From contig NZ_BCSH01000011.1 in assembly GCF_001570765.1 (NCBI RefSeq), forward strand, positions 1-64,000: 64,000 nt of DNA, written 5' to 3'. Each line of letters starts with the position of its first letter. The first letter of the stretch is position 1. The stretch comes from Nocardiopsis listeri NBRC 13360. GTDB lineage: Bacteria; Actinomycetota; Actinomycetes; Streptosporangiales; Streptosporangiaceae. A program made the position numbers and the translations under genes. Of this stretch, positions 1 to 64,000 are shown piece after piece. A model generated the notes under the pieces. It was not told where the DNA came from, did no database searches, and saw nothing but the letters and a program-made list of their open reading frames with translations.

Positions 1-313
1 CGTGCGGGCCCCCGCCATCGCCTGGTCCAGCCACCACAGGCCGTATCGAACCCTTCCAACGCGCAGTGGTCGCCGACTGACTCCGAGTGCCTGTTGAGCT
101 GTAACAGCCATGCCACCTGCCTCAGTACACCTCGACCACTGACCCCTGCCTGAGCCCGTACCCGCCGAGATCACCACCGAACGTCGCCGAGGGGTGAAGA
201 TAGGTGCATGTAGCCCCTAAGGATGATTTACCTATCTACGTGGCGATCGTCCGATTCCGCCCTATTCGACCTCCGGTCCACATCGTGGCCCGATTCCGGG
301 TAGCGTCATCACC
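1..313. other. Non-coding stretch at window edge, upstream of msrB
   Basis: No convincing gene is visible in these 313 bases. The first 100 or so could be the tail of a gene that begins outside the window, but codon use gives no clear frame. An 8-bp inverted repeat (AGATAGGT at 198-205 and ACCTATCT at 230-237, 24 bases apart) lies about 80-115 bases before msrB and could be a regulator site. This is weak and based on symmetry only. Confidence 0.4.
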
Positions 314-760
314 ATGGCTGACGCATCGGACCAGGCACCTCGTTCCAACGACGGAGCCGCACAGGACCTGCCCACGACCGAACAGGAATGGCGCGAGCGC
401 CTGGATCCCATGGAGTACGCGGTACTCCGTGAGGCCGGCACCGAGCGCCCTTGGACCGGCGCCTACGTCGACACCAAGACCACGGGCGTCTACCGTTGCC
501 GGGGATGCGGGACCGAACTGTTCCGCTCGGACGAGAAGTTCGACTCCCATTGCGGGTGGCCGAGCTTCTTCGACCCGGCCGACTCCGAAGCCGTGACCCT
601 GCACGACGACGTCTCCCTCGGCATGGTCCGTACCGAGGTGCGGTGCGCCACCTGCCGCTCCCATCTGGGGCACGTCTTCCGTGGCGAGGGCTACGACACT
701 CCCACCGACGCCAGGTATTGCATCAACTCCGTCGCGTTGTCCCTCGAACCCACGGAGTAG
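314..760 (+). CDS. msrB: Peptide-methionine (R)-S-oxide reductase MsrB
   Basis: This 148-residue protein is expected to reduce the R form of methionine sulfoxide in oxidised proteins in the cytoplasm, using thioredoxin as electron donor. The whole MsrB fold is present. Two CxxC pairs (C62/C65 in CRGCG and C111/C114 in CATC) would bind structural zinc. The HCGWPSF segment (C80) and the C-terminal RYCINS segment carry the substrate pocket and the catalytic cysteine C136. Length fits stand-alone MsrB with a short charged N-terminal extension of about 25 residues. The ATG start has only a weak upstream ribosome site. It is apparently monocistronic, with psd starting 255 bases later. The family assignment is secure. 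Confidence 0.96.
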
Positions 761-1015
761 GCTTACCTTCCGGTTCGCCGGGTATCCCGTGGCCACTGCC
801 ACGGCGGGTCCCCGTACCCGCGTCGATTCCCACCCCCACGGGATCGGGGATAATCTCACCAACGCACCGACGCTCGGCCCTTGGTCGAACGGAAGCCGCG
901 CGAGGGGGCACCCCACCCGGTGACCGTGCACCGCCCCGCCACCCGTACGGGGCCCGCCCCTCAAAGCGGTGACCGATGTGCGGGCGAACAGACCGACCCG
1001 TGACGAAAGCGCCCC

Positions 1016-1684
1016 ATGACCGACGACTCACCTTCCTCCTCCGTCTCCCCACGGCCACCGGCCCGACCTCGTATGGGCATGGCCCAGGGATCGGCCCCCT
1101 GGCTGGTACCGGCGTTGGGCGCCGCCGGCGCCGCGGCCCTGGCCGCGCGAGGTTCCAGGGCACGCACCCTGGCCGCCGTACCCGTGATCGCGCTCGCGGC
1201 GGGGATGACCTGGTTCTTCCGTGACCCGGAGCGCGGCCCGGCCACCGGGCGCGTGCTGTCCGCGGCCGACGGGGTCGTCCAGAGCATCGATCCACGACCC
1301 GACGGGCGTACCCGGGTCGCCGTCTTCATGAACCCCCTCAACGTGCACGTCAACCGTGCCCCCCTCGCCGGTGTCGTGACCGGTGTCGAGCACCGCCCCG
1401 GGGGATTCCGTCCCGCCTTCGACAAGGACAGCGAGCGTAATGAACGCGTCATCTGGACCCTTGAAACCGAGATCGGTGAGATCACGGTCGTTCAAATCGC
1501 CGGCGCGATGGTCAGGCGTATCATCCCGTATCTCGCTGCGGGGCAGAAGGTCGAACAAGGCGAGAGGATCGGTCTCATCCGGTTCGGGTCACGCGTCGAC
1601 GTCTACCTTCCGCGCGGGGTCGCCCCGGCGGTGGAGATCGGCCAGAAGGTCCGCGCCGGGGAAACCCGTCTTGACGCCGACTGA
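1016..1684 (+). CDS. psd: Phosphatidylserine decarboxylase proenzyme (short PSD-A type)
   Basis: Converts phosphatidylserine to phosphatidylethanolamine at the membrane. The 222-residue proenzyme has a hydrophobic N-terminal region (about residues 27-66, two membrane-associated stretches) and the conserved core with NPLNVHVNR near residue 107. The self-cleavage site is the FGSRVDVYLP segment, where cleavage between G191 and S192 would give the pyruvoyl alpha chain. The short length matches the actinobacterial/archaeal type rather than the roughly 300-residue E. coli enzyme. The stop overlaps the presumed TTG start of pssA by 14 bases, so the two enzymes of one pathway form a coupled operon: PssA makes the substrate that Psd decarboxylates. 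Confidence 0.94.
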   Translation: MTDDSPSSSVSPRPPARPRMGMAQGSAPWLVPALGAAGAAALAARGSRARTLAAVPVIALAAGMTWFFRDPERGPATGRVLSAADGVVQSIDPRPDGRTRVAVFMNPLNVHVNRAPLAGVVTGVEHRPGGFRPAFDKDSERNERVIWTLETEIGEITVVQIAGAMVRRIIPYLAAGQKVEQGERIGLIRFGSRVDVYLPRGVAPAVEIGQKVRAGETRLDAD

Positions 1685-2489
1685 CACCACCGGTGCCTCC
1701 AATAGCGGTGAGATCACCGAGGAAGCTCCCAGGCTCCGTCTGTGCGTCGCCGACTACCTGACCCTGGGCAACGCCCTGTGCGGTTTCCTGGCGGTGTGGG
1801 CTCTGGCCGGCGCTCAGAGCGCCCACATGGTCGCCGGGACGGTCGGCCCGCTGCCCAAGGCGGCGTTGGCCACCGCGGTGGGCCTGATGATGGTGGCGGC
1901 CTCCCTGGACGTGCTCGACGGTCGCGTCGCCCGTAAGTGGGGTGGTAGTGGCATGGGCGCCGAGTTGGACAACCTCGCGGACGTGATCAGCTTCGGTGTC
2001 GCGCCGGCGTTCTTCTTCCTGGTGTGGAGCACCACCGCCACCGAGGGGACCCTGTGGCCCGTGGTCGGTGCGAGTGCCGTGCTGCTCGCGGTGATCGTGC
2101 GGCTGGCCCGTTTCTCCTGCCAGTCCCCGGGGGCCGACTACTTCACCGGTCTGCCGTGCCCGTTCGGGGCCATGGCCGTGGTGACGATCGTCCTGCTGGA
2201 CCCGCCGGTCGTCGTCGGCATGGCCGCGGCGCTGCTGGTGGCCTGGCTGATGGTGAGCCGCATGGAATACCCCAAGCCCAAGGGCCGCAAGGCCTACGTG
2301 GTGCTGGGGATGCTCGCCGGTGGCGTGCTCCTCATCATCGCCTGGGGACTCGGCCTGCCCTCCGGTGACGTGCTCATCTACCTGGCGAGCGCCATGGTGC
2401 TGGTCTTCATCGTCACCGTCCCGTTCTACGTGATCGCCACGCGGCGGGGCGCCACCGCGCCCCGGCGAGAGACCGTCCCCATCGAGTAG
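1671..2489 (+). CDS. pssA: CDP-diacylglycerol-serine O-phosphatidyltransferase
   Basis: Membrane enzyme that joins CDP-diacylglycerol and serine to make phosphatidylserine, the substrate of the preceding Psd. The CDP-alcohol phosphatidyltransferase signature is clear: D83-G-R-V-A-R, then a glycine and two spaced aspartates within ELDNLAD. About seven hydrophobic helices follow through the C-terminus. The open frame runs far upstream inside psd, but homology starts near RLRLCVADYLTLGN. The chosen start is the TTG at 1671, 8 bases after GGGGA, giving 272 residues; the exact start is uncertain. A very long hairpin follows the stop and ends the operon. Confidence 0.92.
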   Translation: MTPTDTTGASNSGEITEEAPRLRLCVADYLTLGNALCGFLAVWALAGAQSAHMVAGTVGPLPKAALATAVGLMMVAASLDVLDGRVARKWGGSGMGAELDNLADVISFGVAPAFFFLVWSTTATEGTLWPVVGASAVLLAVIVRLARFSCQSPGADYFTGLPCPFGAMAVVTIVLLDPPVVVGMAAALLVAWLMVSRMEYPKPKGRKAYVVLGMLAGGVLLIIAWGLGLPSGDVLIYLASAMVLVFIVTVPFYVIATRRGATAPRRETVPIE

Positions 2490-2501
2490 GTCCCCTCGCC
2501 C

Positions 2502-2567
2502 GGCCCGCACATGGAGAGGGGGACCCCGCGCTCTGACAGCGCGGGGTCCCCTCTCCATGTGCGGGCC
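2502..2567. terminator. Long bidirectional hairpin between pssA and hemQ
   Basis: Arms of 30 and 29 bases (2502-2531 and 2539-2567) pair with a single bulge around a 7-base TCTGACA loop. It sits in the 87-bp gap between two convergent operons, so it can terminate both. There is no U-tract, as is common in GC-rich actinobacteria. Confidence 0.8.
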
Positions 2568-2576
2568 CTGGTCCGA

Positions 2577-3287
2577 TTACGGCAGGGAGGCGACCAGTTC
2601 GGCCGCGCTCTTGCGACGGCCGCTGTAGAAGGGGATCTCCTCACGGGTGTGCAGGCGGGCCTTGGCGCCGCGCAGGGTACGCATCAGGTCCACGATGCGG
2701 TGCATCTCGTCGGCCTCGAAGGCGAGCAGCCACTCGTAGTCGTTGAGACCGAACGAGGAGACCGTGTTGGCCCGCACGTCCGGGTAGGGGGCGGCCATCC
2801 TGCCGTGCTCGGCGAGCATGGCGCGCCGCTCTTCGTCGGGCAGCAGGTACCACTCATAGGAGCGCACGAACGGGTAGACGCAGATGTTGTCGCGCGGCTC
2901 CTCGCCGGCCATGAAGGCCGGCACGTGACCGCGGTTGAACTCGGCGGGGCGGTGCAGGCCCATGACCGACCACACCGGGGTGCAGGCGCGACCGATCCGG
3001 GTGCGTCGGAAGTCGGAGTAGATGTCCTGCGCCTGGTCGGAGCTGTCGGCGATCCACCAGAACATGATGTCGGCGTCGGCTCGGTAGCCCTGCACGTCAT
3101 AGCTGCCACGCGTGGTGACGCCCTGTTCGGCCGCCTTGTCGAGGAGCGCCTGGAGCTCCTCCGCGGCGGCGGTGCGGTCCACGCCCTCCAGGCCGTCGAC
3201 CTTGAAGACCGACCACATGGTGTAGCGGATGATCTTGTTGAGGTCGGTCCCGTCCTGCGTGATCGACTCGTTCTGCCGGCCTGTCAC
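2577..3287 (-). CDS. hemQ: Coproheme decarboxylase HemQ (chlorite dismutase-like)
   Basis: Last enzyme of the coproporphyrin-dependent heme pathway. It decarboxylates iron-coproporphyrin III twice to heme b, using peroxide. The 236-residue protein shows the dimeric alpha-beta barrel features of the family: [12 protein letters not shown] at the N-terminus, ADIMFWW, the [10 protein letters not shown] segment that should hold the proximal heme histidine, and [13 protein letters not shown] with the catalytic tyrosine region. The GTG start follows AAGGAG by 6 bases and overlaps the stop of the upstream hemY/cgoX in a GTGA junction, so translation is coupled. The lack of chlorite-resistance context and the heme-gene neighbours support HemQ rather than chlorite dismutase. 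Confidence 0.94.
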
Positions 3288-4762
3288 GGGTTGACTCCTT
3301 GATCGTTCGTTTCCTCGGCGCTTCCCGCGCCGCGGCTGGTGTGGCTGTGGTCGATGAGGGTGTCGGCCAGACGCGCGGCCTCGCGACCGGCGTCGGCGAC
3401 ACAAGCGGGGACGCCCACTCCCTCGTAGGCGGCTCCGCACACGCCGAGCCCCTCGTGGGTCCGCACGTCCGCGCGGATCCGCTCCACGCGGCCGGCGTGA
3501 CCGACCCCGTACTGCGGCAGCCCGTCGGTCCAGCGGGTCACCCGGGTCTCGACGGGCGCGCCGGTCCGCCCGCTCACCTTCGTCAGGTCGGCGAGGGCGG
3601 CGGCGGCCAGTTCCTCGTCGGGGCGGTCCAGGACGTTCGCCTCGCGGAAACGTCCGATGGAGCATCGCAGAACGACCAGGTCCGCGCCCGGATCGACCCT
3701 ATCCAGCTCCTGGGCGATCCAGGGCCACTTGTTGCTGGAGAAGGTCGCGGCCTTGATGGTCGTCCCCTCCCCTGCGGGAACCAGGAAGCCGGTGCCGGTC
3801 AGGGGCTCGGGGAAGGCGGAGGCGGGCAGGGCGAAGGTCACCAGGGCCATGCTCGCGTAGTCGACGTCGCGCAGCTCGCGAGCGGCGGTGGGCGCGGTGT
3901 CGGCGAGGAGTCGGGAGGCCTCGGCGGCCGGACAGGCCAACAACACCGCGTCGCAGGCGAGCTCCTCGACCCCCTGGGCGCCTTCCAGTCGCACGCTCCA
4001 GCCCTGCGGGGTGCGGGTGAGGCCTTGGGCCCGGGCGCCGGTGCGCAGGTCCTTCTGTCGAGCGGCCAGGGCGTCCACGACCGAGGCGACCCCGCCCCGT
4101 AGGGAGGCGAAGACCGGACCGGCCTTGGTGGGCGCCGTGCCCCGCCCCTTGAGGCTGCGGTGCACCGCGCGCATCAGCGAACGGTCCGATCGGGCCATCG
4201 GGGCGATCTGCGGCAGGGTGGAATCGAGGGAGAGCTCCTCGGCCCGTCCCGCGTACACACCGCCGAGCAGGGGTTCGACAAGTCTTTCCACCACCTGACG
4301 CCCCATGCGGGTGCCCACGTAGGTCGCCACCGGCACGTCCGAACGCACCGGGGTGCTCGGCCGGACCAGATCCAGTGCGGCCCTGGCGGTCCCGGCCGGA
4401 GACAGCACTCCGCTGCGGGCCAGGGCACGAAGGTCGCCCGGCACGCCCATGAGCTGCCCCTTGGGCAGGGAGCGGATGCGCCCACGGCTGTAGACGGCGG
4501 CCGACCCGGGTCCCGGGTGGACGATCCGATCGTCCAGTCCGAGCTCGGAGAACAGCTCCACCGCCTCGGGTCTGCGGGCGAGCACCGCCTCGGCCCCGGC
4601 GTCGATGGACACCCCGGCCACCGGTGAGGCGCGCAGTTTTCCTCCCGGCACGTCCGCGGCCTCGAGCACGGTGGTGGTGATCCCCCGTGCGTTGAGACGG
4701 TACGCGGCGGTCAGTCCGGAGACCCCGCCCCCGACCACGACGACATGTGGTGCTTCAGCCAT
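3284..4762 (-). CDS. hemY: Coproporphyrinogen III oxidase / protoporphyrinogen oxidase (HemY/CgoX, FAD)
   Basis: FAD-dependent six-electron oxidase of the porphyrinogen ring, 492 residues. The N-terminal dinucleotide fold is [17 protein letters not shown] (residues 6-22), followed by the acidic end of strand 2 (VLEAAD) and [11 protein letters not shown]. The C-terminal FAD segment lies around [18 protein letters not shown]. In Gram-positive bacteria with HemQ this enzyme usually oxidises coproporphyrinogen III to coproporphyrin III, so CgoX is the likelier role. The ATG start follows GGAGG. Its end overlaps the hemQ start by 4 bases. The insertion of ferrochelatase (CpfC) into the pathway must be supplied from elsewhere, as no hemH is in the window. 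Confidence 0.92.
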
Positions 4763-4929
4763 GCCTCCAGCCTTCCAGATGCCGTGTGTCACAGCGCCTC
4801 GCCTCGCCCCTACGGGACCTCGGACCTCCGGACGTGCCCCGACGACCTGTGACCGGGGGGCGTCCAACCCGTTGTCCTGCCGTTACCGGAAGGACAGAAC
4901 GAGTCCGGGTCCCGCCCCGTCGAACGGGC

Positions 4930-6048
4930 ATGGACACTTCAACGCCCGCGCGTCCGGGGCGCGTCGTCACGGTGATGGCCTCCGCCGTTCTGGGTGCACT
5001 GTTACTGACCTCCTGCGGCGCCACCTCGGAACAGGCGGACTTCGAGTCCACCGGGGATTCGGCCCCCGCGTCCCGGGGCCTCACCGAACCCGAGAACGCC
5101 GACGCCGAGGCCCCCGAGGGGGTCGAGCAAGGTGGCGAGGAGGCCGAACCGGCCGACACGGTCGGCTCCGACGTGGAGATCGACGACCGACGACTCATCC
5201 ACACCGCGCACATGACCGTGCGGGTACAGGACGTGGCCGAGGCCTCCGAGGACGCCAAGGAGCTGACCCGGGGGTCGGACGGCTACGTCGCCTCCGAAGA
5301 GCTGTCCACGCCCGCCGACGGCGCCCCCGAGGGATCACTGACCTTGCGCATCCCCACCGGGGAGTACGAGGGGGCGTTGACCGACCTGGCCGAACTCGGT
5401 GACCGCTCCGACATCGAACGATCGGTGGAGGACGTCACCGAGGAGATCGCCGACGTCGAGAGCCGCATCGATTCCTCCGAGACCGCGCTGGAGTCGCTGC
5501 GCGGCTACCTGGAGGAGGCCGAGAACGTCGACGACCTGCTCCGGGTGGAGCGGGAGATCCAGGACCGGCAGGCGGACCTGGAGTCCTTCCAGGCCCGGTT
5601 GGAGACGTTGCAGAACCAGACCTCGTACTCGACGGTGCACCTGACGCTGCGGCCGCCTTCCACCTACCTGGAGGAGCGCTCCGGCGACGAGTCGATCGGC
5701 TTCCTGGGCGGGTTGGAGCGCGGTTGGCGAGCGCTGCTCTCCCTGGGCCAGGGTCTGGCCGTGATGGTGGGTTGGTCGCTGCCGTTCATCCTGGTCGCCG
5801 TGGTGATCGGGGCCTGGCCGCTGTGGCGTCTGCGACGCCGTCGGCAGGAGGTCCAGAAGCCGCGGGGCCGGACCGCGAGCCGGTTCGGGCGGGTTCGTCC
5901 TCGCCGACACCCGGCGATGGCGACCACGCCCACCGGAACGACCTCCACGGTCGAGCCCCAGGGTGAGGCCGGCCCCGAGGGCGGGGAGCGGTCCGACGAC
6001 GTCTCGGGATCCGGTGACGAGGGCTCCGACGGCGGGTCGGATTCCTGA
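4930..6048 (+). CDS. DUF4349 lipoprotein with coiled coil and C-terminal membrane helix
   Basis: A 372-residue surface lipoprotein. The signal peptide ends in the lipobox LLTSC, giving lipidated C29. An acidic, disordered linker (about 35-90) leads into the DUF4349 domain, with RLIHTAHMTVRVQDV near residue 95 and a long charged coiled coil (DVESRIDSSETALESLRGYL to about residue 240). A single transmembrane helix (WSLPFILVAVVIGAWPLW, about 282-300) and a basic then acidic cytoplasmic tail follow. The family has no firm biochemical role. The start chosen is the ATG whose product has a proper lipoprotein signal; the longer open frame upstream is antisense to hemY. The gene faces away from hemY and toward hemE. 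Confidence 0.87.
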   Translation: MDTSTPARPGRVVTVMASAVLGALLLTSCGATSEQADFESTGDSAPASRGLTEPENADAEAPEGVEQGGEEAEPADTVGSDVEIDDRRLIHTAHMTVRVQDVAEASEDAKELTRGSDGYVASEELSTPADGAPEGSLTLRIPTGEYEGALTDLAELGDRSDIERSVEDVTEEIADVESRIDSSETALESLRGYLEEAENVDDLLRVEREIQDRQADLESFQARLETLQNQTSYSTVHLTLRPPSTYLEERSGDESIGFLGGLERGWRALLSLGQGLAVMVGWSLPFILVAVVIGAWPLWRLRRRRQEVQKPRGRTASRFGRVRPRRHPAMATTPTGTTSTVEPQGEAGPEGGERSDDVSGSGDEGSDGGSDS

Positions 6049-6065
6049 TCCCGACCCGCCTCGGA

Positions 6066-6109
6066 CACGCCGACGCCCGGCTCCCGTCACGGGGCCGGGC
6101 GTCGGCGTG
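6066..6109. terminator. Convergent terminator between DUF4349 gene and hemE
   Basis: The arms CACGCCGACGCCCGG and its complement flank a short loop in the 99-bp gap between convergent genes. It can act in both directions. Confidence 0.75.
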
Positions 6110-6147
6110 GGAACGGCCGGCCCACAAGGCCGGGCGGTCGGACTGGC

Positions 6148-7182
6148 CTACTGGACCGCGGTCTCTTCGTGCACGAACGCGGTGAGGCGCTCCAGCATGG
6201 CCGGGTCGGTGGTCGGCAGCACGCCGTGACCCAGGTTGAAGATGTGGCCCTCGGCGGCGCGCCCACGGGAGAGGATGTCGCGCGTACGGTCGGCGACGAC
6301 CTCCCAGGGGGCGAACAGGGTCGCCGGGTCCAGGTTGCCCTGCAGGGCGATACCCGGCTGGACCCGCTGGGCCGCCTTGTCCAACGGCACCCGCCAATCC
6401 ACGCCCACCACGTCGGCACCGGCCTCACCGAGCAGGCCGAGGAGTTCGCCGGTGCCCACACCGAAGTGGATGCGCGGCACCTCGTACTCGCTGAGCTGAC
6501 CGAAGATCCAGGAGGTGTAGGGCAGTACCGAGGCCCGGTAGTCCTCGGCGCTCAGCGCGCCGACCCAGGAGTCGAACAGCTGGACCGCGCTGGCCCCGGC
6601 CTCGATCTGGGTGCGCAGGAAGCCGAGCGAGATGGCGGCCAGACGGCGCATGAGCTCGTCCCACAGCTCCGGCTCGCCGTACATGAGCGCCTTGGTGTGC
6701 TCGTGGTTCTTGGAGGGCCCGCCCTCGATCAGGTAGGAGGCGAGCGTGAACGGCGCGCCCGCGAACCCGATGAGCGGTTTGTCGCCGAGCTCGCCGACGA
6801 TCTGGCCGACCGCTTCGGTGATGAAGTGGACGTCGTCGGGCTCGATGTCGCGCAGCCGCTTGATGTCGCCGGCGTCGCGGATCGGGTCTTGGACCACGGG
6901 GCCGACCCCGGGCTTGATGTCGAGGTCGATGCCGATGGCCTTGAGCGGTACGACGATGTCGCTGAAGAAGATCGCGGCGTCGACGTCGTAGCGGCGTACG
7001 GGCTGCATGGTGATCTCGGTGACCATGTCAGGGCGCGTACACGACTCCAGCATCGGCACGTCGGCGCGAACCTGGAGGTACTCGGGCAGGGAACGCCCGG
7101 CCTGGCGCATGTACCACACCGGGGTGTGGCTCACGGGAAGGCGCCGGCAGGCACGGATGAATGGAGAGTCTTGAAGCGTCAC
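6148..7182 (-). CDS. hemE: Uroporphyrinogen decarboxylase
   Basis: Decarboxylates uroporphyrinogen III to coproporphyrinogen III, the substrate for the HemY/CgoX encoded nearby. The 344-residue TIM barrel has the family signature MRQAGRSLPEY (residues 25-35), the invariant aspartate in FFSDIVVPL, GFAGAPFTLASYL, and HFGVGTGELL in the C-terminal half. The start is set at a GTG (7182) just before TLQDSPFIRACRR, where family homology begins; an in-frame ATG lies 45 bases upstream but has no better ribosome site. The gene is transcribed alone on the minus strand, not in one operon with hemY-hemQ because the DUF4349 gene lies between in the opposite direction. Confidence 0.95.
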   Translation of the reverse strand: MTLQDSPFIRACRRLPVSHTPVWYMRQAGRSLPEYLQVRADVPMLESCTRPDMVTEITMQPVRRYDVDAAIFFSDIVVPLKAIGIDLDIKPGVGPVVQDPIRDAGDIKRLRDIEPDDVHFITEAVGQIVGELGDKPLIGFAGAPFTLASYLIEGGPSKNHEHTKALMYGEPELWDELMRRLAAISLGFLRTQIEAGASAVQLFDSWVGALSAEDYRASVLPYTSWIFGQLSEYEVPRIHFGVGTGELLGLLGEAGADVVGVDWRVPLDKAAQRVQPGIALQGNLDPATLFAPWEVVADRTRDILSRGRAAEGHIFNLGHGVLPTTDPAMLERLTAFVHEETAVQ

Positions 7183-7480
7183 ACCCTGATCGTGCCATGA
7201 CCTTCGCGAAGGTCCCACTCGGATCACCGGGTGGGACCGGACACGGGTCGGCCCCCTCCCGCGGGGGCGTGACCGGGAACCGGGTCGAACCCGAGGGAGA
7301 TTCGGTCGCGAACCTGCACGGTTGACGGTTTCGCGGTCCCAAGATCATCACAAAACCCCGACACGCCGGGGGATCTGCGACCCCCCATCGGTGACTCGTG
7401 CCACCGTCGACCAGTGCCCACCATCACACCATCGGCGGGGCACGTCCCGACGACCCCCGCCAGGACGTGATCACCACAAT
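7183..7480. other. Divergent intergenic region, hemE / DUF3000 gene
   Basis: About 300 bases must hold both promoters. I see no clear -10/-35 pair, no riboswitch-like fold and no small gene. Only a short GGGGG...CCCCC hairpin near 7370 stands out. Confidence 0.4.
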
Positions 7481-8077
7481 ATGAAGGCTGACGTTTCCAC
7501 CATGCCCGATGTCGGTAACGCCGAGAACGCACAAGACACGTTCCGGCGAGCGGTCGAGGCCCTGCGCTCCCCTCTGCTGCGCCCCGAGATCGCTGTCCGG
7601 GAGATCCCCCCGCCCCAACGGTTGGCCCCACACTCCGCCGCCGTCTCGGCCGAGGTCACCGTCCAGGACGAGGAGATCGCCTGGGGGCGACTGATCGTCC
7701 TGTACGACCCCGAGAACACCCGTGACTGGCCCGGTCCCTTCCGGGTCGTGTGCCAGGCCAACTCGGAACTGGAGTCGGAGATCGCCACCGACCCCCTGCT
7801 CGGTCCGGTGGCCTGGAGTTGGCTCACCGACGCCTTGGAGGTCAACGAGGCCACCCATCACACGTTGAGCGGGACGGTCACCCGGGCCACCACGGAGGGC
7901 TTCGGCACCAAGGCGCACGAGGGCGCGAACACCGAGGTCGAGATGCGTGCCTCATGGACACCGGAGTCGGACGATCTGGCGCCCCACGTGAACGCGTGGT
8001 TGGCCCTGCTGGCCTCGGCCTCCGGCCTACCGCCCCTGGACGTCACCGACATCGCCCGCCAACGTTCACGCCCCTGA
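7481..8077 (+). CDS. DUF3000 family protein
   Basis: A conserved actinobacterial protein of unknown function, 198 residues with this ATG; a second in-frame ATG at 7502 is possible. It is soluble and acidic. Recognisable family features are FRRAVEALRSPLLRPEI near residue 21, EIPPPQRLAPHSAAVSAEV, GRLIVLYDPE, and the WSWLTDALE and GTVTRATTEGFG segments. No catalytic motif is visible. It lies 94 bases before the ribonuclease D gene in the same direction. That order is common in actinobacteria, from general knowledge, and hints at a shared role in RNA metabolism without proving one. Confidence 0.85.
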   Translation: MKADVSTMPDVGNAENAQDTFRRAVEALRSPLLRPEIAVREIPPPQRLAPHSAAVSAEVTVQDEEIAWGRLIVLYDPENTRDWPGPFRVVCQANSELESEIATDPLLGPVAWSWLTDALEVNEATHHTLSGTVTRATTEGFGTKAHEGANTEVEMRASWTPESDDLAPHVNAWLALLASASGLPPLDVTDIARQRSRP

Positions 8078-8171
8078 CGAGCCCTTCGGAAGACGCCCCG
8101 GGCACCGTTCCACGGTCGCCACGGGGCGGTCCATATCCGCGTTCGGTGGCCACAGCGCATACCGTAGTGGT

Positions 8172-9434
8172 GTGGCGAACGCGTTGAACTCCAAGACAGA
8201 ATCCCGCGAAACCGACAACGACGAATCGGAGAGGGCGCCTCTGCTGCGGGAACCACGCGAGGGCCTTCCCGAGGTTACGGCGGATCCCGACACCCTCGCG
8301 GGTGTGGCCGCGGCGCTCGGCGCCGGCTCCGGCCCCGTCGCGGTGGACGCCGAGCGCGCCTCCGGCTACCGGTACGGTCAGCGCGCCTATCTGGTCCAAT
8401 TGCGCCGTGAGGGTTCCGGTTCGGCCCTGATCGATCCGATCGCCTGTCCCGACCTGAGCGAGGTCGACGACGCGATGGGCGGGGCCGAAGTGGTGCTGCA
8501 CGCGGCGCACCAGGACCTGCCCTGCCTGGCCGAGGTGAACCTGCGCCCCTCCCGGTTGTTCGACACCGAACTGGCCGGGCGATTGCTCGGGTACCAGCGG
8601 GTCGGCCTGGGCTTCATGGTGGAACGGCTGTTGAACCTGCGTCTGGCCAAGGAGCACTCGGCGGTGGACTGGTCGCAACGGCCACTGCCCGAGGACTGGC
8701 TGCGCTACGCGGCGCTGGACGTGGAGATCCTCATCGAGCTTCGCGACAACCTGGAGCGAGAGTTGGAGGAGAGCGGGAAGCTGGGGTGGGCTCAGGAGGA
8801 GTTCGCCTCGGTCCTGACCGCACCTCCCAAGGAGCCGCGCACCGACCCCTGGCGGCGCACCTCCGGTATCCACAAGGTCCGCAACCAGCGTTCCCTGGCC
8901 GCGGTGCGCGAGCTCTGGTATGAGCGCGACCGCATCGCCCAGGAGCGCGACACCTCCCCCGGTCGGGTGCTGCCCGACGCGGCGATCGTGGAGGCGGCCA
9001 CGGCCATGCCGCGCACCGTCCCCGAACTGACCAGGATCCGCCAGTTCGGCATCAAGTTGGCCAAGCGCTACCTGAACACCTGGATCAAGGCGATCAACCG
9101 GACCCGGGGCATGGCCCAGAGCGATCTTCCCCGACCCAACGCCCCCGGTGATGGACCGCCCCCGGTGAACCGGTGGGCCGACCGGGCGCCCGAGGCCGCC
9201 CGGCGGCTCGACGCGGCCCGCTCCACGGTGACGAGGATCGCCGAGGAGATCGTGATGCCCACGGAGAACCTTCTGTTGCCGGACAGCGTCAGAAGGTTGG
9301 CGTGGGCGCCTCCCGAGGCCGTGGACCCGGGTTCGGTGGGTGAGTTCCTACGCTCGCGCGGGGCCCGCGACTGGCAGGTCGGACTGACCTCGGAGGCCTT
9401 GGCCGACGCCCTGCACGAAGCGGAAAAGGCGTAA
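8172..9434 (+). CDS. rnd: Ribonuclease D-like 3'-5' exonuclease with HRDC domain
   Basis: Expected to trim the 3' ends of tRNA precursors and other small RNAs. The 420-residue protein carries the DEDD exonuclease motifs. Exo I is VAVDAERASG (D59, E61), Exo II is HAAHQDLPCL, and Exo III is YAALDVEIL with the tyrosine of the DEDDy class. An HRDC helical domain follows (about 225-300, WRRTSGIHKVRNQRSLAAVRE), and then a C-terminal extension typical of actinobacterial members. The start is GTG 8172, directly followed by ANALNSK. It is probably co-transcribed with the DUF3000 gene. Confidence 0.92.
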   Translation: MANALNSKTESRETDNDESERAPLLREPREGLPEVTADPDTLAGVAAALGAGSGPVAVDAERASGYRYGQRAYLVQLRREGSGSALIDPIACPDLSEVDDAMGGAEVVLHAAHQDLPCLAEVNLRPSRLFDTELAGRLLGYQRVGLGFMVERLLNLRLAKEHSAVDWSQRPLPEDWLRYAALDVEILIELRDNLERELEESGKLGWAQEEFASVLTAPPKEPRTDPWRRTSGIHKVRNQRSLAAVRELWYERDRIAQERDTSPGRVLPDAAIVEAATAMPRTVPELTRIRQFGIKLAKRYLNTWIKAINRTRGMAQSDLPRPNAPGDGPPPVNRWADRAPEAARRLDAARSTVTRIAEEIVMPTENLLLPDSVRRLAWAPPEAVDPGSVGEFLRSRGARDWQVGLTSEALADALHEAEKA

Positions 9435-9545
9435 CAATTACCCCATCATGCCGCATCGAACCCTAACGTGATGGAAGTCACCACCCCTCAAGGGCGGTTC
9501 ATACCTGTTCCGTAGCCCGGTGTCCGATTAAGTTATAGAAGCGTG

Positions 9546-9562
9546 CCCCTGATCGTCAGGGG
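9546..9562. repeat. Short perfect hairpin before the TPR gene
   Basis: CCCCTGA and TCAGGGG pair around a 3-base loop, about 85 bases upstream of the TPR gene start. It could be a terminator for rnd or a regulator site. Confidence 0.4.
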
Positions 9563-9645
9563 ATCGTGATCTGTTCGTTGGGTGTGTATCGGACCGTGGA
9601 CCCACAAGGACCCGGTTCGTGATCAGGGAAATGTGGTGAGTCCGC

Positions 9646-10791
9646 TTGTCGTTCTGGCGTGTGTTGCTGCGCAGGGCCGGCTTGATGCGTTCTGCCGAGG
9701 TCGAATCGACCCAGGCCGTCCAGCCCACCTCCACAGACCGCACGGAGCATCCCGAGGAACGTGCGACGGACTCCGATGTTCGTGCGACCACGGTGCCGGA
9801 ACAGGTTTCGGTGTCGGCCGACGAGGAGCCCACCAGGGCCCTGTCCGCCGCGGAGCCCGCCAAGGCCCTGGCCGCCGCGGTGCCCGAGCGGGCCGAACGG
9901 TCGACCGAATCCGAGGCGGGAACGACCTCCGTGAAGACGACCTCCACGGAGCGGACCGGCACTTCCACGAGGGCGACCTCGGTGAAGGGTTCGGGCTCCG
10001 GTTCGATCGTGCCCACCGCCGGGAAGCGCTCCGCCGTCCTGGAGCGCACCCTTCAGTCCCTGGTGGAACGACTCGGCACCGAGCACCCCGACACCATCAC
10101 CGCCCGCAACAACCTCGCGACCAAGTACGCGCAGATGGGGCGGCGCCAGGCCGCCGTGCAGCAATTCGAACTGGCGTTGGCCGAGGCCGTCTCGGTCTAC
10201 GACGAGGAGCACCCGCGCACCGAGATCATCCGGGAGAACCTGGCCTGGGCGTACGAGGACGCGGGGCGTCCGGCCGACGCCGCCGGTCAGTGGGAGACCC
10301 TGCTCGGCCAGCGTGAGGGGCAGTTCGGTCCGGCCGACGAGGACACGGTGGAGGCGCGCATGCGCCTGGCCGTGTGCTACCGACGCAGTGGTCGGTTGGA
10401 CGCCGCGGTGGTCCACTACGAGCGGGCCATCGAGGACGTCGCCTCCACCAAGCGCCGCGAGGAGCTGCGTTTGGGCCTGAGCGCCGCGCAGAGCATGGCC
10501 GGCCGCTACGAGGCGGCCATCTCCCAGCTGCGCATGGTGCTGGCCGCCCGTAGGCGCCGACTCGGCAAGGGCCACCTGGACACCTTGGCCGTGCACCACC
10601 GACTGGGCCGATCCCACACCCAGGCGGGCCGCCCCGACGAGGCCGTCGAGGTGCTGCGCGAGGCCTACCGGGTGGCGCTCAACTCCTCCGGCGACCCGGA
10701 GGTGCGCCGGTTGACGGTACGTCTACGCCGCGACCTGGCGGGCGCCTACAACGCGGCGGGGCGCCACCGCGAGGCCGACGCTCTGCTCTGA
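9646..10791 (+). CDS. Tetratricopeptide-repeat protein
   Basis: A 381-residue cytoplasmic protein. The first 125 residues are low-complexity, rich in Thr, Ser, Ala and Glu, and probably disordered. From about residue 125 to the end there are six or so TPR units of the kinesin-light-chain type, for example ARNNLATKYAQMGRRQAAVQ, ENLAWAYEDAGRPADAA and RMRLAVCYRRSGRLDAAVVH. TPR solenoids bind other proteins; no enzyme domain is attached, so the partner is unknown. The TTG start (9646) gives SFWRVLLRRAG. An ATG 13 codons later is an alternative. A strong hairpin follows the stop. Confidence 0.82.
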   Translation: MSFWRVLLRRAGLMRSAEVESTQAVQPTSTDRTEHPEERATDSDVRATTVPEQVSVSADEEPTRALSAAEPAKALAAAVPERAERSTESEAGTTSVKTTSTERTGTSTRATSVKGSGSGSIVPTAGKRSAVLERTLQSLVERLGTEHPDTITARNNLATKYAQMGRRQAAVQQFELALAEAVSVYDEEHPRTEIIRENLAWAYEDAGRPADAAGQWETLLGQREGQFGPADEDTVEARMRLAVCYRRSGRLDAAVVHYERAIEDVASTKRREELRLGLSAAQSMAGRYEAAISQLRMVLAARRRRLGKGHLDTLAVHHRLGRSHTQAGRPDEAVEVLREAYRVALNSSGDPEVRRLTVRLRRDLAGAYNAAGRHREADALL

Positions 10792-10792
10792 A

Positions 10793-10853
10793 CACCGAGA
10801 ACGACACCGGGCCGGGGATCCTTCGTGGTCCCCGGCCCTCGTCGTTCTCGGTG
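10793..10853 (+). terminator. Terminator after TPR gene
   Basis: Long complementary arms start with CACCGAGAACGAC and end with GTCGTTCTCGGTG. A GC-rich inner stem surrounds a CTTCGT loop, and the hairpin begins 2 bases after the stop codon. Confidence 0.8.
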
Positions 10854-11005
10854 CGACGCGTCGGGCATGGGGCGCCACGTGCGAAAACCACTCGCGCGCC
10901 CGGGACCCGGCCGGCAGTATCCGTTGGTCGGCTCCTCGTCGGCGCCACGTCGGGCCGCCGACCACGTCGGACCCCATCGACCACACCGAACGACCGGAGA
11001 GTGCC

Positions 11006-11512
11006 ATGCTCGAGCTCACCGACGAGGAGATCCGCTCCTCGTTCGTCAACTGCCCCAAGGGCGAGACCAAGCGGATGACCTATCCCCCGACCATGCCCCT
11101 CCTGGACTGGGAGGACATGGATTTCCTGGGGTGGGTCGACCCCAAGGCGCCGGGCCGCGCCTACCTGGTGATCGACTCGGGTGAGCAACCGATCGGGGTC
11201 GCCCTGCGCCTGCCCAACGGCGGCCCCAAGGCCGACTTCTTCAAGTCGATGACGTGCTCGTTCTGTGTGACCGTGCACCCCGCCGGCGGTGTGCGCCTGT
11301 TCAGCGCCCCCAAACCCGGCAAGGCCGGCCGGCAAGGCGACACCGTGGGGTTGTACGTGTGCGCCGACCTGGCCTGCCCGCTGTATGCGCGGGGCAAGCG
11401 GGAGTCCTCGCTGATCCAGCCGGCGGAGACGATCGGCCGGGAGGAGCGGATCCAGCGCCTGCGCCTCAACGTCGATCGCTTCGTGACCCGATTCCTCGAC
11501 GGCCGGGGCTGA
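11006..11512 (+). CDS. FBP-type treble-clef zinc-finger protein
   Basis: A 168-residue protein of the actinobacterial FBP domain family (similar to the C-terminal zinc finger region of elongation factor G-binding proteins). The family start RSSFVNCPKGETKRM is followed by FLGWVDPKAPGRAYLV. The zinc knuckle is formed by CSFC (near residue 90) and a second pair in VCADLACPLYARGK, and the C-terminal helix is RLRLNVDRFVTRFL. By analogy with FusB/FBP proteins it may bind translation factor EF-G, but stand-alone members are not well characterised. The ATG follows GGAGAG. The gene stands alone between two hairpins. Confidence 0.8.
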   Translation: MLELTDEEIRSSFVNCPKGETKRMTYPPTMPLLDWEDMDFLGWVDPKAPGRAYLVIDSGEQPIGVALRLPNGGPKADFFKSMTCSFCVTVHPAGGVRLFSAPKPGKAGRQGDTVGLYVCADLACPLYARGKRESSLIQPAETIGREERIQRLRLNVDRFVTRFLDGRG

Positions 11513-11821
11513 GTTCAGGCGGGATGGCCCGCGCTGCGCGGGTCCACGCCGCCCCTCCATGGGTGTGGAAGGGCTCTTCGGTGATCGTCTGAGCAGGGCG
11601 GCGTGTTCGAGGTCCGGATCGACCACGCGCACTCCAGGCTTGGTGCCCAGGGGAAGGAAGCTCGGCGCGGCCCACCGCGAGGACCGAATCGGCCACCATC
11701 ACCGAAAGCCGGGTTCCTTCCTTACTTCCGATATGCCCGGCCCCGCTGCTCGCACTATTTGTTACTGGCGAGTAGCATGACCTCAACAGTCCACCCATCG
11801 CTTGAAGAAGGAGGGGCCATC
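11513..11821 (+). other. fadAB promoter region
   Basis: This 309-base gap holds a candidate terminator hairpin for the FBP gene just after its stop (11518-11553, core CCCGCG-CTG-CGCGGG). Near its end lies an operator-like sequence upstream of fadA (listed separately). I see no gene; open frames here are shadows. Confidence 0.5.
11761..11776. promoter_or_regulatory. Candidate fatty-acid regulator operator before fadA
   Basis: GTTACTGGCGAGTAGC contains the imperfect palindrome TACT-GGCG-AGTA, 46 bases upstream of the fadA start. Similar TACT...AGTA palindromes are common before actinobacterial acyl-CoA metabolism genes and are bound by TetR-family regulators. The match here is by symmetry and position only. 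Confidence 0.45.
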
Positions 11822-13021
11822 GTGCCGCGAACCGCCCGCGAAGTCGTGTTCGTCGACGGGGTCCGCACCCCGTTCGGCAAGTCAGGCAAGGGCCTCTACG
11901 CCGAGACGCGCGCCGACGACCTCATCGTCCGCGTGATCCGCGAACTGATGCGCCGCAACCCGGGCCTTCCCCCGGAGCGCGTCGACGAGGTCGCCATCGC
12001 CGCCACCACCCAGATCGGCGACCAGGGCCTGACCCTCGGGCGCACCGCCGCGATCCTGGCCGGGTTGCCCAAGAGCGTCCCCGGTTACTCCATCGACCGC
12101 ATGTGCGCCGGCGCGCTCACCGCCGCGACCACCGCCGGCGCGGGCATCTCCTTCGGTGCCTACGACGTCGTGATCGCCGGTGGCGTCGAGCACATGGGCC
12201 GGCACCCCATGGGTGAGGGCGTCGACCCCAACCCCCGGATCATCTCCGAGAAACTGGTCGACCCGTCCGCGTTGGTCATGGGCAACACCGCCGAGAACCT
12301 GCACGACCGGTACCCGACCATCACCAAGGAGCGCGCCGACTCCTACGCGGTGCGCAGCCAGGAGAAGGTCGCCAAGGCCTACGCCGACGGCAAGATCCAG
12401 CCCGACCTGGTCGAGACCCTGGTCCGTTCCGCGGAGAAGGGCTTCGGCCTGGCCACCCAGGACGAGCCGCCGCGCCCCGGTACCACCATGGAGTCGCTGG
12501 CCGGCCTGAAGACCCCGTTCCGCGCGCACGGCAACGTGACGCCCGGTAACGCCGCCGGCCTCAACGACGGTGCCACCGGCACCCTGCTGATGGCCGAGGA
12601 GGTCGCCGAGGAGCTGGGGCTGGACGCCAAGATGCGTCTGGTCGACTTCTCCTTCACCGGTGTCGAGCCCGAGGTCATGGGCGTGGGCCCCGTCCCGGCC
12701 ACAGAGAAGCTCTTCGCCCGCCAGGGCATCTCGATCGACGACATCGGTCTGATCGAGATCAACGAGGCCTTCGCCGTCCAGGTGCTGGCCTTCCTCGAAC
12801 ACTTCGGCATCGCCGACGACGACGCCCGCGTCAACCCGTGGGGCGGCGCGATCGCCGTCGGTCACCCGCTGGCCTCTTCCGGCGGCCGTCTGATGATGCA
12901 GCTCGCGCGCCAGTTCGCCGAGCGCCCCGACGTCCGCTACGGCATCACCACCATGTGCGTGGGCCTGGGCATGGGCGGGACCATCCTTTGGGAGAACACC
13001 AACTACGAGGGGGGCAAGTGA
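11822..13021 (+). CDS. fadA: Acetyl-CoA acyltransferase (3-ketoacyl-CoA thiolase) FadA
   Basis: Catalyses the last step of beta-oxidation, thiolysis of 3-ketoacyl-CoA to acetyl-CoA and a shortened acyl-CoA. The 399-residue thiolase has the nucleophilic cysteine in IDRMCAGALTA (near residue 90), the NEAFAVQ motif, the histidine in GGAIAVGHPLASSGGR, and the second active cysteine in TMCVGLGMGG. The GTG start at 11822 is chosen because AAGAAGGAGGGG lies just upstream and homology starts with REVVFVDGVRTPFG; a longer frame upstream exists. It overlaps the start of fadB by 4 bases, so the two subunits of the trifunctional complex should be made together. Confidence 0.95.
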   Translation: MPRTAREVVFVDGVRTPFGKSGKGLYAETRADDLIVRVIRELMRRNPGLPPERVDEVAIAATTQIGDQGLTLGRTAAILAGLPKSVPGYSIDRMCAGALTAATTAGAGISFGAYDVVIAGGVEHMGRHPMGEGVDPNPRIISEKLVDPSALVMGNTAENLHDRYPTITKERADSYAVRSQEKVAKAYADGKIQPDLVETLVRSAEKGFGLATQDEPPRPGTTMESLAGLKTPFRAHGNVTPGNAAGLNDGATGTLLMAEEVAEELGLDAKMRLVDFSFTGVEPEVMGVGPVPATEKLFARQGISIDDIGLIEINEAFAVQVLAFLEHFGIADDDARVNPWGGAIAVGHPLASSGGRLMMQLARQFAERPDVRYGITTMCVGLGMGGTILWENTNYEGGK

Positions 13022-15111
13022 GCACCGCGATCGAGCAAGCCCGGGAGCTGTTCAAGGACGAGGTCGTCACCAAGGCGCTCGCCCGTGACATCGAACTCCC
13101 CTACGGGGCCGGCAAGGCCGTCCTGATCACCCTGGACAACGGACACGACCACACCAAGCCGAACACCTTCGGCCCCGGTGGTCTGCTCAGCCTGGACGCC
13201 GCGATCGAGGCCGCCAAGGCGCGCACCGACATCGTCGCGGTCATCGTCACCGGCAAACCGTTCATCTTCGCGGTCGGCGCCGACCTCACCGGCGTTCCCG
13301 CGATCCAGACCCTCGATCAGGCCAAGGCCATCGGCAAGCTCGGGCACGACGTGTTCCGCAAGCTCGGTGAGCTGGACGTACCGACCTTCGCGCTGATCAA
13401 CGGCGCGGCCATGGGCGGCGGCGTCGAGGTGGGTCTGCACTGCACCTACCGCACCGTCTCCTCCGGCGTGCCGGCCTTCTCCCTGCCCGAGACCTTCCTC
13501 GGCCTCGTCCCGGGTTGGGGCGGCACCTACCTGCTGCCCAACCTGATCGGCGCCGAGAAGGCCCTCAAGATCATCATCGACAACCCGCTCGCCCAGAACA
13601 AGGTCATCAAGGGCGAGCAGGTCTTCGAGATGGGAATCGCCGACGCCATCTTCGAGCCGGCCGACTTCGTCGAGGAGTCCCTGCGCTGGGCCGCCCAGGT
13701 CCTCAAGGGTGACATCGAGGTGGAGCGCCCCGAGGTCGACAAGGGCGAGGCCTGGGACAACGCGGTCAACATGAGCCGCTTCGTGGTCGAGGGCAAGCTG
13801 CACGGCGCCGCCCCGGCCCCGGCCCGCGCCGTCGAGCTGGTCGCCGCCGCCAAGACCGCCACCCGTGACGAGGGCTTCGCCGCCGAGGACGAGGCGCTCG
13901 CCGAGCTCATCATGAGCCCCGAGCTCAAGGCCGGCCTGTACGCCTTCGACCTGGTCCAAAAGCGCGCCAAGCGTCCCGCGGGCGCCCCGGACAAGTCGCT
14001 GGCCCGCAAGGTCACCAAGGTCGGTGTCGTCGGCGCCGGTCTGATGGCCGGGCAGCTGGCCCTGCTGTTCGCGCGCCGTCTGGACGTTCCGGTCGTCATG
14101 ACCGACCTGGATCAGGGTCGCCTCGACAAGGGCGTGGCCTACGTCCACGGCGAGGTCGACAAGCTCCTGAAGAAGGGGCGCGTCAACCAGGACAAGGCCA
14201 ACCACCTCAAGGCCTTGGTCACCGGTTCGCTGACCAAGGACGCCTTCTCCGACGCCGACTTCGTCATCGAGGCCGTCTTCGAGAAGATGGAGATCAAGAA
14301 GCAGGTTTTCGCCGAAGTGGAGGCCGTGGTCTCCCCCGAGGCGATCCTGGCCACCAACACCTCCTCCCTCTCGATCACCGAGATGGCGTCGGAGCTGAAG
14401 CACCCCGAGCGGGTCGTGGGCTTCCACTTCTTCAACCCGGTCGCCGTCCTCCCGCTGCTGGAGATCGTCCGCGGCGAGAAGACCGACGACGCTTCCCTGG
14501 CCACGGCCTTCGCCGTCTCCAAGAAGCTGAAGAAGACCTCGGTACTGTGCAAGGACGCCCCGGCGTTCGTCGTCAACCGTCTGCTCACCCTGTTCATGGG
14601 CGAGGTCCTGGCCGCCGTGGGCGAGGGAACCGAGCCCGAGGTCGCCGACCGCGCGGTCGCGCCGCTGGGTCTGCCGATGTCGCCGCTGATGCTGCTGCAG
14701 CTGGTCGGCCCGGCCGTCGGTCTGCACGTCGCCCAGACCCTGAACGAGGCGTTCCCCGAGCGCTTCGCGGTCTCCCCGCAGCTGGAGGCCGTGGTCGAGG
14801 CCGGCAAGTCGGAGATCTTCGCCCCGGACTTCACCATCGACCCCGAGGTGAAGGAGCTCCTCAAGGGCGGCGACAACCCGTCCGAGGAGCAGGACATCCT
14901 GGACCGGGCCCTGCGCGCCTTGGCCGAGGAGATCCGGATCATGCTGGACGAGGGCGTGGTGGCCGAGGCCGCCGACATCGACCTGTGCCTGATCACGGGC
15001 GCCGGTTGGCCCTTCCACACCGGTGGCATCACCCCGTACCTGGACAAGGTCGGCGTGTCCACCGCGGTGAACGGCAAGCCGTTCCACGAGGGCGCCCCGA
15101 AGGCCGTCTAG
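13018..15111 (+). CDS. fadB: Fatty oxidation complex alpha subunit FadB (enoyl-CoA hydratase / 3-hydroxyacyl-CoA dehydrogenase)
   Basis: Bifunctional enzyme that hydrates enoyl-CoA and oxidises the 3-hydroxyacyl-CoA with NAD. The 697-residue protein has an N-terminal crotonase domain (about 1-290; AVGADLTGVPA and NGAAMGGGVEVGL build the oxyanion hole, and LPETFLGLVPGWGGT carries the catalytic glutamate). A NAD-binding domain starts at VGVVGAGLMAGQLAL (about residue 338), with ATNTSSLSI and the HFFNPV catalytic histidine. The dehydrogenase C-terminal helices complete the protein. The GTG start overlaps the fadA stop (GTGA) and has GAGGGGG before it. A clean terminator follows. With FadA it covers three of the four beta-oxidation steps. 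Confidence 0.95.
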   Translation: MSTAIEQARELFKDEVVTKALARDIELPYGAGKAVLITLDNGHDHTKPNTFGPGGLLSLDAAIEAAKARTDIVAVIVTGKPFIFAVGADLTGVPAIQTLDQAKAIGKLGHDVFRKLGELDVPTFALINGAAMGGGVEVGLHCTYRTVSSGVPAFSLPETFLGLVPGWGGTYLLPNLIGAEKALKIIIDNPLAQNKVIKGEQVFEMGIADAIFEPADFVEESLRWAAQVLKGDIEVERPEVDKGEAWDNAVNMSRFVVEGKLHGAAPAPARAVELVAAAKTATRDEGFAAEDEALAELIMSPELKAGLYAFDLVQKRAKRPAGAPDKSLARKVTKVGVVGAGLMAGQLALLFARRLDVPVVMTDLDQGRLDKGVAYVHGEVDKLLKKGRVNQDKANHLKALVTGSLTKDAFSDADFVIEAVFEKMEIKKQVFAEVEAVVSPEAILATNTSSLSITEMASELKHPERVVGFHFFNPVAVLPLLEIVRGEKTDDASLATAFAVSKKLKKTSVLCKDAPAFVVNRLLTLFMGEVLAAVGEGTEPEVADRAVAPLGLPMSPLMLLQLVGPAVGLHVAQTLNEAFPERFAVSPQLEAVVEAGKSEIFAPDFTIDPEVKELLKGGDNPSEEQDILDRALRALAEEIRIMLDEGVVAEAADIDLCLITGAGWPFHTGGITPYLDKVGVSTAVNGKPFHEGAPKAV

Positions 15112-15130
15112 GGTCTCACTCGCAGTGTCC

Positions 15131-15168
15131 GAACGGGCCCGGTCTCCACACGGAGATCGGGCCCGTTC
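15131..15168 (+). terminator. Terminator of fadAB
   Basis: GAACGGGCCCG and its complement CGGGCCCGTTC, extended by GTCTCC/GGAGAT, form a hairpin about 20 bases after the fadB stop. Confidence 0.85.
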
Positions 15169-15218
15169 CATGTCTTTCATGGCATTACTCTTGAACCATT
15201 CTCAAAACGACTTATAGC

Positions 15219-15266
15219 CACATTACCATTACTCGCACATACCCATAAGTAACCCTCGGTAATGTG
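15219..15266 (+). promoter_or_regulatory. AT-rich leader with an inverted repeat covering the start codon of the split gene
   Basis: CACATTACC (15219-15227) is the exact reverse complement of GGTAATGTG (15258-15266). The second copy contains the GTG start codon of the split nuclease-like gene. An inner TTACT/AGTAA pair extends the hairpin. The surrounding 80 bases are much more AT-rich than the rest of the window, and there is no Shine-Dalgarno sequence. A fold that hides the start codon, or a repressor site, are both possible. Confidence 0.45.
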
Positions 15267-15875
15267 TCTCCCGTGGCAGTTTCCCCCGAACACCAGATAT
15301 ACGCGGAGTTGTTCTCCGACGCCCCGGATATGGCGGTGGCGTTCCTACGAGACCTTGGAGTGGAGGTACCGAAGTACGACCGCAGCGAACTGACCTCCTG
15401 CGACCTCGGGCACGTCGATCCGGTCGAACGACGCTCCGACGTGGCCATCATGCTGCGCGACAAGGTCGGCGAAGACCCGCTGGCAAGGCTGATGGGCGTC
15501 GTAGTGGAGGTCCAGCGCGACACCAGCGAGCGCAAACGCTTCACTTGGCCCGAATACCTCTGCGCATTGCGTTCCAAGAACGAGTGCCCGGTGACCTTGT
15601 TGGTCATCTGTCCGCGGCAACACGTGGCCGACTGGTACGACGAGCCCATTCCACTGGGACATCCGGGTTTCGCCCTCAAACCCGTTGTCTTAGGACCCGA
15701 TCGCATTCCGGCGATCACCGACCCGGCAAAGGTCGGACGCTTCCCGACTCTGGGTGTTCTGTCCGCTGCGGCACATGGGCCGGCCGACCCTGACGTGATC
15801 CGGGCTCTGCACCTGCTCACCGACAGCAGCTGCCAGAGGGCTCTGGAGGAGCTGGTAAAGGGATCCCGGTCCTGA
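15264..15875 (+). pseudogene. PD-(D/E)XK (Rpn-like) family gene, 5' part, interrupted by the IscB element
   Basis: The first 199 codons of an actinobacterial family of about 250-290 residues that resembles the PD-(D/E)XK / Rpn recombination-promoting nucleases. The likely nuclease core is visible: an aspartate in RRSDVAIML (near residue 72), then VVVEVQRD (E-x-Q), then RKRFTWPEYLCALRSKNECP and VTLLVICPR. The host frame runs to AAG at 15860. The last codons before the TGA (GSRS) come from the inserted element. The usual C-terminal part (YEYTSAWTESLKAEGEAKG) is found after the element at 17527, so one gene has been cut in two. Joining 15860 to 17527 keeps the frame. Whether the truncated protein is made or functional is unknown. 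Confidence 0.8.
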
Positions 15876-16192
15876 AGGACCGGGCTTTCAGCCCTGGTGG
15901 CTGAGGGCCGCCTTTACCAGCACCAGCCATCACCCACGAGGAGGTGACCTTGATGGCTACGTTCCGTACAGGACAGCAGACCCACCCACCTGTGCTTCCT
16001 CAGCAGGTGGCTCTGGAATCGGAGTCGGTAGACACGCCCCGGATCGGGCACGAAACGAGGCTTCGGCACCACCCCACGGTGGTACCCGGTACGGACCATG
16101 TGCGAGGGGAGACCGGTACCGCATCACCTGATGGTTCCGGCGTCACCACCCAGCCCCTGGCTGGGGAGAAGCCGCGTGAGCGGCACCCATCA
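15861..16192 (+). ncRNA. Presumed omega RNA of the IscB element
   Basis: IscB omega RNAs are encoded just upstream of iscB with the guide at the 5' end (established for the OMEGA systems). This segment is packed with hairpins: 15865-15884 (CCCGGTCC-TGAA-GGACCGGG), 15888-15904 (TCAGCC/GGCTGA), 15986-16010 (CCACCTG/CAGGTGG), a CCACC/GGTGG stem near 16070, 16081-16120 (GGTACCCGGT/ACCGGTACC), CCAGCC/GGCTGG near 16150-16166, and 16171-16184 (GCCGC-GTGA-GCGGC). Such density is not expected of a plain coding region. The guide would be the roughly 16 bases before it (15845-15860). Exact ends and processing cannot be seen from sequence. Confidence 0.65.
15865..15884. repeat. Left-end hairpin of the IscB element
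   Basis: Perfect 8-bp stem CCCGGTCC/GGACCGGG with a TGAA loop. Its right half shares 14 bases with the right-end hairpin at 17493-17506, which suggests recognition by the same transposase. Confidence 0.75.
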
Positions 16193-17497
16193 GTGTTCGT
16201 CCTCGACCAGCACCACACACCACTGCAACCTTGTCACCCCGCCCGAGCCCGCCAGCTCTTGGCCAAAGGACGGGCCGTGGTGGCCCGGCACACCCCCTTC
16301 ACCATCCGCCTCAAGGACCGCAGCATCGCCGAGTCCGAGGTCGATGGTGTTCAGGTCGGTATCGACCCGGGCAGCAAGCACACCGGCTTCGCGGTCTTCA
16401 CCCACCAGGCCGGAGAGCGTCGTGGCCGATACGCGATTCAACTGGACCATCGTGGCGGGCGGATCCGGAAGAAGATGGGCCAACGCTCCGCTTACCGGCG
16501 GCGTCGCCGGGCGGCGAACCTGCGTCACCGTGCTCCCCGGTTTTCCAACCGCACCCGCCCCCCAGGGTGGTTGTCCCCGTCCTTGAGGCATCGGGTGGAG
16601 ACCACCACCGCCTGGGTGGACCGGCTCACCCGGTGGGCACCGGTCACGGCGGTGCACGTGGAGCGGGTGGCCTTCGACACCCACTCCCTGTCCGCAGGAC
16701 GGCCATTGGAAGGGGTGGAGTACCAACAGGGCACCCTGGCCGGGTACGAGGTTCGCGAGTACCTGCTGGCCAAGTTCGACCGCACCTGTGCCTACTGCGG
16801 GGCGACAGACACACCGCTCAACCTGGACCACGTCCACCCGCGCTCCCGGGGTGGGTCCGATCGGGTATCGAACCTGGTGTTGGCGTGCGTGGCCTGCAAC
16901 CAGGCCAAGAACGATCGGCCCGTCGAAGAGTTCGTCACCGATCCGAAAACCCTGGCGCGGGTCCTGGCCCGTGCCAAGGCCCCGTTGCGGGACGCGGCGG
17001 CGGTGCAGTCCACCCGCTGGGCGCTCTGGCGCTCCCTGAACGAACGGTTGCCCACCCGGGTGGGTTCGGGGGGTCGCACCAAGTGGAACCGGACCCGTAA
17101 CCGGTTGCCCAAGTCCCACACCCTGGACGCCTTGGCCGTGGGCGAGGCCGAGACCATCACCCAGACCACCGACCGGGTACTGGTCGCCGCATGCGCGGGG
17201 CGGGGCTCCTACTCCCGTACCCGGCCCGACAAGCACGGGTTCCCGCGCCTGCGCCTGCCTCGCACCAAGGGGTTTTTCGGGTTCGCCACCGGTGACCTGG
17301 TGCGGGCCGTGGTACCCCAGGGCAAAAAGGCCGGGGTCCATACCGGCCGGGTCGCGGTCCGCGCCTCGGGCAGCTTCAACATCACCACCGCCCACGGCAC
17401 CGTCCAAGGAATCGGCTACAAGAACATGCGCCTGCTCCAACGAGCGGACGGCTACGGCTACACCTGGAAAGGAGAGGGCGTTTCCTCCCGCCCCTGA
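15953..17497 (+). CDS. iscB: IscB RNA-guided nuclease (RRXRR / RuvC / HNH)
   Basis: Cas9-ancestor nuclease of the OMEGA type, 514 residues from the ATG at 15953 (GAGGAGG 8 bases before). The PLMP-like domain starts at V81 (VFVLDQHHTPLQPCHPARAR). RuvC-I is GIDPGSKHTG with D138. The arginine-rich bridge helix (RRXRR region) is about residues 170-200, and RuvC-II is HVERVAFD with E237. The HNH domain (about 275-325) has zinc pairs C279/C282 and C312/C315, catalytic D292-H293, and N307. RuvC-III is SHTLDALAVG with H389 and D392. The C-terminal TAM-interacting region (about 415-505) contains GFFGFATGD and GRVAVRASGSFNI. All catalytic residues are intact. The first 80 residues have no IscB homology and overlie the presumed omega RNA, so the in-frame GTG at 16193 may be the true start. 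The stop lies inside the right-end hairpin. Confidence 0.93.
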   Translation: MATFRTGQQTHPPVLPQQVALESESVDTPRIGHETRLRHHPTVVPGTDHVRGETGTASPDGSGVTTQPLAGEKPRERHPSVFVLDQHHTPLQPCHPARARQLLAKGRAVVARHTPFTIRLKDRSIAESEVDGVQVGIDPGSKHTGFAVFTHQAGERRGRYAIQLDHRGGRIRKKMGQRSAYRRRRRAANLRHRAPRFSNRTRPPGWLSPSLRHRVETTTAWVDRLTRWAPVTAVHVERVAFDTHSLSAGRPLEGVEYQQGTLAGYEVREYLLAKFDRTCAYCGATDTPLNLDHVHPRSRGGSDRVSNLVLACVACNQAKNDRPVEEFVTDPKTLARVLARAKAPLRDAAAVQSTRWALWRSLNERLPTRVGSGGRTKWNRTRNRLPKSHTLDALAVGEAETITQTTDRVLVAACAGRGSYSRTRPDKHGFPRLRLPRTKGFFGFATGDLVRAVVPQGKKAGVHTGRVAVRASGSFNITTAHGTVQGIGYKNMRLLQRADGYGYTWKGEGVSSRP

Positions 17498-17506
17498 AGG
17501 ACCGGG
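17487..17506. repeat. Right-end hairpin of the IscB element
   Basis: CCCG...CGGG with an inner CC/GG forms an imperfect hairpin that includes the iscB stop codon. It shares CCTGAAGGACCGGG with the left end. The element probably ends 10-20 bases later, at or before the host ATG at 17527. Confidence 0.65.
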
Positions 17507-17526
17507 TTTCCACGCCCAACACAACG

Positions 17527-17763
17527 ATGATGACGGATACGTACGAATACACGAGCGCCTGGACCGAAAGTCTCAAGGCCGAGGGTGAGGCGAAGGGCGC
17601 GGCAAGGACACTCCTCCGTGTGCTGGAACGTGACGGGGTCGAGGTCACGGAGCAAGCACGCCAACGCATCCTCGGCTGCACCGACCCGAAGCGGATCGAA
17701 GCCTGGGCCGACAAGGTCTTCAACTCCACCATCACCCACGTCGACGAGCTCCTCGACGAGTGA
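17527..17763 (+). pseudogene. PD-(D/E)XK (Rpn-like) family gene, 3' part after the IscB element
   Basis: This 78-codon frame has the typical C-terminus of the split family: TDTYEYTSAWTESLKAEGEA, then a Gly/Glu/Lys repeat-like linker, then LLRVLERDGVEVTEQARQRI and GCTDPKRIEAWADKV. It begins MMTD directly at the presumed element border and has no Shine-Dalgarno sequence, so it is likely a detached piece rather than a gene. Compared with intact relatives, a stretch of perhaps 20-35 residues before YEYTS may be missing, so a small deletion may have come with the insertion. That comparison is from memory of the family, not an alignment. Confidence 0.75.
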
Positions 17764-17767
17764 GTCC

Positions 17768-17805
17768 GGGGCGGGCCGATGCTCCGGTGGCCATCGGCCC
17801 GCCCC
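17768..17805. terminator. Terminator between the split gene and the MMPL gene
   Basis: Perfect 14-bp stem GGGGCGGGCCGATG/CATCGGCCCGCCCC around a 10-base loop, located between convergent genes. Confidence 0.85.
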
Positions 17806-17815
17806 TCTCCGACGA

Positions 17816-20035
17816 TCACACGCCGGCGGGCACCTTCTGGCTCGTGTGTTCGGCATCGGACCGGGTCGGCTCGTCGTCGCCGCCCTCGGAGATGCCGACG
17901 CGGTCGTGCAACCATCGCAGCGGCCGGGGCAGCCACCAGTTCCAGGCGCCGAGCAGACGCATGGTGGCGGGCACCATGATCGCCCGCACCAGGGTGGCGT
18001 CCACCAGGACCGCGATCGCCAGGCCCACCCCGATGATCTTCAGGAAGAGCAGGCCGGAGGTGCCCATCGCCAGCAGCACCACGCCCAGCAGCAGGGCGGC
18101 GCTGGTGATGATGCGTCCGGTGCGTTGCAGGCCCAGCGCCACCGAGGCGGTGTTGTCGCCACTGCGCAGGTACTCCTCCCGGACCCGGCTGAGCAGGAAC
18201 AGCTCGTAGTCCATCGCCAGACCGAAGGCCACGATGGTGACCAGCACCAGGTAGGTGGGGTCGATGGTGCCGACCGCGTCGAAGCCCAGCAGGGCCGAGA
18301 AGTGCCCCTCTTGGAAGCCCCAGATCACCACGCCGAGTGACGCGCTCAGGGACAGCGCGCCCATGAGCACCGCCTTGATCGGCAGCACGAGCGACCCGAA
18401 GGCCAAGAAGAGCAGGATCAGCGTGGACACGATGATGAAGGCGATGGTGGTGGGCGCGTTGTCGACGATGGCGTCGAGGTTGTCCAATTGCATGGCGGCC
18501 ACACCTCCCACGAGTGCCTCCTCGGCACCTTCAGGGGGCGATTCGGCGCGCACGTCCTCCACGAGCGCCTGGACCTCGGGCGAGTCGGTGGCCCCTTGGT
18601 AACCCACCTCGATGTGGGCGATGCCGTCACCGGTACGTTCCACGGTGACCAGAGCGGCGCCGGGCAGGGCCTCCAGACGTTCGACGTACTCATCGAGATC
18701 CTTCTCGGTGGAGCCTCCCGTCACGGCCACGTGCAGTCGACCGACCTGACCGGCGGGGAAGTCCTTCCCCATGGTCTCGGTCGCGATCCGGGAGTGGGCG
18801 TCGGCGGGCAGGTAGCGCTGGTCGGTGGTGCCCAGGTCGGTCGAGGCCAGCCCGGAGCCGAAGGCCACCAGGACGCAGGCCACCGCGACCAGTGAGACGG
18901 CGGGGCCTCGCATGACGGTACGGGCCAGGCGGGCCCAGGTTCCGGCGTTCTCGTCGAGGGTCCCGGTGATGGTGCGGCGCGGCAGTGGCAGCTTCATCCG
19001 GTCGATCCGGTGGCCCACCACGGACAGCAGGGCGGGCAGGAAGACGAGCGCGGCGACGAGGTCGAAGGCGACCACGGCGATCCCGCCCCAACCGATGGAC
19101 TGCAGGATGGGTTGGGGGAAGAAGAGCAGCCCGGCGAAGGCGATGCCGACGGTGACGCCGGAGAAGGCGACGGTGCGTCCGGCGGTGTCCACGGTCCGGC
19201 CGACCGCCTCACGTACGGCGCGGCCCTTGTTCAGTTCTTCGCGGAAGCGGCTGACCATGAACAGGCCGTAGTCGATCGCCAACCCCAGCCCGAGGAGGGT
19301 GGCCACGTTGATGGCGAAGACGGAGACCTCGGTGACGTGCGTGAGGGCCCGCAGCACGGTGAGGGAACCGAGGATGGCCAGACCTCCGACCGCGAGGGGC
19401 ATCAGGCCCGCGACGAGGCCACCGAAGATCAGGACCAGCAGGAGCAACAGCACGGGCAGGGTGAACATCTCGGCCCGGACGATGTCGCTCTCGGCCGTCT
19501 CGGAGAGCTCGTGTTCGACCGCGATGGGGCCACCGAGGTGGGTTTCGAGGGGACCCGCCTCCAGTGCGGCGGCCACCTCCCCGTACTGGCCGAGTCGTTC
19601 CTGGTGGCTCTGGCCGGTGAGGGTGATCGGTATGTACGTGGCGTGCATGTCCTCGGACACGAGCATGCCGCGTTCGATGTCGGTGAGTTCCTCGTCGAGG
19701 TAGACGTCGTGGTCGGCGACGACGTCCTCGGGCAGATCGTCGGAGATACGCTGTACCGCCTGGGCGAAGGTGGGGTTGTCGACCTTGATCTCGTCACTGC
19801 GGAACACCGCGATGATGTCGACGTCGGCGTGACCCAGTTCGTCCTCGATGAGGTCCATGGCCCGGGAGGACTCCGCTCCGGGATCCTCGAAACCGCTGTC
19901 GCTGACGTCCTGGAAGACCCCGAGTCCCCAGAACACGGAGAGCACCGCGAACAGGCCGGTCACGGCGATGACCCACCATCTCCCGCGGTGGGCTCCGAGC
20001 CCCAGTCGGCCGAAGAATCCCGTTTTCGTCGACAT
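17816..20035 (-). CDS. MMPL family (RND-type) transporter
   Basis: A 739-residue inner-membrane protein of the MmpL/RND superfamily, which exports lipids or hydrophobic compounds by proton antiport. It has the two-fold repeat. TM1 (WWVIAVTGLFAVLSVFWGLG) is followed by a large extracytoplasmic loop (about 45-185) and five helices with the key pair in GLGLAIDYGLFMVSRF. The second half repeats this with a loop (about 400-530) and GLAMDYELFLLSRVREE; the Asp-Tyr pairs are the proton-relay residues of MmpLs. The ATG follows GAAGGAG by 6 bases. It diverges from a TetR gene that probably represses it, so the substrate may also be the inducer. The substrate cannot be told from sequence. Confidence 0.9.
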   Translation of the reverse strand: MSTKTGFFGRLGLGAHRGRWWVIAVTGLFAVLSVFWGLGVFQDVSDSGFEDPGAESSRAMDLIEDELGHADVDIIAVFRSDEIKVDNPTFAQAVQRISDDLPEDVVADHDVYLDEELTDIERGMLVSEDMHATYIPITLTGQSHQERLGQYGEVAAALEAGPLETHLGGPIAVEHELSETAESDIVRAEMFTLPVLLLLLVLIFGGLVAGLMPLAVGGLAILGSLTVLRALTHVTEVSVFAINVATLLGLGLAIDYGLFMVSRFREELNKGRAVREAVGRTVDTAGRTVAFSGVTVGIAFAGLLFFPQPILQSIGWGGIAVVAFDLVAALVFLPALLSVVGHRIDRMKLPLPRRTITGTLDENAGTWARLARTVMRGPAVSLVAVACVLVAFGSGLASTDLGTTDQRYLPADAHSRIATETMGKDFPAGQVGRLHVAVTGGSTEKDLDEYVERLEALPGAALVTVERTGDGIAHIEVGYQGATDSPEVQALVEDVRAESPPEGAEEALVGGVAAMQLDNLDAIVDNAPTTIAFIIVSTLILLFLAFGSLVLPIKAVLMGALSLSASLGVVIWGFQEGHFSALLGFDAVGTIDPTYLVLVTIVAFGLAMDYELFLLSRVREEYLRSGDNTASVALGLQRTGRIITSAALLLGVVLLAMGTSGLLFLKIIGVGLAIAVLVDATLVRAIMVPATMRLLGAWNWWLPRPLRWLHDRVGISEGGDDEPTRSDAEHTSQKVPAGV

Positions 20036-20066
20036 TCCCGCTCCTTCGTGCGAACACGCGTCATGT

Positions 20067-20089
20067 CCGTTAACGCTGTTTGCTAACGG
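20067..20089. promoter_or_regulatory. Candidate TetR operator between MMPL and tetR genes
   Basis: CCGTTA (20067-20072) and TAACGG (20084-20089) form an inverted repeat with an 11-base spacer, 32 bases before the MMPL start in an AT-richer divergent promoter region. Position and symmetry fit a site for the adjacent TetR protein. Confidence 0.55.
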
Positions 20090-20185
20090 TGTTCACTTAA
20101 GCGTGCACCCGTTACGATGTCAATATCGTCGACCGAACAGAGCGGTGCCGTGGAACCGGCACCGAGACGGGGTGAACCACTGAAC

Positions 20186-20977
20186 ATGACGAAACCGCCG
20201 GTCACGAGCCAGCCGCGATCCGAGGCCGCTCCGAGTCGCCGAGATCGTGTGCGCGAAGCCACACTCACGGAGATCAAGTCGATCGCGCGCAGACATCTCG
20301 TGGAGCACGGTGTCGCCGGGGTCTCCCTGCGTGCGATCGCCCGCGAGATGGGCATGACCGCGCCGGGGCTGTACCGCTACGTGCCGGGCATCGACGCGCT
20401 GCTGGTGGCGATCACCGCCGACATGTTCGACGAGTTGGCCGACACCGTCGCCGCCGCCGACGCCTCGGCCCCGGCCGAGGACACCGAACTGCGCCTGCAC
20501 ATCGCACTACGGGCGCTGCGCGCCTGGGCCATCACCCATCCCGCCGAGTTCTCCGTGATGTTCGGGCCGAGCAGCCGACTCGACTTGGAGGCCGACATCA
20601 CCCCTGCCCTGGAGGCCGGCAGGCGCTTCGCCTCCACCTTCTTCTCCCTGTGCGATCGCCTGATCAGGGAGAAGGACATCCCACTGCCCGCGGACGAGGA
20701 GATCGGACCCGAACTCACCGCCGAGCTGCGTTCCTTCGCCGACACCGTGGGCCTGTCCGCGCACGCCATGCCCACGGGAGCGGCCCTGGTGCTCACCCGG
20801 TGCTGGATACGCATCTACGGGGTGGTGTGCATGGAGGTGTTCCAGCACCTGGGCTTCGTCGTCACCGACATGGAACCTTTCTTCGAGTCCGAGCTTCAGG
20901 ACCTGATGACCGGCCTCGGCGTCCGGTATATCCCCATAGAGCACATGGGGAGGCCCGTCACGGACGCCCCTGGTTGA
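20186..20977 (+). CDS. TetR/AcrR family transcriptional regulator
   Basis: A 263-residue DNA-binding repressor. The helix-turn-helix is GVAGVSLRAIAREMGMTAPG with LYRYVPGIDALLVAI after it, and the C-terminal ligand domain is of the WHG type (LRALRAWAITHPAEFSVMFG). A longer start at 20117 is open, but those 23 codons have poor GC3 and no ribosome site, so ATG 20186 is preferred with moderate confidence. It is divergent from the MMPL exporter, and the palindrome between them would let it control both genes. Confidence 0.88.
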   Translation: MTKPPVTSQPRSEAAPSRRDRVREATLTEIKSIARRHLVEHGVAGVSLRAIAREMGMTAPGLYRYVPGIDALLVAITADMFDELADTVAAADASAPAEDTELRLHIALRALRAWAITHPAEFSVMFGPSSRLDLEADITPALEAGRRFASTFFSLCDRLIREKDIPLPADEEIGPELTAELRSFADTVGLSAHAMPTGAALVLTRCWIRIYGVVCMEVFQHLGFVVTDMEPFFESELQDLMTGLGVRYIPIEHMGRPVTDAPG

Positions 20978-21067
20978 CCCATACTGGGGGCATGGGGCAG
21001 TTGTCCGTTTCATGGGTACAAACCGGACATGCCCTTTCCCTGTCGGCGCGATGACGAGGATGGCCCC

Positions 21068-22480
21068 GTGGACAACCGAACCGGAGACGAGGCTGCCGGG
21101 GACCACTCCCGGACCGACCGGCACGGCACCCACCCCGAAGACGCCCCGGGAGCGGAGCCACCGTCCCACACGCCCCGAGGGGCCGCCCCGGCCCCACAGT
21201 GGCCCGACGGCACGCACGCCCCGGGGACCTCGCAGGTCCCCGGCCCCGCCCCGCGACCGGAGGCCCCGCAGGCCCCGCAAGGACCCGAGGTGACGCGTAC
21301 TCAGCACACTGCGGGTGCACCTCGGGTATCCGTGGCCGGCCATGCCACAGAGGTACCAGGGACTCCCGGGGAAAGCCCCGTGACGAACGTTCCGGTCGGC
21401 GCGCGGCCGCAAGGGGTACCCGGCGGTTCCCCTCAGGGGCCGTGGGCGGCCCGGGGGCCCCACGTTCCGGTCCCGCAGGGCCCCCGAGCCCCCTGGCCGC
21501 CGCAGCCGCAGACGTTCCCCGAGGCGCACCCTCGAACGGGCTGGGCACCCCCACAGGGGCCACCGTGGCATCCCCATTGGGGGCCGCCACAGACGTGGTA
21601 TCCACCGCCTCGGCGCGCGGACCGGGGCAAGGGCATGCTCATCGCGGCCTTCGCCGCCGCGTCGATGGCCCTGGTCGCCCTCGTCGCCGGCGTGGTGGTC
21701 GTGGCCAACACACCGCAGCAGCGGTCCTCCCCCGGTGGCACCGACCTCTCCGCCTTCCGGGACCAGGAACTGCTCGCCCGGCCGGCGCCCGCGGAGATCG
21801 ACCTGGTCGACCACCCGCTGTACGACATGACCGTGCCACCGCCCATCGACTGCGACCTGCCCGACCTGGACGTGGACTCCGACGAGTCCTGGGAGGGCTT
21901 CTCCCGACAGGCCGGGGACTGCCTCGACGAGCTGTGGGCACCGGTGATGGAGGACCTTCGACTCGCCCCCGAGCTGCCCGACGTCACCGTCACCGACCAG
22001 GGCCTGGACAGTGACACCGATGAGGCCTTCACCCTGGCCTACTACGAGAGCGACGTAGCCACCATCACCGTGGTCCTGCCCAACGTGCGCGAGGTGTCGC
22101 AGGTCGTCCCCGCGAACGAACACGAGGTCGTGTGGCTGGCCCTGATGGGCCACGAGTACGCCCACCACGTCCAGAACTCCACCGGTATCCTGCGCGTCTC
22201 CCATGACCTGCGCCGGAACGCGGGCAGCGAGGACGACGAACTCGACACGCTGCGCCGTACCGAACTCCAGGCCGAGTGCATGGCCGGGATCGCGCTGCGC
22301 GGGATCGTCGGCCCCGAGAGCGACACCCTCGACGTGGTCAACCGGCACTTCAACGACGGCGGCGACCTGGACACCCATGGCAGCGCCACCAGCCGCTCCC
22401 AGTGGTTGGAGTCGGGTTGGGACGGCGGCACCGTGGCCGGCTGCAACACCTACGGCGCCGATGCGGACCAGGTCGGCTGA
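21068..22480 (+). CDS. Neutral zinc metallopeptidase, membrane-anchored, proline-rich N-terminus
   Basis: A 470-residue protein of the YpfJ-like metallopeptidase family. The first 190 residues are a Pro/Gly/Ala-rich, probably disordered cytoplasmic arm. One transmembrane helix (MLIAAFAAASMALVALVAGV) places the catalytic domain outside. The zinc site is H362-E-Y-A-H366 in GHEYAHHVQ, with a downstream conserved ELQAECMAG segment that supplies the third ligand, and DGGDLDTHGSATSRSQW near the end. The substrate is unknown. The start is set at GTG 21068, 7 bases after ACGAGGA; an in-frame ATG 39 bases upstream is possible. It is convergent with fprA, with only 3 bases between the stops. Confidence 0.85.
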   Translation: MDNRTGDEAAGDHSRTDRHGTHPEDAPGAEPPSHTPRGAAPAPQWPDGTHAPGTSQVPGPAPRPEAPQAPQGPEVTRTQHTAGAPRVSVAGHATEVPGTPGESPVTNVPVGARPQGVPGGSPQGPWAARGPHVPVPQGPRAPWPPQPQTFPEAHPRTGWAPPQGPPWHPHWGPPQTWYPPPRRADRGKGMLIAAFAAASMALVALVAGVVVVANTPQQRSSPGGTDLSAFRDQELLARPAPAEIDLVDHPLYDMTVPPPIDCDLPDLDVDSDESWEGFSRQAGDCLDELWAPVMEDLRLAPELPDVTVTDQGLDSDTDEAFTLAYYESDVATITVVLPNVREVSQVVPANEHEVVWLALMGHEYAHHVQNSTGILRVSHDLRRNAGSEDDELDTLRRTELQAECMAGIALRGIVGPESDTLDVVNRHFNDGGDLDTHGSATSRSQWLESGWDGGTVAGCNTYGADADQVG

Positions 22481-22483
22481 GGG

Positions 22484-23899
22484 TCACCCGCGACCCAGCG
22501 CCTTGCGGTAGGCCTCCCATCCGCCGAGTTTGACCCGTGCGCCCCGGTCGAGCTCGGCGGCGAGTGCCTCCTCGGCCTCGTCGATGCGCAGCCAACCCTC
22601 GTAGTCGCCGACGGTCGGTCCCCGTTCGGACAGGACGTCGACCAGCCCCACCGGCTCGGGCGCCCCGGCGCGCAGAACGTCGGCGTCGGCCAGCAGGGAG
22701 CGCGCGGTCGCGGCGGCATCGGACTTGTTGGTGCCGATCACTCCGGTGGCACCGCGCTTGATCCACCCGGCGACGTAGTCACCCCGCACGACGCCGCCAC
22801 CGCCGTCCAGCACCCGCCCCTCCTGCTGCGGCACGGTGCGTCCGCGCTCGTCGAAGGGCACTCCGGCCAGGGGCACCCCCGCGTAGCCGACCGAACGCAG
22901 CACCATTCCCACCTCCAGCGTCGAAGTCTCCCCGGTGCCCACCAACCGTTCCCGTTCGTCCAAACGGGTGTGTTCCACGCGCAGCCCCTCCACCGCCTCC
23001 GCGCCCACGATCCGCTCGGGACGGGTCCAGAAGTGGAACTCGATGCGCCGCGGGCGTCCCCGCGGCGCACGCTCCGCCTGTTCACGCAACAGCTTGAGGT
23101 TGGCACGAGAGGCCTTGGCGACCTCACGGAACCCGGGCCGGTCGGTGCCCACGTCGGCGAGGTCGATGTCGACCTGTTCGGGGCGCACGACCACGTCCAC
23201 ACCGGGCAGCCCCATCAGGTCGCGCAGCTCGGGCGCGGTGAACCTGGCCTGGAGGGGGCCGCGCCGGGCGAGCACGTGCACTGTGCGGACGCGGCTTCGA
23301 GAGAGCAGGTCCAGAGCGGGTTGGGGGATGTCGGTGTGGCGTAGCTCTTCGGCGGTCTTGGCCAGGATGCGGGCCACGTCCAAGGCGACGTTGCCGGCCC
23401 CGACCACGGCGACCTCCTCGGCGTCCAGGACGAACCGTTCGAGCTCGCTGTCGGGATGGCCGCAGTACCAGTTGACGAAGTCGGTGGCGGCCACGCTACC
23501 GGGCAGGTCCTCGCCGGGGATCCCCATGCGCCGGTCGACGGCGGCTCCAGTGGCGTACACGACGGCGTGGTGGGTGCGGGACAGGTCCGCGCGGGTCAGG
23601 TCGGAACCGAACTCGACCCCACCGACGAAGGTCACGTCCGGGTGCTCCAGGACCCGCCGCAGCGTCCTGGCCACGCCCTTGATCTTGGTGTGATCGGGGG
23701 CCACACCATGACGGACCAGTCCGTAGGGGGTGTACAGCCGGTCGAGGACGTCCACGCGGACGGGTACCCGACGCTGGCGGGTGAGCGCGTCGGCGGTGTA
23801 GATGCCCGCGGGGCCGGAGCCGATCACGGCCACCCTGAGCGGGGCGGCCTCCTCCGGTTCGGGCGATTCGAGGTTCTGCTCGGGTTCGGAAGAGGTCAT
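22484..23899 (-). CDS. fprA: Ferredoxin-NADP+ reductase, adrenodoxin-reductase type (FprA)
   Basis: FAD flavoprotein of 471 residues that moves electrons between NADPH and ferredoxin, for example for P450s or desaturases. The FAD-binding motif is VAVIGSGPAGIYTADAL (about 24-40), followed by DRLYTPYGLVRHGVAPDH, which is typical of FprA/adrenodoxin reductase. The NADP fold is VAVVGAGNVALDVARIL (about 165-181). The C-terminal FAD contact is DYVAGWIKRGATGVIGTNK. The ATG start is followed by an acidic 20-residue arm. A hairpin separates it from dxs, so it probably has its own promoter. Confidence 0.93.
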   Translation of the reverse strand: MTSSEPEQNLESPEPEEAAPLRVAVIGSGPAGIYTADALTRQRRVPVRVDVLDRLYTPYGLVRHGVAPDHTKIKGVARTLRRVLEHPDVTFVGGVEFGSDLTRADLSRTHHAVVYATGAAVDRRMGIPGEDLPGSVAATDFVNWYCGHPDSELERFVLDAEEVAVVGAGNVALDVARILAKTAEELRHTDIPQPALDLLSRSRVRTVHVLARRGPLQARFTAPELRDLMGLPGVDVVVRPEQVDIDLADVGTDRPGFREVAKASRANLKLLREQAERAPRGRPRRIEFHFWTRPERIVGAEAVEGLRVEHTRLDERERLVGTGETSTLEVGMVLRSVGYAGVPLAGVPFDERGRTVPQQEGRVLDGGGGVVRGDYVAGWIKRGATGVIGTNKSDAAATARSLLADADVLRAGAPEPVGLVDVLSERGPTVGDYEGWLRIDEAEEALAAELDRGARVKLGGWEAYRKALGRG

Positions 23900-23907
23900 G
23901 GCCCCAT

Positions 23908-23944
23908 TCTGGCAGCACCGAAGCTTCCGTCCGGTGCTGCCAGA
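23908..23944 (-). terminator. Terminator of dxs
   Basis: TCTGGCAGCACCG (23908-23920) pairs perfectly with CGGTGCTGCCAGA (23932-23944), 8 bases after the dxs stop and just before fprA. Confidence 0.85.
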
Positions 23945-23952
23945 GCCCGAGG

Positions 23953-25881
23953 TCAGGCGGTTTCGTCGGCCAGTTCGCGGGTGGCCCCGGCCCCCTCACC
24001 GCGACGCGAGACCGTCTCGGTGAGCTTTCGGGACAGCTCCTGCGGGGTCAAGCCCTGCTGCTGGAGGATCTGGTCGCGCTTGGCGTGGTCCAGGAACTCC
24101 TGCTCGATACCGAAGGTGCGCACGGGCACGTCCACCTCGTGGTCGCGCAGCAGGCGGGCCACGGCGTCACCGACCGCGCCGGTGCGGCCGTTGTCCTCCA
24201 CGACGGCGACGACGGAGTGCGCGGCGGCCTCGGCCACCAAGGCCTCGTCCAGGGGCTTGACCCAGAGCGGGTCGATGACGGTGACGCCGATGCCCTGGTC
24301 GGCCATACGGTCGGCGACCTCACAGGCGACCTGGGCCATGGTGCCCACGCCCACGATGAGCAGGTCCTTGGAGTGACCGCCGTCGGTGGCGCGGCGCAGC
24401 AGATCCATGGAACCGACCTTGCCGATCTCGGGCAGTTCCTCGGCGACGGCGCCCTTGGGGTAGCGCACGACGGTGGGCGCGTCCTCCACGGCCACGGCCT
24501 CGCGCAGCAGGGTGCGCAGGCGGGTGGCGTCGCGCGGGGCGGCCAGACGCAGTCCGGGCACGACCTGCAGGATCGACATGTCCCACATGCCGTTGTGGCT
24601 GGCGCCGTCGTTTCCGGTGACGCCGGCGCGGTCCAGGCAGAAGGTGACGCCCTGGCGGTGCAGGGCGGCGTCCATGAGCACCTGGTCGAAGCAGCGGTTG
24701 AGGAAGGTCGCGTAGACGGCGACCACCGGGTGCAGCCCGTTCATCGCCATGCCGGTGGCGGCGGTGGCGGCGTGCTGTTCGGCGATGCCGACGTCGAAGA
24801 CCCGGTCGGGGTAGGCGTCGGCGAACTTGTTGAGGCCGGTGGGGTGGAGCATCGCGGCGGTGATGCCGACGATGTCCTCACGCTCGGCGCCCAGTTCGAC
24901 CATGGTCTCGGCGAAGACGCCGGTCCATTTCTCCACCTTGGGCCCGGGTTTGGACTTGCCGGTGTCGATGTCGAAGGGTCCTGGGGCGTGGAACTGGTCC
25001 TCGACGTGGTTCTCGGCCGGGGCGTAGCCCTTGCCCTTCTGGGTGAGGACGTGGACGATCACCGGTCCGCCGAAGTCGCGGGCGCGGCGCAGCGCCTTCT
25101 CCAGGGCCTGTTCGTCGTGGCCGTCGATGGGGCCGAGGTACTTCAGACCCAGGTCCTCGAACATCATCTGCGGCTGGATGGTGTCCTTGAGGCCCTTCTT
25201 GAGGCCGTGGAGGGCCTCGTAGATGGGTTGGCCGACCACCGGGGTGCGGTTGAGGGTGCTCTTGGCGAGGTCCAGGGCCTGCTCGTATCCGGGGGCCATG
25301 CGCAGCGAGGCCAGGTGGTCGGCGAGGCCGCCCGTGGTGGGCGAGTAGGAACGGCCGTTGTCGTTGACGACGACGACCAGGCGGCGGTTCTTCTTCTCCG
25401 CGATGTTGTTGAGCGCCTCCCAGGACATCCCTCCGGTGAGCGCGCCGTCACCGATCACGGCGACGACGGTCCGGTCGGTGCGGCCCTGGACCTCGTTGGC
25501 CTTGGCCATGCCATCGGCGTAGGACAGGGCGGTGGAGGCGTGGGAGTTCTCGATGAAGTCGTGCTCGGACTCGGCGCGGGACGGGTAGCCCGACAGTCCG
25601 CCCTCGGACTTGAGGTCACTGAAGTCGTGCCGGCCGGTGAGGACCTTGTGCGCGTAGGCCTGGTGGCCGGTGTCGAAGAGGATCGGGTCATCGGGTGAAT
25701 CGAAGACCCTGTGCAGTGCGATGCTCAACTCGACGACGCCCAGGCTGGGGCCCAGATGTCCGCCGGTCTCGGCGCACGACCGGATCAGGAACTCCCGGAT
25801 CTCCCGGGCCAGCACAGGGAGCTGATCGGCCGAAAGCCTCTTGAGCGCTTCCGGATTCTGTATCGACTCGAACAGTGTCAC
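23953..25881 (-). CDS. dxs: 1-deoxy-D-xylulose-5-phosphate synthase
   Basis: First enzyme of the MEP isoprenoid pathway: a thiamine-diphosphate enzyme that condenses pyruvate and glyceraldehyde 3-phosphate. The 642-residue protein has [15 protein letters not shown] near the N-terminus and the ThDP-magnesium motif [16 protein letters not shown] (about 152-167). The transketolase pyrimidine domain has [16 protein letters not shown] with the catalytic glutamate, and a C-terminal transketolase domain follows ([14 protein letters not shown]). The GTG start begins [15 protein letters not shown]. The upstream gap is 300 bases, and the gene is transcribed alone. Confidence 0.96.
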
Positions 25882-26183
25882 TGTCTCGTCAGTCCCCTCG
25901 TCCCGCGTGTCCGCTTACGTTTACCAGAAGCGTCCCCTGACTTGGGACGGCCTTGGCTACCGGCAGGTATACATACCCGAGTTTATGGGCCATCGTCCAT
26001 GGGTTCCGCCCGGAACCCCGAAGTCGAGGGTCCTACGCCACCCGTGGAAAGCACGACGGCGTCCTTTCGTGACGTATCACGATGGGCCCCACCGGTTCCG
26101 GCGTAGATTACTCGGTTTCGCCGGCACCTTCCCCCAGGGGCGCCGGAGCGGGGGCGCCGAGATCGGGGCCACGCGTGCCGAGG
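25882..26183. other. Intergenic region upstream of dxs
   Basis: About 300 bases separate the TauE/SafE gene end from the dxs start. The stretch TACCGGCAGGTATACATACC is AT-richer and may hold the dxs promoter. I see no gene, no riboswitch fold and no strong hairpin. Confidence 0.4.
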
Positions 26184-26954
26184 CTATCCGAGCGCGGCCT
26201 GCACGAGAAGGCCCACGGCGGAGGCGGACACCACGATGAGTAGGACGGCGCGCGCCCGGGTCGGGTTCACCCGGCGGCGCAGCCGGTTCCCGATGAGGAA
26301 TCCGAGTGCGATGAAGGGGATCACGGACAAGCCGACGACCGTGGTCCGAGCGTCGATCTGCCCGCCCACCGCCAGGGCTCCCAGGGAGAACAATCCGCCG
26401 AACAGGAAGAACACGGCCAGGGTGGCGCGGACCCTCTCCGGCGGTTCGTTCTGGTAGACCAACGCCATCGGTGGGCCGCCAACGGAGGTGGTGGTGCTGG
26501 AGAAGCCCGAGAGCGTTCCCGCGACGACCAGCGAGAGCGGGGTGACGCGGACCCTGAAGGAACGCACGGTCAGCGCGACGGCCACCAGGACCATCACCCC
26601 CACGAACGCGGCCAGTGCCCGGGGTTCGAGCAGGGCCACGACCCATACGGCCACCAGGGTGCCCGGAACACGGGCCGGAAGCCCCCACGCCATGCCGCAC
26701 CAGTCCACCTGACGCCACTCCTGGAGGAGGGTGAGCACCGGAAGGACGCTCGCGCTGATCAGGAGGGCCCCCGGCATGAGCGTGGGGTCAAGGAAGGAGA
26801 TGACGGGGGCGGCGACCAGGCCGAGACCGAGTCCGACCATGCTCTGGACGGCGGCCCCGACCATGACCGCGGCCGCCGCCAGGAGGAGGAAGACCCACGC
26901 GTCGACCTGGCCGAACAGTGCGTGGGTGGTGGGTGTGAGGAGTTCATCGAGCAT
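26184..26954 (-). CDS. TauE/SafE family membrane exporter
   Basis: A 256-residue integral membrane protein with about eight helices in the two-fold TauE/SafE (sulfite/sulfoacetate exporter) arrangement. The first half has [20 protein letters not shown], and the second has [21 protein letters not shown] with [11 protein letters not shown], the family's conserved segments. Members export small organic or inorganic sulfur anions; the actual substrate here is unknown. The ATG at 26954 has no strong ribosome site. The StyA-like gene lies 38 bases upstream on the same strand, so the two may be one transcript. Confidence 0.86.
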
Positions 26955-26992
26955 CAGGAGGCGAAGCTATATCTCCCCTCACCCGATCGGGA

Positions 26993-28255
26993 TCACGTGG
27001 TAGGAAGATGGGACGAAAGGTCGGTGCCGCGCCGGACCCCGTCCACGTACTCCAGCGCCCGTTCGGGGTGCAGGAACCAGTCGATGAGCCCGGTGGGGTC
27101 ACTGAAGGAGTTGGCGAACCGGTCGGCCGTGGGTCGGTGCCGCTCGGCCAACCGGTACAGCTCCCATACGTGGGGCGGCCCGGACAGCATCACCCGACTC
27201 CAGGCGGTGACCTGACGGGCGCTGTGCCAGTAGGTGCCGAAGGCCCCGCGCATGAACGCCTCGTCGAAGGGGCGGCCTCCGTGGTCGACGATGGCGCGCC
27301 GGTACACGTCGGCGCACAGCGACGCCATGTTGGCTCCCTGGGCGGTGATGGGATCGTTGGCGACCACGGAGTCGGCCATTCCCCACACGAGCGCCCCGCC
27401 CGGCATTCGGGCGACGGGGTCGCGGACCACCGGGGCGTAGCCGCCGTACAGGGCGGCCATGGGGTCGGCCAGGTGAGCACGGGAGAAGCGTTCGTACTCC
27501 CAGGGCGCGTAACGGCGCAGCACGTCCAGCAGTCCGGCGAGCACGTCGTCTCCGGTGGCGCCCTCGGCCAGGGGGCGATCGAGTGGTCCACCGGGCACCG
27601 CCTCCACCATCACCGCGTGACAGGGGCCGTTCAAGGACAGGGTGGGCAGGGTGAAGGCCTCACCCGCGCCGGGGACCACGGTGCGCGAGAGGACTCCCCC
27701 GTCCGGGTGTTCCTCGCCCCCGCTCACGTAGGCCAGCGCCAGCCGCCGCTGGGGTCCCTTGAAGTGGGAGCGTCGTGTGTCGCGGGGAAAGATCCCGGCG
27801 AGCTCGCCCCGGCCGGCGGCGACCACCACGAGGTCGTACTCGGCGCCGAGCACCTCCAGCTCCTCCCGGCCCACGCGGTGGCGCAGGAACCGGCCGCCGC
27901 CCTGGACGAACAGTTCCAGCCAGGATGCGAGTTTGATCCGCTGATCGACCGATCGGGCGGGTTCGTCCAAGCGTCCGACCCAGTCCACCTCCGGGACGGG
28001 GCCGCCCCGCCGCTCCGCCACCCGCACGCCGACACCGGTCACCTCGGGCGCCTCATCGTCCCAGAAGGCGAGTCCGTGGCGGCGTTCACGGCGCAGCGCC
28101 GGCCCGAAGAGGCACTGCGTGGACATCACACGACCCGTCCTGATCTGGTCGGGGTTCCTGGGGTCCACCAGGGTCACGTCGTAGTCCTCCGAGAGCAGGC
28201 CGATGGCCAACTGGAGCCCGGACTGTCCGGCACCGACGACGAGGATCTTGCGCAT
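26993..28255 (-). CDS. Styrene/indole monooxygenase-like flavoprotein (StyA family), no StyB partner
   Basis: A 420-residue FAD protein of the two-component styrene/indole epoxidase group. The N-terminal Rossmann motif is ILVVGAGQSGLQLAIGL (residues 4-20), followed by VTLVDPRNPDQIRTGRVMST, which is typical of StyA. A second FAD segment includes DLVVVAAGRGELAGIFPRD, and the C-terminal ALVWGMADSVVANDPITAQG holds the DG/DP-like flavin contact. StyA enzymes need reduced FAD from a StyB reductase, and none is encoded next to it. The ATG follows AAGGAGAAAG. It probably shares a transcript with the exporter gene downstream. The substrate is unknown. Confidence 0.82.
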   Translation of the reverse strand: MRKILVVGAGQSGLQLAIGLLSEDYDVTLVDPRNPDQIRTGRVMSTQCLFGPALRRERRHGLAFWDDEAPEVTGVGVRVAERRGGPVPEVDWVGRLDEPARSVDQRIKLASWLELFVQGGGRFLRHRVGREELEVLGAEYDLVVVAAGRGELAGIFPRDTRRSHFKGPQRRLALAYVSGGEEHPDGGVLSRTVVPGAGEAFTLPTLSLNGPCHAVMVEAVPGGPLDRPLAEGATGDDVLAGLLDVLRRYAPWEYERFSRAHLADPMAALYGGYAPVVRDPVARMPGGALVWGMADSVVANDPITAQGANMASLCADVYRRAIVDHGGRPFDEAFMRGAFGTYWHSARQVTAWSRVMLSGPPHVWELYRLAERHRPTADRFANSFSDPTGLIDWFLHPERALEYVDGVRRGTDLSSHLPTT

Positions 28256-28846
28256 CTTTCTCCTTCACACCCGCGCGCCGGGGAGGTCACGGGGCAGGGT
28301 GGTCTCCAAGCCCGGATCTCGGGCATGACCGGGCGGGGGCGCATCGTCATGGTGGGCGACGTCCCCGTCACGGCAGGTGGCTTCACCGATGGAAGCTAGC
28401 AGCGCTCGCGTCGGCCGCCACGGCGCCCCAGAGCATGGGACCTTCTCCTCTGTCGCGGTGGGACCAATGGATCCCCCTTCCGGGCCATGGCGGGCACGTG
28501 GCCGCGGAACCGCACATCCGGCACGCGTCTCCGCATCGCCACAGGTCAGGGCGACCACCAGGAGATCATCCGGTGTTGACCACGAAGTTGGGCGCCCCGA
28601 ACTCGGCGTCGGGCACGACGGCCGCCGCGCGCGTTGAACGCCCCGATCCCCCTCGCCCGGGAAAGGGACGCAGTTCACACCGTCCCCTTCCCGACCACCC
28701 CTGCCACCAGCGGACACGACGAAGCCCGGGCCGGTGGGAGTGTGGCCGGCCCGGGCCTGGAAGGACGGTCCGGGGTGAACCGGTCCTTCTCATCCTCCGG
28801 GAGAGGTCTTGCGGGCGACGCGCGAGCGTCGCCCCGAGGTGGTCCC
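28256..28846. other. Gene-free stretch between the StyA-like gene and the sugar permease
   Basis: These 590 bases have no frame with convincing codon use or a known family. The part next to the flavoprotein gene must carry its promoter and a long leader. The part near the permease carries a hairpin (28724-28756). Reading both strands I could not match a known riboswitch. Confidence 0.45.
28724..28756 (-). terminator. Terminator of the sugar ABC transporter operon
   Basis: GCCCGGGCCGG and CCGGCCCGGGC form an 11-bp perfect stem with an 11-base loop, about 90 bases after the permease stop. Confidence 0.65.
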
Positions 28847-30124
28847 TCAGCCGCCGCCCCGGGCGTGGGTCTTGCGCCCACGGCGGGAGACGGCGTCGAG
28901 GATGACCGCGATCAGCAACACCGCGGCGGTGATCATGAATCGGACGGAGGTGTCCATCTGCAACAAGAGCAGGCCCGAGGTGATCGCGCCGAGGACCAGG
29001 CCGCCCAGCAGCGCCGAATAGGCGTTGCCACGTCCGCCGAAGAGGCTGGTGCCACCGATGACGGCCGCGGCGATGGCCATCATCAGCTCCGCGCCACCAC
29101 CGGTGGAGACGCTCGCCGCGAAGTTACGGGAGACGAGCATGATGCCTCCGATGGCCGCGAGCGTCGAGGCGATGCCGAACACCGTGATCCGGATGAAGTC
29201 GACCCTGATGCCGGCTCGCCGGGCCGCCTCGGAGTTACCGCCCACCGCGTAGACCATGCGCCCGTAGCGGGTCTTGCGCAGGACCAGGTCGAGGACGACC
29301 ACGAAGCCAACGAAGATCAGGAAGGCCAGCGGCACACCCTTGTACTGGTTGAGGATCCACACGCCGCCCACGAGCGGCACGGCCAGCAGGAGGGCTCGGA
29401 AGAGCACCTCGACGAGCGGCTTGCAGGGAAGGCCCGCCTGCCGACGACGACGCTCGGCCGCCAGAACGGACACCAGGTAAGCGAGCAGGGCCACCAGGAC
29501 CAGGAACCAGCCCACGACCGGAACGAAGTAGGTCTGGGTCAGCATCGCGATGGGACCGGTGGCGCTGGTGTTGATGCTGCCGTCACTGCCCATGAGGTTC
29601 AGGTGCAGCCCCTGCCAGCCCAACAGGCCGGCGAGGGTGACGACGAAGGCGGGGACGCCCATCTTCGCGAAGATGAAACCGTGGAGCAGACCGACCAGCA
29701 GGCCGATGCCCACGGCCGCCCCGATCGCGACCCACTCCGAGATCCCGTGTCGGACCGCCAGGACCGCCAGGACACCGGCGGACAGACCCGCGACCGAACC
29801 GATCGACAGGTCGATCTCGCCCAGCAACAGCACCATGATCACACCGGTGGTCATGAGACCCACCGCGGCGATCTGGACGGTCAGGTTCGACAGGTTCTGC
29901 GGCGACAGGAACCGGTCGTTCATCGACTGGAAGACGAGGCCGATCAGGATGAGGCCGACGATGACGGGGACGGGCCCGAGCTCGCCTCCTTTGAGGTTGC
30001 GTCTGACCGCGTCCCACCACCCTCGGGGTGAGGCCACCGTGGACAGCAGGCGAGGGTCGCGTCGGGCCGCGGTGTTCTCCTCGCTCACCTCGACGCCTTC
30101 CGTTTCGTGGGTCTGCTGGCTCAT
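28847..30124 (-). CDS. Sugar ABC transporter permease (XylH/RbsC type)
   Basis: A 425-residue permease of the monosaccharide CUT2 class, with an N-terminal cytoplasmic arm of about 45 residues and roughly ten helices. Family features include NLSNLTVQIAAVGLMTTGVI, LLGEIDLSIGSVAGL (the conserved EAA-like CUT2 segment), GGNSEAARRAGI, and AAVIGGTSLFGGRGN. The ATG overlaps the ATPase stop (ATGA), so the two are coupled. The partner binding protein resembles XylF, so xylose or a related pentose is a reasonable guess. The longer open frame upstream of the start is antisense-like and is not used. Confidence 0.9.
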   Translation of the reverse strand: MSQQTHETEGVEVSEENTAARRDPRLLSTVASPRGWWDAVRRNLKGGELGPVPVIVGLILIGLVFQSMNDRFLSPQNLSNLTVQIAAVGLMTTGVIMVLLLGEIDLSIGSVAGLSAGVLAVLAVRHGISEWVAIGAAVGIGLLVGLLHGFIFAKMGVPAFVVTLAGLLGWQGLHLNLMGSDGSINTSATGPIAMLTQTYFVPVVGWFLVLVALLAYLVSVLAAERRRRQAGLPCKPLVEVLFRALLLAVPLVGGVWILNQYKGVPLAFLIFVGFVVVLDLVLRKTRYGRMVYAVGGNSEAARRAGIRVDFIRITVFGIASTLAAIGGIMLVSRNFAASVSTGGGAELMMAIAAAVIGGTSLFGGRGNAYSALLGGLVLGAITSGLLLLQMDTSVRFMITAAVLLIAVILDAVSRRGRKTHARGGG

Positions 30125-30921
30125 TCCTTGTCCTTCGTGGCCGTGGCCGATGAGCCGGTTCGGGTGGAACGGCGGGACACCGGGTTGTCCGAGGCGCCCG
30201 TGATGGCGGCCACGATCTCCTCGTAGGAGGTGTCCGCGATGGGAAAGTCTCCGGCGTTGCGCCCCAGGCGCAGGACCATGGCGCGGTCGGCGACCGCGCG
30301 GACGTCGGCCATGTTGTGGCTGATCAGGACCACGCCCAGGCCTTGGTCGCGCAACCGTTCGATGAGGTCGAGCACCTGCGCGGTCTGGGCCACGCCCAGG
30401 GCGGCGGTCGGTTCGTCCAACATGACCACGCGGGGCTGCCCCAGCAGGGAGCGGGCGATGGCGATGATCTGGCGCTGGCCCCCGGACAGGGCCGCGACGG
30501 GAACCCGCAGGCTCGGGATGCTCACCGACAGGGAGTCGAGGAGCTCCACCGCGCGGCGCTCCATCTCGACCTCGTCGAGGGTGCCGGGGAAGTGCAGTCG
30601 CTCGTTGCCCAGGAACAGGTTCCCGACGATGTCGAGGTTGTCGCACAGGGCGAGGTCCTGGTAGATGGTGGCGATGCCCAGGCGCTGGGCGTCGGCCGGG
30701 GTTCCGATGTTGACCGGCGTACCGTCCCAGGAGATGACGCCGCCGTTGTCCGCGGGATGCGCGCCCGCGATGACCTTGACCAGTGTGGACTTGCCCGCGC
30801 CGTTGTCGCCGAGCAGGGCGACGACCTCTCCGGCGTCGACTTGGAAGTCGACCTCGCTGAGGGCGCGTACGGCCCCGAAGGTCTTGGAGATCCCGGACAT
30901 TTCCAGGATGGGTGTGCTCAT
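30121..30921 (-). CDS. Sugar ABC transporter ATP-binding protein (single domain)
   Basis: A 266-residue ATPase that powers the transporter. It has Walker A GDNGAGKST (about 38-46), a Q-loop in IYQDLALCDN, the signature LSGGQRQIIAIARSLLG, Walker B VVMLDEPTAAL, and the switch histidine in VLISHNM. Unlike XylG or RbsA, which carry two fused ATPase domains, this protein has one, so it must act as a homodimer. The ATG start follows a GA-rich site. A hairpin in the 114-base gap after the binding-protein gene could lower expression of the downstream membrane parts. Confidence 0.92.
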   Translation of the reverse strand: MSTPILEMSGISKTFGAVRALSEVDFQVDAGEVVALLGDNGAGKSTLVKVIAGAHPADNGGVISWDGTPVNIGTPADAQRLGIATIYQDLALCDNLDIVGNLFLGNERLHFPGTLDEVEMERRAVELLDSLSVSIPSLRVPVAALSGGQRQIIAIARSLLGQPRVVMLDEPTAALGVAQTAQVLDLIERLRDQGLGVVLISHNMADVRAVADRAMVLRLGRNAGDFPIADTSYEEIVAAITGASDNPVSRRSTRTGSSATATKDKE

Positions 30922-30943
30922 GCTTTTTCGTCTCTTCTCTCGT

Positions 30944-30975
30944 CCCGGCGGGGAGGTCGTGCCTCTCCGCCGGGG
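30944..30975 (-). terminator. Intercistronic hairpin between the binding-protein and ATPase genes
   Basis: CCCGGCGGGGAGG and CCTCTCCGCCGGGG pair around a TCGTG loop. In ABC operons such hairpins often stabilise or attenuate the message so that the binding protein is made in excess. Confidence 0.65.
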
Positions 30976-31035
30976 CGTCCCCCGAGGGGCCGACCCCGAC
31001 GGCACGGGCCGGGGCCGGCCCGGGTTACCCGGTCC

Positions 31036-32181
31036 TTAGAGGGCTTCCTGGCAGAAATCGGTGTCCTCGTAGTCGGAGGTACAGATCTCCTCGATGCTGT
31101 AGACGCCGTCGGAGACGACCGTGTCGCCGATGTTCTCCTCGGTGACCGCGACGGGCTCTAGCAGGACCGACGGAACCTTCTCGCCGTCGGCGTCCTCGAC
31201 CTCGGTGAGCGCGTATTCGCCTGATTCCAGCTCCTCGCCGGTGGCCAGGGAGACGGCCATGGTGGCGGCGAGCTCGGCCTCGGGCCGGATGGCCTTGTAG
31301 ACGGTCATGTACTGCTCACCGGAGATGATGCGCTGGATGCCGTGCAGTTCGGCGTCCTGGCCGGTGACCGGGGGCAGGTCCGCCACGGAGACACCGGCGC
31401 TGCGCAGCGCGGAAATGATGCCCGCGGCCATTCCGTCGTTGGCGGAGTACACGCCCACGATCTCGTCCAGTCCCAGGGAGGTGATGGCACCCTCCATCTG
31501 GCTGTTGGCCTCGTCCGGCGACCAATCGGGGGTGTCGAACTCCTGACCGATCTCCACCTGGCCCTCGAAGATCTCGTGGGCACCGGCCTTGAAGTCGCCC
31601 GCGTTGGGGTCGCTGGGCGAGCCGTTGATCATGACGATGGAGCCGTCGCCGGCCGTGCCCTCTTGGTCCAGGGCGCCGAGCAGCGTCTCGGCCTGGACCT
31701 GTCCGACCCGGACGTTGTCGAAGGAGACGTACATGTCGGCGCCGCCCTGGGCCAGTCGGTCGTAGGCCACGACCGGAACGCCCTGGGACTGGGCCTCGGT
31801 GACGGTGCCCGCGGCGGCCTCGGAGTCGACGGCGCCGAGGACGAGCACGTCGACACCGTCGGTCAGCATCGCTTGGGCCTGCGTCTGCTGTTCGTCGACG
31901 TCCTGGTCGGCGTTGGCGTAGGAGAACTCGCAGTTGGGGCAGAGCTCTCCGAGCGCTTCCTCGAAGAAGGGACGGTCGAAGGCCTCGTATCGGGCGGTCT
32001 GCAGCTCGGGCAGGAGGAGTCCGACGTGGAAGCCCTCCTCCAGGGTCTGCTCCTCCACCTCGGTCTCGGAACCGTCGGTGGTGAGCGAACCGCAGGCCGA
32101 GGTGAGCAGGGCCAGGGTTGCGCCGGCCGCGGTCAGCCCTAGGGCGACCGCGCGTCGGGGGTGGAGGCGTTGTGTGTTCAC
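31036..32181 (-). CDS. Sugar-binding lipoprotein of ABC transporter (XylF-like)
   Basis: A 381-residue periplasmic-binding-protein type 1 lipoprotein. The signal peptide ends in a lipobox with lipidated cysteine in LLTSACGS (C30). The mature part begins with FHVGLLLPELQTARYEAFD, then DVLVLGAVDSEAAAGTV, VPVVAYDRLA, and the hinge segments VYSANDGMAAGIISAL and PPVTGQDAELHGIQRI, all typical of XylF. It captures the sugar outside and delivers it to the permease. The GTG start follows GAGAGG. This is the first gene of the transport operon, downstream of a regulatory region that follows the ROK gene. Confidence 0.9.
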   Translation of the reverse strand: MNTQRLHPRRAVALGLTAAGATLALLTSACGSLTTDGSETEVEEQTLEEGFHVGLLLPELQTARYEAFDRPFFEEALGELCPNCEFSYANADQDVDEQQTQAQAMLTDGVDVLVLGAVDSEAAAGTVTEAQSQGVPVVAYDRLAQGGADMYVSFDNVRVGQVQAETLLGALDQEGTAGDGSIVMINGSPSDPNAGDFKAGAHEIFEGQVEIGQEFDTPDWSPDEANSQMEGAITSLGLDEIVGVYSANDGMAAGIISALRSAGVSVADLPPVTGQDAELHGIQRIISGEQYMTVYKAIRPEAELAATMAVSLATGEELESGEYALTEVEDADGEKVPSVLLEPVAVTEENIGDTVVSDGVYSIEEICTSDYEDTDFCQEAL

Positions 32182-32428
32182 GACGCGTTACCTCTCAAGG
32201 ATGCCTGTACGGGGTGGGAACTCGCGAGTGCTGTTGTGAAGTAGAACCCCGCGCAAGCCTTGACGTCAACTAGTGAACACATAACCGATACATCACGGCT
32301 ATTAAGTTCACCACATGAAGGCAACGTATGGGCAGGTCAGTGCCGCTTTAAGCGTATGTGATGATCTGTTAACACCGGTCGGGAACCCGACCGAACCGTT
32401 CAGTTCACGACGACGGGCACTCTTGGGT
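32182..32428 (-). promoter_or_regulatory. Promoter/operator region of the sugar ABC operon
   Basis: This AT-richer 247-base gap lies before the binding-protein gene. On the minus strand TTGACG followed 17 bases later by TTCTAC is a possible promoter. The palindromic 9-mer CAAGCCTTG (within 32254-32263, CAAGCCTTGA) recurs exactly at 33660-33669 upstream of the ROK gene, which suggests a shared operator. The overlapping CTTGACGTCAA also occurs before the aconitase gene. Confidence 0.5.
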
Positions 32429-33604
32429 TCAAGACAGGGAGTGAGAGGCCGTGATCAGGGCGCCACGAAGCGCCGCGTCGGCGCCTTGGGTACTGGCCAC
32501 CACCCGAAGATCGGACAGCGCGCTGCCCAACGTGCCCAGCTCCATCGCCCTGCGCATCGGATCGAGCAGGAGGTCGCCGGCCTCGGCCAGCTCCCCGCCG
32601 ACCACGATCATCTCCGGGTTGAACAGGTTCGCGATGATCGCCGTTCCCTGCCCCAGAGCCGTTCCGGCCTCGGCGATCACCCGACGGCTGCCCGGGTCGC
32701 CCTCCAACGCGGCACCGACCACATCCGTCAGAACGACCGCTCCGAGGCCCGCTCCTCGGAAGGAGTCACGCGGCAGCATGTCCATCAGGTAGTCGGTCCC
32801 GACGAAGGTCTCCAGACAACCGCGGTTGCCGCAACGGCACACCGGCCCCCGCTGGTCCAGACCGATGTGGCCGACCTCACCCGCGGTTCCGCCGGCCCCC
32901 CGGAAGAGTCGCCCCGACATGACGATGCCCGCGCCGACCCCCACGTCGAGGGACAGTTGGACCACGTGGTCGACACCCTGGGCCACCCCCGAGGCGCGCT
33001 CGGCCGTCACCGCGAGGTTGGCGTCGTTCTCCACCAGCACGGGCGAACCCAACCGTTCCGACAGGGCCGGACCGGGCCGGAACCCGGCCCAACGGGGCAC
33101 GCAGGAGATGTCCCCGACCACCCCGGTGCGCGGATCGATGGGTGCGGGCACCGAGACCACGACCGCCCCGACCCGGCCCGGATCGATCCGGGCGCGGAGC
33201 AGGGTGGTCTCGGCCAGCCAGGCGGCGCGGCGCACCGCGCGCTCGGGATCGGCCGGCACGTCGTACTCGATCTGTTCGCCGGCCAGGGGGTTGCCGTCGC
33301 TGTCCCCCACCGCGACGGAGATCCGGCCGACCGTGAAGGCGAGGGCGACCACCGTTCCCGGCGGGCGCAGCAGCGTGACCGCACGCGCGCGGCGCCCGTT
33401 CGAGGAGGTGTTGCGTACCGAGACCGCACCCGCCGAGCGTAGTCCGCGCACGATGTTGGAGACACTCGCCGCGGACAACCCGGTGGCACGTGCCAGTTCG
33501 GCCTGGGTCCGGGTTCCCTCACGTCGCAGTACCTCGACCACGCGGCGCTCGTTGGCCTGACGCAGTGCTGACTGCGACCCGGGGGTCGTGTCGGCCTCGG
33601 TCAC
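32429..33604 (-). CDS. ROK family transcriptional repressor (NagC/XylR type)
   Basis: A 391-residue regulator with an N-terminal winged helix (TQAELARATGLSAASVSNIV, about 32-51) and a C-terminal ROK sugar-kinase fold. The ROK part has the acidic VLVENDANLAV segment, GIVMSGRLFRGAGGTAGEVG, and the zinc motif CRCGNRGCLE. ROK repressors leave DNA when they bind a sugar. It lies just upstream of the transport operon in the same direction, so it likely represses the transporter. The GTG at 33604 is preferred, with AAAGGGG upstream; the open frame continues far upstream as an antisense shadow of the next gene. Confidence 0.91.
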   Translation of the reverse strand: MTEADTTPGSQSALRQANERRVVEVLRREGTRTQAELARATGLSAASVSNIVRGLRSAGAVSVRNTSSNGRRARAVTLLRPPGTVVALAFTVGRISVAVGDSDGNPLAGEQIEYDVPADPERAVRRAAWLAETTLLRARIDPGRVGAVVVSVPAPIDPRTGVVGDISCVPRWAGFRPGPALSERLGSPVLVENDANLAVTAERASGVAQGVDHVVQLSLDVGVGAGIVMSGRLFRGAGGTAGEVGHIGLDQRGPVCRCGNRGCLETFVGTDYLMDMLPRDSFRGAGLGAVVLTDVVGAALEGDPGSRRVIAEAGTALGQGTAIIANLFNPEMIVVGGELAEAGDLLLDPMRRAMELGTLGSALSDLRVVASTQGADAALRGALITASHSLS

Positions 33605-33659
33605 CGCGTACCCCTTTTGTGATCGACTGTGCTCGGTACTGACGCTCGATGGAATGTTA

Positions 33660-33669
33660 CAAGCCTTGA
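33660..33669. promoter_or_regulatory. Candidate ROK operator copy (CAAGCCTTGA)
   Basis: This 10-mer is identical to the one at 32254-32263, and its core CAAG-C-CTTG is palindromic. One copy precedes the ROK gene and the other precedes the transporter operon. Confidence 0.4.
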
Positions 33670-33720
33670 ATGCGGGCGGAGACGCCTGGTCACCCGTAGG
33701 AGTGGGGGTTCGGGATCGCG

Positions 33721-34320
33721 ATGATGGTTCGGGTGGGAACGAGCGAGGCGAACTGGGCGGCTCGGGTGGCGCGGAGCGTCTCCGCCGCGCCACGACGGGG
33801 GCGGCGGGTGCGCGTCGTTTCGGTGGAGGGGCGCTCGGGCTCGGGGAAGAGCACCGTGGCCGAGCGGGTGCGGCGCGAGCTGGCCGCGATCGACGAACCG
33901 GTGGCGACACTGACGATGGAGGACCTCTACCCGGGTTGGGAGGGGCTCGAACAGGCCCCCGAACTGCTGCGCGCCTGGGTGTTGGAGCCCCTCGCCGAGG
34001 GGCGGTCGGCCGCGTGGCGGCGCTACGACTGGGAACGCGGCGTCTTCGAGGAGCGGTGGCGGTCCCTGCCCGAGGAGCTCGCCGAGGGCGGGACCTTGCT
34101 GGTGGAGGGGTGCGGGTCCGGAGCGGGCATCGTGCGCGACTCGATCGACGTCCTGGTGTGGGTGGCGGCCCCCGACCGTCTGCGTCGAGCGCGGCTGGAC
34201 GCGCGCGAGGACGCCGACCTGTACGCACCCTTCCGTGCTCTGTGGGCCCGTCAGGAGGAGTCGCTGTACTCCCGCGACCACCCGCGCGAACGCGCGGACC
34301 TGGTGGTCGACAACTCCTGA
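33721..34320 (+). CDS. P-loop nucleoside/uridine kinase-like protein
   Basis: A 199-residue cytoplasmic protein with a clear Walker A, VEGRSGSGKST (about 35-45), preceded by RRVRVVSVEG. The substrate-site acidic segment is LTMEDLYPGWEGLEQ, and YDWERGVFEERW and LLVEGCGSGAG follow, as in small uridine-kinase-like P-loop proteins of actinobacteria. RRARLDARED with LYSRDHPRERADLVV closes the fold. The phosphate acceptor is not certain. It is transcribed away from the ROK gene and converges with the kinase pair, with an inverted CTGACCCG/CGGGTCAG repeat at the junction (34317-34358). Confidence 0.75.
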   Translation: MMVRVGTSEANWAARVARSVSAAPRRGRRVRVVSVEGRSGSGKSTVAERVRRELAAIDEPVATLTMEDLYPGWEGLEQAPELLRAWVLEPLAEGRSAAWRRYDWERGVFEERWRSLPEELAEGGTLLVEGCGSGAGIVRDSIDVLVWVAAPDRLRRARLDAREDADLYAPFRALWARQEESLYSRDHPRERADLVVDNS

Positions 34321-34354
34321 CCCGCGTGCGACCGGATCGACCGTCGGGTCCGGG

Positions 34355-36322
34355 TCAGCGCCGCGCTGGAGGTCCCGAACAGATCCGTCGCGCCCGTGCC
34401 AGGTCCTGGTCCATCATCCGCAGGCCCCGGTCGTAGTGCTGTCGCGCGGAGGAGTTCCGCTTTCGCAGGTCCTGACCTTGTGAGTGGAAACGGAACTCCA
34501 TGATCGCCCAACCCACCAGCATCAGCACGAACGCTCCGAACGCCAGGGTCCCGAGGGCGATGGCGGATCCCACATTCGTGGCGGCCCCCGACACGCAGGA
34601 GACCAGGGAGAACGTCAGCGCCAACGACACGATCCACAGCATGCCCCAACGGGCCGCCTTGCGCTCCTCCTTCCCCGGGGAGGTGGCCCGGTGCGCGGCG
34701 AGTTCGCTCTCCCAGCGGTGCCGTTCGGCGGCCAGGGCCGCCACGGTGTTGGAGGAGCCGTGGACGGCGGCGCCCACCCCGGCACGCTCCGCGCCCGTGC
34801 TCGCCATCACCCGGTTCCAGAGGATTCCGAACCACTCACGGGCCCAGGGGCTCGTCCCGGGATCCGGGGCGCTCAGCGCCGTGGGGTGCAACAGGAAGAC
34901 CAGGACCAGCGCGGGATCGACCTGGGAGCGAAGACTCCCCCAGCCGATGAGGTTCTCGGTGAGTTCACGAAGGACGCCCGTACCCGCCCGTTCGGCCCGG
35001 GCCAGCTCCTCGGCCAGCGAACCCAGCCGGGCGGATTCCTCTCCCTCGTGCCGTGCCATGATCCGCAGCGTCTCGGGGCGGGCGAGCAGGAGGAGTTCGT
35101 TGTCGACCGGGTCGCCGGTGGCCAGGGGTCGAGGGTCGTGGAAGAGCCCGGATAGTCCGACGATGGACGCGTCGTGGTCGCGGAAGCGGGGCGGAAGCGC
35201 CGGGTTCGCCTCCGCGATGAAGGTGGCCAGCGCGAGGTTGACGTCGAGCATCTCGCGGCGGAACAGGGCACGGTCGACCTTGGTGTCGCCCAGGTCCCGC
35301 ATCAGCCAGGAGCCCAGGGCCTCGAACTCCCCGGGGTCGGCGAAGATCCGCAGCGCGTCCGGCCACCGTCGTTGGAAGGCGGCGGCCAGGTCCTCCACGT
35401 TCGTGAAGCGGGCGCCGGCGAAGTGGTAGGGGGTCACCTGCGTACCGGTCGCGTGGGCGAGGGGCGGGCCTGGGGCGTCCTTGGGCCACCCCTCCGCCGG
35501 AGTGGCCCGGCCGGGGGAGGTGCCCTCCACCAGGTGTCGCAGCAGGGTCCGCGCGTCGGGACGGTCTCCGGGTCTCTTGGCCAGACAGGCCAGGATGGTC
35601 TCCCGCAGCGGCCCGGACAGGTCACCGGTGTCGGGCTCCCCGCCCAGGACCCGGGCGATGCGGGCGGCCTGGCTGGGCCCGGGGAACGCGTCCTTTCCGG
35701 TGCCGGCGAACACCATCACCGCGGCCCAGGAGAACACGTCCACCGAGGTACCGATGCGCATGCCCTCCAGCTGTTCGGGGGCCATGTACCCGACCGTCCC
35801 GACGATGCCGCTGGCGGTCACCGACGTGGCCTCGATGGCCCGCGCGATACCGAAGTCGATCACCCGGGGGCCGTCCGACCCCAGCATGATGTTGTCCGGT
35901 TTCAGGTCCCGGTGCACCACACCCGCGGAGTGGATCGCCGCGAGCGCCGTCGCCGTGGACACCGCCAACCGGTGCATGTCGATACCGGTTCGGGGACCGT
36001 CCTCGGAGACCGCCCATTGCAGGGTGGGGCCGTCGATGTACTCGGTGGCGATCCAGGGTCGGTCCGCGTCGGGGGCGGCGTCGAGGATCTCGGCGACGTA
36101 GGAGCCACCGACGCTGCGCGCCTGCTCCACCTCCGCCGCGAAGCGCCGCCGCATCTCCTGGTCGCCGGACCAGGTCGCGTGCAACAGTTTGACCGCCGCA
36201 CGGGTCCCGTCCTCCGCCTCGCCGAGGAAGACCTCGCCGAATCCTCCTCTGCCCAGCCGTTTGACCAGCCGGTATCGGCCGACCGTATGTCCGGGGTCGA
36301 CCTTCTCCGTGGCCTCGCTCAC
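34355..36322 (-). CDS. Membrane Ser/Thr protein kinase (paralog A)
   Basis: A 655-residue Hanks-type kinase. The kinase domain spans about 14-275, with glycine loop GRGGFGEV, AVKLL lysine, HRDLKPDN catalytic loop, DFG, and APEQLEG. After a short linker comes a region of about 300 residues beginning PYHFAGARFTNVEDLAAAF, with LGSWLMRDLGDTKVDRALFRRE; this is also found in the next kinase and is not a domain I can name. Two transmembrane helices lie near the C-terminus (about 560-620), followed by a basic tail ending DLARARRIC. The GTG start (36322) has AGAGG upstream. It lies 53 bases after paralog B on the same strand, so they are likely co-transcribed. It lacks PASTA sensor repeats. Confidence 0.88.
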   Translation of the reverse strand: MSEATEKVDPGHTVGRYRLVKRLGRGGFGEVFLGEAEDGTRAAVKLLHATWSGDQEMRRRFAAEVEQARSVGGSYVAEILDAAPDADRPWIATEYIDGPTLQWAVSEDGPRTGIDMHRLAVSTATALAAIHSAGVVHRDLKPDNIMLGSDGPRVIDFGIARAIEATSVTASGIVGTVGYMAPEQLEGMRIGTSVDVFSWAAVMVFAGTGKDAFPGPSQAARIARVLGGEPDTGDLSGPLRETILACLAKRPGDRPDARTLLRHLVEGTSPGRATPAEGWPKDAPGPPLAHATGTQVTPYHFAGARFTNVEDLAAAFQRRWPDALRIFADPGEFEALGSWLMRDLGDTKVDRALFRREMLDVNLALATFIAEANPALPPRFRDHDASIVGLSGLFHDPRPLATGDPVDNELLLLARPETLRIMARHEGEESARLGSLAEELARAERAGTGVLRELTENLIGWGSLRSQVDPALVLVFLLHPTALSAPDPGTSPWAREWFGILWNRVMASTGAERAGVGAAVHGSSNTVAALAAERHRWESELAAHRATSPGKEERKAARWGMLWIVSLALTFSLVSCVSGAATNVGSAIALGTLAFGAFVLMLVGWAIMEFRFHSQGQDLRKRNSSARQHYDRGLRMMDQDLARARRICSGPPARR

Positions 36323-36375
36323 GAAGCAGCCTCTCTTGGGTCGTTCGTTACGGTACGGGTGGCCGACACGATGGG

Positions 36376-38613
<2,238 letters not shown>

Positions 38614-38745
38614 AGCCTGCCCCGTCTCTTGCTCGTCATGTCTCCCACGGGCCCCGTGGGGCCTCCCCCCGACAGGGTGTCACAGGGATGGGACCGCCCA
38701 GGCCCCATCCGGGTTCCCCCCGGGGTCCGAATCGATGTCGGGACG

Positions 38746-40053
38746 TTATCTTCGCCCGGCGTGGTCACCACGCAGGACCCGTTCCACCAGGTCGTCGCGC
38801 AACGCCCCATAACCTGTGGCCGCCCACACACTCTCCTCAGCGGGCACCTCGTAGTAGGGCACCTTCCGCCCCCGGTACCGGGCGGCCAACACCGTGGGTC
38901 GGATCCGGTCCCGGACCGCCTTGGCGCACACGGCGCACAGGGGCACCCGGATGTCAGCGGACCCACCGAACTCTCGCCAACGCGTCACCTTGACGTCGGT
39001 CCCGTGCAGCGGGTTCGCGTAACAGTGCGAACGCGTACGTGCCGAGCCCCGTCTCTGGGCGGGGAGCAGGGCGCGGGCCATGTGGTCCTCCGCCATGTCC
39101 AACAGCACGAGCACTCCGGCGATGTCCTCCGTCGCCCCTTCCTCGGGAAGCCCGTCGAAGACGTTCCGGGCGGCCGCGTGCGCGTCCAGGGCCCGGCCCA
39201 GCGCCTCGGTCGCCCCGGAGTCGTCGGGCGCTGTCCGGGCCGAACCCACGCGTTCGCCGAGCTCCACGAGTTCACGTTCGGCCTTGCGCACCAACTCGCC
39301 CCGACGGGCCAGGTCGGCGTTGTCGAAGGCGGCGTGCTGGGGCACGGTGGGCACGGCGCGGGGCCTGCGCCACCGGTACACCCCGAACCCTAGACCGACC
39401 AGGGCGAGCACGGCCACGAGCCAGGGCAGGATCGTGACCAACGTGTACCCCCACGGACCGAGGGAGTGGACCCAGTCGATCGGTCCCTTCTCCTGGGACT
39501 CCACCGCCTCGTCGTAGAGCGCCTTCGGGTCCTTGGACAAGGCGATCTCCACCGACCGTTCCAACTTGTCCACGGCCGGGGAGTCGTACTCGAACTCGTA
39601 GGAGACGGTGAGAGCGGAGTAGAAGGCCCGCGAACCGGACTCGTCGTTTCCCGTGCCGAAGTCGTGGCCCGAGACGCTCCTGCCGTCCAACACCAGGTAG
39701 TGCGCCTCACCGCCGATCCGGTCGTGCACCGCCGCGACCATCTGGTCGGCCTGACCGGACCAGTCTCCGCCCTCGATCAGCGGCACGGCCAGCACCCGGA
39801 GCGGCACGTCCGAACCCTCGATCCGCTCCTCCAGCGCGTCCGCCCGTTCCTCGGGCAGGGCGGAGGAGAAGGAGGGATCGACGTGGACCGGGGACTCCTC
39901 CAGTTCGGCCACGATCCGTTCGGTCGGGCTCACCGTCTCCGTCTCGGTGTCGGCGGTGGCGGTCCCGGGGAAGGCGGTCGCGAAGAACACGGTCGAGAGC
40001 GCGGCGGCGACCGCGACCGGACGGGTCCTCACCTTTCGGTGGTCAGTGGACAT
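38746..40053 (-). CDS. Secreted-domain membrane protein with C-terminal cysteine motif (paralog 1, unrecognised)
   Basis: A 435-residue protein with an N-terminal signal sequence (about 1-35), an extracytoplasmic domain of about 170 residues (LRVLAVPLIEGGDWSGQADQ, HYLVLDGRSVSGHDFG), a transmembrane helix (TLVTILPWLVAVLALVGLGF, about 208-228) and a cytoplasmic part. The extracytoplasmic part loosely resembles TPM-type domains. The cytoplasmic part has a helical stretch and ends with CYANPLHG ... PLCAVCAKAV, a likely zinc or redox cysteine cluster also found in the upstream neighbour. Function unknown. The ATG follows AAGGAG and overlaps the end of the upstream gene by 11 bases, so they are coupled. 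Confidence 0.72.
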   Translation of the reverse strand: MSTDHRKVRTRPVAVAAALSTVFFATAFPGTATADTETETVSPTERIVAELEESPVHVDPSFSSALPEERADALEERIEGSDVPLRVLAVPLIEGGDWSGQADQMVAAVHDRIGGEAHYLVLDGRSVSGHDFGTGNDESGSRAFYSALTVSYEFEYDSPAVDKLERSVEIALSKDPKALYDEAVESQEKGPIDWVHSLGPWGYTLVTILPWLVAVLALVGLGFGVYRWRRPRAVPTVPQHAAFDNADLARRGELVRKAERELVELGERVGSARTAPDDSGATEALGRALDAHAAARNVFDGLPEEGATEDIAGVLVLLDMAEDHMARALLPAQRRGSARTRSHCYANPLHGTDVKVTRWREFGGSADIRVPLCAVCAKAVRDRIRPTVLAARYRGRKVPYYEVPAEESVWAATGYGALRDDLVERVLRGDHAGRR

Positions 40054-42100
40054 CGGACTCCTTCAACAGGTCTTCCACGTTGAGCCGGTACTCGGTCCCG
40101 TATCCACCGCGGTTCCACTCCCGGTCCAGTTCCAGGTAGGGGACGCGGCCGCCGCCCGGTCCGGCGACCATGAGGGTGCGGGCGCGCCGCCGGGTCTCCG
40201 TCAGAGTCGAACAGGACAGACAGAGGGGCTGTGGCAGCACCACGTTCCGCTTTCCACCCTTCCCTCGCACGGCCCCTTGGCGGACGGAGGGCCCGTGCAA
40301 GGGATTGACCGCGCACACGGGTTCGTCGGCCCGAGCCGCGATCTCCGGATCCGGATCGAGACGAAGGACGGCCCGATCGGCCAGCACCGTGACCCCTACG
40401 AGGTCGAGTTCGTCCGGGTGCGCGCCCAGGACGGTCAGGGCCGTGTCGGACTCACCCAGTGCCCTGTTCCGTCCGGGGTGATCGACCGGGGCCGTCTGAA
40501 GCGCCTTGGCCATCCGGCGTACCGCGCGGTCGGCACGCGGACGCAGGGCGCGGCCGGGCACGGCGCGCATCCGGCTCGCGAGGCCGTTCCCGCCCCACAC
40601 CACGGCGAGGAGCACCCCGGCGATGACCGGTCCGATCAGGAACAACGACGTGAGGAAATCACCGGAGAAGAACCGGGAGATCCGTGAGGGTTCCGGTCTG
40701 GGGTCGGCCCGGGACTCCACCGTGTAGGGCACCTCCGAGGCCTGGCCCGGGGCGCGCTCCACCTCCTCCTCCACCACGTCCAACAGGCCGTCCAAGGCCT
40801 GGGCCGGGGTGGAGTCGTCCAGGTAACCGGTGACCCCCTCCAGGTGTGTCCAGTCGCGTTCGCCGTCCGCGTAGTCCACGCCGAAGCGGGCCGTTTCCAC
40901 CCGGGTCGAGACCCCGGCCTCACCGAACACGACGACGTAGAACCCGTCCTCGTCCATGACGTTGTGCAGGGCGTGGACGAAGATCTCCCCGTCGCCGCCC
41001 GACTCGTCGTGCGGGTTCATCGGCACCACCGCGACGTGGACGGGGACGTTCTCGGGCAGTCCACGCTCGACGATCCGATCCAGTCCCTCGGTGTCCACCT
41101 GTGCCTGCGGATCCACATAGAAGGGGTCCTCGCGCAGCGCCTCGGCGACACGTTCCAGACGAACGGTATCCACCACGTAGGGTGCCGTCTCCGGCGGCAC
41201 GGGGGCCGCCTTCTCGACGTCCTCGGGCAGGGTCCCCCGGTCGAGGTGGACCAGGGACGCGGCCACGACCACGACGCCGGTGGCGGTGGCCACGACCATG
41301 CCCACCATCAGGGCCCGGTCGCCTCGGAGCCGACCGGTGTGACCGGCCTCGGCGGCCCGTCGACGGCGACCCGAACGCGTCGCCCCGAACGCCAGCGCCA
41401 GGGTGACGGTCGCCCCCACCGTGAGGGCGGTGGCCTCACCGAGTCGTTCCGGCGCGTCGTAGGTCTCCATGCGCAGCGGGCGCAGGTACGACTCCGCCCA
41501 CCAATAGAGCGGCCCGAGTCGCTGCCAGGGCGAACCCCACCTCTCCTCGAACCTCTCATCGAGGTCGGGAGCGACCAGGGTCCGCGCGAAGAGTTCGGCA
41601 CTGGTGTCGATGGGCAGGTAGGTGACGAGGTCCTCCTCGTTCAGGAGCACCCTGTTGGCCCTCTCCACGGGCAGGCCCACCTCCCTGGACACCGCGGTCA
41701 CCTCGGCCGACCCGGGTCGCAGGTAGACGTACAGGCCGGGTCGACCGACCCGGTCCTGTACCGCGGCCAGGAAGTCCATGGGCATGGTGGAGTGCCCGGG
41801 CAGGGCGCCGGCCACGACGTAGTACGGAACGTCCAGCGGGGCGAGCGCCTCGTGCAGGTCCGTCTCCAACTCGTCCAGGTCGTAGAGACCGGCGATCGAG
41901 TCGTCGACGATGACGGCCTCGCCCTCGGGTTCCTCGCTCAGCAGGCCCGCGTAGTACTCGGCGGGCCCTACCCGGTCCTCGAGGGGCCGCTCGGAATCGG
42001 CTTGGGCCGATGAGGCCCCCGACAGCACGAGGATCGCCAGCAAGGGCGCCGAGAGGAACCACGAAGCGCGCCGGGACGCGCTGAGGTGGTGGGGATGCAT
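40043..42100 (-). CDS. Two-module membrane protein with C-terminal cysteine motif (paralog 2, unrecognised)
   Basis: A 685-residue protein that looks like two copies of the neighbour's outer domain. After a signal peptide (about 1-36), the first outer module includes DVPYYVVAGALPGHST. Two helices follow (about 237-262 and 290-312), then a second outer module (FYVDPQAQVDTEGLDRIVER, HVAVVPMNPHDESG), a third helix (LFLIGPVIAGVLLAVVWGG, about 515-535) and a cytoplasmic tail. The tail has CAVNPLHG, about 22 residues, then PLCLSC, matching CYANPLHG/PLCAVC in the downstream protein. Such C-x3-PLHG / PLC-x2-C pairs suggest a metal site. ATG 42100 with GGAAGA upstream is chosen. Role unknown; an envelope function is likely from topology. 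Confidence 0.7.
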   Translation of the reverse strand: MHPHHLSASRRASWFLSAPLLAILVLSGASSAQADSERPLEDRVGPAEYYAGLLSEEPEGEAVIVDDSIAGLYDLDELETDLHEALAPLDVPYYVVAGALPGHSTMPMDFLAAVQDRVGRPGLYVYLRPGSAEVTAVSREVGLPVERANRVLLNEEDLVTYLPIDTSAELFARTLVAPDLDERFEERWGSPWQRLGPLYWWAESYLRPLRMETYDAPERLGEATALTVGATVTLALAFGATRSGRRRRAAEAGHTGRLRGDRALMVGMVVATATGVVVVAASLVHLDRGTLPEDVEKAAPVPPETAPYVVDTVRLERVAEALREDPFYVDPQAQVDTEGLDRIVERGLPENVPVHVAVVPMNPHDESGGDGEIFVHALHNVMDEDGFYVVVFGEAGVSTRVETARFGVDYADGERDWTHLEGVTGYLDDSTPAQALDGLLDVVEEEVERAPGQASEVPYTVESRADPRPEPSRISRFFSGDFLTSLFLIGPVIAGVLLAVVWGGNGLASRMRAVPGRALRPRADRAVRRMAKALQTAPVDHPGRNRALGESDTALTVLGAHPDELDLVGVTVLADRAVLRLDPDPEIAARADEPVCAVNPLHGPSVRQGAVRGKGGKRNVVLPQPLCLSCSTLTETRRRARTLMVAGPGGGRVPYLELDREWNRGGYGTEYRLNVEDLLKESDVH

Positions 42101-42299
42101 CCGGTCTTCCTGTCTCGGCTCGCCGCCGGGGATATTCGGGACTCGGGGAACGCGGGGCGCCGGGGACAAGGGGCGGTCGGGGCCGCTCCGCGAGTGGAAC
42201 CGACACGAAGTGAGCATATCCGGACCTCGCGGACCTGCCGAAACGCGGGCTCCTCTTCGCCTGCGGTCACGATCGGGTTCGAGGCTCGGACACGAAGAA

Positions 42300-42332
42300 G
42301 GGCCGCCACCGTCGTGTGGACGGTGGCGGCCC
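42300..42332 (-). terminator. Terminator of the aconitase gene
   Basis: GGGCCGCCACCGTC and GACGGTGGCGGCCC form a perfect 14-bp stem with a 5-base loop, about 50 bases past the aconitase stop. On the minus strand it is followed by CTTCTTC. Confidence 0.8.
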
Positions 42333-42380
42333 GGTGAACCGCGCGTCGTGCCTGTGGGCACGGAGCGGAGCTCGGTGGGA

Positions 42381-45104
<2,724 letters not shown>

Positions 45105-45482
45105 GGTGTATGCCTCCTGATCTCGCCACTTTGTCCCCAGCATCCTGCCGCATGGGAAGGACGCGGGACCTACTGAGGCCGCCCTGACCGAATTCCCCGA
45201 GGGCGGTGGACACGGTCCGGTGCCCTGCCACCCCTGGAATCCTTCAGAGCCGCTTTGACCTGTGACGACGCCACATCGCCACAGGTAGTGCGACCCATCG
45301 GCCGCGGACGCCCCCTCGTTCGGAGCGCGACGTCGAAAAGCGGTCGACCTCACACGCCCGAACCGGGAGCGGGTCGGGGGGAGCCCCGCTATATCTTGAC
45401 GTCAAGGTATCTAACTTGTATCTCGATATCAAGTTATCGGGTGCTCCCCCGGCCCTCACGGGCACCCCCGACGAACGGATCG
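45105..45482 (-). promoter_or_regulatory. acnA promoter region
   Basis: 378 bases separate the acnA start from the LLM gene end, with no convincing gene. The leader is long. The far end holds two tandem palindromic sequences (45391-45436) in a strikingly AT-rich patch. The area near the acnA start shows no clear fold. Confidence 0.5.
45391..45436. promoter_or_regulatory. Tandem CTTG...CAAG palindromes upstream of acnA
   Basis: Box 1, CTTGACGTCAAG (45395-45406), is a perfect 12-bp palindrome. Box 2, TAACTTG...CAAGTTA (45412-45436), has 7-bp perfect arms with a near-symmetric centre. On the minus strand these overlap possible -35 elements (TTGATA, TTGACG). Two similarly built sites side by side suggest binding of a dimeric regulator to an aconitase control region. 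Confidence 0.6.
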
Positions 45483-46418
45483 CTAGTCCAGCCGCGGCGC
45501 CACCGCCGAGGCCACCAACTCCAGGTGGTCCAGGTCGGTCATGTCCAAGACCTGCAGGTAGATCCTCTCCGAACCCACGGCACCGAACCGACCGATCTTG
45601 TCCACCACCTCCTCCGGGCTGCCGGCCAGACCGTTACGACGCAGTTCGTCGGGCTCGCGCCCGATGGCGGCGGCCCGCTCGGCCACCTCCGCGTCGTCAC
45701 GCCCCACGCACAACACCTGGGCCGCCGAGTAGACCATGGGCGTACCGCGTCCGGAGACCCGGACCGCCTCGGTCGTGCGGTCGAAGGCCGCCTCGGTCTC
45801 CTCCAACGAGGCGAACGGAACGTTGTACTCGTCGGCGAACTTGGCCGCCAGACGCGGGGTCCGCTTGAGCCCGGTGCCGCCGATGATCACCGGCGGACGC
45901 GGATCCTGCTGCGGTTTGGGCAGTGCCGGCCCCTCCGCCAGACGGTAGTGCCTGCCCTCGTATCGGAAGGTCTCCCCCACCGAGGTCGTCCACAACCCCG
46001 TGATGATGTCCAACTGTTCCTCGTAGCGGTCGAAGCGCTCACGTGCCGCCGCGGGGAAGGGGATGCCGTAGGCGGCGTGCTCCTGCTCGAACCACCCCGC
46101 GCCGAAGCCGAACTCGACCCGACCACCGCTCATGCGGTCGACCTGGGCGACGGAGATGGCGAGGGGGCCAGGGTGGCGGAAGGTCGCCGCCGTCATGAGG
46201 GTGCCCAGGCGGATACGGGAGGTGTCGCGGGCCAGTCCGGCCAGTGTGATCCAGGCGTCCGTCGGGCCGGGGAGCCCGTTCGGGTGGTCGCCCATGTGGA
46301 GGTAGTGATCGGAACGGAACAGGGCGTCGAACCCCAGGTCCTCGGCGGCCCTGGCGACGGCGAGCTGGTCCTCGTAAGTGGCCCCCTGTTGGGGCTCAAG
46401 GAAGATCCTCAGACGCAT
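45483..46418 (-). CDS. LLM-class F420-dependent oxidoreductase
   Basis: A 311-residue TIM-barrel flavin/F420 enzyme of the luciferase-like superfamily. Visible features: RLRIFLEPQQGATYEDQLAV at the start, GFDALFRSDHYLHMGD, RIRLGTLMTAATFRHPG (the cofactor-binding segment), MSGGRVEFGFGAGWFEQEH, and PPVIIGGTGLKRTPRLAAK (phosphate-binding loop). Such proteins use F420 in actinobacteria, but the substrate is not predictable. The ATG start matches the family N-terminus. It runs toward acnA and is divergent from the sigma factor gene. Confidence 0.86.
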   Translation of the reverse strand: MRLRIFLEPQQGATYEDQLAVARAAEDLGFDALFRSDHYLHMGDHPNGLPGPTDAWITLAGLARDTSRIRLGTLMTAATFRHPGPLAISVAQVDRMSGGRVEFGFGAGWFEQEHAAYGIPFPAAARERFDRYEEQLDIITGLWTTSVGETFRYEGRHYRLAEGPALPKPQQDPRPPVIIGGTGLKRTPRLAAKFADEYNVPFASLEETEAAFDRTTEAVRVSGRGTPMVYSAAQVLCVGRDDAEVAERAAAIGREPDELRRNGLAGSPEEVVDKIGRFGAVGSERIYLQVLDMTDLDHLELVASAVAPRLD

Positions 46419-46499
46419 ACGCCCCAGTTTCTCCCACCCCCGACGCCGATACCGAACCCGCCGCGCGGGTACCTTCGAAAAGGCGTGGTCAGGCCACCG

Positions 46500-46529
46500 G
46501 GATCCACCAGAACCGGATCCACCAGAACC
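46500..46529. repeat. Perfect 15-bp tandem repeat before the ECF sigma gene
   Basis: GGATCCACCAGAACC occurs twice head to tail, ending 31 bases before the proposed sigma start and lying in the 142-base divergent promoter region. It may be a paired regulator site or a replication slippage product. Confidence 0.5.
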
Positions 46530-46560
46530 GTTCCCCCTCCCCATCGCGATAGCCCTTGAC

Positions 46561-47151
46561 GTGAAGTTCCTCCGCCGTGCCCGACAGCGCGCCCCCGAAT
46601 ACGGACCCGACAGCCCCGACCCGGTGCTGTTGTCCGCCGTGGCCGCAGGGGAAACCGACGCCCTGGAGATCCTGCACCGAAGACACGCCCCGTGGTTGCG
46701 TCTTCGTCTGCGTTATCGCTGTTCGGACACCGACCAACTCGACGCCGCGCTCCAGGAGACGTTCCTGGCCGTGTGGCGCAACGCCGGTTCCTTCCGCCCA
46801 CGCCCCGGTGACACCGACGCCGGAGCGTGGCTGTGGACCATCGCGATCCGGCAGCTCATCTCACAGCTGCGCAAACGCGCCAACCGCTGGATCGCCGAGA
46901 CCGAACCCGAACCGTACGAGACCATCGGCGACGCCTCCGCCGAGGACACCGTGCTCCTCAACATCGAGCACGGCCCTCTGGGCGCCGCCCTGCACGAACT
47001 CTCCCCCGAGCTGCGTTCGGCCATCCAGGCGACCGTGCTCGACGGCCTCACCGTCCGCGAGGCCGCGGAGATCCTCCGCATACCCGAGGGAACCGTCAAG
47101 ACACGGGTCATGCGCGCCAAGGCGCGGCTACGGGAGGCACTGACCACATGA
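46561..47151 (+). CDS. ECF-type RNA polymerase sigma factor
   Basis: A 196-residue sigma-70 family group 4 protein. Region 2 covers ALEILHRRHAPWLRLRLRYR to WLWTIAIRQLISQLRKRANR (about 30-105), with the DAALQETFLAVWRNAG core segment. Region 4 is LSPELRSAIQATVLDGLTVR and EAAEILRIPEGTVKTRVMRA (about 145-190), a standard helix-turn-helix. The GTG start has no clear ribosome site, so it could be leaderless or start elsewhere. The stop overlaps the next ATG (ATGA). The following gene encodes a zinc-finger membrane protein, the usual anti-sigma partner, so activity is probably controlled from the membrane. Confidence 0.88.
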   Translation: MKFLRRARQRAPEYGPDSPDPVLLSAVAAGETDALEILHRRHAPWLRLRLRYRCSDTDQLDAALQETFLAVWRNAGSFRPRPGDTDAGAWLWTIAIRQLISQLRKRANRWIAETEPEPYETIGDASAEDTVLLNIEHGPLGAALHELSPELRSAIQATVLDGLTVREAAEILRIPEGTVKTRVMRAKARLREALTT

Positions 47152-47948
47152 GCTGGCACTTGACCCACGACCAACTCCACCGCTACGCGACCCACACCGC
47201 CGACGACGTCACCGCCATGTCCGCGGAGGCCCACCTGACCCACTGCACCCACTGCCGCGACCGACTGCCCACCGACGAGGCCTGGCTGGAACACAGCTGG
47301 GCGAACCTGCTCGACGTCGTGGACCGCCCCCGCCCCTCCCCACTCGAACGCCTGTTGGGCACGCTGGGACTGCGCGAGGGCACCGCCAAGCTGCTGGCGG
47401 CCACACCGGCCCTGTACCGGGCCTGGTTGGTGGCCATGGTGATCGTGCTGGCCACCACCCTGATCCTGGCCCACGAGATCCCGCGCGGCACCCTGCTGTT
47501 CTCCTTCACCGTCCCGGTGATCCCGCTGGCCGGGGTCGCCCTCGCCTACGGACGCGGGGTGGACCCCGCGCACAGCCTGGCCTCGGTCACCCCCTGGGCC
47601 GGACCCCGACTACTGCTCCTGCGCACCTGCGCGGTGCTGGCGCCGGCGTTGACCCTGTGCACGGTGGCGTCCGCGCTGATGCCCTCCGTCGCAACCGCGT
47701 ACGAGGCCGTATTCTGGCTGCTGCCCGCCCTGGCCATGGTCGCCGGCTGCCTGATCCTGGGCCGCTGGCTGCACCTGAGCGTGGCCGGCGGAGTCATCGG
47801 CGGGGGCTGGCTGCTGCTCATGGCCATGTTCGCGCTCATGGAGGGCGCCGACCCGTTCCAACTGTTCTCGCCCCTGGCACAGGCCGGTTGGGCCACCGCC
47901 CTGGCCCTGTTGGCCGCCATCGTCGCGCTGAGGATGAGGACGGCATGA
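47148..47948 (+). CDS. Polytopic membrane protein with zf-HC2 anti-sigma domain
   Basis: A 266-residue protein. The first 60 residues hold the zinc anti-sigma signature (DQLHRYATHTADDV, then AHLTHCTHCRDRL, the H-x3-C-x2-C site). Instead of the usual single helix, it then has about six transmembrane helices (about 85-265), such as LVAMVIVLATTLILAHEI and LAMVAGCLILGRWL. It should hold the sigma factor at the membrane and may also be part of the ABC system made by the next two genes. It overlaps both neighbours by 4 bases. The combination of an anti-sigma finger with a transporter-like membrane part is uncommon. Confidence 0.8.
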   Translation: MSWHLTHDQLHRYATHTADDVTAMSAEAHLTHCTHCRDRLPTDEAWLEHSWANLLDVVDRPRPSPLERLLGTLGLREGTAKLLAATPALYRAWLVAMVIVLATTLILAHEIPRGTLLFSFTVPVIPLAGVALAYGRGVDPAHSLASVTPWAGPRLLLLRTCAVLAPALTLCTVASALMPSVATAYEAVFWLLPALAMVAGCLILGRWLHLSVAGGVIGGGWLLLMAMFALMEGADPFQLFSPLAQAGWATALALLAAIVALRMRTA

Positions 47949-48838
47949 CCACGACGGCCGATCCGACCGGGCTCACGGGCGGGGTCCGCGCCCGCGGCCT
48001 GGTCCGCACCTACGGCACCCGCAGGGCCCTGTCCGGGATCGACCTCGACCTGGGCCCCGGGGTGACCGGGCTGCTCGGTCGCAACGGCGCGGGCAAGACC
48101 ACCCTCCTGCGCTGTCTGGCCACCGACCTGGAGGCCACCCTCGGAGAACTGAGCGTCCTGGGGCTGGACCCGGAACGTTCGGGCGAACGCACCGCGATCC
48201 GCCGCCGGCTCGGCTACCTACCGCAGAACCCGTCGTTCTACCCGCACTTCACCGCGTTCGGGTTGCTCGACTACATGGCGGTCCTGAAGGAAAGGGGCGG
48301 GCGTCGGGAGCGCCACGAGGAGGTCCGGCGCGCGCTGCGCGGAGTGGACCTGTACGACCGCAGGCACACCCGGATCCGGCGACTGTCCGGCGGGATGCGG
48401 CAGCGGTTGGGGCTGGCCGCCGCCCTGCTCGGCGACCCCCGACTGCTCCTGCTCGACGAACCCACCATCGGGCTCGACCCCGAACAGCGCATCCGTTTCC
48501 GCGACCTGGTCTCCGAGCTCGCGGTGCACAGCACGGTGCTGCTGTCCACCCACCAGATCGAGGACGTGGCGGCGCTATGCCGTCGGGTACTGGTACTGGA
48601 CCAGGGACGGATGATCTTCGACGGAGCCCCCGCCGAGCTGGTCGCCCGCGCCCGGGGCCGGGTGTGGGAACAGGGAGCGCGTCCACCCGCCGGGGTGACG
48701 TCGTGGCGACTGGCCGACGGCCGCTACCGGGTCCTGGGGCCGGCGGAGTCCGACGTACCCGACGCCGTGGACCGGGTCCCGGTGGAACCGTCGTTGGAGG
48801 ACGCCTACCTGCTCCTGACCGGATCGGTCCCCCGTTGA
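47945..48838 (+). CDS. ABC transporter ATP-binding protein
   Basis: A 297-residue ATPase of the drug/peptide exporter class. Walker A is GRNGAGKTTLL (about 41-51), Q-loop YLPQNPSFYP, signature LSGGMRQRLGLAAALLG, Walker B LLLLDEPTIGLDP, and switch histidine LLSTHQIEDV. The C-terminal 70 residues are typical of exporter ATPases that couple to a separate membrane subunit. It is translationally coupled to the zinc-finger protein before it and the large membrane protein after it. Confidence 0.91.
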   Translation: MTTTADPTGLTGGVRARGLVRTYGTRRALSGIDLDLGPGVTGLLGRNGAGKTTLLRCLATDLEATLGELSVLGLDPERSGERTAIRRRLGYLPQNPSFYPHFTAFGLLDYMAVLKERGGRRERHEEVRRALRGVDLYDRRHTRIRRLSGGMRQRLGLAAALLGDPRLLLLDEPTIGLDPEQRIRFRDLVSELAVHSTVLLSTHQIEDVAALCRRVLVLDQGRMIFDGAPAELVARARGRVWEQGARPPAGVTSWRLADGRYRVLGPAESDVPDAVDRVPVEPSLEDAYLLLTGSVPR

Positions 48839-50343
48839 GCGGCCCCGTGCGGACCGTAGGGTGGTCGAACGCCGTCACCTTCGGACGCCTGACCGGGTTC
48901 AACCTGCGCCACCTGGCAAGGAGCCCGCTCTTCCTGATCCTGGTCCCGGCCGCGACGGCCGTGGTGTGGCTGACCTCCCACGCCTCCGGACTGCCGACCA
49001 TGGGCGAGCTCTTCAACGAGGCCGTGCTGTGCGCCGCCGGGGTGGGTGCCGCCATGTTCGCGGTCACGACCTTCCCCGCCCTGCGCGAAGTACGGTACTC
49101 CCGGTCGATGGCCCTGCCACTGTCCCCGGGGGCCCGGCTGGCGTCGTTGGCCCTGGCCTCGATCACCCTCACCACCGCGCTGATGTGCGCCGTCCTGACG
49201 GTGTTCGTGGTGACCGCGCCGGCCCCCATCGCCGGGACACCACAACCGGCGGCATTCGTGGGCGTCGTCGTCCTCGGCTGGGCCGGGCCGATGGGCGCGG
49301 TGGCCTCGGTCGCCTGGACCCGTTCCTACGCCCCACTGATCGCGCTCACCCTGCTGTTGCCCCTGTACCTGTCGTCCTCGCTGCTGGCCCTGGGCACCCG
49401 CACGGACGTGATCGTCTCCCGCATGGGCAGCCTCCTCAGCATGGCGTTGCAACCGTTGCCGATCTCCTACCCCGACACCGCCACGACCGCGCTGTTATAC
49501 CTGGCGCACGCCGTGTCGATGGTGCTCTGCGCCGGTCTGCTCACCCTGGCCGCCCGCCACGACACCCGGTTCCTGCGGCCGGTCGGCCTGGCCGTCACCA
49601 CCGTGGTCTTGGTCGGGATGGCCGCACTGCACGTCCACGCCCAGCGCGAGTACTCCTATGACGCCCTGAGCGCCAACGCCCGACCCCGGACCCCCTCGAC
49701 CGGCTCCTGCCACGGGTTGGACGACATGACCTACTGCCCGCTGCCCGGTTACGAGTCGTGGGTGGTGTTCTGGCACGCGGACCTGGAACCGGTGCTGCGC
49801 AACCTTCCCGAGGACGTTCACCGACCTACGGTGTGGCAGGCCAACCACACCCTGCGCCCGGACATCCTGTTCCACCCGCCCGACGACGGCATCGTGCTGA
49901 CCGAGTACTGGCGGCCCGACGAAGAGACGCACCGTGCCCGACTGCGCTCCGAGCTGGTCGCACACGTGCTGGGAATGGGCCGAACCGACGACAGGGGATA
50001 CGTGGGTACCGGACAGGCCCGAACCGTGATCGGTGCCTGGTTGGTGGCGGTCGAGGGCGAGGGGACCGAGGCCGCCGAGTGGTTCCTGTTGGACTTCGCC
50101 CCGGGCCGGGACGACCTGCGGCTGACCCACGCGTTGCTCGCCCTGCCGGAGGAACAGGTGGCCGCGGTGGTGCACGAGCACTGGGACGTCCTTATGTCTT
50201 CGACCACGGACCTGGCCACCCTCGCCGAACTGCTCGGGTTGTCGCTGACCGGGCCCGAAGCGATCCCCGAACCCGACTGGGAACGCTCCACCCTCGATCC
50301 GGGGTTCATCGACGACCAGAGCACACCACCGGACGGCACCTGA
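48835..50343 (+). CDS. Membrane protein, presumed ABC permease partner with C-terminal soluble domain
   Basis: A 502-residue protein starting at TTG 48835 (TTGA overlap with the ATPase stop) or GTG 48847. About six helices occupy residues 20-275, starting with SPLFLILVPAATAVVWLTSH. The remaining 225 residues form a soluble domain, probably outside, with CHGLDDMTYCPLPGYESWVV (two cysteines that may pair). This domain includes helical stretches such as LRSELVAHVLGMGR and is not one I recognise. Position and coupling suggest the permease of an export system that the sigma factor controls. Substrate unknown. Confidence 0.72.
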   Translation: MSGPVRTVGWSNAVTFGRLTGFNLRHLARSPLFLILVPAATAVVWLTSHASGLPTMGELFNEAVLCAAGVGAAMFAVTTFPALREVRYSRSMALPLSPGARLASLALASITLTTALMCAVLTVFVVTAPAPIAGTPQPAAFVGVVVLGWAGPMGAVASVAWTRSYAPLIALTLLLPLYLSSSLLALGTRTDVIVSRMGSLLSMALQPLPISYPDTATTALLYLAHAVSMVLCAGLLTLAARHDTRFLRPVGLAVTTVVLVGMAALHVHAQREYSYDALSANARPRTPSTGSCHGLDDMTYCPLPGYESWVVFWHADLEPVLRNLPEDVHRPTVWQANHTLRPDILFHPPDDGIVLTEYWRPDEETHRARLRSELVAHVLGMGRTDDRGYVGTGQARTVIGAWLVAVEGEGTEAAEWFLLDFAPGRDDLRLTHALLALPEEQVAAVVHEHWDVLMSSTTDLATLAELLGLSLTGPEAIPEPDWERSTLDPGFIDDQSTPPDGT

Positions 50344-50389
50344 CGTTCACCCCGCCCCGGACCATCCCGCTCACACCCCGGGCGCTACC

Positions 50390-50443
50390 GTGAGGAGGGT
50401 GAACTACCACTGGCATAAGGTCCTGCCGCCGCTGAGCGCCTGA
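50390..50443 (+). CDS. Possible leader peptide before the EamA transporter gene
   Basis: A short frame reads VRRVNYHWHKVLPPLSA and stop. It includes His, Trp and His in a row of rare codons (YHWHK). GAGGAGG lies inside its first codons, so translation could start at GTG 50390 (perhaps leaderless) or GTG 50399. A strong hairpin starts 3 bases after its stop, an arrangement like transcription attenuators. No homolog is known to me. Confidence 0.4.
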   Translation: MRRVNYHWHKVLPPLSA

Positions 50444-50445
50444 CC

Positions 50446-50518
50446 GGGCGCACCGGCCGACCACTCCTCCACGCGAAGGCCCCACCCGCACGGTGAGCGG
50501 CCGGTCCGTCGTGCGCCC
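50446..50518 (+). promoter_or_regulatory. Candidate attenuator hairpin before the EamA gene
   Basis: ACCGGCCG (50452-50459) pairs with CGGCCGGT (50498-50505), and GGGCGC (50446-50451) with GCGCCC (50513-50518), giving a 14-bp stem with one bulge. It lies between the possible leader peptide and the transporter gene. Confidence 0.45.
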
Positions 50519-50557
50519 CGCGGTTGCCCTTCAGGCGTCGAGACGGAAAGTACGAAC

Positions 50558-51508
50558 GTGCCAGAACACACCACCCCCACATCGGTGAACCGAAAGAACC
50601 CCACCCTGTCCCGACTCACCGGCGGCCCACTGCCGATCCTGGGCGCCGCGGTGCTGTGGGGTACCACCGGCACCGCGAGCTCCTTCGCCCCCGACGGTGC
50701 CCACCCCGCAGCCATCGGCTCGGCCGGGCTGGTCCTGGGCGGAATACTGCTCTTCCTCACCGGTAGGGGATCATTCGCCCTGCTCACCCGCTCCGATGGG
50801 CGTACCCGGGCGATCCTGCTGCTGGGCGCGATCGCGGTCGCCGGATATCCACTCTCCTTCTACCCGGCGGTCGCCCACGCCGGTGTGGCGGTGGGAACCG
50901 TGATCACCCTGGGCAGCGCCCCGGTGTTCGCCGGGCTGCTGGCCTGGCGGCTGGAGCGGGCGCGTCCCGACCGGCGCTGGACGGTGGCCACCGTCGCGGC
51001 CGTGATCGGCTGCGCCGTGCTCGTTCTGGGTCCCGACCTGGTCGGCAGCCCCACCTCGGTGCGTGCTTCGGGGGTACTCCTGGCCTTGGCGGCCGGGTTC
51101 TCCTACGCGCTTTACACGATCATCGCCGAACGGCTGATCCGCCGGGGGCACACCTCCGGCGCGGTGATGGGCACGATGTTCGCGGGCGGCGGCGTCCTGG
51201 TGCTGCCGGTGGTGGTGGCCACCGGGACGGCGTGGCTGGCCACGGTGGAGGGCGCGCTGGTGGCCCTGCACCTGGCGCTGTTCACCGTGTTCCTCGCCTA
51301 CCGGCTGTTCGGGCACGGGCTGCGGCACACCTCGGCCGCCACCGCCACCACGCTCAGCCTCGCCGAACCGGCCGTCGCCGCGGTGCTGGGCGTGGCGCTG
51401 GTGGGTGAACGTCTACCGTGGGTGTCCTGGTCGGGGCTGGTCGTCCTCGCGCTGGGTCTGGCCGTGCTGAAGGCCCCCTCTCCCCGCAAGCCCCGAGCAC
51501 GCCGATAG
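50558..51508 (+). CDS. EamA/DMT family transporter
   Basis: A 316-residue drug/metabolite exporter with ten predicted helices in two EamA repeats. The first repeat starts PLPILGAAVLWGTTGTASSF and the second LLALAAGFSYALYTIIAERL. The end is EPAVAAVLGVALVGERLPWV with the typical GxxLI-like close (GLVVLALGLAVL) and a basic tail. It likely exports small metabolites such as amino acids. The GTG start (50558) follows GGAAAG. A leader peptide with His and Trp codons precedes it, which could link expression to amino-acid supply; that link is inference. Confidence 0.88.
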   Translation: MPEHTTPTSVNRKNPTLSRLTGGPLPILGAAVLWGTTGTASSFAPDGAHPAAIGSAGLVLGGILLFLTGRGSFALLTRSDGRTRAILLLGAIAVAGYPLSFYPAVAHAGVAVGTVITLGSAPVFAGLLAWRLERARPDRRWTVATVAAVIGCAVLVLGPDLVGSPTSVRASGVLLALAAGFSYALYTIIAERLIRRGHTSGAVMGTMFAGGGVLVLPVVVATGTAWLATVEGALVALHLALFTVFLAYRLFGHGLRHTSAATATTLSLAEPAVAAVLGVALVGERLPWVSWSGLVVLALGLAVLKAPSPRKPRARR

Positions 51509-51516
51509 CGCCGGGC

Positions 51517-51542
51517 GCCCCGTGCCCGCACGGGTGCGGGGC
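51517..51542. terminator. Convergent terminator, EamA / DUF427
   Basis: GCCCCG...CGGGGC with an inner CCCG/CGGG pair lies in the 41-base gap between convergent genes. Confidence 0.7.
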
Positions 51543-51549
51543 TCCCGCC

Positions 51550-51927
51550 TCAGTCCTCGTCTCGCCCCTCCACCTCGATCTCCACCCGTCCCGGGTAGAA
51601 GGCGACGTGGTCGGCGATGGCGGCGACCCCCTCGTAGGGCCGCTCGTAGGTCCACACCGCGTCGGCGAGTTCCTCCCCGCCCAGGTCCAGGCCGTAGTAG
51701 GCGGCGGTGCCCTTGTACGGGCAATAGGTGGTGGCCTGGGCGCGACGCAGGACCGTGGGGTCCACGTCGGAGATCGGGACGTACTGGACCGGCCGGTACT
51801 TCGCCTCGCTCAGGGTGAGCGCGGACGTGGTCCGGGCGATCACCTTGCCGTCCACCCGCACCGTCACCGGTGCTCCGGTGGGTTCGACGGTGATGGGGTG
51901 GTCCTCCCCCGGGTTGCGCTGCGCCAT
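51550..51927 (-). CDS. DUF427 domain protein
   Basis: A 125-residue single-domain protein. The family features are VRVDGKVIARTTSALTLSE, YVPISDVDP, CPYKGTAAYYGL and VAFYPGRVEI. DUF427 is a small beta-rich fold of unknown biochemical role, widespread in actinobacteria. The ATG start follows GAGAGGGGAC. It is a lone gene, convergent with the EamA gene and divergent from the peptidase gene. Confidence 0.9.
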   Translation of the reverse strand: MAQRNPGEDHPITVEPTGAPVTVRVDGKVIARTTSALTLSEAKYRPVQYVPISDVDPTVLRRAQATTYCPYKGTAAYYGLDLGGEELADAVWTYERPYEGVAAIADHVAFYPGRVEIEVEGRDED

Positions 51928-52064
51928 GGGCGTGTCCCCTCTCGCGGGTAACGGCCCCCGCCCTCGGACGGGTTATCGAATTCCCTATAGCCCTTCCCCT
52001 GGTGGCCGCCATGCGAACGTCAGTACGCTGCGCGACACGTCTCCCCGATCAGAAGGATCCCCCT

Positions 52065-54422
52065 GTGCGCAGACCCGCGGCGGCCCTGGCCGCCCTGTCC
52101 CTGCTGACCACGACCGCCGTGCTCTCGGTTCCCGACCGTCCCGCCGAGGCCGCGCCCCTGGACGAGGCCACGGTGGTGCCGATCCAGGTCACCGGTGACC
52201 CCTCCGAACGGTTCAACCTCGTCCTGTTGGGCGACGGCTACACCGAGGACGAGATGGACCTGTACCACGAGCAGGTCGAACAGCACCTCAACGTGCAGTG
52301 GAGCATCGAGCCGTTCCGCTCCTACCGGCACTACTTCAACGTGTACGTGGTGCAGACCCCCTCAGCCGAGTCAGGTGTGGACTGCGACCCCGCCGACGGT
52401 TGGGAGCAGCGCGACACCGCCCTGGGCATGGGCTTCTTCAACGGTTGCGACGAAGACGCGCTGGAGCGCCTGTTGACCGTGGACTCCGAGGCGGCCGACG
52501 CCGCCGCGGACATGGTCCCCGGTGTGACCGAAGACAACCGGCAGGTCCTGGCCCTGGCCAACAGCGAGACCTACGGCGGGGCCGGCGGACGCCTGGCGAC
52601 GGCGTCCTCGGGCAACGCGCTCTCGGCGCTGATCAGCCCGCACGAACTCGGGCATTCCCTGGGCGAACTCCAGGACGAGTACCCCTACTACTTCCGCGAC
52701 ACCAGTCTGGGCCGCTACGAGGGGGAGGAGCCCGACTCGGCCCACCACACGCTGATGACCTCCGAGGAGATGATCGAGGAGGAGGCCCGGTGGTGGCGCT
52801 GGCTGGGTGAGGAGAGCGAGGCCGGCGGCACCATCCGGGCGGCCGATCCCGACGGGCACGAAGGCGGCCTGTACCACTCCGAGGGCGTGTGGCGGCCCAG
52901 TGCCCACTCCATGCTCAAGACCCTGGGCTATTACTTCGACCAGGTGGGCCGGGAGGTCATGACGCACCGGATCTCCGGCCTGCGCGACCAGGCGTCCCTG
53001 CCTCTCTCCGCCACCCCCGAAGGCGAGGTCGGCGCCGAGGACGTGCTGTGGGTCGAGGGTCCCCACCCGGTCTTCCACGAGCTGGAGTACACCTGGTCGG
53101 TCGACGGCGAGGAGGTGGCCGAGGCCGCCGGGGCACGCAACCTGGCGCTGGACGAACTCGACCCGACCGAGGGCGCCGAGGTGTCGGTGACCGTGCAGGA
53201 CCCCACCGAGTTCGTCCGTGACCCGGCCATCCGCGAATCCGAGGCGATGACCCGCACCCTCACCTGGACGGTCGGTGAGCCCCTGGAGCCGGTCGAGACG
53301 GAGGTCGCCTTCGACAAGCACCGCGACACCGAACGGGCCGTGGCCGCCGACGAGGTCGTCTATGTCGAGACCACCCGTCCCACCGACCGGGTGCTCGACG
53401 TGGCCTGGGAGCTGGACGGAGAACCCGTGTCCACCGCGACCGACGGACGCACCCTGGACCTGGGCGCCTTCGAACACGAGGCGGGCGACCACACGCTGAC
53501 CGCCACGGTCACCGACCCCGAGGGGTCCGGCTCACAGACGCTCACCTGGACCGTGGACGCGACCGCCCCCGAGGCTCCGCGCGAGCTGTCGACGCCGGCC
53601 GCCACGGTGACCGGCGAGGAACACCACCTGTTCCTCAACGAGTTCTCGATGAAACTGACCCCCGAGGACGACCGCAACGGGCACGTGGTCGGCGAGTTCC
53701 GGGTCGACGGCGACGGCTGGCACCACTACTACGGCTGGCCCGAGGACTCCCAGGCCCCGTTCCGGTTCACCCCCGACGGAATCAACGTCGACGACCTCGT
53801 CTACGGCAGCCTGGGCAGCGGTGGCCTGTCCATGGCGGTCTTCGAGGTGGACGGCCACGAGAGCGGCTGGGGCACCCACACCGTGGAGCACCGCGCGATC
53901 GACTCCGCCGGCAACATCGGCACGCCCGACGACTTCCGCGCCACGGTCGTGCCCGGGGCCGACCTGGAGTGCACCGAGACCGTTACCGACGACGTCTTCG
54001 GCGGGTTGACCGTCGACGAGGGCGTGGTCTGCCTCCACGACGTGAACGTGCGCGGCCCGGTCACCGTCGCCGAGGGCGCGTCCCTGGTGATCGAGGGCGG
54101 CGCCCTGCGCGGTGGCCTGTCCGCCACGGGCGCCGACACCGTGCGACTGACCGACGCCGACGTGCGCGGCGCGGTCTCCATCACCGGCACCACGTCCGAG
54201 GTGACCATCCTGGGCACTGCGCTGACCGGTTCGGTGGCCCTGCACGACAACACCCAGGTGCCGACCGACACCTGGACCGGTGAGGACGGGTACGGCCCCG
54301 TCGTGGCGGGCTCCAGCGTGCGCGGGTCGCTGGACTGCTCCGGCAACGGCCTGGCCGTGACCGACTTCGGCGCGGCCAACGACGTCACGGGGGCGGTCTC
54401 CGGCGACTGCTCCGGTCTGTGA
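52065..54422 (+). CDS. Secreted M64-family metallopeptidase with Ig-like repeats
   Basis: A 785-residue exoprotein. The signal peptide covers about residues 1-30 (RRPAAALAALSLLTTTAVLS). The peptidase domain (about 35-300) has zinc motif H193-E-L-G-H197 in SPHELGHSLGELQDEY, with the distal aspartate D204 typical of family M64 (IgA peptidase-like), and cysteine pairs near VDCDPADGW and FNGCDEDAL. Two Ig-like beta modules follow (about 320-500), ending in LTWTV twice. Next is a segment with VAFDKHRDTERAVAADEV, and then a C-terminal region of adhesin-like short repeats (about 635-785; VRGPVTVAEGASLVIEGG). GTG 52065 is preferred because AGAAGGA precedes it. It likely degrades external protein. Confidence 0.88.
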   Translation: MRRPAAALAALSLLTTTAVLSVPDRPAEAAPLDEATVVPIQVTGDPSERFNLVLLGDGYTEDEMDLYHEQVEQHLNVQWSIEPFRSYRHYFNVYVVQTPSAESGVDCDPADGWEQRDTALGMGFFNGCDEDALERLLTVDSEAADAAADMVPGVTEDNRQVLALANSETYGGAGGRLATASSGNALSALISPHELGHSLGELQDEYPYYFRDTSLGRYEGEEPDSAHHTLMTSEEMIEEEARWWRWLGEESEAGGTIRAADPDGHEGGLYHSEGVWRPSAHSMLKTLGYYFDQVGREVMTHRISGLRDQASLPLSATPEGEVGAEDVLWVEGPHPVFHELEYTWSVDGEEVAEAAGARNLALDELDPTEGAEVSVTVQDPTEFVRDPAIRESEAMTRTLTWTVGEPLEPVETEVAFDKHRDTERAVAADEVVYVETTRPTDRVLDVAWELDGEPVSTATDGRTLDLGAFEHEAGDHTLTATVTDPEGSGSQTLTWTVDATAPEAPRELSTPAATVTGEEHHLFLNEFSMKLTPEDDRNGHVVGEFRVDGDGWHHYYGWPEDSQAPFRFTPDGINVDDLVYGSLGSGGLSMAVFEVDGHESGWGTHTVEHRAIDSAGNIGTPDDFRATVVPGADLECTETVTDDVFGGLTVDEGVVCLHDVNVRGPVTVAEGASLVIEGGALRGGLSATGADTVRLTDADVRGAVSITGTTSEVTILGTALTGSVALHDNTQVPTDTWTGEDGYGPVVAGSSVRGSLDCSGNGLAVTDFGAANDVTGAVSGDCSGL

Positions 54423-54427
54423 CGGCG

Positions 54428-54466
54428 GCGGGGGCCGGCCCGGAACGTGTCCGGACCGGCCCCCGC
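54428..54466. terminator. Convergent terminator, M64 peptidase / RNA methyltransferase
   Basis: GCGGGGGCCGGCCCGGA (54428-54444) and TCCGGACCGGCCCCCGC (54450-54466) pair with one mismatch around a 5-base loop. Confidence 0.85.
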
Positions 54467-54475
54467 GGCGGTTCG

Positions 54476-55768
54476 TCAGTCCTGGTCCTCACGGTGACGA
54501 CGGGCGAGCCTGACCGGCTCCAGCACCGCGACGCACTCCACGTGGTGGGTCATGGGGAAGGCGTCGAAGGCGCGCAATCCCACCAGCTGGTAGCCGGAAC
54601 GTTCGAAGTCGGCCAGGTCACGGGCGAGCGTGGCCGGGTCACAGGAGACGTAGGCGACACGGCGCGGCTTCATGCCCGCCACCTTGCGCACGACCTCCTT
54701 GCCCAGGCCGCCGCGCGGCGGGTCCAGGGTGACCACGTCGGCGCGCACGTCGGCCCACTCGCGCATCTGCTTGGCCACGTCGGCGCGTTCGACGCGCACC
54801 TGCGGCTGGTCCTTGAGGTTGTACTGGGCGTCGCGAACGGCGTTCTCCCCGTTCTCCACGCCCATCACCCGGCCCTCGGGGCCCACCGCCTCGGCGAGCG
54901 CACCGGTGAACAGGCCGGCTCCGCAGTACAGGTCCAGTGCCGTCTCGCCCGGCTTGGGCTCCAGCGCCTCCAGGATCGCGGCGGAGAGCGTCTCGCCCGC
55001 GGCCGGGTGGACCTGCCAGAACCCGCCGGCGCCGACCCGATACTCGCGGCCCGCGACGTCCTCGCGCACGCCCTTACGGCCGCGCACCGACTGCACCCGG
55101 CCGCCCTTGAAGCGACGCAGTACCGCGCTGGAGGCCTTGAGCTCGGGCAGGTCGCCGAGCTTGGCGGTGGTGGGGGTGACGACGATGGCGCGGTCGGCGC
55201 GGGTCGCCGAGGCGACCGCCTCCACCTCCCTCACGTCCTTCCAGGTCACGTCGGTGACGCCGAGTTCACCGACGCCGGGGTGGGCGATCAGGCAGCGGTC
55301 GACGGGTTCGATGTCGTGGGAACGGTGACGGCGCAGACCGGCCCGGCCGTCCTCGTCGACGGAGAAGCGCACGCGGGTGCGCCAGCCCAGACCATCGGGG
55401 GTGCCGGGCAGCTCCTCCACGTCGACCACCATGTCGATACCGGCGATCCGGCTGAGCTGGTCGGCGACGACCTTGCCCTTGAGTCGGCGCTGGGCGTCCA
55501 GGGAGGCGTGCTGCCAGTCGCAACCGCCGCACATGCCGGGCCCGGCGAACTCACAGGGCGCCTCGACGCGGTCGGGCGAAGTGGTCAGGACCTGTACGGC
55601 CTCGCCCCTCAGGAAACGGGTGGTCTGTTCGGTGACCTTGACCCGGACGCGCTCGCCGGGCAGGGCGTGGCGGACGAAGACGACCTGTTCGCCGTGGCGT
55701 CCCACGCACCAGCCGCCATGGGCGACGTCGTCGACGTCCAGTTCGATCTCGGTACCTACAAGGGTCAT
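54476..55768 (-). CDS. TrmA/RlmD-type tRNA or rRNA uridine C5-methyltransferase
   Basis: A 430-residue SAM-dependent RNA methyltransferase. The N-terminal TRAM domain (about 5-60, IELDVDDVAHGGWCVGRHGE) binds RNA. The cysteines in CEFAGPGMCGGCDW and a further upstream position fit a [4Fe-4S] site as in RlmD. The SAM domain has LDLYCGAGLFTGALAEAVG (about 290), DPPRGG, and the catalytic cysteine in VAYVSCDPATLARDL. The target RNA cannot be told from sequence. The ATG follows GAAGGA. It is divergent from the TrkA pair, a neighbourhood often kept in actinobacteria. Confidence 0.9.
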   Translation of the reverse strand: MTLVGTEIELDVDDVAHGGWCVGRHGEQVVFVRHALPGERVRVKVTEQTTRFLRGEAVQVLTTSPDRVEAPCEFAGPGMCGGCDWQHASLDAQRRLKGKVVADQLSRIAGIDMVVDVEELPGTPDGLGWRTRVRFSVDEDGRAGLRRHRSHDIEPVDRCLIAHPGVGELGVTDVTWKDVREVEAVASATRADRAIVVTPTTAKLGDLPELKASSAVLRRFKGGRVQSVRGRKGVREDVAGREYRVGAGGFWQVHPAAGETLSAAILEALEPKPGETALDLYCGAGLFTGALAEAVGPEGRVMGVENGENAVRDAQYNLKDQPQVRVERADVAKQMREWADVRADVVTLDPPRGGLGKEVVRKVAGMKPRRVAYVSCDPATLARDLADFERSGYQLVGLRAFDAFPMTHHVECVAVLEPVRLARRHREDQD

Positions 55769-55981
55769 GGTGGTGTCCTTCGGTGTTCGGGTCCTACGGT
55801 GACCCTGCGCGCACAGCCACCCATCCGCCCCAATCTACCGGGCCTTTTCCGGTCCGCGGACTGGATCCGGCATCGCCCGCCGGGGTGGTCGCACGCGTCA
55901 CACGGATGTGTGCCAAGGTGGAAGCATCGGGCCACGGGACCGGAGCCGTGCCTCCCGAGGTGGACGGGGAGTGCTGACGAG

Positions 55982-56668
55982 GTGCACATCGTGATCATGG
56001 GGTGCGGACGGGTGGGTTCCACCCTGGCGCACACGCTGGTGGATCTGGGCCACACGGTGGCGGTGATCGACCAGGACCCGGACTCGTTCCGACGGTTGCG
56101 CGGCTCGGTGGCCAAACACGCGGTGCGCGGCGTGGGCCACGACCGTGAGGTGCTGTTGTCGGCCGGTGTGGACCGCGCGTCCGCGTTCGCCGCGGTCAGC
56201 AACGGTGACAACTCCAACATCATCGCGGCGCGGGTGGCCCGAGAGGCTTTCGGGGTGGAGAACGTGGTGGCGCGCATCTACGACCCGCGCCGGGCGGAGG
56301 TGTACCAGCGCCTCGGGATCCCCACGGTGGCGACGGTCAGTTGGACCGCGGACTCGATCCTGCGTCGGGTGCTGCCCGGTGACGGCGGACTCGACACGGC
56401 CCCCGAGTGGCAGGACGCCTCGGGCACCCTGGCGATGCGAGAGATGCCGCTGCCCTCGGGGTGGGCGGGGTCGACCGTCGCCGAACTGGAGGAGTCAGTC
56501 CCCCTTCGCCTGGTGTACCTGGTGCGCCGGGGCCGGATCACTCTCGCCGCCTCAGGCGAGACGTTGGTCGAGGGGGACGTGCTGCACGTGGTGGCGCACG
56601 GCCGCGACATGGGCGAGCTGACCGAGCGGTTGGACGAGCCGCGCGAGGACGAGACGGGGCGTGGGTGA
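55982..56668 (+). CDS. trkA: TrkA/RCK potassium-transport regulatory protein (first)
   Basis: A 228-residue cytoplasmic regulator of a potassium uptake channel. The NAD-binding Rossmann motif is IVIMGCGRVGSTLAHTL (residues 3-19) with AVIDQDPDSF ending strand 2. The RCK_C domain occupies the last 80 residues (LRLVYLVRRGRITLAASGET). The GTG start (55982) is set at VHIVIMGCGRVG, where homology starts; the open frame to the left is an antisense shadow of the methyltransferase. It ends 1 base before the second trkA start, so both parts of a hetero-complex are made together. No Trk/Ktr membrane channel is in the window. Confidence 0.92.
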   Translation: MHIVIMGCGRVGSTLAHTLVDLGHTVAVIDQDPDSFRRLRGSVAKHAVRGVGHDREVLLSAGVDRASAFAAVSNGDNSNIIAARVAREAFGVENVVARIYDPRRAEVYQRLGIPTVATVSWTADSILRRVLPGDGGLDTAPEWQDASGTLAMREMPLPSGWAGSTVAELEESVPLRLVYLVRRGRITLAASGETLVEGDVLHVVAHGRDMGELTERLDEPREDETGRG

Positions 56669-56669
56669 G

Positions 56670-57368
56670 ATGCGGATCGCCATCGCGGGAGCCGGAAGCG
56701 TGGGCCGTTCCATCGCCACGGAACTGGCGGGCAGCGGTCACGACGTGCTGTTGATCGACCGGGACACCCGGGCGATCGGTGTGGACGACCTGCCCCAGGT
56801 GGAGTGGTTGCTCGCCGACGCCTGCGAGCTGGCCACCCTGGAGGACGCCCGGCTGGGCGACTTCGACGTGGTCATCGCCGCCAGCAGCGACGACAAGGTC
56901 AACCTGGTGGTGTCCCTGCTGGCCAAGACCGAGTTCGAGGTGGGGCGGGTGATCGCCCGCATCAATCACCCCGACAACGAGTGGCTGTTCAACGACTCCT
57001 GGGGCGTGGACCTGGCGGTCTCTCCTCCTCGGTTGATCGCCGACCTGGTCGAGGACATGCCCGGCGAGGAGGACTACCCGGAGGAGGAAGGCACCCTGCC
57101 GCCCTTGCCGGGCGCGGAGGTCGCCGAGTCGGTGCTGCACGCGGGCAGTCCGTTCGTGGACCGCACCGAATCCGAGCTCACCCAGGCGCTGCCCGAGGGC
57201 GTGGCGCTGGTGGCGGTCCTGGGACCGGGCGGGGTGCGCCCACCGGACCCCGCGCGCACCCTCGCGGTGGGCAACACCGTGGTGTTCCTCGCCGAACCGG
57301 ACTCCCTCGGGCCCTTGGAAGAGGTTCTGGGACCGGTCGACGAAGCCGACCCGGCCGCCATCGACTAG
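56670..57368 (+). CDS. trkA: TrkA/RCK potassium-transport regulatory protein (second)
   Basis: A 232-residue partner of the preceding protein. Rossmann motif MRIAIAGAGSVGRSIATEL (residues 1-19), then LIDRDTRAI and DVVIAASSDDKVNLVVSLLA. The C-terminal RCK_C domain (about 150-225) binds regulators such as c-di-AMP in related proteins. The ATG at 56670 is chosen over GTG 56661 because family members begin directly with the Rossmann strand. An acidic insertion (GEEDYPEEE, about 130) lies between the domains. A large palindrome lies 36 bases after the stop. Confidence 0.92.
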   Translation: MRIAIAGAGSVGRSIATELAGSGHDVLLIDRDTRAIGVDDLPQVEWLLADACELATLEDARLGDFDVVIAASSDDKVNLVVSLLAKTEFEVGRVIARINHPDNEWLFNDSWGVDLAVSPPRLIADLVEDMPGEEDYPEEEGTLPPLPGAEVAESVLHAGSPFVDRTESELTQALPEGVALVAVLGPGGVRPPDPARTLAVGNTVVFLAEPDSLGPLEEVLGPVDEADPAAID

Positions 57369-57404
57369 TGCGGTGACCGAGAAGGTTCACCGGCTCGACC
57401 TGTC

Positions 57405-57468
57405 CCTGTGATCTTGCTACCAGAAGCAAGGAAAGAGCTTTCCTTGCTTCTGGTAGCAAGATCACAGG
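57405..57468. repeat. Perfect 64-bp palindrome (31-bp arms, 2-bp centre)
   Basis: The arms 57405-57435 and 57438-57468 are exact reverse complements; the left one begins CCTGTGATCTTGC. The sequence is clearly AT-richer than its surroundings. Each arm also contains CTTGC...GCAAG, a smaller inverted repeat. It lies between convergent trkA and DUF3159 genes, so it can end transcription, but its length and composition suggest a mobile palindromic unit. Confidence 0.85.
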
Positions 57469-57516
57469 AGATGAGAACTCATGAGCCGACCCGGGCGAAC
57501 GTTTCCGGCCACAGCG

Positions 57517-58281
57517 CTAGTCGCGGTCGGGTGCCGAGGCCGGGTCCTGTTCGGAGTGCTCTCGTTCCTGCTCCAGTGGGGTACGGCCTCGAGCCAGTAC
57601 CCACACCATGCCGGCGAAGGCGGCGACCTGCAGGGGCCAGCCCATGGCGACCTTGGAGAAACCGAGGATCGCGAAGGTGTCGGCCCAGCCCTGGTTGTCG
57701 GCGAACCACAGCGGATACTGGACCAGGACGCGGATGACGCACGGCAGCACCAGCAGCCAGGTCAACCGAGAGGCCAGCTTGACCACGGCCGGGTTGCTCC
57801 GCCAGGAGGTGAAGTCCTCCTTGTGCCCGATGAACGGGCCGATCATCAGCCCGATGGCCGGCCAGCGCACCAGGACCGAGAGACTCAGCACCAGCGCGTA
57901 CACGGCGTTGTAGATGACACCGGGCAGGAACGCGTCGGCGGCGTTGCCGCTGCGCATGGCGAACAGCGCGGCGATACCGATGCCGAACAGGCTGGTGACG
58001 ACGTACTGCACCGAGGATCGCTGCACCAGGCGGACCACGCCCAGCAGCAACGCGGCGACCACACCCAGGATGATCGACAGTCGCAGCTCGGAACCGACGA
58101 TGTAGGAGATGGTGAAGGTCAGTGTGGGGATGGCCGCCTCGACCATGCCGCGCTTGCCGCCGAGGGCCTCGGCGAGTTTGCTGCGGACCAGGGCCTCCAC
58201 CGTGCCCTCGGTGATGGTGGCGGCCGCCGCCCGGTCCGCGTCCTGGGCCGCCTCTTCGGAGGCCCGTTGCTGCTCAGTCAT
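57517..58281 (-). CDS. DUF3159 family membrane protein
   Basis: A 254-residue integral membrane protein of an actinobacterial family with unknown function. After a charged N-terminal arm (about 1-45), it has about six helices, with family segments LGGKRGMVEAAIPTLTFTIS, LRLSIILGVVAALLLGVVRL, GNAADAFLPGVIYNAVYAL and FIGHKEDFTSWRSNPAVVKL. The usual position near the trkA pair and the RNA methyltransferase is kept. The role is unknown; a transport or potassium link is only a guess from the neighbours. Confidence 0.9.
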   Translation of the reverse strand: MTEQQRASEEAAQDADRAAAATITEGTVEALVRSKLAEALGGKRGMVEAAIPTLTFTISYIVGSELRLSIILGVVAALLLGVVRLVQRSSVQYVVTSLFGIGIAALFAMRSGNAADAFLPGVIYNAVYALVLSLSVLVRWPAIGLMIGPFIGHKEDFTSWRSNPAVVKLASRLTWLLVLPCVIRVLVQYPLWFADNQGWADTFAILGFSKVAMGWPLQVAAFAGMVWVLARGRTPLEQEREHSEQDPASAPDRD

Positions 58282-58533
58282 CCCGCTCCCGCATCTGGAC
58301 CCCTAGGGCCGCCGGCCATGATGCACCACCCTACGCGAGTAGACACCGGACGGGTTCGGTGTTCTCGGCGACCGCAGGGGTGGATCGACCGACCTTGCCC
58401 ACCTTCGTCACGGCTTGTCTCGTGCGACTTGTCACCGGCTCTTTATACGCCGACGGAACGCGGCGAGTCCTGGCGTCACGTCGCCGTCGTTCCGTAACCT
58501 GGCGGCCCACCCTCACGCGCCGAGGAGGCCCGC

Positions 58534-59652
58534 TTGAGCACCATCGGACAGGACCGTCCACCCCAGGAGGACCACGCACGCTTCGCCGCCGTCCTGGAAC
58601 GGGAACTGTGGGACGCCGACACCTCCCACATCTGGTCGCCGTACTCGGTCGGCGCGGTGCTCACCCTGCTGGCCGAGGGCGCAGCCGGACGGACCCGAAG
58701 CGAACTCACCGATCTGCTGGCCCCCGGCGGGGACCTGGCGGAACACGTGAAGGCACTGGACGAGGCGGTGGCGGCCGCCGAGGGGCTGGACCTGGCGGTG
58801 CTGAACGGGCTGTACGTGCCCGCCGACCTTCCGGTGCGCGCCGACTTCGAGGAACGGGTCCGGGCTCGGGCCGGCGCGGAGGTGGACCTGGTCGACTTCC
58901 GAGGCGACGCCGAGGGGGTGCGCCGGAAGGTCAACGCACGCGTCGGCGAGGTCACCCAGGGGCTGATCGACGAACTCCTCTCCCCCGGCACCATCGACCC
59001 CGACGTGCGGATGCTGCTGGTCAACGCCCTGTGGGTGAAGATGGTCTGGCTCGACCCCTTCGAGGTGGGCCGGACCCGGGACCGTGTCTTCCACGCGCCC
59101 GGGGGCGAGCGAAAGGTGCCCACCATGCGTCGCACCGGCCGCATGGCCCACGCCGAGCACGACGGTTGGCGGATGGTGAGTCTGCCGGGAGAACACGGAC
59201 TCACCTTGGACGTGTTCCTGGGTGAGGACGGCCCCCCGGATGACCGGACCTTGGGCGCCCTGTACCGGAACCGTCGAGGGGAACAGGTCGAATTGGCGCT
59301 GCCCCGGTTCGCCGTCGACAGCGACATCGCCCTGCTCGACCCCCTGGCCGCCACCACCGCCCCGGTGCGTGCTCTGGCCACCGACGACGCCGACTTCTCG
59401 GGGATCAGCGAGGAACCGCTCAAGGTCGACGCGATCGTGCACCAGTCGGTACTGCGCGTGGACGAGCGCGGCGCCGAGGGCGCGGCAGCCACCGCCGCGG
59501 TGATGACGATGGCGGCCGGCTTCCCGCCCAAGCCGAAGAGGTTCACCGTGGACCGTCCCTTCCACGTCGCCCTGCGTCGCGGCCCCGCCCTGCTGTTCAC
59601 CGGGCACGTCACCGACCCCGTCGACCCCGGCCCCGCCCGGTCGGGCTCGTGA
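58534..59652 (+). CDS. Serpin-family protease inhibitor
   Basis: A 372-residue serpin, probably cytoplasmic as no signal peptide is seen. Core signatures: SHIWSPYSVGAVLTLLAEGA (helix B region), VNALWVKMVWLDPF (strand 3A), and a C-terminal FTVDRPFHVALRRGPALLF. The hinge before the reactive loop is GAEGAAATAA, with the small residues needed for insertion into sheet A, so it should be inhibitory. The loop VMTMAAGFPPKPKR would include the P1 residue, perhaps Met, Thr or Ala, suggesting an elastase- or chymotrypsin-like target. The TTG start follows GAGGAGG. The stop overlaps the next gene's GTG (GTGA). The target protease is unknown. Confidence 0.92.
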   Translation: MSTIGQDRPPQEDHARFAAVLERELWDADTSHIWSPYSVGAVLTLLAEGAAGRTRSELTDLLAPGGDLAEHVKALDEAVAAAEGLDLAVLNGLYVPADLPVRADFEERVRARAGAEVDLVDFRGDAEGVRRKVNARVGEVTQGLIDELLSPGTIDPDVRMLLVNALWVKMVWLDPFEVGRTRDRVFHAPGGERKVPTMRRTGRMAHAEHDGWRMVSLPGEHGLTLDVFLGEDGPPDDRTLGALYRNRRGEQVELALPRFAVDSDIALLDPLAATTAPVRALATDDADFSGISEEPLKVDAIVHQSVLRVDERGAEGAAATAAVMTMAAGFPPKPKRFTVDRPFHVALRRGPALLFTGHVTDPVDPGPARSGS

Positions 59653-60560
59653 GCGCGAAGGCCGTGCCCACCGAGGATCCGTCCGCCGACGAAGCACTGG
59701 TGCGGTCGTTGTTGGCGGACCAGCGCCCGGATCTGGCCGGGGCGGAACTGCGCGTCGTCGACGGTGGCTGGGACAACCGGATGTGGCGTCTGGGCTCGGA
59801 CCTGGCGGTACGCGTTCCGCGCACCCCCCGCGCCCCCGAACTACTTCGTAAGGAACTCCGCTGGTTGCCGTCGTTGGCTCCGGAACTGCCCCTTCCGGTA
59901 CCCGTTCCCGTCCATTCCGGTGCGCCCTCCCCCGGTTTCCCGCACACCTGGACGATCACGACGTGGGTCCCCGGTGAACCGGCCGATCGGGCCGCGCTCC
60001 GGGACCCGCGTTCCGCCCGGATCCTGGCGCGGTTCCTGTCCGCCCTGCACCACCCCGCGCCTGACGACGCGCCCACCGACACCCAACGCGGCGTCCCGTT
60101 GTCGGAGGTCGCCGACGGGTTCGAGGAACTCCTCCGACGCGGGGCCGTCCATGGCGACCTCGACCGGGTCGGAGCGGTGTGGGAACGGGCACGAGCGGCT
60201 CCCGCGTGGGACGGGCCACCGGTGTGGTTGCACGGCGACCTGCATCCCGCCAACGTCGTGGGTGCCGACGGTGTCCTGACCGGCGTGATCGACTTCGGCG
60301 ACATGTGCTCCGGTGACCCGGCGACCGATCTGTCCGCGGCCTGGCTCCTGGCGCCCTCGGGTTCGGTCGACCACTTCTTCTCCGAATACGCCCGCGCCGA
60401 CGAGGCCGCCGTCCTACGGGCACGCGGGTGGGCGCTGCTGCGCTGTCAAGGGCTCATCGAGATCGGTCGTGCCGGTGAGGCCGGTCTTCCCGGTGGTAAA
60501 CCCACTTGGAAGGGACCGGCCCTGGAAGCCCTGTCCCGGGTCCTCTCCTCGTCTCCCTGA
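59649..60560 (+). CDS. Aminoglycoside phosphotransferase (APH)-fold kinase
   Basis: A 303-residue small-molecule kinase. Nucleotide-binding N-lobe features include VVDGGWDNRMWRLGSDLAVR and VPRTPRAPELLRKEL. The catalytic loop is WLHGDLHPANVV (near residue 196) and the metal site is GVIDFGDMCSGDPATDLSAA. Close relatives phosphorylate aminoglycosides, macrolides or sugars; the acceptor here is unclear, so resistance is not implied. It overlaps the serpin stop by 4 bases and is convergent with the hydrolase gene, 14 bases away. Confidence 0.88.
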   Translation: MSAKAVPTEDPSADEALVRSLLADQRPDLAGAELRVVDGGWDNRMWRLGSDLAVRVPRTPRAPELLRKELRWLPSLAPELPLPVPVPVHSGAPSPGFPHTWTITTWVPGEPADRAALRDPRSARILARFLSALHHPAPDDAPTDTQRGVPLSEVADGFEELLRRGAVHGDLDRVGAVWERARAAPAWDGPPVWLHGDLHPANVVGADGVLTGVIDFGDMCSGDPATDLSAAWLLAPSGSVDHFFSEYARADEAAVLRARGWALLRCQGLIEIGRAGEAGLPGGKPTWKGPALEALSRVLSSSP

Positions 60561-60574
60561 CCGACCGTGCGCGT

Positions 60575-61354
60575 TCAGGGGGTCAGGAACGGCGAGGTGG
60601 CCTCGGCCAGCCTCTCGTGGGCCTCCTCCTCTCCCACCCCCGGTTCCTCGTCACCGGCCTGGGCTCCGTAGGCACCGAACTGGGCGTGGTTCATGCCCTC
60701 CACGGTCACGGTGACGGTGTCGGCCGGCAGGGACGACCTTCGTTCCGCGATCTCGGTCAGGGGCAGGACGCCGTCCCGGTCACCGGCGACCGAGAGCACC
60801 CGTAGATCGTCACGGTCGGCCAGGTCAGCGGCCTCCACCGCGTAGGAGGCCCACAGCACCAATCCGGCCCAGTCGACGTCGGTGTCACCGGTGCCCACGT
60901 GTTGGGCGGCGAAGGCACCGCCCATGGAATGTCCGCCCAGATACCAGGTGTCCACCTCCGGCAGTTCGGTCACCACGTCCTCGGCGCGGTCCTGGTCGAA
61001 CAGGGCCAGGTTGAGGCGCATGTCCGGCACGACCACGGTGACCCCGGTGGCGGCCACGATCGGTGCCCAGGTCGCCACGTAGGCGTCGTGTTCTACCCGG
61101 GCGCCCGGGTAGAACACGACCCCGGTACCCGATGGCTCCCCGGTCGGGGCCAGCAGGATCCGGTCCTCGCCCCGGACCACTTCCACGTCCGGGTTCTCCT
61201 GCGCTCGTCGCAGCGGTTCGGTCTCTGCCCGATGCGGGGTGAGCGCCCAGCCGAAGAAGACCGCGGTCGCCACGAGCGACAGCGCCACCACCGTGGCCAG
61301 GATCCACAACAGGACCCTTTTCGTGCCGGACCCGTTCACCACGGCCTTCCCCAT
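60575..61354 (-). CDS. Alpha/beta hydrolase, membrane-anchored
   Basis: A 259-residue hydrolase. A signal-anchor helix (VLLWILATVVALSLVATAVF, about 14-33) puts the domain outside the membrane. The nucleophile elbow is GGHSMGG with the catalytic serine (about residue 145). The acid is likely in VAGDRDGVLP, and the histidine in EGMNHAQFG, giving a full triad. The oxyanion-side motif is VVFYPGARVEHDAY, and its codons form a perfect 36-bp palindrome. The substrate is unknown. The ATG start is 19 bases from the PIG-L gene end on the same strand, so they may be co-transcribed. Confidence 0.87.
   Translation of the reverse strand: MGKAVVNGSGTKRVLLWILATVVALSLVATAVFFGWALTPHRAETEPLRRAQENPDVEVVRGEDRILLAPTGEPSGTGVVFYPGARVEHDAYVATWAPIVAATGVTVVVPDMRLNLALFDQDRAEDVVTELPEVDTWYLGGHSMGGAFAAQHVGTGDTDVDWAGLVLWASYAVEAADLADRDDLRVLSVAGDRDGVLPLTEIAERRSSLPADTVTVTVEGMNHAQFGAYGAQAGDEEPGVGEEEAHERLAEATSPFLTP
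61085..61120. repeat. Perfect 36-bp palindrome inside the hydrolase gene
   Basis: GTCGTGTTCTACCCGGGC is followed directly by its exact reverse complement. It lies within the conserved FYPGARVEHD codons. Coding sequence rarely shows a perfect palindrome of this length. Confidence 0.85.
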
Positions 61355-61373
61355 CGCCCTCTCCCATCGGTCC

Positions 61374-62114
61374 TCAGACCTCGAACACCTCGAAGGAGGT
61401 GGCCAGCGCCACCCCCGCCCGCTCTCCCGCCCGGACGGCTCCCTCGCGCAGGAAGGTCTTCTGATCGAATCCGTCCAGATCGGCCAGGTACACCTCGTGC
61501 GCGTCCAGGGAAGCGATGCCCGCGGCCAGGTTCTCCTCGCTCAGCTCCACGTAGTGCGTCGACTCCGGCGCCGCCCCGAAGGCCACCATCCGCACCTCGG
61601 ACCATGGTCGGTTCCCTTCCGCCGGCTGTTCGGGGAAGACCCACCGGTTCGCGGCGTCGCGGACCGCGTCCAGCAGCGCCGGTCCCAGCACACGGTGGTC
61701 GGCGTGGTTGAACCCGCCGCCACCGGCGAAGTGCTCCCGGAAGTTGATGGACACGATCACGTCGGGCCGATGCCGGCGGATCGCCTCGGCCAGGGCACGC
61801 CGCAGTGGTAGCCCGTACTCCAGCATGCCGTCGGGAAAGGCCAGGAACTCCACGGTGCCCGCGCCGACCGCCTCCGCCGAGGCGTGCTGTTCGGCCATGC
61901 GCACCGGGGCGCAGGCGCCCGGGTCCAGCGAGTCGATCCCCGCCTCGCCCTTGGTCACCAACAGTTCGACGACGTCCTTGCCCTGCGAGGTCCACCGGTG
62001 GATCGCCGAGGAGACGCCGAACTCCAGGTCGTCGGGGTGGGCCACCACCGCCAGGGCACGCTGCCAGTCCTCCGGGAACGGCCGGGGGGCGCTGTTTCGC
62101 GTTGTCTCGTCCAT
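61374..62114 (-). CDS. PIG-L/LmbE family deacetylase
   Basis: A 246-residue zinc-dependent N-deacetylase. The metal motif is VVAHPDDLEFG (H, D, D near residues 26-28), and the third ligand is in FNHADHRVLG (about 136). Strand features GTVEFLAFPDGMLEYGL and PDVIVSINFREHFAGG are typical. Relatives act on GlcNAc-Ins (MshB), GlcNAc-PI or antibiotic intermediates. This one lacks close mycothiol context, so the substrate is open. It is upstream of the alpha/beta hydrolase gene on the same strand. Confidence 0.88.
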   Translation of the reverse strand: MDETTRNSAPRPFPEDWQRALAVVAHPDDLEFGVSSAIHRWTSQGKDVVELLVTKGEAGIDSLDPGACAPVRMAEQHASAEAVGAGTVEFLAFPDGMLEYGLPLRRALAEAIRRHRPDVIVSINFREHFAGGGGFNHADHRVLGPALLDAVRDAANRWVFPEQPAEGNRPWSEVRMVAFGAAPESTHYVELSEENLAAGIASLDAHEVYLADLDGFDQKTFLREGAVRAGERAGVALATSFEVFEV

Positions 62115-62214
62115 GGGGACACACTACGAAAACAAACGCCCCCGGAACCGTTGTCCACAGGCTCGTTTCCTCGGAACCGGAACTTTCCCCGGATCCTCGG
62201 GGCCATGCCCTGCC

Positions 62215-63051
62215 TCAGGCCTGCACCGGACCACCGGTGCCGGGACCCTCGGCCGAACCGTTGGGCGAGCGGCCGGCGTTGCCGTTCTGGGCCGCCTGCT
62301 GGGCGGCGCGCTGCTTGGCCGCGGCGGCCATCTTCTCCTGGATCTCCTTGGGCACGGTGATCGGCAGCAGTTCGCTGGGCGGCGCCGGCTGGTCCCCGCG
62401 CACCACCACGATGTCGGAGAACACCTGCTCGATCTCCGACATCACCTCGGGTTTGGAGGCGCCTTCGCCGCGGATGACACCGCGCAGCACCCAACGCGGC
62501 CCGTCCACGCCGATGAACCGCACCCGCTGGCCCAGTTGACGACCGTCCTCGGTCGTCTTGCCCTTGATCGGAATGACGGCCCGCAGCTCCGGACCGAAGG
62601 TGCCCTCGTGGTCCTCGACCTTGCCGCCCTGCTGCGTGACCTGTTCGCGCAGCTCCTCGCGCATCTCGTCCCACAACCCGGAGGACTTGGGCGCGGCGAA
62701 GGGCTGCACCTGCAGGGCGGTCTTGCCGCGCACCAGGGTCACCCCGATGATCTTCTGCTTGCCCTTGCCGTCCTGGGCGACGTTCACCTGGATCTCGGCA
62801 CCCTGCTCCGTGGGCAGGAGCATGCTGCCCAGGTCCATCCGCTTGGTCTCGGGAGCATCCTCGGTGGAGTCCCAAGGGCCGCCGACCCGGTAACGGTCCT
62901 CGTCCTTGTCGGGCTGCGCCGAGGGACGCTCCGGTTCCACCTCGTTGTCGAACGAGACGGCCCCGGCGGCTCCACGTCGCTCCTTGGGACGGGTCTCCTC
63001 CGCTGCTCTCTCGGTCTCCTGGTCCCGCTTCTTACGGCGGCGTCCGAACAC
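62215..63051 (-). CDS. DUF3710 family protein
   Basis: A 278-residue soluble actinobacterial protein of unknown function, starting at GTG 63051 (FGRRRKKRDQE) with AGAGGTGAAGG before it; an in-frame ATG 39 bases further upstream is possible. The charged N-terminal 60 residues are followed by the family core: MDLGSMLLPTEQGAEIQVNV, VTLVRGKTALQVQPFAAPKS, LWDEMREELREQVTQQGG, and RFIGVDGPRWVLRGVIRGEG. A low-complexity Ala/Gln tail ends it. It follows dut by 60 bases on the same strand, the normal actinobacterial order, and may be one operon. Confidence 0.9.
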   Translation of the reverse strand: MFGRRRKKRDQETERAAEETRPKERRGAAGAVSFDNEVEPERPSAQPDKDEDRYRVGGPWDSTEDAPETKRMDLGSMLLPTEQGAEIQVNVAQDGKGKQKIIGVTLVRGKTALQVQPFAAPKSSGLWDEMREELREQVTQQGGKVEDHEGTFGPELRAVIPIKGKTTEDGRQLGQRVRFIGVDGPRWVLRGVIRGEGASKPEVMSEIEQVFSDIVVVRGDQPAPPSELLPITVPKEIQEKMAAAAKQRAAQQAAQNGNAGRSPNGSAEGPGTGGPVQA

Positions 63052-63111
63052 GCCTTCACCTCTTCGCTTCTTCGTGGGTCCCGGAGTCACACCGGGGATT
63101 CGGGGACGTCA

Positions 63112-63585
63112 TCACCGTGCGGCGTGGCCCCCGGTCGAACCGAAACCACCCGATCCGCGCACCGAGTCCGGCAACGTGTCCGCCTCGACGAACGCCGCGC
63201 GCTCCACGCGTTGGATCACCAGCTGGGCGATCCGATCACCGCGCGCGAGCTCCACCGGGGTGTGGGGGTCGGTGTTGAGCAGGGTCACCCTGATCTCGCC
63301 CCGGTAGCCGGCGTCCACGGTCCCCGGGGCGTTGACGACCGTCAGCCCGCAGCGGGCGGCCAACCCCGAACGAGGATGCACGAAGGCCGCGTAGCCGTCG
63401 GGCAGGGCGATCGCCAGGCCGGTGGGCACCGTGGCGCGCTCCCCCGGGGCCAGGACCACGTCGGTGGCGGTGTACAGATCCGCGCCCGCGTCACCGGGGT
63501 GGGCGTAGACGGGCAAGGGCAGCCCGGGGTCCAGACGACGGACCGTGACGGGCACCCGGGTGCCTTCCAGGGATGAGGTACTCAC
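63112..63585 (-). CDS. dut: Deoxyuridine 5'-triphosphate nucleotidohydrolase
   Basis: Hydrolyses dUTP to dUMP and pyrophosphate, keeping uracil out of DNA and feeding thymidylate synthesis. The 157-residue trimeric dUTPase has all five motifs: [52 protein letters not shown], and [11 protein letters not shown], which closes over the active site. The GTG start (63585) is set at [17 protein letters not shown], where the family begins. Confidence 0.96.
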
Positions 63586-63686
63586 ATCTGCCGAGCCTAT
63601 CGTTCCCCGGACGTTGCCCGGGTGGCCCGAGCGGGTGATGCGCCGGGTCGTGGCGAAGCGCTCCACGAGGTGACCCGAGGACGAAC

Positions 63687-63732
63687 GAGGGCGGGGCGAC
63701 CCCGGATGTGTTCCCGGTGCCGCCCCGTCCTC
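63687..63732 (-). terminator. Terminator of valS
   Basis: GAGGGCGGGGC (63687-63697) pairs with GCCCCGTCCTC around further GC pairing (CCGG/CCGG). It lies about 20 bases after the valS stop on the minus strand. Confidence 0.65.
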
Positions 63733-63751
63733 CCGTGTTCTCGCCGAATCG

Positions 63752-64000
63752 TTACTCGGCGTCCGCCTCCTCGGCCGGGGGCATGGTGACCTCGACGGTG
63801 AGCTCGGCGTCGTCGGTGGCCTGGAAGTCGATCGCGGCGGCGCGACCGGCGGCCGCGATGTCGGCCTTGGCGGCGCGGGCAGCCTCGACCTGCTTACCGG
63901 AGACCTTCACGCGCTCGACCTCGGCGCGCATGGACAGCTTCGCCTCGGACTTGGCCTTGCGGACCTCGCGCAGCACCTCGGCGGTGGCGGCCAGGACGGC
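63752..64000 (-). CDS. valS: Valyl-tRNA synthetase, C-terminal end (partial)
   Basis: The gene enters from beyond the window; only the last 82 codons are seen. The translated tail [20 protein letters not shown], followed by [13 protein letters not shown] and ending [13 protein letters not shown], fits the C-terminal coiled-coil tRNA-binding arm of bacterial ValS. An IleS or LeuS tail is less likely because of the [15 protein letters not shown] segment. The active-site motifs lie outside the window, so the call rests on this arm only. Confidence 0.8.

What the first reader, a model, noticed from the sequence alone, without database searches (positions are those of the whole stretch)
15264..17763. 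A complete IscB (OMEGA) nuclease element has split a PD-(D/E)XK gene
Seen: the N-terminal part of a nuclease-like gene ends at about 15860, and its typical C-terminus resumes at 17527. Between them lies an IscB with all RuvC (D138, E237, H389, D392) and HNH (D292, H293) residues, a bridge helix and a TAM domain. Joining the flanks keeps the reading frame. Known: IscB is the ancestor of Cas9 and is guided by an omega RNA. Inference: this is a recent, possibly active insertion of an RNA-guided nuclease into a gene that is itself of a nuclease family.
Basis: partly seen in the sequence, partly recalled or inferred. Interest (0 to 1): 0.88.

Follow-up and report, generated by a model that had tools for sequence, protein, structure and literature searches.

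The report
IscB element splitting a Nocardiopsis gene
A small mobile element carrying an RNA-guided DNA cutter (IscB, a relative of the Cas9 ancestor) has cleanly split a gene of a Nocardiopsis bacterium, the nearest relative still has the unsplit gene that the element's guide matches exactly, and comparison with about 70 related elements shows that the start signal of the cutter's own gene lies inside its guide RNA.

Summary
Confirmed and extended. Window 15855-17526 (1,672 bp) is an IscB/HEARO element in a Nocardiopsis gene. The nearest relative (Nocardiopsis sp. JB363, same gene order) has the empty site GAGGAGCTG|ATGATGACGG; 23 nt left of the junction are identical, so the omegaRNA guide matches the empty allele perfectly, next to ATGA. 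IscB has all catalytic residues and is under purifying selection (dN/dS 0.14-0.19). The omegaRNA is HEARO, with strong covariation. No Y1 transposase exists in this genome. The same site was hit again: independently by another IscB lineage in a second species, and by a TnpB element in N. kunsanensis. That the host gene is a PD-(D/E)XK nuclease is plausible, not shown. (1) iscB starts inside the omegaRNA: a Shine-Dalgarno loop and ATG/TTG/GTG in a covarying hairpin. The remaining omegaRNA is read in frame (68/69 elements, no stops), yet shows no codon-position bias, so it is kept as RNA. (2) Sister elements typically sit directly before start codons (ruvA, dnaN, menD, era, pth...), and many outside Nocardiopsis end in a Shine-Dalgarno sequence that could restore the displaced one. 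The window's intragenic site is an exception. Activity is untested.

The parts
15264..15854 (+). N-terminal part of the split host gene (197 codons). The ORF now ends at a stop inside the element (15873-15875). The last ~16-20 nt (15835-15854, AGAGGGCTCTGGAGGAGCTG) would be the omegaRNA guide.
   Evidence: syntenic intact orthologues 70-85% identical; guide identical to the empty allele of G061
15855..17526 (+). Whole IscB element, 1,672 bp, no target-site duplication (boundary uncertain by 1 bp because both edges carry a G)
   Evidence: Empty-site comparison with G061 and other Nocardiopsis; same ends |GTAAAGGGATC ... CCCAACA..CG|ATGA in sister elements
15855..16117 (+). omegaRNA scaffold (HEARO, RF02033)
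   Evidence: Rfam 66.6 bits, E 2.4e-12, model 1-211 complete, below the gathering score of 83; 28 of 59 pairs with changes on both sides in 29 relatives, 0 of 500 shuffles reach it
15925..15958 (+). omegaRNA hairpin AGCCATC...GATGGCT holding the Shine-Dalgarno sequence (GAGGAGGTGA, 15938-15947) in its loop and the iscB start codon ATG 15953-15955 in its stem
   Evidence: Helix 5 (100% of cells paired); start codon base 1 covaries with its partner; SD in 69/69 elements, start ATG 38, TTG 25, GTG 6, CTG 0
15953..16192 (+). In-frame N-terminal extension of iscB (80 codons) that is at the same time omegaRNA scaffold plus linker
   Evidence: Length a multiple of 3 in 68/69 elements (19 different lengths), 0 in-frame stops against 52 and 106 in the other frames; no codon-position bias
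15953..17497 (+). iscB coding sequence, 514 aa; homologous core (PLMP, RuvC, bridge helix, HNH, C-terminal region) from 16193
   Evidence: core dN/dS 0.14-0.19
17498..17526 (+). Right end of the element, ending directly before ATGATG
17527..17763 (+). C-terminal part of the split host gene, opening with ATGATG (target-adjacent motif ATGA; can be read as a 78-aa ORF of its own)

Best explanation
A non-autonomous IscB (OMEGA) transposable element inserted in sense orientation between codons Leu and Met of a dispensable host gene, directly 5' of ATGA, after this lineage split from its nearest sequenced relative. Transcription entering from the host gene's promoter would give one RNA holding guide (left flank), omegaRNA and iscB. 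IscB is translated from a start inside the omegaRNA, binds that RNA and cuts DNA that matches the guide next to ATGA, which is the empty allele. Repair from the occupied copy would then restore or spread the element at that site, as described for TnpB. Shown: element, ends, empty allele, perfect guide match, intact residues, purifying selection, omegaRNA covariation, and (by comparative evidence) a start site inside the omegaRNA. Inferred: transcription from the host promoter, cleavage, homing-like copying, and mobilisation in the past by a Y1 transposase now absent.
For: Empty site in G061 with 23 nt identical left of the junction and ATGATGACGGA right of it. Guide 16/16 also in G020 and G002, 15/16 in G014 and G018. 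No other intact target in its own genome, and the occupied locus has lost the motif. HEARO omegaRNA with covariation. guided_IscB 425 bits, catalytic residues aligned with solved IscBs. dN/dS 0.14-0.19. Frame kept through the omegaRNA in 68/69, start codon covarying within a conserved hairpin. Published: a 16-nt guide suffices for IscB (PMC9640706); TnpB cutting of empty sites acts as retention and gene drive (PMC11870625).
Against: No Y1 transposase in this genome, so current mobility is doubtful. Only one intact copy here, so no sign of recent multiplication in this genome. Guide expression and cleavage are not tested. The HEARO score is below Rfam's gathering score (66.6 against 83), although a sister element passes it (84.2). 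The window IscB and the G031 IscB at the same site are not sisters (AU p 0.0004), so homing of one lineage between species is not what produced that pair.
Confidence: 0.85

Rival explanations
1. The element is a dead relic: IscB no longer cuts or is not expressed, and the insertion is a neutral scar in a gene already being lost.
For: No Y1 transposase. The host gene has a further 60-bp deletion here and is deleted, frameshifted or truncated in G009, G018, G002, G061 and G031. A decayed IscB remnant exists elsewhere in the genome.
Against: Full ORF, all catalytic residues, complete omegaRNA fold, dN/dS 0.14-0.19 over the core.
Confidence: 0.2
2. IscB here is a resident tool (defence or gene regulation) rather than a selfish homing-like element.
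For: Many sister elements sit directly before start codons of housekeeping genes, so they could regulate them; the nuclease core is conserved.
Against: Presence is scattered among Nocardiopsis genomes and sites differ, so the flanking guide differs from element to element; in the window the guide matches the empty site itself.
Confidence: 0.08
3. The true iscB start is GTG 16193 and the open frame through the omegaRNA is an accident of high G+C.
For: The curated IscB profile begins at the PLMP domain, and the extension has no codon-position bias.
Against: 68/69 lengths are multiples of 3 over 19 different lengths; no stops in frame but 52 and 106 in the other frames. An SD is present in 69/69; the start base is A, U or G but never C while keeping its pair. 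No SD is visible before GTG 16193.
Confidence: 0.1

Closest known systems
IscB / OMEGA (HEARO) elements of the IS200/IS605 group
   Same: PLMP-RuvC-bridge helix-HNH protein, 5' omegaRNA with the guide from the left flank, ATGA/GTGA on the right, no target-site duplication, seldom with TnpA (PMC9755519)
   Different: iscB starts within the omegaRNA, about 100 nt from its 5' end, so most of the scaffold is also translated; in the distant relative L117 iscB starts after the RNA
IsrB and its omegaRNA (DtIsrB)
   Same: A hairpin of the omegaRNA contains the Shine-Dalgarno sequence, suggested to regulate expression (PMC9581776)
   Different: There it is the 3' terminal hairpin immediately upstream of the gene; here it is an internal hairpin that also holds the start codon
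TnpB of IS605/IS607 elements
   Same: RNA-guided cutting of the element's own empty site (PMC11870625); in IS605 elements RNA and coding sequence can overlap
   Different: TnpB has its guide at the 3' end and a RuvC domain only; a decayed TnpB element occupies the same site in N. kunsanensis in reverse orientation
Homing endonuclease elements
   Same: The element sits in the site it is predicted to cut; the empty allele carries the target
   Different: Recognition by an RNA guide taken from the flank; homing itself not shown

Membership tests
IscB (OMEGA nuclease) | PLMP plus split RuvC with inserted bridge helix and HNH | tested here: met
   NF040563 425 bits, RRXRR and HNH in Pfam
IscB (OMEGA nuclease) | Catalytic residues of RuvC (D, E, H, D) and HNH (H) | tested here: met
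   D58, E157, H213, H309, D312 (PLMP numbering) aligned with solved IscBs; OgeuIscB positions from PMC9640706
IscB (OMEGA nuclease) | Cognate omegaRNA (HEARO) directly upstream | tested here: met
   RF02033 complete model, E 2.4e-12, under the gathering score; covariation 0/500 shuffles
IscB (OMEGA nuclease) | TAM-interacting C-terminal domain | tested here: inconclusive
   C-terminal region present and conserved among relatives, but no profile used here covers it
IscB (OMEGA nuclease) | RNA-guided DNA cleavage | not testable with these tools
   Needs biochemistry
IS200/IS605 element | Clean insertion without target-site duplication beside a fixed tetranucleotide | tested here: met
   Empty site in G061; ATGA/GTGA at the right edge in sister elements
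IS200/IS605 element | Own Y1 transposase TnpA | tested here: not met
   None in the element or in the genome; 13 of 40 genus genomes have any
PD-(D/E)XK nuclease (host gene) | Match to a PD-(D/E)XK profile | tested here: not met
   No Pfam or NCBIfam family for the left half, and no Pfam family above cut-off for intact homologues
PD-(D/E)XK nuclease (host gene) | PD-(D/E)XK fold and active-site motif | tested here: inconclusive
   Model pLDDT 81; best PDB matches are largely such nucleases (MspJI, Cap4, AspBHI, EndoMS, Kpn2I) but best E is 0.015; invariant D57 and E80-V-Q82

The most novel reading that the evidence does not exclude
In this actinobacterial IscB clade the omegaRNA is also the 5' coding part of the iscB mRNA: a conserved guide-RNA hairpin hides the ribosome site and start codon, so the same molecule must choose between being translated and being the guide RNA, giving built-in feedback. 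The elements settle directly before start codons of housekeeping genes, where host transcription supplies the guide, and many outside Nocardiopsis bring a Shine-Dalgarno sequence at their right edge that keeps the host gene translated.
Probability: 0.45. Interest if true: 0.8.

Novelty: new variant of a known kind. Interest (0 to 1): 0.6.

Why it matters
It is a natural experiment with the empty allele, the perfect guide match and independent re-hits of one site in hand, so the proposal that OMEGA nucleases copy their element back into empty alleles can be tested on real sequences. The start of iscB inside its own guide RNA suggests a simple translation-or-guide switch. Insertion before start codons with a replacement ribosome site would explain how such elements persist beside essential genes.

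Tried and rejected
Taking GTG 16193 as the iscB start: dropped after the frame test. Vertical inheritance of one insertion shared by the window and G031: rejected by the AU test (p 0.0004); likewise for the two IscBs at the hisA/priA start site (p 7e-6). Host gene identity by Pfam and NCBIfam: no family; the fold search was below significance. Looking for a cognate TnpA with matching ends: only a weak right-end remnant beside decayed IS605 pieces in G025. Primary IscB, HEARO and homing papers (10.1126/science.abj6856, 10.1038/nature08586, 10.1038/s41586-023-06597-1) were not held, so priority for the start-codon and overlap observations could not be checked there.

Full report
Observation. The 64-kb window lies in a Nocardiopsis genome (G000; relatives named). 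Between 15264 and 17763 a host gene is interrupted by an IscB element. The protein matches guided_IscB at 425 bits (cut-off 175) and Pfam RRXRR and HNH. It aligns with TbaIscB, HfmIscB and OgeuIscB structures at the catalytic positions; in the numbering from 16193 these are D58, E157, H213, H309 and D312.

Empty allele. Joining 15854 to 17527 gives one frame. More than a dozen same-genus genomes carry the uninterrupted gene, most of them with the same neighbours, fadB on one side and an MMPL transporter on the other. The nearest relative by fadB (96.7%), G061 = Nocardiopsis sp. JB363, has GCCAGAGGGCTCTGGAGGAGCTG directly followed by ATGATGACGGA, identical to the window's two flanks. The element is therefore 15855-17526, without target-site duplication, and came in after that split. 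The left flank is the predicted guide: 16/16 to the empty alleles of G061, G020 and G002, 15/16 to G014 and G018, each with ATGATGA next to it. Its own genome has no other intact target. The gene is not well conserved: the window copy also has a 60-bp in-frame deletion, G009 and G061 have larger deletions, and G002 and G018 have frameshifts.

The site is hit repeatedly. G031 carries another IscB with the same right junction (CAACACCG|ATGATGGCGG); the left part of the gene and the start of its omegaRNA are deleted. That IscB groups with a G010 copy (100/99), not with the window's clade (97/98), and a common clade is rejected (AU p 0.0004). G008 (N. kunsanensis) has a 1.0-kb decayed TnpB element in reverse orientation at the same place within 3 bp (TNB domain, 73 bits). 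The hisA/priA start site was likewise hit by two unrelated IscBs.

omegaRNA. HEARO (RF02033) matches 15855-16117 over the complete model, E 2.4e-12, below the gathering score; a sister element scores 84.2, above it. In 29 relatives, 28 of 59 pairs have changes on both sides and 96.9% of cells pair; no shuffle reaches this, and slid partners fall to 32-49%.

iscB starts inside the omegaRNA. All 69 elements tested have a Shine-Dalgarno sequence in the loop of one omegaRNA hairpin, followed by ATG (38), TTG (25) or GTG (6), never CTG. The first start base pairs with a covarying partner: A-U 31, U-A 21, G-C 5, U-G 3, G-U 1. From this start to the PLMP domain, 68 of 69 elements have a length that is a multiple of 3 (19 different lengths), with no stop in frame and 52 and 106 stops in the other two frames. 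Substitutions by codon position are even in this stretch (0.18, 0.22, 0.21), unlike the IscB core (0.18, 0.14, 0.39). So the frame is kept for translation while the sequence is kept as RNA. Ten of the 79 elements gave no start motif to the pattern used (divergent, truncated at a contig edge or from distant phyla) and were not counted. In the distant Methanohalobium locus L117 the RNA ends before an ordinary start. The nearest precedent found is the IsrB terminal omegaRNA hairpin that contains the Shine-Dalgarno sequence (PMC9581776).

Where sister elements sit. Of 50 elements with both ends found, 43 open an ORF of at least 100 aa exactly at the right junction, against 506 of 1,446 RTGA sites in the same flanks. 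Ten of ten tested downstream proteins begin at or within 25 residues of their family's N-terminus: MenD, RuvA, Pth, Era, HisA/PriA, YbeY, MazG, DnaN, ProA, IspE; these ten were picked because they looked like recognisable proteins, not at random. The right-end search itself required RTGA/RTGG, so the tetranucleotide count is not independent evidence; the protein starts are. Fifteen of 50 right ends carry at least 5 bases of Shine-Dalgarno sequence directly before the start codon (4% in shuffles), mostly outside Nocardiopsis. The window and an aldehyde dehydrogenase in N. metallicus (L104) are intragenic exceptions, both Leu|Met-Met. I infer that a 5' guide needs transcription from outside, which sense insertion into a leader supplies.

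Activity and mobility. The IscB core is under purifying selection (dN/dS 0.14-0.19). No Y1 transposase is present in this genome or in G031, G010 or G016, which carry several IscBs each; HEARO nucleases are known to be seldom linked to TnpA (PMC9755519). Past mobilisation in trans is inferred. Cutting and homing are untested.

Host gene. No Pfam or NCBIfam family. The predicted fold of an intact homologue (pLDDT 81) has largely PD-(D/E)XK nucleases among its best PDB matches, but none significant (best E 0.015). The label is plausible, not shown.

Verdict. The element is a member of the known IscB/HEARO kind. The embedded start and the start-codon sites make its clade a new variant as far as I could check; the primary HEARO and IscB papers were not available here.

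Noticed in passing
L082 3564-4596 (G008, Nocardiopsis kunsanensis): Decayed TnpB element in reverse orientation at the same host-gene site that holds IscB in the window.
   Followed up: partly
L066 and L068 (G016, G007): Two unrelated IscB elements inserted before the start codon of the same hisA/priA gene; one clade rejected with p 7e-6.
   Followed up: yes
L129, L131, L143, L144, L148, L149, L151, L052 and others: Right ends of many IscB elements outside Nocardiopsis finish with GGAGG/GGGAGG a few bases before the host gene's start codon, as if supplying a new ribosome site.
   Followed up: partly
window 15800-15830: The host gene lacks 60 bp (20 codons) present in relatives, apparently lost between short direct repeats (GCTCTGCAC-like).
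   Followed up: no
G000:C36:67581-67718 (L002): Remnant of a second IscB (C-terminal 45 aa plus right end) in the same genome.
   Followed up: no
L094 924-980 (G025): IscB-like right end beside decayed Y1 TnpA/TnpB pieces, directly before ATGA.
   Followed up: no
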